In this document: positions 1-20,537 of the stretch, one piece after another | Position numbering within the stretch: the stretch's first letter is position 1 | Layout of the letters: every line of letters starts with the position of its first letter | IMG/VR virus record: IMGVR_UViG_3300005536_000019 | Coordinates: 1-20,537 of that record | Length of the DNA: 20,537 nucleotides | Direction: 5' to 3' (one strand) | Source of the DNA: a virus | Notes under the pieces: generated by a model | Databases searched by the model: none | What the model saw: only the letters and a program-made list of their open reading frames with translations | What the model was told of the DNA's origin: nothing | Made by a program: the position numbers and the translations under genes

Positions 1-80
1 TGATTAGAGGAGGTACAAGTTGTTGGCTACATGCCACATAACGAGTATTGTCAGATAACAGAAAGGAATCTTGCACGACC

Positions 81-260
81 ATGCGCTGGAAGAACGGAGC
101 ACCCAAAGTGCTGTACGTGGTTGTAGTTAACGCCGACGCCTCTGTCCACACCTTTAAACGGAAACAGGCCCGTACGGCGTGGATTGCGAAGCGCACACCG
201 ACGTATTCTGATGGTACGTACGTTTTTGCGACCTTCGATCAACGTGCTAACCTTAAGTGA
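81..260 (+). CDS. Small hypothetical protein
   Basis: I do not recognise this 59-residue basic protein. It starts at ATG 81; the frame is open back to a TTG at 48 (70 residues), but no ribosome binding site precedes that TTG. A purine run AAAGGA at 62-67 lies about 13 bases before the ATG, a long spacing, so the start is uncertain. The N-terminal half has a hydrophobic strand (VLYVVVV) followed by Lys/Arg-rich segments and Tyr/Phe-rich ends, which fits a compact beta-rich fold but names no function. The DNA is clearly less GC-rich than the genes from 340 onward. The gene ends 14 bases before the probable small terminase gene and may be the last gene of a preceding module. Confidence 0.45.
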   Translation: MRWKNGAPKVLYVVVVNADASVHTFKRKQARTAWIAKRTPTYSDGTYVFATFDQRANLK

Positions 261-274
261 AAGACGAGGCTTAA

Positions 275-814
275 GTGCTGGAGTACGAGGGGAATAAGCG
301 CGAACGTAAAGAATCCTGGAAAATTCGCATGGTAAAGCGCTTCATCCTCGCCAACCCGGACGCGTCCATCCCCGAGGTCGTCAAGGCGTGCCGAACGTCC
401 GCCTCGACCGTCTCGCGCGCGCGGAAGGACCTCCTCGAGTCGGGCCAGATCGCCGCCGCCCCCACGGGACGGCCGTCCCTCCCCGTCGAAGAGCCCTCCC
501 CCCACGAGGGCCCCACGGTCGAGGCCCAGATCGCGGCCGACATCGACCGCGCCATCTCGTCCGGGTCCGCGAAGGCACTCACGCGCGAGGAGCGGCGCCT
601 CCGCCTCTCGGCGTACGCGGACCATCCCAAGGTCCCCGCGGCCTCGAAGATCGCCGCCCTGCGCGAACTCGAGGCGACGGAGCCCAAGGAGAGCGAGATG
701 CTCGGCCCCGGCGCGCCCCAGACGCGCGAGGAGGCCGTCCAGCGCGTCCGCCTCATGATCGAGGCGCTCGGCGACCTCTTCGGAGAGGACGCGCGTGCCG
801 AAGCGATCGCGTAG
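275..814 (+). CDS. Probable terminase small subunit (HTH DNA-binding)
   Basis: A 179-residue protein starting at GTG 275, with GAGG five bases upstream. Residues about 16-58 read as a helix-turn-helix: a basic helix (KIRMVKRFILANP), a helix with SIPEVVKACRTS, and a recognition helix STVSRARKDLLESG. After a Pro-rich linker (60-82), the second half is helical and charged, with a PAASKIAALRELEA stretch (121-134) like the oligomerisation part of small terminases. Small terminases bind the packaging site on phage DNA and hand it to the large subunit. The size fits that family, and it is the first DNA-binding protein upstream of the large terminase gene at 2083, although six small genes intervene. 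It could instead be a late-gene regulator with the same fold. Confidence 0.6.
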   Translation: MLEYEGNKRERKESWKIRMVKRFILANPDASIPEVVKACRTSASTVSRARKDLLESGQIAAAPTGRPSLPVEEPSPHEGPTVEAQIAADIDRAISSGSAKALTREERRLRLSAYADHPKVPAASKIAALRELEATEPKESEMLGPGAPQTREEAVQRVRLMIEALGDLFGEDARAEAIA

Positions 815-1139
815 ATTCAAGGTCCCGCGCGTCACGACGCCCGCGACCATGTACCTCGTCCGCTGGACGGACGCGAACCACGACAACGAGTACGACGGCC
901 CGTCCGCCGGCTTCGAGTCCTCCCTCATCGAGGACTCGCACGTTGGGTTTCACACCAAGACCGCGAAAGACCACATCGTTCTCGCCTCCTCCTGCATCGT
1001 CCTGGACGGCGCGAACTCGTCGCGCTGGCACCTCACGGTCCCGCGCGTCCACATCACGGCGATGCTCGAACTGGAGGTCAAGGATGCCGGCGAAGTCGCA
1101 GGCGCAGGCGAAGTGGGCGAGGGCGGGGTGTCCCGGTAG
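795..1139 (+). CDS. Hypothetical phage protein, small beta-rich
   Basis: A 114-residue protein starting at GTG 795, with GGAGAGG at 782-788 placed well for that start. It overlaps the 3' end of the preceding gene by 20 bases. After a basic N-terminus, residues about 45-92 alternate hydrophobic and polar residues (VGFHTKTAKDHIVLASS, then WHLTVPRVHITAMLEL). This pattern resembles small phage proteins of unknown function in which a short beta unit ends in an IPR..I..L-like motif; that resemblance is from memory and is not a named family. The last 20 residues are Gly/Val/Glu-rich and overlap the next gene, so the tail may be a by-product of the overlap. Confidence 0.55.
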   Translation: MPKRSRRFKVPRVTTPATMYLVRWTDANHDNEYDGPSAGFESSLIEDSHVGFHTKTAKDHIVLASSCIVLDGANSSRWHLTVPRVHITAMLELEVKDAGEVAGAGEVGEGGVSR

Positions 1140-1230
1140 CGGGATGTCGAAGGACAAGTGCGGCGAGTTCGTCTCGCACGGCAAGGGGTCGATGAAGTCC
1201 CTCCCGAAGAAGGTCAAGAAGGAGAAGTGA
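1084..1230 (+). CDS. Tiny basic protein (DUF3008-like N-terminus)
   Basis: A 48-residue Lys-rich protein starting at ATG 1084 with a strong GGAGG at 1073-1077 and a six-base spacer; this ribosome binding site is the main evidence for the gene. It overlaps the preceding gene by 56 bases in another frame. The N-terminus MPAKSQAQAKWARA resembles the MPAKSKAQQ opening of the short phage/bacterial proteins grouped as DUF3008, whose role is unknown. A CPGSGMSKDKC segment (16-26) puts two cysteines ten residues apart, and the C-terminus is a run of lysines. Nucleic-acid or capsid contact is only a guess from charge. Confidence 0.6.
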   Translation: MPAKSQAQAKWARAGCPGSGMSKDKCGEFVSHGKGSMKSLPKKVKKEK

Positions 1231-1231
1231 A

Positions 1232-1393
1232 ATGAGCGCCAAGCACCCTGGGTTCAAGTCCGTCCAGAAGAAGATCGAGCGTGAAGGGTACACGAAGGAG
1301 CAGGCGGGCGCCATCCTCGCGAACTCCACGCGCAACGCGTCCAAGGCGGCGCACAAGGCCAACCCGCGCCTCAACAAGGTGAAGGGAAAGTAA
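1232..1393 (+). CDS. Tiny basic protein, KHPGFK type
   Basis: A 53-residue, strongly basic protein starting at ATG 1232, two bases after the previous stop, with AAGGAG at 1218-1223. It opens MSAKHPGFKSVQKKIEREG and continues with an Ala-rich helix (KEQAGAILANSTRNASKAA) and a basic tail. Very similar short proteins that open with HPGFK..Q..IA and contain AGAILA..TR.AS occur in many phage genomes as uncharacterised proteins; this is recalled, not searched. Its stop codon overlaps the next start as TAATG, so it should be translated together with its neighbours. The function is unknown. Confidence 0.65.
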   Translation: MSAKHPGFKSVQKKIEREGYTKEQAGAILANSTRNASKAAHKANPRLNKVKGK

Positions 1394-1626
1394 TGGACCC
1401 CGTCGAACGGTACCTCGAGGACCAGCGAGCGCAGGACGAGGCCGACCTCCTCGAGAAGCTCAGCATCGACTCCGCGGAACGCGCGCGCCAACTCGAGGCG
1501 CAGGTCCCGCGCGGTAGGTTCGATCGCGGCATCCACGGCAACCAGCCACCACCCAAGGCCGCGGGTGAAATGTGGCTGTCGGGCGGCCCCGAGACGCCGG
1601 ACCAGGGCGGATACGGCATCGTATGA
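1393..1626 (+). CDS. Hypothetical protein, acidic helix plus flexible tail
   Basis: A 77-residue protein starting at ATG 1393, joined to the previous gene by a TAATG overlap, with GAAGGGAAAG just upstream. Residues 1-39 form a highly charged predicted helix (ERYLEDQRAQDEADLLEKL); residues 40-77 are Gly/Pro-rich and probably disordered. I recognise no family. The charged helix could make it an oligomerisation or partner-binding peptide, but that is a guess. It belongs to the run of tiny genes between the terminase subunits. Confidence 0.5.
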   Translation: MDPVERYLEDQRAQDEADLLEKLSIDSAERARQLEAQVPRGRFDRGIHGNQPPPKAAGEMWLSGGPETPDQGGYGIV

Positions 1627-1829
1627 TGGCGACCGCACCGGAGTTCCGTGAGTTCCACGCCCTCCCGGCCGACGAGCCCGACCACGTCGTCGACGGCGGG
1701 GACTGCCCGTGCGAGCCCCAGTGCCTCCTCGCGGGCGAACTCTTCCGCGTCTTCATCCACAGCCAGGGCGTTATCAAGTTCGTCGTCCGTAGGCACAAGT
1801 TGGCGCCGAAATGGTGGGTAGCGAAGTGA
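1623..1829 (+). CDS. Small Cys/His protein
   Basis: A 68-residue protein; the start is taken as ATG 1623, which forms an ATGA overlap with the preceding stop. The frame is open back to 1572, but that would bury it in the previous gene. It contains HALPADEPDHVVDGGDCPC followed by another cysteine, so His and Cys residues (H12, H21, C28, C30, C34) cluster within 23 residues, and H46 follows. The H..P....H......C.C.P pattern is familiar from short uncharacterised phage proteins and would suit metal binding, but no known zinc-finger spacing is matched. The C-terminal half is a hydrophobic beta stretch with a basic tail. The function is unknown. Confidence 0.5.
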   Translation: MMATAPEFREFHALPADEPDHVVDGGDCPCEPQCLLAGELFRVFIHSQGVIKFVVRRHKLAPKWWVAK

Positions 1830-2086
1830 ATTCGACTACCAAGTTCTTTCTCTACCTCCTGGCGACCCTCTTCATCTTGGCTGTCTACGCCATCCTCGTG
1901 ACTCCCGCTCACTCCGAGGGCCCCCTTACCCCGAAGGGCGCGTACTGGGACGAGTCCCTCTGGTCGGCCGTCAGCCTACCCGACAGCGCCATGGTCTGCC
2001 GCGTCCGACCCGACGGCTCCGTCGGCTGCATCGCCGTCCCGGCGGGCACGATTCTTCTGCTCCCGACGCCGAAAGCGGCGGATTGA
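1811..2086 (+). CDS. Small membrane-anchored or exported protein
   Basis: A 91-residue protein. Start candidates are ATG 1811 and GTG 1826, the latter giving a GTGA overlap with the previous stop; neither has a strong ribosome binding site. Residues about 12-30 (FFLYLLATLFILAVYAILV) form one clear membrane span or signal sequence, followed by TPAHS, a possible cleavage point. The rest is outside-type sequence with two cysteines (C63, C73) that could form a disulfide in the periplasm or cell envelope. In T7-like phages the lysis genes (holin, spanin) sit around the terminase genes, so a lysis or envelope role is possible. However, one span with a 60-residue tail is not diagnostic of any of these. 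Confidence 0.55.
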   Translation: MVGSEVNSTTKFFLYLLATLFILAVYAILVTPAHSEGPLTPKGAYWDESLWSAVSLPDSAMVCRVRPDGSVGCIAVPAGTILLLPTPKAAD

Positions 2087-3825
2087 AGGAGTGGCCGAGT
2101 GAGGTCGAGCGGAAGTTCTGGCGCGGCGCCTGCGCCCCCTCCGCCGGCCCCGACTCCCTCTGGTGGTTCGTCCGCATCGCCTGGGGTACCGAGTGGTACT
2201 TCAAACGAACCGGAAAGACGCGCTGGCTGGTGCCACGAGTTCACAAGCCCTTCCTGCGCTGGTACGCCACCCACATCCTGGAGTGGTTCGACCGACGCCG
2301 CCGCGGAGTAATCGGCCGCACGTACCTCCTCGTCCTCATCTTCCGCAACGCGGGGAAGACGCTCCTCATCACGCGCGCCGCGAACCTGTGGGCCCACCTC
2401 GAGGACAAGAACCTCGCGTGGTACATCGGGTCCGAGACACACCCGAAGGCGAAGCAGTTCCTCTCCTCGGTCAAGGGCGTCATGGACGGGACGGACGAGA
2501 ACTCGTGGTTCGCGTGGCTCTACGGGAATTTCCGAGACAAGACGCGCGCGTGGAGCGCCGAGTCCGTCGTGACCGCGTACCGAACCGCGATGTCCCTCCA
2601 AGAGCCCACCTTCGGCACGTACGGGCTCGAGATGGGCATCACGGGCATGCACCCGGACGGCGTGACGTTCGACGACCCGACGTCCCTAGAGACTATGACG
2701 GAGAACACGCTCCAAGCGGCGCGCGACTCCTACGATTCGACACACCCTGCCCTGCGAACGGATTCGCTATTCGCCGGCGTCATGACTAGATACGCCGGCA
2801 ACGACGCAGGAGGCCACATCCTGTCGCAAGAGGGCGTCGCGAGTTGGTCCGGGCTGGCCTGTCCAGAACCCGACCTCGCCGCCAAGATTGGACAGGGGAA
2901 GGTCCACGTGTACTTCCTACAGGGTAGGGATGTGTCGAACAAGACCGAGGAGCACCCGAAGGGCGTCCCCGTCCTCCCCGAGGTGTGGGACAAGGACGGG
3001 ATGGACCACTACGAGTTCAAGGACCCCATCAACTTTTCGGCCCAGATTCAGAACGACCCGAGCAAGGGAGAGCACATGCCGCTCGAGTACGCGCAATTGG
3101 AGCGGATGGTCATCTCTCGCGAGAACCTCCCCGACATCGACTTCGCCTCCATCCACCTCGACACCGCGTTCAAGGACGAGCAGCGGATCGCGAAAGGCGA
3201 CTGGAACGTCATCGGGGGAGTCCTCCACGACCTCCGCTCTAACGGGCGCGTCTACATCGACCGCGTCATCCGGAACCGCCTCCCGCGACCCGAGCAGTTC
3301 ATCGCCTGCCTCACCTCGTACCTCCTCTCGCTCCGCGACCGTGGCATACGCGTCAAGATCATCACGGACGAGTCCGAGCCGGGCGGGAAGAAGGGGACGT
3401 TCAAGCAACTCCTCCAAGTCTCGCTCGCCATGGCCGGCTTCGTCGTCGGCCCCGATACGATCGTGACCTACAACCGCACGAACCGCAAGGACGTCCGCCT
3501 CCGCAAGGCCGCCGCCTACTGGGCGAGCGGGTACGTCCGGATCATCAAGGGGATCGAGTGGGAGGAGCGGCTCAAGTACGAGATGGTGAACCTCGACAAG
3601 GGCGACCACGACGACGTCACGGACGCCCTCTCCGACATCTGGCAACCCGAGGTCTGGAGTAAGCCGTACAAGGGTTCTCGAGATGGTGGCGAGGTCCCGA
3701 TGCAGCCTGGCGACGAGGGCCTCCGGCCCGGCCTCCTGAGTGAGCACGACCGCATGGCGCGCCGCACCGAGTACGACCCACGCTTCTACGCAGAAAGTGA
3801 GCGGTATACTGATGACCCAATTTGA
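2083..3825 (+). CDS. terL: Terminase large subunit (packaging ATPase-nuclease)
   Basis: A 580-residue motor that cuts concatemeric phage DNA and pumps it into the prohead using ATP. The ATPase domain is N-terminal: a Walker A-like RNAGKT at residues 88-93 after the strand YLLVLIF, and a Walker B-like GVTFDDP at 193-199. The RNase H-like nuclease domain is C-terminal, with acidic candidates D360 (HLDTAF), D429-E430 (IITDES) and the typical terminal HDDVTDAL at 509-516. The start is TTG 2083, overlapping the preceding stop by four bases; no ATG or GTG lies near and the Shine-Dalgarno is weak, so translational coupling is likely. Length and motif order fit the family well. The Pro/Gly-rich last 50 residues look flexible. 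The exonuclease gene overlaps its end by 14 bases. Confidence 0.93.
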   Translation: MKEWPSEVERKFWRGACAPSAGPDSLWWFVRIAWGTEWYFKRTGKTRWLVPRVHKPFLRWYATHILEWFDRRRRGVIGRTYLLVLIFRNAGKTLLITRAANLWAHLEDKNLAWYIGSETHPKAKQFLSSVKGVMDGTDENSWFAWLYGNFRDKTRAWSAESVVTAYRTAMSLQEPTFGTYGLEMGITGMHPDGVTFDDPTSLETMTENTLQAARDSYDSTHPALRTDSLFAGVMTRYAGNDAGGHILSQEGVASWSGLACPEPDLAAKIGQGKVHVYFLQGRDVSNKTEEHPKGVPVLPEVWDKDGMDHYEFKDPINFSAQIQNDPSKGEHMPLEYAQLERMVISRENLPDIDFASIHLDTAFKDEQRIAKGDWNVIGGVLHDLRSNGRVYIDRVIRNRLPRPEQFIACLTSYLLSLRDRGIRVKIITDESEPGGKKGTFKQLLQVSLAMAGFVVGPDTIVTYNRTNRKDVRLRKAAAYWASGYVRIIKGIEWEERLKYEMVNLDKGDHDDVTDALSDIWQPEVWSKPYKGSRDGGEVPMQPGDEGLRPGLLSEHDRMARRTEYDPRFYAESERYTDDPI

Positions 3826-4420
3826 GCCCCTCCACGTAGTGGTGTTTGACTTAGAAACGCGCGCCATGACGACGGACGTGGGTGGGTGGGAACCCCTCCG
3901 CGCCGGCAAGGGCGGCGTCTCCATCCTCGTCGCGCACGACAGTGAGGCAGGGGAGGACTACCTCTTCGACGACCACACCCTCGAGGACTTCGCGCGCCTA
4001 GTCGAGCAGCCGGGCGTCGTCCTCGTGGGCTTCAATTCCAAGTGGTTCGACGTGTCCGTCGTCCAGGGCATCCTCGGCCGCACGCTCAGGGTCAAGTACC
4101 ACATCGACATCTTCGGACTCATCAAGGACGCCCTCGACCGCGAGGGCCGCACGCGCGAGCGTGGGTGGAAGTTGGGTGACGCCGCCCTCCGATCCATGGG
4201 CATTACCAAGAGCGGAAGCGGCGCGTCAGCGCCGGAACTCGCGCGGGAAGGTCGTTGGGCGGAACTCATCACGTACTGCCGCCACGACGTCACGCTCACA
4301 AGGCAATTACTGGACTACATCCGCAGGCACGGCGGCGTCGCCGATCGGGACGGTTCCCTCCTGGAACTCGACATTCCCGACTGGCTACGACTCCCGCCCA
4401 CCGCGGCCCTGGAGGGGTAG
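3812..4420 (+). CDS. DEDDy-type 3'-5' exonuclease (RNase H-like)
   Basis: A 202-residue RNase H-fold nuclease. The first metal-binding motif is VFDLET (D13, E15) after a beta strand; the second is VGFNSKWFD (N75, D80); the third is YCRHDVTLT (Y155, D159), with the Y...D spacing of the DEDDy group. HIDIF (D99) and a KLGDAA segment sit between, as in YprB-like / RNase_H_2 and DNA polymerase B exonuclease-related proteins. Such enzymes remove nucleotides from 3' ends using two metal ions. No polymerase domain follows, so it stands alone. The start is taken as ATG 3812, inside the terminase 3' end; GTG 3797 is an alternative. Placement between terminase and portal suggests a role in processing DNA ends or recombination during packaging, but that is inference. 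Confidence 0.82.
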   Translation: MTQFEPLHVVVFDLETRAMTTDVGGWEPLRAGKGGVSILVAHDSEAGEDYLFDDHTLEDFARLVEQPGVVLVGFNSKWFDVSVVQGILGRTLRVKYHIDIFGLIKDALDREGRTRERGWKLGDAALRSMGITKSGSGASAPELAREGRWAELITYCRHDVTLTRQLLDYIRRHGGVADRDGSLLELDIPDWLRLPPTAALEG

Positions 4421-6310
4421 TTGGCTTTCAAGCAGATTCAGCGGGCGGGGAACCCCGTCCTGTTCCGCGACCAACTCGTCACGCTCGTCAACGAGCGCTT
4501 CGAGTACAGCAACAAGTTCCACTACTCCGTCCGCGCCAAACTCCCGCGCCTCTACGACGTCTGGCGCGGCATCTACACCGGGCGCTACCACCCGCACAAG
4601 AATAACGTCCACGTCCCGCTCATCTACGCCGCCGTGTGGGCCGACGCCGCGCGCAAGGTCGCCGCGTCCCTCAACACGTTCCCGATCGTCCAGTTCCGAG
4701 GCACGGGCCCCGACGACAAGCCCGTCGCGCTCCGGCACGAGCAGTTGGTTTCGGCCCAGTTCGAGGACGCGGGCGCCTTCAAGAAGGAAGTCAACACGCA
4801 CGTCTGCTCCGGCCTCTACGGCGTCGCGATCTCGCAGTCGATGTGGGACCGGCGCGAAGAGCAGGCGACGTTCGACGAGTACGAGGCCATCCCGCTCTCG
4901 ACTGAGCGCGTCCGGCGCATCAGGACGGCGAAGGTCGTCACGTTCGACGGCCCCAACCACGAGAACGTCGACCGGATGGACTTCGTCCCGCAGCCCGGCC
5001 CCGTCTCGATCGACCAGATGAAGTGGTGCGGACGCACGTACTGGCTCGACCTCGACGACTGCCGCATGCTCTCGAGCGGCGACCGCCCGATCTTCGACCC
5101 CGCCGAAGTAGCTCGCATGGAGCGCGAGGGCTCGGGGGCAGAGAAGACGGCCGACGACGTCACGAACCGTAAGTACATGTCGCGCCTCGGCATGTCCGAC
5201 GACATGGCGCGCATCCTCGACACGTTCTCGCGCCCAGTCGAAATCCGAGAGTACTGGGGCATCGTCCCGTCCGAATACGCGATCGACGGCGAGACGAACC
5301 TCGTCATCTCCGTCATGAACCGCAAGTATCTGGGGCGCGCGCGCGGGAACCCGTTCTGGCATCGCAAGAAGCCCTTCGTGGCGCACGCCGGTACGCCCGA
5401 CCCGCAATCGTTCGACTCCGCGGGCAAGGCGGAGGTGGCGGAGAAGCTCCAGTTGACCGCGAACCGGTACGTCAACCAGCGCCTCGACGCCGCGGACCTC
5501 CACATCGACCCGCAGATTTTCTACGACCGGAACGCAGGCATCAACACCGAGCGCCTCTACTCCAAGCCCGGCAACTGGATCGGGACCGACGGGCCGCCCG
5601 GCGACAAGATCATGGCCGCGCCCGTCGACCTCCGCGGCATGCAGGCCGGGGCTGGCATGACGCAGGAGATGATGGGGTACATCGAACGCGCGACCGGCAT
5701 CACGGACGAGGGCATCCAGGGCATCTCGAGCGGCGGCCAGCCCATCACGGCGCGCCAGTTCGTGGGTCAGCGCGAGGCGGCGGGCTCGAGGCTCATGCTC
5801 GAGACGCTCCTCTACGAGCGCACGTACCTCGAACCGCTCATGAACATCTACCAGCGGAACAACCGCCAATTCCTCGAGGGCCCCGTCGAGTTCCACATCC
5901 TCGGCGACAACGCCAAGATCGACCCCGACACGGGCGAACCGATCCGCGAGACGCGCGAGACGCTCGAGGGCTACGAACTCGCGCGCACGTACCAGGCGCG
6001 CGCCGTCGGCGCCTCCAACAATCTCTCGCGCATGGTCCGCCGGCAGGAGTTGGTCCCGCTCCTACAGGCCGTGAGCGCGAACCCGTACGCGGCGAGCGCG
6101 GTGAACTTCGTGAACTTCTTCCGCCAGATTTTCCGTGAGTTTGACTTCGACAACGTGAACGAACTCATCAAACAGAACGCGCAGGCGAACACGCAGATGC
6201 AGCAAGTTCTCGAGCAGACGGGCGCGCAGGGCGGCAACCCCGCCGCTATCCCCGACACCGCCGCGGGAACGGGCGAAGGAAATATGGCGCTGGCTCAATT
6301 CCTGGGCTAG
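4421..6310 (+). CDS. Portal protein (head-tail connector)
   Basis: A 629-residue protein expected to form the dodecameric ring through which DNA enters and leaves the head. It starts at TTG 4421, directly after the previous stop, with GGAGGGG at 4411-4417. The size suits podovirus portals. Visible signs are an N-terminal clip/wing-like region with NNVHVPLIYAAVWADAARK (61-79), a long middle region rich in beta strands, and a C-terminal helical part. That part has ITARQFVGQREAAGSRLM (441-458) leading to LEPLMNIYQRNNRQFL, which matches the long stem helix region of such portals. The last 60 residues are Gln/Asn/Ala-rich and helical, like a barrel-forming tail. Position after the terminase and before scaffold and capsid supports the call. 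Confidence 0.88.
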   Translation: MAFKQIQRAGNPVLFRDQLVTLVNERFEYSNKFHYSVRAKLPRLYDVWRGIYTGRYHPHKNNVHVPLIYAAVWADAARKVAASLNTFPIVQFRGTGPDDKPVALRHEQLVSAQFEDAGAFKKEVNTHVCSGLYGVAISQSMWDRREEQATFDEYEAIPLSTERVRRIRTAKVVTFDGPNHENVDRMDFVPQPGPVSIDQMKWCGRTYWLDLDDCRMLSSGDRPIFDPAEVARMEREGSGAEKTADDVTNRKYMSRLGMSDDMARILDTFSRPVEIREYWGIVPSEYAIDGETNLVISVMNRKYLGRARGNPFWHRKKPFVAHAGTPDPQSFDSAGKAEVAEKLQLTANRYVNQRLDAADLHIDPQIFYDRNAGINTERLYSKPGNWIGTDGPPGDKIMAAPVDLRGMQAGAGMTQEMMGYIERATGITDEGIQGISSGGQPITARQFVGQREAAGSRLMLETLLYERTYLEPLMNIYQRNNRQFLEGPVEFHILGDNAKIDPDTGEPIRETRETLEGYELARTYQARAVGASNNLSRMVRRQELVPLLQAVSANPYAASAVNFVNFFRQIFREFDFDNVNELIKQNAQANTQMQQVLEQTGAQGGNPAAIPDTAAGTGEGNMALAQFLG

Positions 6311-6325
6311 TAGTAGAAAGGACCC

Positions 6326-6718
6326 ATGCTAGAACCGTCTGAGCCCTTCACCGCGGAAGACGCGGCGGCCGCCGACGCGCGGCAGATTCGGGAACTCCTC
6401 GACTCGCGCGGGTACCAGAACTTCCTCGAGCCCCTCATCCTCGCGACCATACGCGTGTGGTCGAAGCAACTCGCCGACCCCTCGATCAAGCGCCACTGGG
6501 ACCGCCCGGACGACTACCTCCGTGGCGGCATCAGGGTCCTCGAGGCGCTCCTCAAGATGCCTCACGACATCATCGAGCAACAGGAGCGTGCGGCGCGCCT
6601 CCACGACGAGGCCGAGACGGTGGAGCAGCACTACGAGAGAATTGCCCGCGATGGACGCGGGCTTCCGGGCACTGACCCCTACGGCAACGAAGGGATCAGT
6701 CCAACAGACCCCATTTGA
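6326..6718 (+). CDS. Hypothetical phage protein between portal and scaffold
   Basis: A 130-residue, mostly helical, acidic protein starting at ATG 6326 with GAAAGGA a few bases upstream. An N-terminal helix (AEDAAAADARQIRELL) is followed by SRGYQNFLEPLI, then IKRHWDRPDDYLRGGIRVLEALLKMP and a charged helix to a Gly/Pro-rich tail. I recall unnamed phage proteins of this kind next to portal genes, but no function is known to me. A structural or assembly helper role is inferred from position only. A 36-base gap holding the next ribosome binding site follows. Confidence 0.6.
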   Translation: MLEPSEPFTAEDAAAADARQIRELLDSRGYQNFLEPLILATIRVWSKQLADPSIKRHWDRPDDYLRGGIRVLEALLKMPHDIIEQQERAARLHDEAETVEQHYERIARDGRGLPGTDPYGNEGISPTDPI

Positions 6719-6754
6719 GGCGAGCGGCGACCGTGGCCTCGATAGGAGTGTCAG

Positions 6755-7654
6755 ATGAGTAACGCAAGCGAAGGCTTCGCGAACGCGATGGCGGACGTCA
6801 CGAATCAGGTTCAGGCGGACGCCGCCGCAGCGCAGCCCCAACGCACCGGAGAGACGACCCCTCCGGCAGCCGCACCCACGCCGACCCCGCAGGCCGACCC
6901 TGCGATCGGTGCCACGTCGACGCCGCTCATCGACGGGAAATGGAAGACGGAGGAGGAGCGCGTTCGCGCCCACCACCTCCTGATCGCGAACCTGAACGCA
7001 GTCAAGAAGGAGAACGATCTCCTCAAGGCCGAGAAGGCCGCTGCTGTCCAGGCTCCGGCGCCCACCCCGCTCTCCCCCGGTCGGGTCGACCCCGCCGCGG
7101 ACGACGAGAAGTGGCGCACAGGCTACGGGATTGACCCCGCGGACCTCGACGCGCGAATTGAGGCCCGAGTGCAGGCCAGGCTCGAGGCCGAGCGCGCCCC
7201 CTCGAGGGCCATGCAGGCCGCGGAAGCGTACATCAACCAGACGTACCCCGACTTCGCGCTCAAGGTTGAGGACATCAAGGCGTTCGTCAACGCCAACGAG
7301 GTCGTCAACGCGCGCGTCCAGGGCCTCTACAATCAGGGGCTCTTCGCCGAGGCGATGGAGATCGGGTACCTGGCGTATGACAACGCGCTCCGCACGTTCA
7401 ACATCGCAGCCGCAGAGAACGCCAACACGCAAGCAGAGATCACTGCCAGCCGACAGGCCGGCACGATGATCTCGTCCCAAGCAGGCGGGCCGCGAGAAGC
7501 GACCAAGTCCCCCAACTCCTTCCCGACGACGGCCGAAGACTGGACCGAGATCGCTCGGATGAAGGCAGCGGGGCAGGACGCCGCAGTCCGTCAACGCCTA
7601 TTCGGCCACATGATCGCGGGCATCCCCGCGCTGAATGGGGGCCAACAGAGGTAA
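6755..7654 (+). CDS. Probable capsid scaffolding protein
   Basis: A 299-residue protein directly upstream of the major capsid gene, starting at ATG 6755 with AGGAG and a six-base spacer. Composition fits a scaffold: an Ala/Gln/Pro-rich, probably disordered N-terminus (20-58), a charged coiled-coil-like helix (about 66-97, VKKENDLLKAEKAA), a second Pro-rich linker, and another long charged helix (ARIEARVQARLEAERAP, about 131-147). A more ordered helical region (150-230) precedes a short basic, Gln-rich end. Scaffolds guide capsid subunits into a prohead and then leave or are degraded. No protease gene is visible nearby, so exit without cleavage is assumed. The call rests on position and composition, because scaffold sequences diverge quickly. 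Confidence 0.75.
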   Translation: MSNASEGFANAMADVTNQVQADAAAAQPQRTGETTPPAAAPTPTPQADPAIGATSTPLIDGKWKTEEERVRAHHLLIANLNAVKKENDLLKAEKAAAVQAPAPTPLSPGRVDPAADDEKWRTGYGIDPADLDARIEARVQARLEAERAPSRAMQAAEAYINQTYPDFALKVEDIKAFVNANEVVNARVQGLYNQGLFAEAMEIGYLAYDNALRTFNIAAAENANTQAEITASRQAGTMISSQAGGPREATKSPNSFPTTAEDWTEIARMKAAGQDAAVRQRLFGHMIAGIPALNGGQQR

Positions 7655-7660
7655 GCTAGA

Positions 7661-8650
7661 ATGGCTTTGGAATTTGGAACCGTAAAGTGGGGTATCGGCG
7701 ACGGTACCCTCGTCAATCGCGAAGACCTCTCCAACATCGTCACGCAGCAGACTCCGTCCGACACGCCGTGGCTCGCCCAGGCGTCGAAGTCGGAAGCTCA
7801 GGGCGTTCTGCATCAGTGGCTCATCGACACGATGCGCGCCCCGCAGACGACGGGCGCGATCGAAGGCGCCGCGTACTCGTTCGTCACGAGCACTACGCCG
7901 TCGCGCGTCACGAACGTGTGTATGATCTTCCGCAAGGACATCGGCGTCTCGCGCACGCAGATGAAGGCCAACCCGGCCGCGATCGGCAACACGTACACGT
8001 ACGAAATGGAGAAGGGCACGAAGGAACTCAACACGGACGTTGAGACTGCCGTGTTCTCGAGCCTCACGTCCGCGACCGGTACGACGGGTGCCGCGCGCGT
8101 CATGAAGGGCTTCCAGAACTACATCACGAGCAACACGGCCCGTCCGGCGTCGCTCGGTGCGGCCGCGACCTCGGGGCAGTTGGTCGCGAACGACTTCAAC
8201 AAGATTCTCGACACGATCTACACCGCGGGCGGTAACCCCGACCAGGTGTTCGTGTCCCCGTCGGTGAAGCGACAGGTGTCGAACTTCACGCTGACGCAGC
8301 AGAACCGCAACATCGCGGCCGCCGAGAAGAAGCTGGTGCAGGGGATCGACATGTACGATTCGGACTACGGTCTGCTCGCCATCGTCCTCGACCGCTTCGT
8401 CCCGCAGTCGACGAACACGAGCACGGCCGCGGCCAGCGCGACGGACGTTCGGGGGACGATGTTCATCCTCGAGCGCGCCAAGAACCGCTGGGCGTGGTAC
8501 GACCCGATCCATCACGAGTACGTCGGCAAGTTGGGCGACTCGATCAACGGAATCCTCGTCGGCGAAGGCTGCCTCGAGGTGTTGAACGAGAAGGCCGACG
8601 GCATGATCCTCGCGATCAACAACAAGAACGCGGCGCTCGGCGACGCGTAG
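7661..8650 (+). CDS. Major capsid protein, SU10/DUF5309 type
   Basis: A 329-residue protein that should form the icosahedral shell with an HK97-like fold. It starts at ATG 7661 with AGAGGT nine bases upstream, six bases after the scaffold stop. The N-terminal arm contains REDLSNIVTQQTPSDTPW (20-37). It is followed by LHQWLIDTMRAP (50-61), EGAAYSF, TNVCMIFRKDIGVSRTQ (84-100) and YEMEKGTKELNTDVE (114-128). This order is characteristic, as I recall it, of the DUF5309 / SU10 major capsid family, whose length is also about 300-330. A later VFVSPSVKRQVSNF stretch and the C-terminal beta region (RWAWYDPIHHEYVGKLGD, then GEGCLEVLNEKA) complete the fold. A strong hairpin lies just after the stop. Confidence 0.9.
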   Translation: MALEFGTVKWGIGDGTLVNREDLSNIVTQQTPSDTPWLAQASKSEAQGVLHQWLIDTMRAPQTTGAIEGAAYSFVTSTTPSRVTNVCMIFRKDIGVSRTQMKANPAAIGNTYTYEMEKGTKELNTDVETAVFSSLTSATGTTGAARVMKGFQNYITSNTARPASLGAAATSGQLVANDFNKILDTIYTAGGNPDQVFVSPSVKRQVSNFTLTQQNRNIAAAEKKLVQGIDMYDSDYGLLAIVLDRFVPQSTNTSTAAASATDVRGTMFILERAKNRWAWYDPIHHEYVGKLGDSINGILVGEGCLEVLNEKADGMILAINNKNAALGDA

Positions 8651-8664
8651 TCAACCGGCGGGAT

Positions 8665-8688
8665 GGGGGTGGCCTTCGGGCCGCTCCC
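8665..8688 (+). terminator. Strong UUCG-loop hairpin after capsid gene
   Basis: The left arm 8665-8674 pairs with the right arm 8679-8688 in ten base pairs, two of them G-U wobbles. They close a TTCG loop at 8675-8678 in the exceptionally stable C(UUCG)G setting. It is the only clear structure in the 55-base gap between capsid and the next gene. No T-tract follows, so it is not a textbook intrinsic terminator. It may cause partial termination or protect the 3' end of capsid mRNA, either of which would raise capsid output relative to downstream genes. Confidence 0.6.
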
Positions 8689-8705
8689 TGAACGTCACGG
8701 AGAGT

Positions 8706-8996
8706 ATGATGCCTGACCGCCTCAACCAGTACTCGAAGAACCCGCAGGGCGCCGGCGACCGACCGAGCCGCCCCAACGTCTCGCCCAAGAGCCAGGAGAT
8801 CGCGACCCAGCTTCGGAACAAGCTCGTCCCGGACACGGACCCCGACGTCATGTACCCCGGCACGCCGACCACGAACTCGTTCGACGGCGCAAAGGGCGGG
8901 AACCCCGGCGGGACGCAGGCCGTACCGGGCCCGCGCGCCCTCCCCATCGACAACAACCGCGTCCCCGGCAAGTCCGGTGATGCCGGTCCCATGTAG
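8706..8996 (+). CDS. Hypothetical Gly/Pro/Asn-rich protein
   Basis: A 96-residue protein just after the capsid gene. ATG 8706 and ATG 8709 are adjacent; GGAGAG at 8699-8704 suits the second slightly better. The sequence is rich in Pro, Gly, Asn and Asp with few hydrophobic residues, and has one short helix (KSQEIATQLRNKLV), so most of it is probably disordered. I do not recognise it. Position after the capsid gene and small size could fit a minor or decorating virion protein, but nothing in the sequence proves that. Confidence 0.55.
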   Translation: MMPDRLNQYSKNPQGAGDRPSRPNVSPKSQEIATQLRNKLVPDTDPDVMYPGTPTTNSFDGAKGGNPGGTQAVPGPRALPIDNNRVPGKSGDAGPM

Positions 8997-9005
8997 GAGA
9001 CTACG

Positions 9006-9212
9006 ATGCCTGCGAACGAATATCTATCGCCCGCCGAGCGGGCCAAGAAGTTCAGCAAGGGGACCCACACGGCCTCCGAGACTGGCGCGAAGGCAGAGGC
9101 GCAGCGGCACTTCGACAACCAGGCGAAGATGAATGCTACGGCCGACGTCAATGGCTCTCAGTCCGACTTCGAGGACCTCGTTGGAGGGAAGCGGAAGCCG
9201 AGGGGCTCGTGA
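9006..9212 (+). CDS. Hypothetical small charged protein
   Basis: A 68-residue protein starting at ATG 9006 with AGGAGA about five bases upstream. It begins MPANEYLSPAERAKKFSKG, continues with an Ala/Lys/Glu helix and ends in a basic KRKPRGS tail. It looks soluble, mostly helical or disordered. No family was recognised. Its stop overlaps the next start (GTGA at 9209-9212), so the two are probably made together. Confidence 0.5.
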   Translation: MPANEYLSPAERAKKFSKGTHTASETGAKAEAQRHFDNQAKMNATADVNGSQSDFEDLVGGKRKPRGS

Positions 9213-9550
9213 AACTAGGCCTCTCCCCCGCTGACAAGAAGTTGCTCGAGGAGGTCATCGACCCCGCCGTCCTTTCGGAGCGCGTCCCGTACATCAAGAC
9301 GGCCCTCGAGGGGATCGAGGAGTACAGCAAGATGCTCGCCGACATCAGCACGCGCGGCAAGCACACCGGCATCGCCGGTCTGAGCGAGGACCTCACGCTA
9401 CAGAAGGTGGCGCACATCCCGACGCACATCGCGACGGCGCTCCTCGAGGTCGACCCCGACATCCTCACGAACAAGACGAAGTTCTATGCTTGGCTCCGAG
9501 GGCCAGGGAAGGCATTCGCTTATACACGCAAAGTGGTGAAGGGAGCCTAA
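9209..9550 (+). CDS. Hypothetical helical protein
   Basis: A 113-residue protein starting at GTG 9209 (GTGA overlap) with GAGGGG upstream. It is predicted helical: SPADKKLLEEVIDPAVLSE, then a long helix VPYIKTALEGIEEYSKMLAD, a Gly-rich turn, and HIATALLEVDPDILTNKTKFYAWL before a basic end. I recognise no family. The base composition becomes less GC-rich over its last 60 bases, towards the inserted homing endonuclease gene, with which it shares a TAATG junction at 9548-9552. Confidence 0.55.
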   Translation: MKLGLSPADKKLLEEVIDPAVLSERVPYIKTALEGIEEYSKMLADISTRGKHTGIAGLSEDLTLQKVAHIPTHIATALLEVDPDILTNKTKFYAWLRGPGKAFAYTRKVVKGA

Positions 9551-9897
9551 TGAATTCAGAGGTGGCTTGGGCTGCGGGCTTCTACGATGGAGAGGGGTGT
9601 ACACACCGGCGCAAAGATTCCAATATGGTATTTCTACGTGTGAATCAGACGGGACCTTGGGCGGAGACATTACTCCGCAGGTTCCAGTCCGCCGTTGGCG
9701 GGCTTGGATATTTGAACGGCCCATACAGACCGAAAAAGGTCAACAGTAACTTGTACTACTGCTGGTGCTGTGCAAAACAAGATGACACCGCCGTTGTTAT
9801 TCAGACGTTGTGGCCACATCTCGGACCCGCCAAACGGGACCAGGTAGAAAGGGCTCTTGAAGCCAGAAAGGATTCCCGTGCAGGACGAGAAATCTAA
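9550..9897 (+). CDS. LAGLIDADG-type homing endonuclease
   Basis: A 115-residue protein starting at ATG 9550 (TAATG overlap) with AAGGGAG just upstream. The motif WAAGFYDGEG at residues 7-16 matches the LAGLIDADG helix and its acidic metal ligand, as in the W.AGF.DGEG form. With one motif the enzyme would act as a homodimer that cuts a long target site and spreads its own gene. A C-terminal CWCC cluster (71-74) and a helical end follow. The gene is less GC-rich than its neighbours (29 of 60 bases are G/C at 9601-9660, against 37 of 60 at 10021-10080), which fits recent arrival. It appears free-standing: no intron or intein signs are visible. Its 3' end overlaps the glycosyltransferase start. 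Confidence 0.8.
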   Translation: MNSEVAWAAGFYDGEGCTHRRKDSNMVFLRVNQTGPWAETLLRRFQSAVGGLGYLNGPYRPKKVNSNLYYCWCCAKQDDTAVVIQTLWPHLGPAKRDQVERALEARKDSRAGREI

Positions 9898-11290
9898 GGA
9901 GGCCTTTAGGCCATATCCCGATTGGAAGATGTACGGATACACGCCCGCGCGCGGAGAATGGAACGCGTGCGTGTACTACCGCCAGTGGGTCCCGTTCTCC
10001 GCCCTCCAGGAACTCGGCCTCATGCAGTCGTGGGTCGATCGCGGGCAACACCACTACGACAAGGACGAGCGGGAACAGCAGGCCCTCCGAGGGCTCCTGA
10101 CGTCCGACATCGCACTCCTCTACGGCATGACGGGCGCGTCGGGCGAGGCCATCCAGAAGGTCCTCCACGGCATGAACCCCGGGACCCTGAACGGGAAGCT
10201 CGTCTACCCGCCCTCGGTCGTCTACGACATCGACGACAACCTCGACTTCGTACACCCGTTCAACCCCACGTACGCAGTCTACGGCGTGCGCGCGATGGAC
10301 GGGCACGTGCTCAAGCCGGGCGAGGACGTCGCGGTCCGGCTCGCGAACGGTAAGGAAATCCTCCTCTGGCAGGACCGCTTCACGAAGGGCGACAAGGGGT
10401 GGCTGTTCGACGTCGAGCGCAACCTCGCGTCCAACGCCCTCATGCACAAGTTCGCCAAGGCGTGCAACGGCTTCACGACCCCGAGCAACTACCTCCGCAA
10501 GTACATGATCGAGAACTACGGGTATCCGGAAGGGTACGTGTACCCGAACTCGATCGTCCCAGGCGACTGGCCGGCGCCGAAGTTCGCTCCACGGAAGAAG
10601 GAAGTTCGCCTCATCTGGCAGGGCGGCGGGTCCCACATGTCGGACTGGTACGCGCTCAAGCCGGCCATCAAGTACATCGCCAAGAAATACCCGAACGTGA
10701 AGTTCGTCCTATTCGGGACCGTCTTCGACTGGATCGGCGACGCCATCCCCGAGGGCCAGCTAGAGAAGCACGAGTGGGTGGGGTACGACGGTTACAAGGC
10801 CACGCGCGCCCTCCTCGACGGGGACATCAACATGTGCGTCCTCCGGAATGACGAGTTCTCGCGCTCCAAGTCTGCCATCAAGTTCTACGAGGGCTCGATG
10901 GGCGCGACACCCGAGGCGACGATCGCGCCCAACATGCCACCGTACAGCGAGGAGATCATCGACGGCGAGACGGGCGTCCTCTACGACGTGAGCGGCACAC
11001 CCGAACAGGCCGCCGAGTCCTTCGCCGCCAACCTCGAACACCTCATCAAGAACGTGGAGTTCCGGCGCCAGGTCGGCGCGAACGCCAAGAAGTGGGTCCT
11101 AGAGAACCGCCACTATCACAAGACGGCCGCGGGCCTCTACGACTACTACCACGAACTCCGGCTCCGCATGCAGAAGGACAAGCCCTACGACCCCGAGGCG
11201 GACAAACTCCCGCCGAAGATCGTCGTACCCGAACTCCCATCGAAGGTCCGGGCCAAGAAGGCACCGACCAAGTCGAGGAAGAAGAAGTGA
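9878..11290 (+). CDS. GT-B glycosyltransferase, GT4-like
   Basis: A protein of about 470 residues that should move a sugar from a nucleotide-sugar to an acceptor. GTG 9878 is chosen because AAAGGA lies five bases upstream; TTG 9857 is an alternative (477 residues). The N-terminal half shows VYDIDDNLDFV, FTTPSNYLRKYM and YVYPNSIV, as expected for the acceptor domain and linker. The C-terminal half begins RLIWQGGGS and has YPNVKFVLFGT, then KFYEGSMGA and EEIIDGETGVLYDV. These match the donor-binding domain, in which a conserved Glu near the K..E motif contacts the nucleotide-sugar and IedGetGlLv ends the site. The tail is Lys-rich. There is no membrane span or signal. Placement between head and tail genes suggests that a virion protein is the acceptor, though host surface or DNA cannot be excluded. 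Confidence 0.82.
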   Translation: MQDEKSKEAFRPYPDWKMYGYTPARGEWNACVYYRQWVPFSALQELGLMQSWVDRGQHHYDKDEREQQALRGLLTSDIALLYGMTGASGEAIQKVLHGMNPGTLNGKLVYPPSVVYDIDDNLDFVHPFNPTYAVYGVRAMDGHVLKPGEDVAVRLANGKEILLWQDRFTKGDKGWLFDVERNLASNALMHKFAKACNGFTTPSNYLRKYMIENYGYPEGYVYPNSIVPGDWPAPKFAPRKKEVRLIWQGGGSHMSDWYALKPAIKYIAKKYPNVKFVLFGTVFDWIGDAIPEGQLEKHEWVGYDGYKATRALLDGDINMCVLRNDEFSRSKSAIKFYEGSMGATPEATIAPNMPPYSEEIIDGETGVLYDVSGTPEQAAESFAANLEHLIKNVEFRRQVGANAKKWVLENRHYHKTAAGLYDYYHELRLRMQKDKPYDPEADKLPPKIVVPELPSKVRAKKAPTKSRKKK

Positions 11291-12180
11291 CCCTCACTAC
11301 GGCCAAGACCTACGTAGCACGAGTCATCGGCGGCCAGGGCGACGCGAACGTCCTCGCCCTCGCCGCGGACGCCATCATCGCCACGGCCAACAAGTGGACG
11401 CTCGAGCACAACTGGGAGTATCTCCGAAAGGACAACTCCAGCACCACCTCCATGTCCGGCACGAACGCCGCTGGGACCGTCACGGTCACGTCCACCGCGG
11501 GCCTCAACGTCGGCCAGGGCGTGACGGCGGGTGCGCCAGTCTCCGTCACGACGACGATCGCGTCCATCACGTCCCTGACGACCTTCACCCTCACGTCCGC
11601 GGGCACGAACGGCACGGCCACGTTCACCTTCGACGCCTACGTCCCCGTCATCGCCGGCACGAGCAACTACTTCTTCCCAGCCGACTTTTGGGACCTCTAT
11701 GGCGCGCGCCTACTCACGTCCAAACGCGGGCTCGAGGTCATTCGGCTCCGGCAGGTGAACCGGCAGGTGACGGACCAGGCCGCCAACGGCTTCGCGTCCG
11801 GCATTCTATACGCGCCCGGCGGGACCGGGAGCGGCTGGACCGCCGCGGATTCGCGCGGCCGCTTCCGCATCGTCGGGATTCCCGACACGACTGAGAATCT
11901 CCACCTTGACTACTACCGCAAGATCGACGGGACCGCGACCACGATCGATGTCCCGGACGCGTTCCTCTATGCATTCCTGGACGATGCGAAGGCATGGCTC
12001 CTCATGCAGAAGAACGCGAACGACCCCCGCGCTGACATCATGGCCGGGCTCGCGACGCGCGGGCTCAAGGCCGCCATCGACGCCGATCAGAGCATTGATG
12101 ATGAGGACGTGCGGATGAAGTCCCAGTACGAGACGTACCGCCCGTACACCTACACGCCCAACCTCCCCTTCGAGTACTAG
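11287..12180 (+). CDS. Head-tail adaptor / tail tubular protein A-like
   Basis: A 297-residue protein starting at GTG 11287, overlapping the glycosyltransferase stop as GTGA, with GAGGAAG upstream. The outer parts resemble gp11-type podovirus adaptors: an N-terminal helix (NVLALAADAIIATANKW), then NYFFPADFWDLYGARLLTS (127-145), LDYYRKID (208-215) and a helical C-terminal bundle ending in an acidic DDEDVRM loop. Adaptors dock under the portal and hold the tail nozzle. Residues about 52-117 are a Thr/Val/Gly-rich beta module inserted between the first helix and the core. The same type of module recurs in the next protein. The family call rests on general pattern and gene order, not on one signature. 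Confidence 0.68.
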   Translation: MTLTTAKTYVARVIGGQGDANVLALAADAIIATANKWTLEHNWEYLRKDNSSTTSMSGTNAAGTVTVTSTAGLNVGQGVTAGAPVSVTTTIASITSLTTFTLTSAGTNGTATFTFDAYVPVIAGTSNYFFPADFWDLYGARLLTSKRGLEVIRLRQVNRQVTDQAANGFASGILYAPGGTGSGWTAADSRGRFRIVGIPDTTENLHLDYYRKIDGTATTIDVPDAFLYAFLDDAKAWLLMQKNANDPRADIMAGLATRGLKAAIDADQSIDDEDVRMKSQYETYRPYTYTPNLPFEY

Positions 12181-12188
12181 GAGAGTAG

Positions 12189-15100
12189 ATGGCAAGTCCC
12201 TTCCGCGAAATGTTCCACCAGGGCGTCGTCACGGCGCGCGACGCGTCCCTGCTCGGGGACGGCGAACTCGCGCAGGCCGACGACTGCATCTACCGACCCA
12301 ACGACCCGCGCATCTTCAAGGCGCCGGGCCGAACCGCGTACGGGACCGTCCTCGCCACGACCGTCTCGGGCGTCACGCTCACGGGCACGTCCATGACGAA
12401 GACGAATGGCTTCGGGACGGCCGTCACGACCGGCATCACGGCCGGCAGCACCGCCGCCACGTCCGCCGCCGCCTTCACGTCCAACATGGTCGGGATGCGC
12501 GTCTACGGCACAGGCGTCGACTCCCCGACGTACGTCCGCGCCTTCATCAGTTCCAGTTCCATCACCCTCAGCCGCGCCGCCAACGCCACGAACGCGTCCG
12601 CCGCCCTCGTGTACTCGATCCACGAGCCGGGCGACTTCGTCAAGGGGACGAACACGGCCGCCAACACAACCATCTCGAGCGTCACGGACGCGTCGACAGT
12701 CGTGCTCGACACGGCCGCGACCACCAATGGGGCGGACACGGTCGTCATCGCGCCCCCCGTCAAGTCCCTCGCCTTCCTTTCCTTCCCCGGTACGAACAAG
12801 GACGTTCTCCTCGCGTACGCGGGATCGAAGATTTACTCGAGCGCCTACACGGGCGCGACCGGCACCTTCTCGTCCTTCATCACCGGCCTCTCCAACGTGG
12901 GCGACGAGTCGATGGAGGCCATCAAGGCCGGGAATCAGTACATCCTCCTCTCGACGCGCAACGCGCCCCGCATCGTCACGTACAAGGACGTCTCGGGGAC
13001 GGACACGCTGAGCAGCCGCCTCGAGGGCCTACAGCCCGTCGAGAGTTTCACGGCCGAGGTCCAGACGGCGAACCAGTGGCCGTCGAACCTCGGGACGGGC
13101 TTCTATTACTTCCTCGTGACCGAGATGACGAGCCCCGACGAGGCCGACGAGGCCGAGGGGACGTTCAGCGGAACGCCACAGTTCGTCCAAATCTCGAGCA
13201 CGTCCACGCAGTCGGTCATCATCCGACACCCCACCACGTACAACAACGGCACGGACGGGCTCACGCCCACCGCGACGCACTGGCGCGTCTACATGTCGCC
13301 CGCCCAGTCGACGTCCACGCCCGTCCCAGGCTTCGACCTCTTCCGTCGCGTCGCGACCGTCTCGATCGCCCAGACGTCCGTCACGCTTTCGGACTCGAAC
13401 CCGATTACGCCCAACGTGTCTGGGTTCGCGACCGACAATGTGAGCCCGACCGCGAGCCCCGCGTTCCTCAACCAGGCGGGCGCGATCGGGTCCGCGGCCC
13501 AGACGAGCGGCACCGCCAGCTTCGCCAACGGCTCGACCTCCATGTCGTACTCCAACGCCGGCGCCTCGCCCACGCAAGGGATGCCGGTCTACGGGACGAA
13601 CATCGCTCCTGGTACGACCGTCATCAGCATTACGGGCGGCTCGTCGCCATGGACGCTCGGACTCAGCAAGCCCACCACGGGCAGCAACTCCGGCACGTAC
13701 TACGTCGGCGGCGGGACGGCCGTCGGCAACGGCTCGTACGCGACCGACAACGGCGTCAATGGCTGCTCCATGAACATCAAGACGTTCGGCTTCCGGAACG
13801 ACCCGAGTAACCAGTACGTGGGCAAGACCGTAATCGGCGTCGTCGTCCGCATCAACTATCAGTGGAATAACCTCTTCGGCTCGGACGACGCGGGCAACGA
13901 TCGCGGCTTCAACATCTCGCTCTACACGGGCGGGGCCCTCGTGGGGACGAAGTTCAACGTGGGGCATAAGTCGGGTGACGGGACCACGCCCTCCTTCGGC
14001 GGTAACCGCTTCGGCGCCATCGAGTGCGGCGGGCCCGCCGACACGTGGGGTCGGACGTGGAGCACGGGCCTCGCCGACTTCGGCGACGCCGCGACCTTCA
14101 AGGTCAACGTGACGAAGGCCGCCACGGCAGAGGTCATCCAGCATTGGATCGACTCGATCGAGGTCCGCGTCTACTTTTCGGGCGTCGACGTCAACCTCGA
14201 CGGCGAGCCCTTCCCGACCATCATCTACACGACGCAGATCGGGGAGCAGGTGTCGATCGGCGCCGCTGGCCCGCCGCCGTCCGCCGACACGGGCGACGTC
14301 TTCGAGGGCCAGGCGATCTACAACGACATCAACAACCCGTCTCTGCTCTGGGCATCACTCCCCGACGAGTACGAGAAGGTCCCGACCCTCTACCAGATCA
14401 ACATCTCGGGCTCGTACTACACGCCCATCCAGGTCTTCCGCAAGATCGGGTCGGTCGCGATCGCCTTCTGCCGGAACGCGCTCAAGCGCCTCAACTACTT
14501 CCCCACCGAGGCCGACGCGAACGCCCAGCGCGGTCGCGCGTGGGAGGACATCACGACGGACCTCGGGCTCGCGTCGCACCGTGGAATTACGCCCTTCGAC
14601 TTCCCTGGGCGCGGCCCCACGGGCGCCTTCATCGGCGCCGCCGGCCTCTACCTTACAGACGGGATCAGCGTCTGGCCCGGGAACGTCGATCTCGACTGGA
14701 CCAATACCGTCAACACGAGCAAGCTCGACCGCTGCCAGTTGGTCAACTACCCGCAGTTGTCCGTCCTCGCCTTCTACTACGTCCCCACTGGGGGTACGTA
14801 CCAGACCAAGTGCATCTACTTCTGCTACCACCCATCACACCTCAAGCAGGGTAACCAACTCGCGGCCATCGGACCGTGCAACGTGCGCGCCGCGAGCGCC
14901 ATCCGCACCAACCTCGCCAATGTGACGAAGCTCCTCACGGGCAACCTTTCCGACGGCAAAGTCTACGTCGAGGACAGCGGTGTAACGAGCGAGGACACGC
15001 TAGTCACCATCACCCCCACCATCCGGACGCGCCTCATCTACCCGTCCGACGTCGGAGGCGAGGCGCGTCTCGAGAGGCTGTGGCTCAGGATCGGCGGCTA

Positions 15101-15359
15101 CGGCGACGACACGACGGGCGCCATCACCGTCAATGTCTACCGCCAGAACATCGGCGAGTCCGTGACGCTCGCGTCCACGACGGCCGCGACCACCTCGACG
15201 GTCACGATCTCTGGCGACAGACTCATCGCCGTACACGCCGACAATATCGGCGAGGCGTTCCAACTCGAGGTCACGAAGGCGTCGCTCGCGGCGGGGCTCG
15301 ACATCTCCTACGCCTATGCCCTCGGTGAGGGGTACGGGCTTGAGAGCCACACGGGATGA
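12189..15359 (+). CDS. Large nozzle-like tail protein with inserted beta modules
   Basis: A 1056-residue protein starting at ATG 12189 with AGGAGAG just upstream. It opens like podovirus nozzle/stabilisation proteins: a G-V-x-T..DA..L.DGE..QADD..Y pattern (12-35), then RIFKAPGRTAYG. Inserted Thr/Ser-rich beta modules lie at 86-188 and 441-508. A fibronectin-like stretch is at about 285-405, and a jelly-roll-like region with ISLYTGG and HWIDSIEVRVYF is at 516-663. The part from 700 on (GDVFEGQAIYNDINNPSLLWAS, then QVFRKIGSVAIAFCRNALK, LYLTDGISVWPG) looks like the propeller that builds the tail tube in T7 gp12-type proteins. It is longer than T7 gp12 (about 800) because of the insertions. It should sit below the adaptor and carry the fibres; the modules may bind sugars. 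Confidence 0.7.
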   Translation: MASPFREMFHQGVVTARDASLLGDGELAQADDCIYRPNDPRIFKAPGRTAYGTVLATTVSGVTLTGTSMTKTNGFGTAVTTGITAGSTAATSAAAFTSNMVGMRVYGTGVDSPTYVRAFISSSSITLSRAANATNASAALVYSIHEPGDFVKGTNTAANTTISSVTDASTVVLDTAATTNGADTVVIAPPVKSLAFLSFPGTNKDVLLAYAGSKIYSSAYTGATGTFSSFITGLSNVGDESMEAIKAGNQYILLSTRNAPRIVTYKDVSGTDTLSSRLEGLQPVESFTAEVQTANQWPSNLGTGFYYFLVTEMTSPDEADEAEGTFSGTPQFVQISSTSTQSVIIRHPTTYNNGTDGLTPTATHWRVYMSPAQSTSTPVPGFDLFRRVATVSIAQTSVTLSDSNPITPNVSGFATDNVSPTASPAFLNQAGAIGSAAQTSGTASFANGSTSMSYSNAGASPTQGMPVYGTNIAPGTTVISITGGSSPWTLGLSKPTTGSNSGTYYVGGGTAVGNGSYATDNGVNGCSMNIKTFGFRNDPSNQYVGKTVIGVVVRINYQWNNLFGSDDAGNDRGFNISLYTGGALVGTKFNVGHKSGDGTTPSFGGNRFGAIECGGPADTWGRTWSTGLADFGDAATFKVNVTKAATAEVIQHWIDSIEVRVYFSGVDVNLDGEPFPTIIYTTQIGEQVSIGAAGPPPSADTGDVFEGQAIYNDINNPSLLWASLPDEYEKVPTLYQINISGSYYTPIQVFRKIGSVAIAFCRNALKRLNYFPTEADANAQRGRAWEDITTDLGLASHRGITPFDFPGRGPTGAFIGAAGLYLTDGISVWPGNVDLDWTNTVNTSKLDRCQLVNYPQLSVLAFYYVPTGGTYQTKCIYFCYHPSHLKQGNQLAAIGPCNVRAASAIRTNLANVTKLLTGNLSDGKVYVEDSGVTSEDTLVTITPTIRTRLIYPSDVGGEARLERLWLRIGGYGDDTTGAITVNVYRQNIGESVTLASTTAATTSTVTISGDRLIAVHADNIGEAFQLEVTKASLAAGLDISYAYALGEGYGLESHTG

Positions 15360-17494
15360 GGAACTGGAAACCGATTGACCCGCCGCGCGACATAGACCCT
15401 CGCGTGTACGAAATCCTCAAGCGCCTCAACCAGTTCGTCAACCAATCTCAGGCCGGCTTCGCGAAGCTCGACCGCGGAGAAACCACGGACGGGTCTTCGA
15501 GTGCACTCGGCGTGACGGATCACGGCCAACTCACCGGCCTCATCCCGACGTCGTCCGAGGCGAACGACGACCACACGCAGTACCTACTTCTCACGGGGCG
15601 GACCGGCGGGCAGTCGGTGGTCGCGGACCCAGGGACGACCGCGACCAGTATCACTCCCACGCTCACGCTCGCGAACTTCAACCTAAATTCGTCCATTGGT
15701 GCGCAGCGCATCACGCTCCTCGGCGGCGGGTCCAACAACGGTCAGATCAAGATCGAGACTAACAACCTCCTCCTAGTCGCGAGGGCCGGGAATACGGGTT
15801 GGAACTGGTTCACGGGCGCCGGGTTCGCCAACCTCACCGCCAACGGCAGTTCCAGCTTCGGCGGCGTCTCCGCCAACACTAGCTTCGTAGTGGCGGTCGA
15901 GCACGCGGGGGCGGACGTCGCGGCGCACACGCTCACCATCAAGGCGACGTCCGGGCAGACCGGTAGGCTCACGCTCTGGCAGGACAACGTCAGTACGACG
16001 CTCTCGTATATCCGGGCGAGCGATGGCGCGTTCGTGGGCCCGCTCGCGCCGAGCGGTACGGACGTGCACCCCGACAACATCTTTAAGATCGTGGGCTCTG
16101 CCGACGCGACCAAAGTCGTCATGATCGAGGTCGACGGCCTCACGACCGCGACCACGAGGACCATAACGGCACCCGATTACAGCGGGACGCTCATCCTCTC
16201 GCAGTCCACGGCCGGGCAGACGATCGGAGTGAGTGCGCACGCGAGCGGCGCGGCGAGTGACCTCGCAATCGAGGGCCGCCTTCTACTCGGGAATCAAATC
16301 GCTGGCTACACCACCAACGTGATGACGATCAATCACGGCCCAACTGCAACGGCCTTCAACGGCTTCCAGACCTCGTTCGATCTCGCGGGTATCTCGAGCG
16401 CCTTCTCTGGGTCCCTCCGCGCGTTCTCGAACACGATCTCGGGCACGCCCACGTCCTCGAGCGGGACGCTAGCCAACCTGACGTCGATGTTCAATACCAT
16501 CACGGCGAGCATCCCCACCGGCACCACCGTCACGCTCTTCACGACGGGCGACTTCATCACCAACCCCGTCCTCATCAACGGTACCGTCACGTCGCTCTTC
16601 GGAATCCGCGTGGCGTGCTATGGTTCCTCAAGCGCCCCCGTCGCGGGCGGCATCACCACCATGGCCGGGCTGAACGTCTCGGTCAATCAGCGCCAGTCCG
16701 CGATCTCTGGGACACTCAGGGGCATCACGTTCGAGCACCTGAGTCCCGGCAGTCCGGTGGGGGCGGTCGCGAACTTCGTAGGGATTGACTTCTCGGCCGC
16801 CAGCGTCATCGCGAACAACACGAACGTCGTCAACTGGACCGGACTCCGTGTAGTCAACGTCACGAACCCCACGGGCGTCAAGATCGCGATCGAGACGCAG
16901 ATGCCGTCGTGCTTCAACCAACTCCGGCTCGACGGTGCCGTCTCTGCGGTTACGCACTGGCTCGAGATCGCGGCCGGAACGACGACGATGGCCCCCATCA
17001 AGCTCACGAGCGCGACGCCCATCACGACCGCGGTCGCCGGGTGCATCGAGTTCCAGACGGACGACTTCTTTGCCACTATCACGACCGGAGCGGCGAGAAA
17101 AGCCTTTGTCCTAGATAATGGGACGCGGCTCACTTCGGGGCGGGTTCCCTTTGCCACCACGAACGGCCGCCTGACCGACGATGCCGACATGACTTTCGCG
17201 ACCGACACCCTGACGGTTACGAAGATTGCTGCACACCAACTAACAGGGGATTTGACGGTTGCCGACACCATCAACGTGATCCTCAATACCGGGACCGGAA
17301 CGAAGATTGGAACAGCGACCAATCAAAAAATTGGGTTCTGGAACGCGGCACCTATTGTCCAGCCTACTACGGCAGGGGCCGCAGCAACCTTTGTCGCGAA
17401 TACCTCTGGAATCGCGGACGACAGTGCGACTTTCGATGGCTACACACTTGGACAGGTAGTCAAGGCCCTACGAAACGCGGGCATTCTCGCGTAG
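15356..17494 (+). CDS. Tail fibre protein
   Basis: A 712-residue protein starting at ATG 15356 (ATGA overlap). The N-terminal 40 residues (MRNWKPIDPP, then YEILKRLNQFVNQ) would anchor it to the tail. Residues 55-86 carry DHGQLTGL and DDHTQYLLLTGRTGGQ, a familiar phage fibre motif. A long Thr/Ser/Gly-rich beta region follows (about 90-560). The C-terminus has NGRLTDDADMTF, then QKIGFWNAAPIVQP (near 660) and ends DGYTLGQVVKALRNAGILA, a common fibre-tip pattern. No catalytic motif, chaperone or self-cleaving peptidase domain was seen. Bases from about 17060 onward are less GC-rich (29 of 60 at 17281-17340, against 43 of 60 at 16981-17040), which suggests that the receptor-binding end was acquired separately. 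Confidence 0.82.
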   Translation: MRNWKPIDPPRDIDPRVYEILKRLNQFVNQSQAGFAKLDRGETTDGSSSALGVTDHGQLTGLIPTSSEANDDHTQYLLLTGRTGGQSVVADPGTTATSITPTLTLANFNLNSSIGAQRITLLGGGSNNGQIKIETNNLLLVARAGNTGWNWFTGAGFANLTANGSSSFGGVSANTSFVVAVEHAGADVAAHTLTIKATSGQTGRLTLWQDNVSTTLSYIRASDGAFVGPLAPSGTDVHPDNIFKIVGSADATKVVMIEVDGLTTATTRTITAPDYSGTLILSQSTAGQTIGVSAHASGAASDLAIEGRLLLGNQIAGYTTNVMTINHGPTATAFNGFQTSFDLAGISSAFSGSLRAFSNTISGTPTSSSGTLANLTSMFNTITASIPTGTTVTLFTTGDFITNPVLINGTVTSLFGIRVACYGSSSAPVAGGITTMAGLNVSVNQRQSAISGTLRGITFEHLSPGSPVGAVANFVGIDFSAASVIANNTNVVNWTGLRVVNVTNPTGVKIAIETQMPSCFNQLRLDGAVSAVTHWLEIAAGTTTMAPIKLTSATPITTAVAGCIEFQTDDFFATITTGAARKAFVLDNGTRLTSGRVPFATTNGRLTDDADMTFATDTLTVTKIAAHQLTGDLTVADTINVILNTGTGTKIGTATNQKIGFWNAAPIVQPTTAGAAATFVANTSGIADDSATFDGYTLGQVVKALRNAGILA

Positions 17495-17503
17495 GAGGCA
17501 AGA

Positions 17504-17827
17504 GTGCCGAATAAAACCCAGGCGAAGGCTGCGATAGACACGGCCGCAACGACAGTGAAGGCCGATATCGACAGCATCCTTCCCGTCGGTATTACCACCA
17601 TCACCAACGGACAAATCTCCTTCGCACCCCTGACATGGTCGATCTCTATGGACGCGGGAGGCTCGGCAGCGACCGCAGATTCGTGGGCCACGACGATCAC
17701 GACCAACCTCACGGCCGCCTCTAGAACGTACGCACTCAGACGGTCGGGGAGGCGTGGGGACGACACGATCAAGAACATCATCATCGTCACGGCAACGGCC
17801 ACGTACTTCATCACCAACGCAGGATAG
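17504..17827 (+). CDS. Hypothetical protein downstream of tail fibre
   Basis: A 107-residue protein starting at GTG 17504 with AGGAGG and a five-base spacer. It opens NKTQAKAAIDTAATTVKADI, an Ala/Lys helix, followed by ILPVGITTITNGQISF and a beta-type C-terminal half. I recall short phage proteins with a similar A..D.A...V..DID..LP.G.. start after fibre genes, but no function is known to me. It shares the lower GC of the fibre tip, so the two may have been transferred as one unit. Fibre assembly or tip accessory roles are possible. Confidence 0.55.
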   Translation: MPNKTQAKAAIDTAATTVKADIDSILPVGITTITNGQISFAPLTWSISMDAGGSAATADSWATTITTNLTAASRTYALRRSGRRGDDTIKNIIIVTATATYFITNAG

Positions 17828-17834
17828 GAGAACC

Positions 17835-18428
17835 ATGGACCCAATCACACTAGCGCTCATGGGCGGCGGGCTCCTCGGAGGGCTCCTCGGAGGCCGCGGA
17901 AAGGGTACGATCGACCCGCGCCTACTCGCCAGGATGTTCGGCCCGCAGGCGCTCGCGAGCGACACGCAGCAACTCTACGGTACGCTCGCGAACTCGCCGA
18001 TGTTCCAGATGCTCATGGCGCAGGCGAGCGCGCAAGGCACGTCGGCAGGCAACGCCACGAGGGCCAACTTCGCCCGCGCGGGACTCTCGAACTCTGGCGT
18101 CGGGGCCCTCGGTGGGGCCGTGTCGCGCGGGTTCGGGCAGAACCTCATCCTCGGCGCGCGCGGTAACCTCTGGGGTACGGCACTCAACGCCGCCCAGTCC
18201 AATCTCGCGAACCGAATGAACCTATGGGGTCAGAGCGCACTACAGGACCAGCAGCGCCCGACGATGCTACAGTCGTTTGGCAACGCGCTCACGGGCGCCG
18301 CGGGCGCGGGCCTCACGGCCCAACTATCGAACCGCCCACCCACGCAGACGAACGTCGTCTCGGCGCCCATGCGCCGCATCTCCGGCGGGCCACTCGGCAA
18401 CATGCAGCCCATCGGCTACCAGGGCTAG
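17835..18428 (+). CDS. Probable internal virion / ejection protein, Gly-rich N-terminus
   Basis: A 197-residue protein starting at ATG 17835 with ATAGGAG four bases upstream; an open frame from 17754 lies within the previous gene. The N-terminus ITLALMGGGLLGGLLGG is a Gly-zipper-like hydrophobic stretch that could insert in a membrane. The rest is Ala/Gln/Asn-rich and helical, with repeated small residues (QASAQGTSAGNATRANFARAG) and a Pro/Gly-rich tail. Gene position after the fibre and before two other helical proteins resembles the trio of internal proteins (T7 gp14-gp15-gp16) that leave the head first and make a channel in the host envelope. Composition and order are the only support. Confidence 0.6.
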   Translation: MDPITLALMGGGLLGGLLGGRGKGTIDPRLLARMFGPQALASDTQQLYGTLANSPMFQMLMAQASAQGTSAGNATRANFARAGLSNSGVGALGGAVSRGFGQNLILGARGNLWGTALNAAQSNLANRMNLWGQSALQDQQRPTMLQSFGNALTGAAGAGLTAQLSNRPPTQTNVVSAPMRRISGGPLGNMQPIGYQG

Positions 18429-18437
18429 GAGGACGCG

Positions 18438-19442
18438 ATGCCATTCGGATACCCGCTTCTCAGTCCCGTGACGCCGGCCAACGACTCAGCGCGCGCGTAC
18501 TTCAAGGAGTACGAGGACGTGATGGCGCCGGCGCTCGAGGCCAACAAGGTCGCGACCGAGCAGCGCTACCAGGCGACGGTCGACATGACGAACGCCGCCC
18601 TCTCCCACATCGAGGGCCTCCAGAACCCCGTCGCACCTCAACCGATCCCGAACATCAACCCGCTCGGCGCGGCCGCCGCGGGCTTCTTCGCGAACCTCAA
18701 CGCGAACCAGTCCGGGTCCGGCGCCACGCTCGGAGGGCTACAGAACACGCTCTCGAGCATGACGGCGGAGCAGAACCGCGTCGCGGACTCGAACGCGCAG
18801 GCCACGCAGGGCTTCCAACAGTTCAAGGCCCAGTCTACCGAGGACCTCCACATGCAACTCCTCAAGGCGCAGCGCGACAACGCGGCCGAGATGGGGGACC
18901 TCGACAAGACGTTCCAGTACAACAAGTCCCTCTACGCGCTCGAGCGCCAGAGGAAGAAGGAAGAACTCGCGGCGCAAGTAGAGGCGGCGCAGGGGAAGGC
19001 GACCGCCACGGGCGCGCAGCGCCTAAAGGAGATCGAGGCGCGCGCCGTTCAGGCGCGACTCACTGCCGGCGTCGTCGCCAAGTACCGCAAGGCGGCCGAG
19101 GGCCACGCCACGACCCCCGCGCAGCGCGCGCGGCTCGCGATGGCGAACGCGCAGGCCGCGGAACTGCGCGCGAACGTCGACGACATGCGCGGCGCGCGCG
19201 ACATCGCGGGCGACCCCCTCTACAGCGACGCCGAGATAGCGTCGAAGGAGGAGAGCGTGAAGGCGCAGATCAAGACCCTCTACGAGTCCGCCATCGCCGA
19301 CTTCGAGGCCGAGAAGGACAAGGGGACGCTCAATCCCCCGAAGGCTACCCAGGAAGCACCCACCACTCCGCCCGTCGGCTCTGACGCCGTGCGCGCTGCC
19401 GCGGAACGACTCCGCGGAACTGCTCTCTTCTCGCCCCAATAG
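18438..19442 (+). CDS. Probable internal virion protein, long helical
   Basis: A 334-residue protein starting at ATG 18438 with GGAGG at about 18428-18432. It is strongly helical with Ala, Gln, Glu and Lys throughout. A Pro/Gly break at about residues 65-80 and long charged helices from about 110 to 300 (LYALERQRKKEELAAQVEAA, RAVQARLTAGVVAKYRKAAEG) suggest coiled-coil or bundle structure. No enzyme motif is seen. Between a Gly-rich small protein and a longer protein, it fits the middle member of a podovirus ejection set (T7 gp15-like), though sequence similarity was not recognised. The C-terminal 40 residues are Pro/Thr-rich. Confidence 0.58.
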   Translation: MPFGYPLLSPVTPANDSARAYFKEYEDVMAPALEANKVATEQRYQATVDMTNAALSHIEGLQNPVAPQPIPNINPLGAAAAGFFANLNANQSGSGATLGGLQNTLSSMTAEQNRVADSNAQATQGFQQFKAQSTEDLHMQLLKAQRDNAAEMGDLDKTFQYNKSLYALERQRKKEELAAQVEAAQGKATATGAQRLKEIEARAVQARLTAGVVAKYRKAAEGHATTPAQRARLAMANAQAAELRANVDDMRGARDIAGDPLYSDAEIASKEESVKAQIKTLYESAIADFEAEKDKGTLNPPKATQEAPTTPPVGSDAVRAAAERLRGTALFSPQ

Positions 19443-19451
19443 GAGGCCCTC

Positions 19452-20537
19452 GTGGCCGAGCAGGTAGAAGTCAATCCGTACGACCACCCCAAGTTCACCG
19501 ACTCCGGCCAGGCCGCGGTCCACAACGGGCTCGTTTCCCTCATCCGGTCCAAGCTCGGCGACGACATGTCCGGGCTCAAGGACGACGAAATCCTCCAGGC
19601 GGCGCACCTCGCGTACGCGCCCGACATGCAGCCGGAGGACTTCATGGCGGGCGCCAAGCTCGTAATGTCGGAGCAGTTGCACGGCGCGGCCCAGAAGGAG
19701 GCCGACAAGCGCGCGACGGCCGCGGGAGTTGAGGGCCTACAGTCCAAGCTCTCGATCGCCAACGTCCACGTCGGGCCGACGCCCATTAAGGGCGTGGACG
19801 TGAGTGGCGTGCCGGGGGTTCAGGAACGTAAGGCCATCGGCGCGAAGGTCGCGGAAGTGGGTAAGGAAATCGGGAAGGGCGTGATCCGCTCTCTCGGCAC
19901 GCCGCTGCCCGCGCTCATGGAGTGGGTCGGGGCGCACGGGCTTGCGGACGAGGAGATCGCGCCGGGCGTCTACCAGACGCGCTTCGCCGGGCCGGAGGAG
20001 CAGCCGAAACTCGAGCGCGAGGCCGTCCGTAAGGTCGCGCAGTCTGCGCTCGACACGATCGGATACGGGCTCGGGGCGGCCGAGATCGGGGGTGCCATGC
20101 ACCTCCCGGGCTTCACGAACCTCTTCGCGCGCCTCGCGACGGAGGGCGCCGGGTGGGGCGCCACGTACGAGGGGATCGACGCCTCCGTCGCGGGCGAGTC
20201 GGCCGATAAGGTCGCCGGGCGCGCCGCCGCCGGCGCGGTCTTCGGCGCCGAGCTCACGCTCGCCGGTGGGGCCGTCCTCCACGGGGCGACCGAGGGGCTG
20301 TCGAAGCTCACCTCGAGGGCCCTCGAGGAGCAGTCGGCGAAGATCGCCGCATCCTCCAAGGCCCTCTCGGACTTCCCCGCCATGGGCCTCTCTCCGGGCG
20401 AGCACGTGGCGCTCGGCGTCCAGCGCGGCGGGACGGAGTCTCTCGCGCCCGAGGTCCAGAAGTTTGTCCAGATGGCGCAGCGGGGCGACATGGCGCCGCA
20501 GGACGCGGCCATTCACGTCCTCGGCAACCTCGGGATC
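19452..20537 (+). CDS. Large protein cut by window end, probable ejection protein
   Basis: The frame from GTG 19452 (AGGAGG at 19441-19446, five-base spacer) stays open for 362 codons to the last base, so the 3' end is missing. It opens MAEQVEVNPYDHPKFTDSGQ, continues with a helical acidic region, and has a KVAEVGKEIGKGVIRSLGTP segment (about 132-151). Small-residue stretches resembling membrane-active helices follow: IGYGLGAAEIGGAMHLPG (about 205-222) and AAAGAVFGAELTLAGGAVLHG (about 260-280). No transglycosylase, peptidase or other enzymatic motif appears in the visible part. Length and position suit the largest internal virion protein (T7 gp16-like) or a polyvalent protein; the missing end would decide. 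Confidence 0.6.
   Translation, partial: MAEQVEVNPYDHPKFTDSGQAAVHNGLVSLIRSKLGDDMSGLKDDEILQAAHLAYAPDMQPEDFMAGAKLVMSEQLHGAAQKEADKRATAAGVEGLQSKLSIANVHVGPTPIKGVDVSGVPGVQERKAIGAKVAEVGKEIGKGVIRSLGTPLPALMEWVGAHGLADEEIAPGVYQTRFAGPEEQPKLEREAVRKVAQSALDTIGYGLGAAEIGGAMHLPGFTNLFARLATEGAGWGATYEGIDASVAGESADKVAGRAAAGAVFGAELTLAGGAVLHGATEGLSKLTSRALEEQSAKIAASSKALSDFPAMGLSPGEHVALGVQRGGTESLAPEVQKFVQMAQRGDMAPQDAAIHVLGNLGI

Follow-up and report, generated by a model that had tools for sequence, protein, structure and literature searches.

Between the genes for the large terminase (TerL) and the portal protein, the window, by which we mean the whole 20,537-base IMG/VR virus record analysed here (a fragment without polA), carries a 202-residue open reading frame that opens with an ATG at position 3812 and closes with a TAG at 4418-4420 (Table 1). 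An earlier note on this DNA had described the frame as overlapping terL and abutting the portal gene, and both descriptions hold: the overlap amounts to 14 bp, and the portal gene opens with a TTG at 4421, the first base after the stop. We take the ATG at 3812 to be the right start because relatives with 71-76% identity start at the same residue; the longer frame from a GTG at 3740 is merely the longest open one, and the alignment of the relatives' starts rules it out. The GGAGGGG stretch, together with the abutting stop and start, makes it probable that translation of the portal gene is coupled to that of the upstream gene. A promoter and terminator scan of positions 1800-7700 gave no signal above chance.

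The helix-turn-helix protein encoded further upstream is possibly the small terminase subunit. Downstream of the packaging genes, an HNH endonuclease ORF (phrog_5046, window 9490-9897), possibly a homing endonuclease, overlaps the start of a glycosyltransferase-like gene (window 9857-11290), which lies among the structural genes and is conserved throughout the phage family.

Table 1. Features of the window around the predicted exonuclease gene
Feature	Position	Strand	Basis
Helix-turn-helix protein	275..814	+	weak HTH_23 match; relatives have it upstream of terL
Large terminase (TerL), ATPase and RNase H-like nuclease domains	2083..3825	+	PHROG 38, 3.4e-40; full-length TerL structures
Predicted DEDDy 3'-5' exonuclease gene, 202 aa	3812..4420	+	profiles, fold, conservation
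Overlap of terL 3' end and exonuclease 5' end, 14 bp	3812..3825	+	terL stop at 3823-3825
Exo I motif, D13-x-E15 (in VFDLET)	3848..3856	+	D13 and E15 invariant in 62/62 sequences
Exo II motif, FNSKWFD, catalytic D80	4031..4051	+	F79 and D80 invariant in 62/62
Exo III motif, YCRHDV, Y155-xxx-D159 (DEDDy type)	4274..4291	+	both invariant in 62/62
GGAGGGG, resembling a ribosome-binding site, and the exonuclease stop, immediately 5' of the portal TTG	4411..4420	+	sequence
Portal protein, SU10 portal family	4421..6310	+	PF23899, 7.3e-14
Major capsid protein, SU10 family	7661..8650	+	PF17236, 7.7e-68

Fold and active site of the predicted exonuclease

Profile matches to the 202-residue protein are weak but agree with one another (DNA_pol_A_exo1 2e-4, PolB_exo2 0.007, RNase_H_2 0.049), and PHROG 403, named 'DNA polymerase exonuclease subunit', matches at 1.3e-5. 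Against the curated cut-off of 22 bits for RNase_H_2 (PF13482), the window protein scores 14 and relatives score 22.1, 28.8 and 32. No NCBIfam profile matched the protein, and a sequence search of solved structures with it returned nothing useful. An AlphaFold model built with 22 aligned relatives (pLDDT 91.8, pTM 0.89) adopts an RNase H/DnaQ-type fold, the absence of which would have spoken against the earlier note. Foldseek matches the model to the DNA polymerases of T7 and RB69 at a probability of 1.00; in VIA-align, family B polymerases rank first, at a Z of about 15 over ~155-175 residues of the exonuclease region. In many of the archaeal PolB alignment rows, the first residue of the model is paired with chain residue 129. 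Assuming no intervening gap, D13 and E15 would then fall at about 141 and 143, which we take to be the known Exo I positions of the archaeal enzymes.

The three exonuclease motifs that the earlier note had read from the window are all present with a DEDDy signature, and D13, E15, F79, D80, D99, Y155 and D159 are invariant across the 62 family sequences. The part of that reading that did not survive comparison is the asparagine of motif II (N75), which is kept in just 28 of the 62 and is therefore not a defining residue. Fold and active site, like the linkage to terL and portal described below, are well supported, and we regard the protein as the stand-alone DEDDy exonuclease that had been proposed, very probably active in the 3'-5' direction. 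In one contig (L111:1463-2076) the gene is split over two frames, either through an error in sequencing or because the gene itself is broken.

Gene order and co-evolution across relatives

Close relatives (L001, L002 and L020; 71-76% identity) share the terL-exonuclease-portal order, and remoter relatives at 35-50% identity likewise have it. Because an exonuclease query could bias the linkage, terL and portal alignments were also used as queries; nine aligned exonucleases proved too diverse to be used for scanning genomes. The last of these searches, a second portal search blind to the exonuclease, recovered 72 new loci, two of which start inside the portal gene, leaving 70 testable. The exonuclease lies upstream of the portal gene in 68 of them, and the two loci without it (L181 and L182) belong to one lineage with >90% DNA identity. 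Pooling the IMG/VR contigs and removing redundancy by portal left 65 with both terL and portal, and in all of these save one lineage (64/65) the exonuclease sits between the two on the same strand, the conserved order that the earlier note had proposed to look for.

The spacing within this arrangement is uneven. A gap of at most 20 bp separates the exonuclease from the portal gene in 56 of the non-redundant contigs and terL from the exonuclease in only 32; in eight contigs the exonuclease-portal gap is 232-1115 bp. In many relatives, other genes spanning 1-2.5 kb separate terL from the exonuclease, and where genes have been inserted after terL the exonuclease mostly still adjoins the portal gene. 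A protein of ~450-480 aa, rich in His/Thr repeats, lies between terL and the exonuclease in L092, L097, L099, L029, L105, L107 and L102; in L092 it corresponds to phrog_5795, a tail protein.

In the contig sequences of L181 and L182, terL and portal are present and no exonuclease was found, the interval between the two genes holding about 750 bp of other sequence in L181 and about 195 bp in L182; the exonuclease is therefore not universally required at this position. Among 23 related records searched whole, 21 have exactly one exonuclease of the family, and the two without are the L181 and L182 fragments. A passenger or homing gene would occur at random positions among the relatives; this outcome, which would have told against the earlier note, was looked for and is ruled out by the near-fixed terL-exonuclease-portal position. 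Our search of open-access papers turned up no description of such an order.

Values of dN/dS for close pairs (0.05-0.13 for the exonuclease and 0.05-0.11 for the portal, with 0.19 for the one close terL pair) show strong purifying selection on the exonuclease. Its tree distances correlate with those of terL (r 0.80) and portal (r 0.73), where shuffled maxima were 0.29 and 0.20, respectively, and terL and portal correlate with each other at 0.84; on these measures, the exonuclease behaves like one of the packaging module's core genes. FastTree places the packaging-linked exonucleases in one clade beside other phage enzymes, with weak local support (0.645), and a single acquisition appears likely. 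To judge from these comparisons, the gene has a longer history and a stricter linkage than a single window could reveal.

Candidate roles of the exonuclease

Two of the readings considered would tie the protein to the phage DNA polymerase or to TerL. One is that it is the polymerase's proofreading subunit in detached form, as the PHROG 403 match and the structural similarity to proofreading domains would suggest. A PolA gene was found in 15 of the 23 related records searched whole, however, and the relatives' PolA proteins that were read have an exonuclease domain of their own with all motifs (FDIE/YDLE, HNxxFD and YSAKD/YNAKD), two of them coming from contigs with exact terminal repeats; in long contigs, moreover, polA lies far from the exonuclease gene. 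The closest long relative is a 44-kb contig with an exact terminal repeat of 123 bp; its replication and recombination block, with a PD-(D/E)XK exonuclease, a Sak4-like protein, PolA and a DnaB-like helicase, sits away from the packaging exonuclease. Since the relatives' PolA keeps its own DEDDy domain, we reject the proofreading subunit as very unlikely; the name of PHROG 403 is misleading here for the same reason, and the label of polymerase subunit that databases would probably apply is corrected by these findings. The other is that the exonuclease stands in for a missing TerL nuclease, which would fit the adjacency of the two genes and the need for a nuclease in concatemer cutting. Against this, the TerL model (pLDDT 82) matches both full-length terminases and isolated terminase nuclease domains, D360, D511, D514 and D518 are invariant and position 430 is always acidic in 23/23 sequences, and an endonucleolytic cut is beyond a 3'-5' exonuclease. 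The Walker residues of TerL are conserved as well. With the TerL nuclease looking intact by model and residues, we also reject this substitution, which we consider extremely unlikely. As a separate observation on the polymerase, a UDG-like domain precedes the PolA exonuclease domain in L045, L051 and L055 (weak Pfam matches).

A packaging role is the best explanation, given the gene order, the co-evolution with terL and portal and the fact that replication roles are excluded, and we see about an even chance that the exonuclease acts on phage DNA in concatemer processing or packaging. On such a reading, the enzyme would belong with the packaging genes and not with the replication machinery, would be made together with TerL and portal and would act, as a metal-dependent exonuclease, on phage DNA at the packaging stage, both the DNA substrate and the late timing being presumed; it might remove 3' single-stranded ends, flaps and unpaired 3' termini from concatemers or from terminase-cut ends, and trimming before or during translocation could then supply the motor with clean duplex DNA. 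The uses that the earlier note had put forward, namely trimming of DNA ends, action at pauses and processing of concatemer branches, are conjectural, as the note itself said of them. It is unlikely, though worth stating, that the protein docks at TerL or the portal as a part of the motor, where it would trim 3' ends or clear branches while DNA is translocated; if true, this would be a class of motor accessory nuclease new to description, in a large uncultured phage family. Points against a packaging role are the L181/L182 lineage and the fact that cultured phages with distantly similar portal or TerL proteins package without the exonuclease. Operons may also retain genes for expression timing alone, and gene order is circumstantial.

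The same operon argument would accommodate a general late DNA-repair or recombination exonuclease of the MrfB/YprB kind, co-expressed with the packaging genes and taking no part in packaging. Bacterial relatives of the exonuclease are mostly stand-alone RNase_H_2 exonucleases beside housekeeping genes, one of them fused to an MrfA-type helicase, and the nearest other phage enzymes (phi1422 gp06, L011 and L012) lie outside packaging genes. Yet a near-fixed place over very diverse viruses exceeds operon convenience, the gene still lies against portal when other genes intrude, and the separate recombination block already has an exonuclease; we judge this reading rather doubtful. An exoribonuclease working late in infection on RNA of the host or the phage would have precedent in RNase D and NrnC, both of them DEDDy enzymes, and fold does not reveal substrate. 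The top structural matches are nonetheless DNA proofreading domains, and it is not evident why an enzyme that acts on RNA should be linked to terL and portal, so that this role seems improbable. Nor is it any more probable, and perhaps slightly less so, that the protein is a counter-defence or superinfection-exclusion nuclease degrading foreign or host DNA: nucleases encoded near structural genes can be accessory, but accessory genes are usually patchy and mobile, whereas this gene is near-fixed and evolves with core genes.

It has long been asked how packaging motors cope with concatemers that contain nicks, flaps, branches or ragged ends. A family whose exonuclease gene nearly always lies between terL and portal offers a direct way into that question: only one small gene is concerned, a catalytic mutant of it is simple, and a lineage lacking it at this place exists in nature for comparison.

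Comparison with known systems

To our knowledge, the known accessory packaging nucleases are endonucleases, none of them 3'-5' exonucleases, which counts against the packaging role. The closest parallel in genomic place is HK97 gp74, an HNH endonuclease of the cos-phage packaging module that stimulates cos cleavage by TerL (PMC9410871). It provides a precedent for an extra nuclease in the packaging machinery, and the likeness is one of place: gp74 is an endonuclease of HNH fold, whereas the window protein has the RNase H-like fold of a DEDDy exonuclease and no HNH character. A looser parallel is provided by the herpesvirus alkaline exonucleases, for one of which activity is dispensable for genome cleavage (PMC9841436), a caution against assuming that the exonuclease is essential for packaging.

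Bacillus MrfB/YprB is a DEDDh enzyme with a TPR domain that acts with MrfA in mitomycin C repair (PMC11194089). It resembles the phage enzyme in being a polymerase-free exonuclease of the DnaQ superfamily, and relatives of the phage enzyme match PF13482. The phage family, in contrast, is DEDDy, with Tyr in 62/62 sequences and hence outside the DEDDh type, and the 202-residue window protein matches no TPR profile in Pfam and lacks a helicase gene beside it. The best structural matches, the proofreading domains of family B and family A polymerases, have the same type of site (DxE, D, YxxxD), but the window exonuclease differs from them in being stand-alone and within a packaging module.

We found no annotated phage with the terL-exonuclease-portal arrangement, and a search of annotated phages with the window TerL gave no match. 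In Kuura, A-4L, ctOsX528, Pecta and ICP2, whose portal or TerL is 20-27% identical, no exonuclease is annotated, and none would fit by size, between terL and portal. The only clear homologue found in a cultured phage is gp06 of Bdellovibrio phage phi1422, annotated as a putative exonuclease and 27% identical; it lies among unrelated genes with no annotated terminase or portal beside it, unlike the window exonuclease in its packaging module. One further record, the 274-kb 'Microcystis phage MaAM05' (MW495066.1; L064), looks bacterial in the stretch that was read, which encodes a proton pump, a phosphoglucomutase, a potassium transporter and a tRNA.
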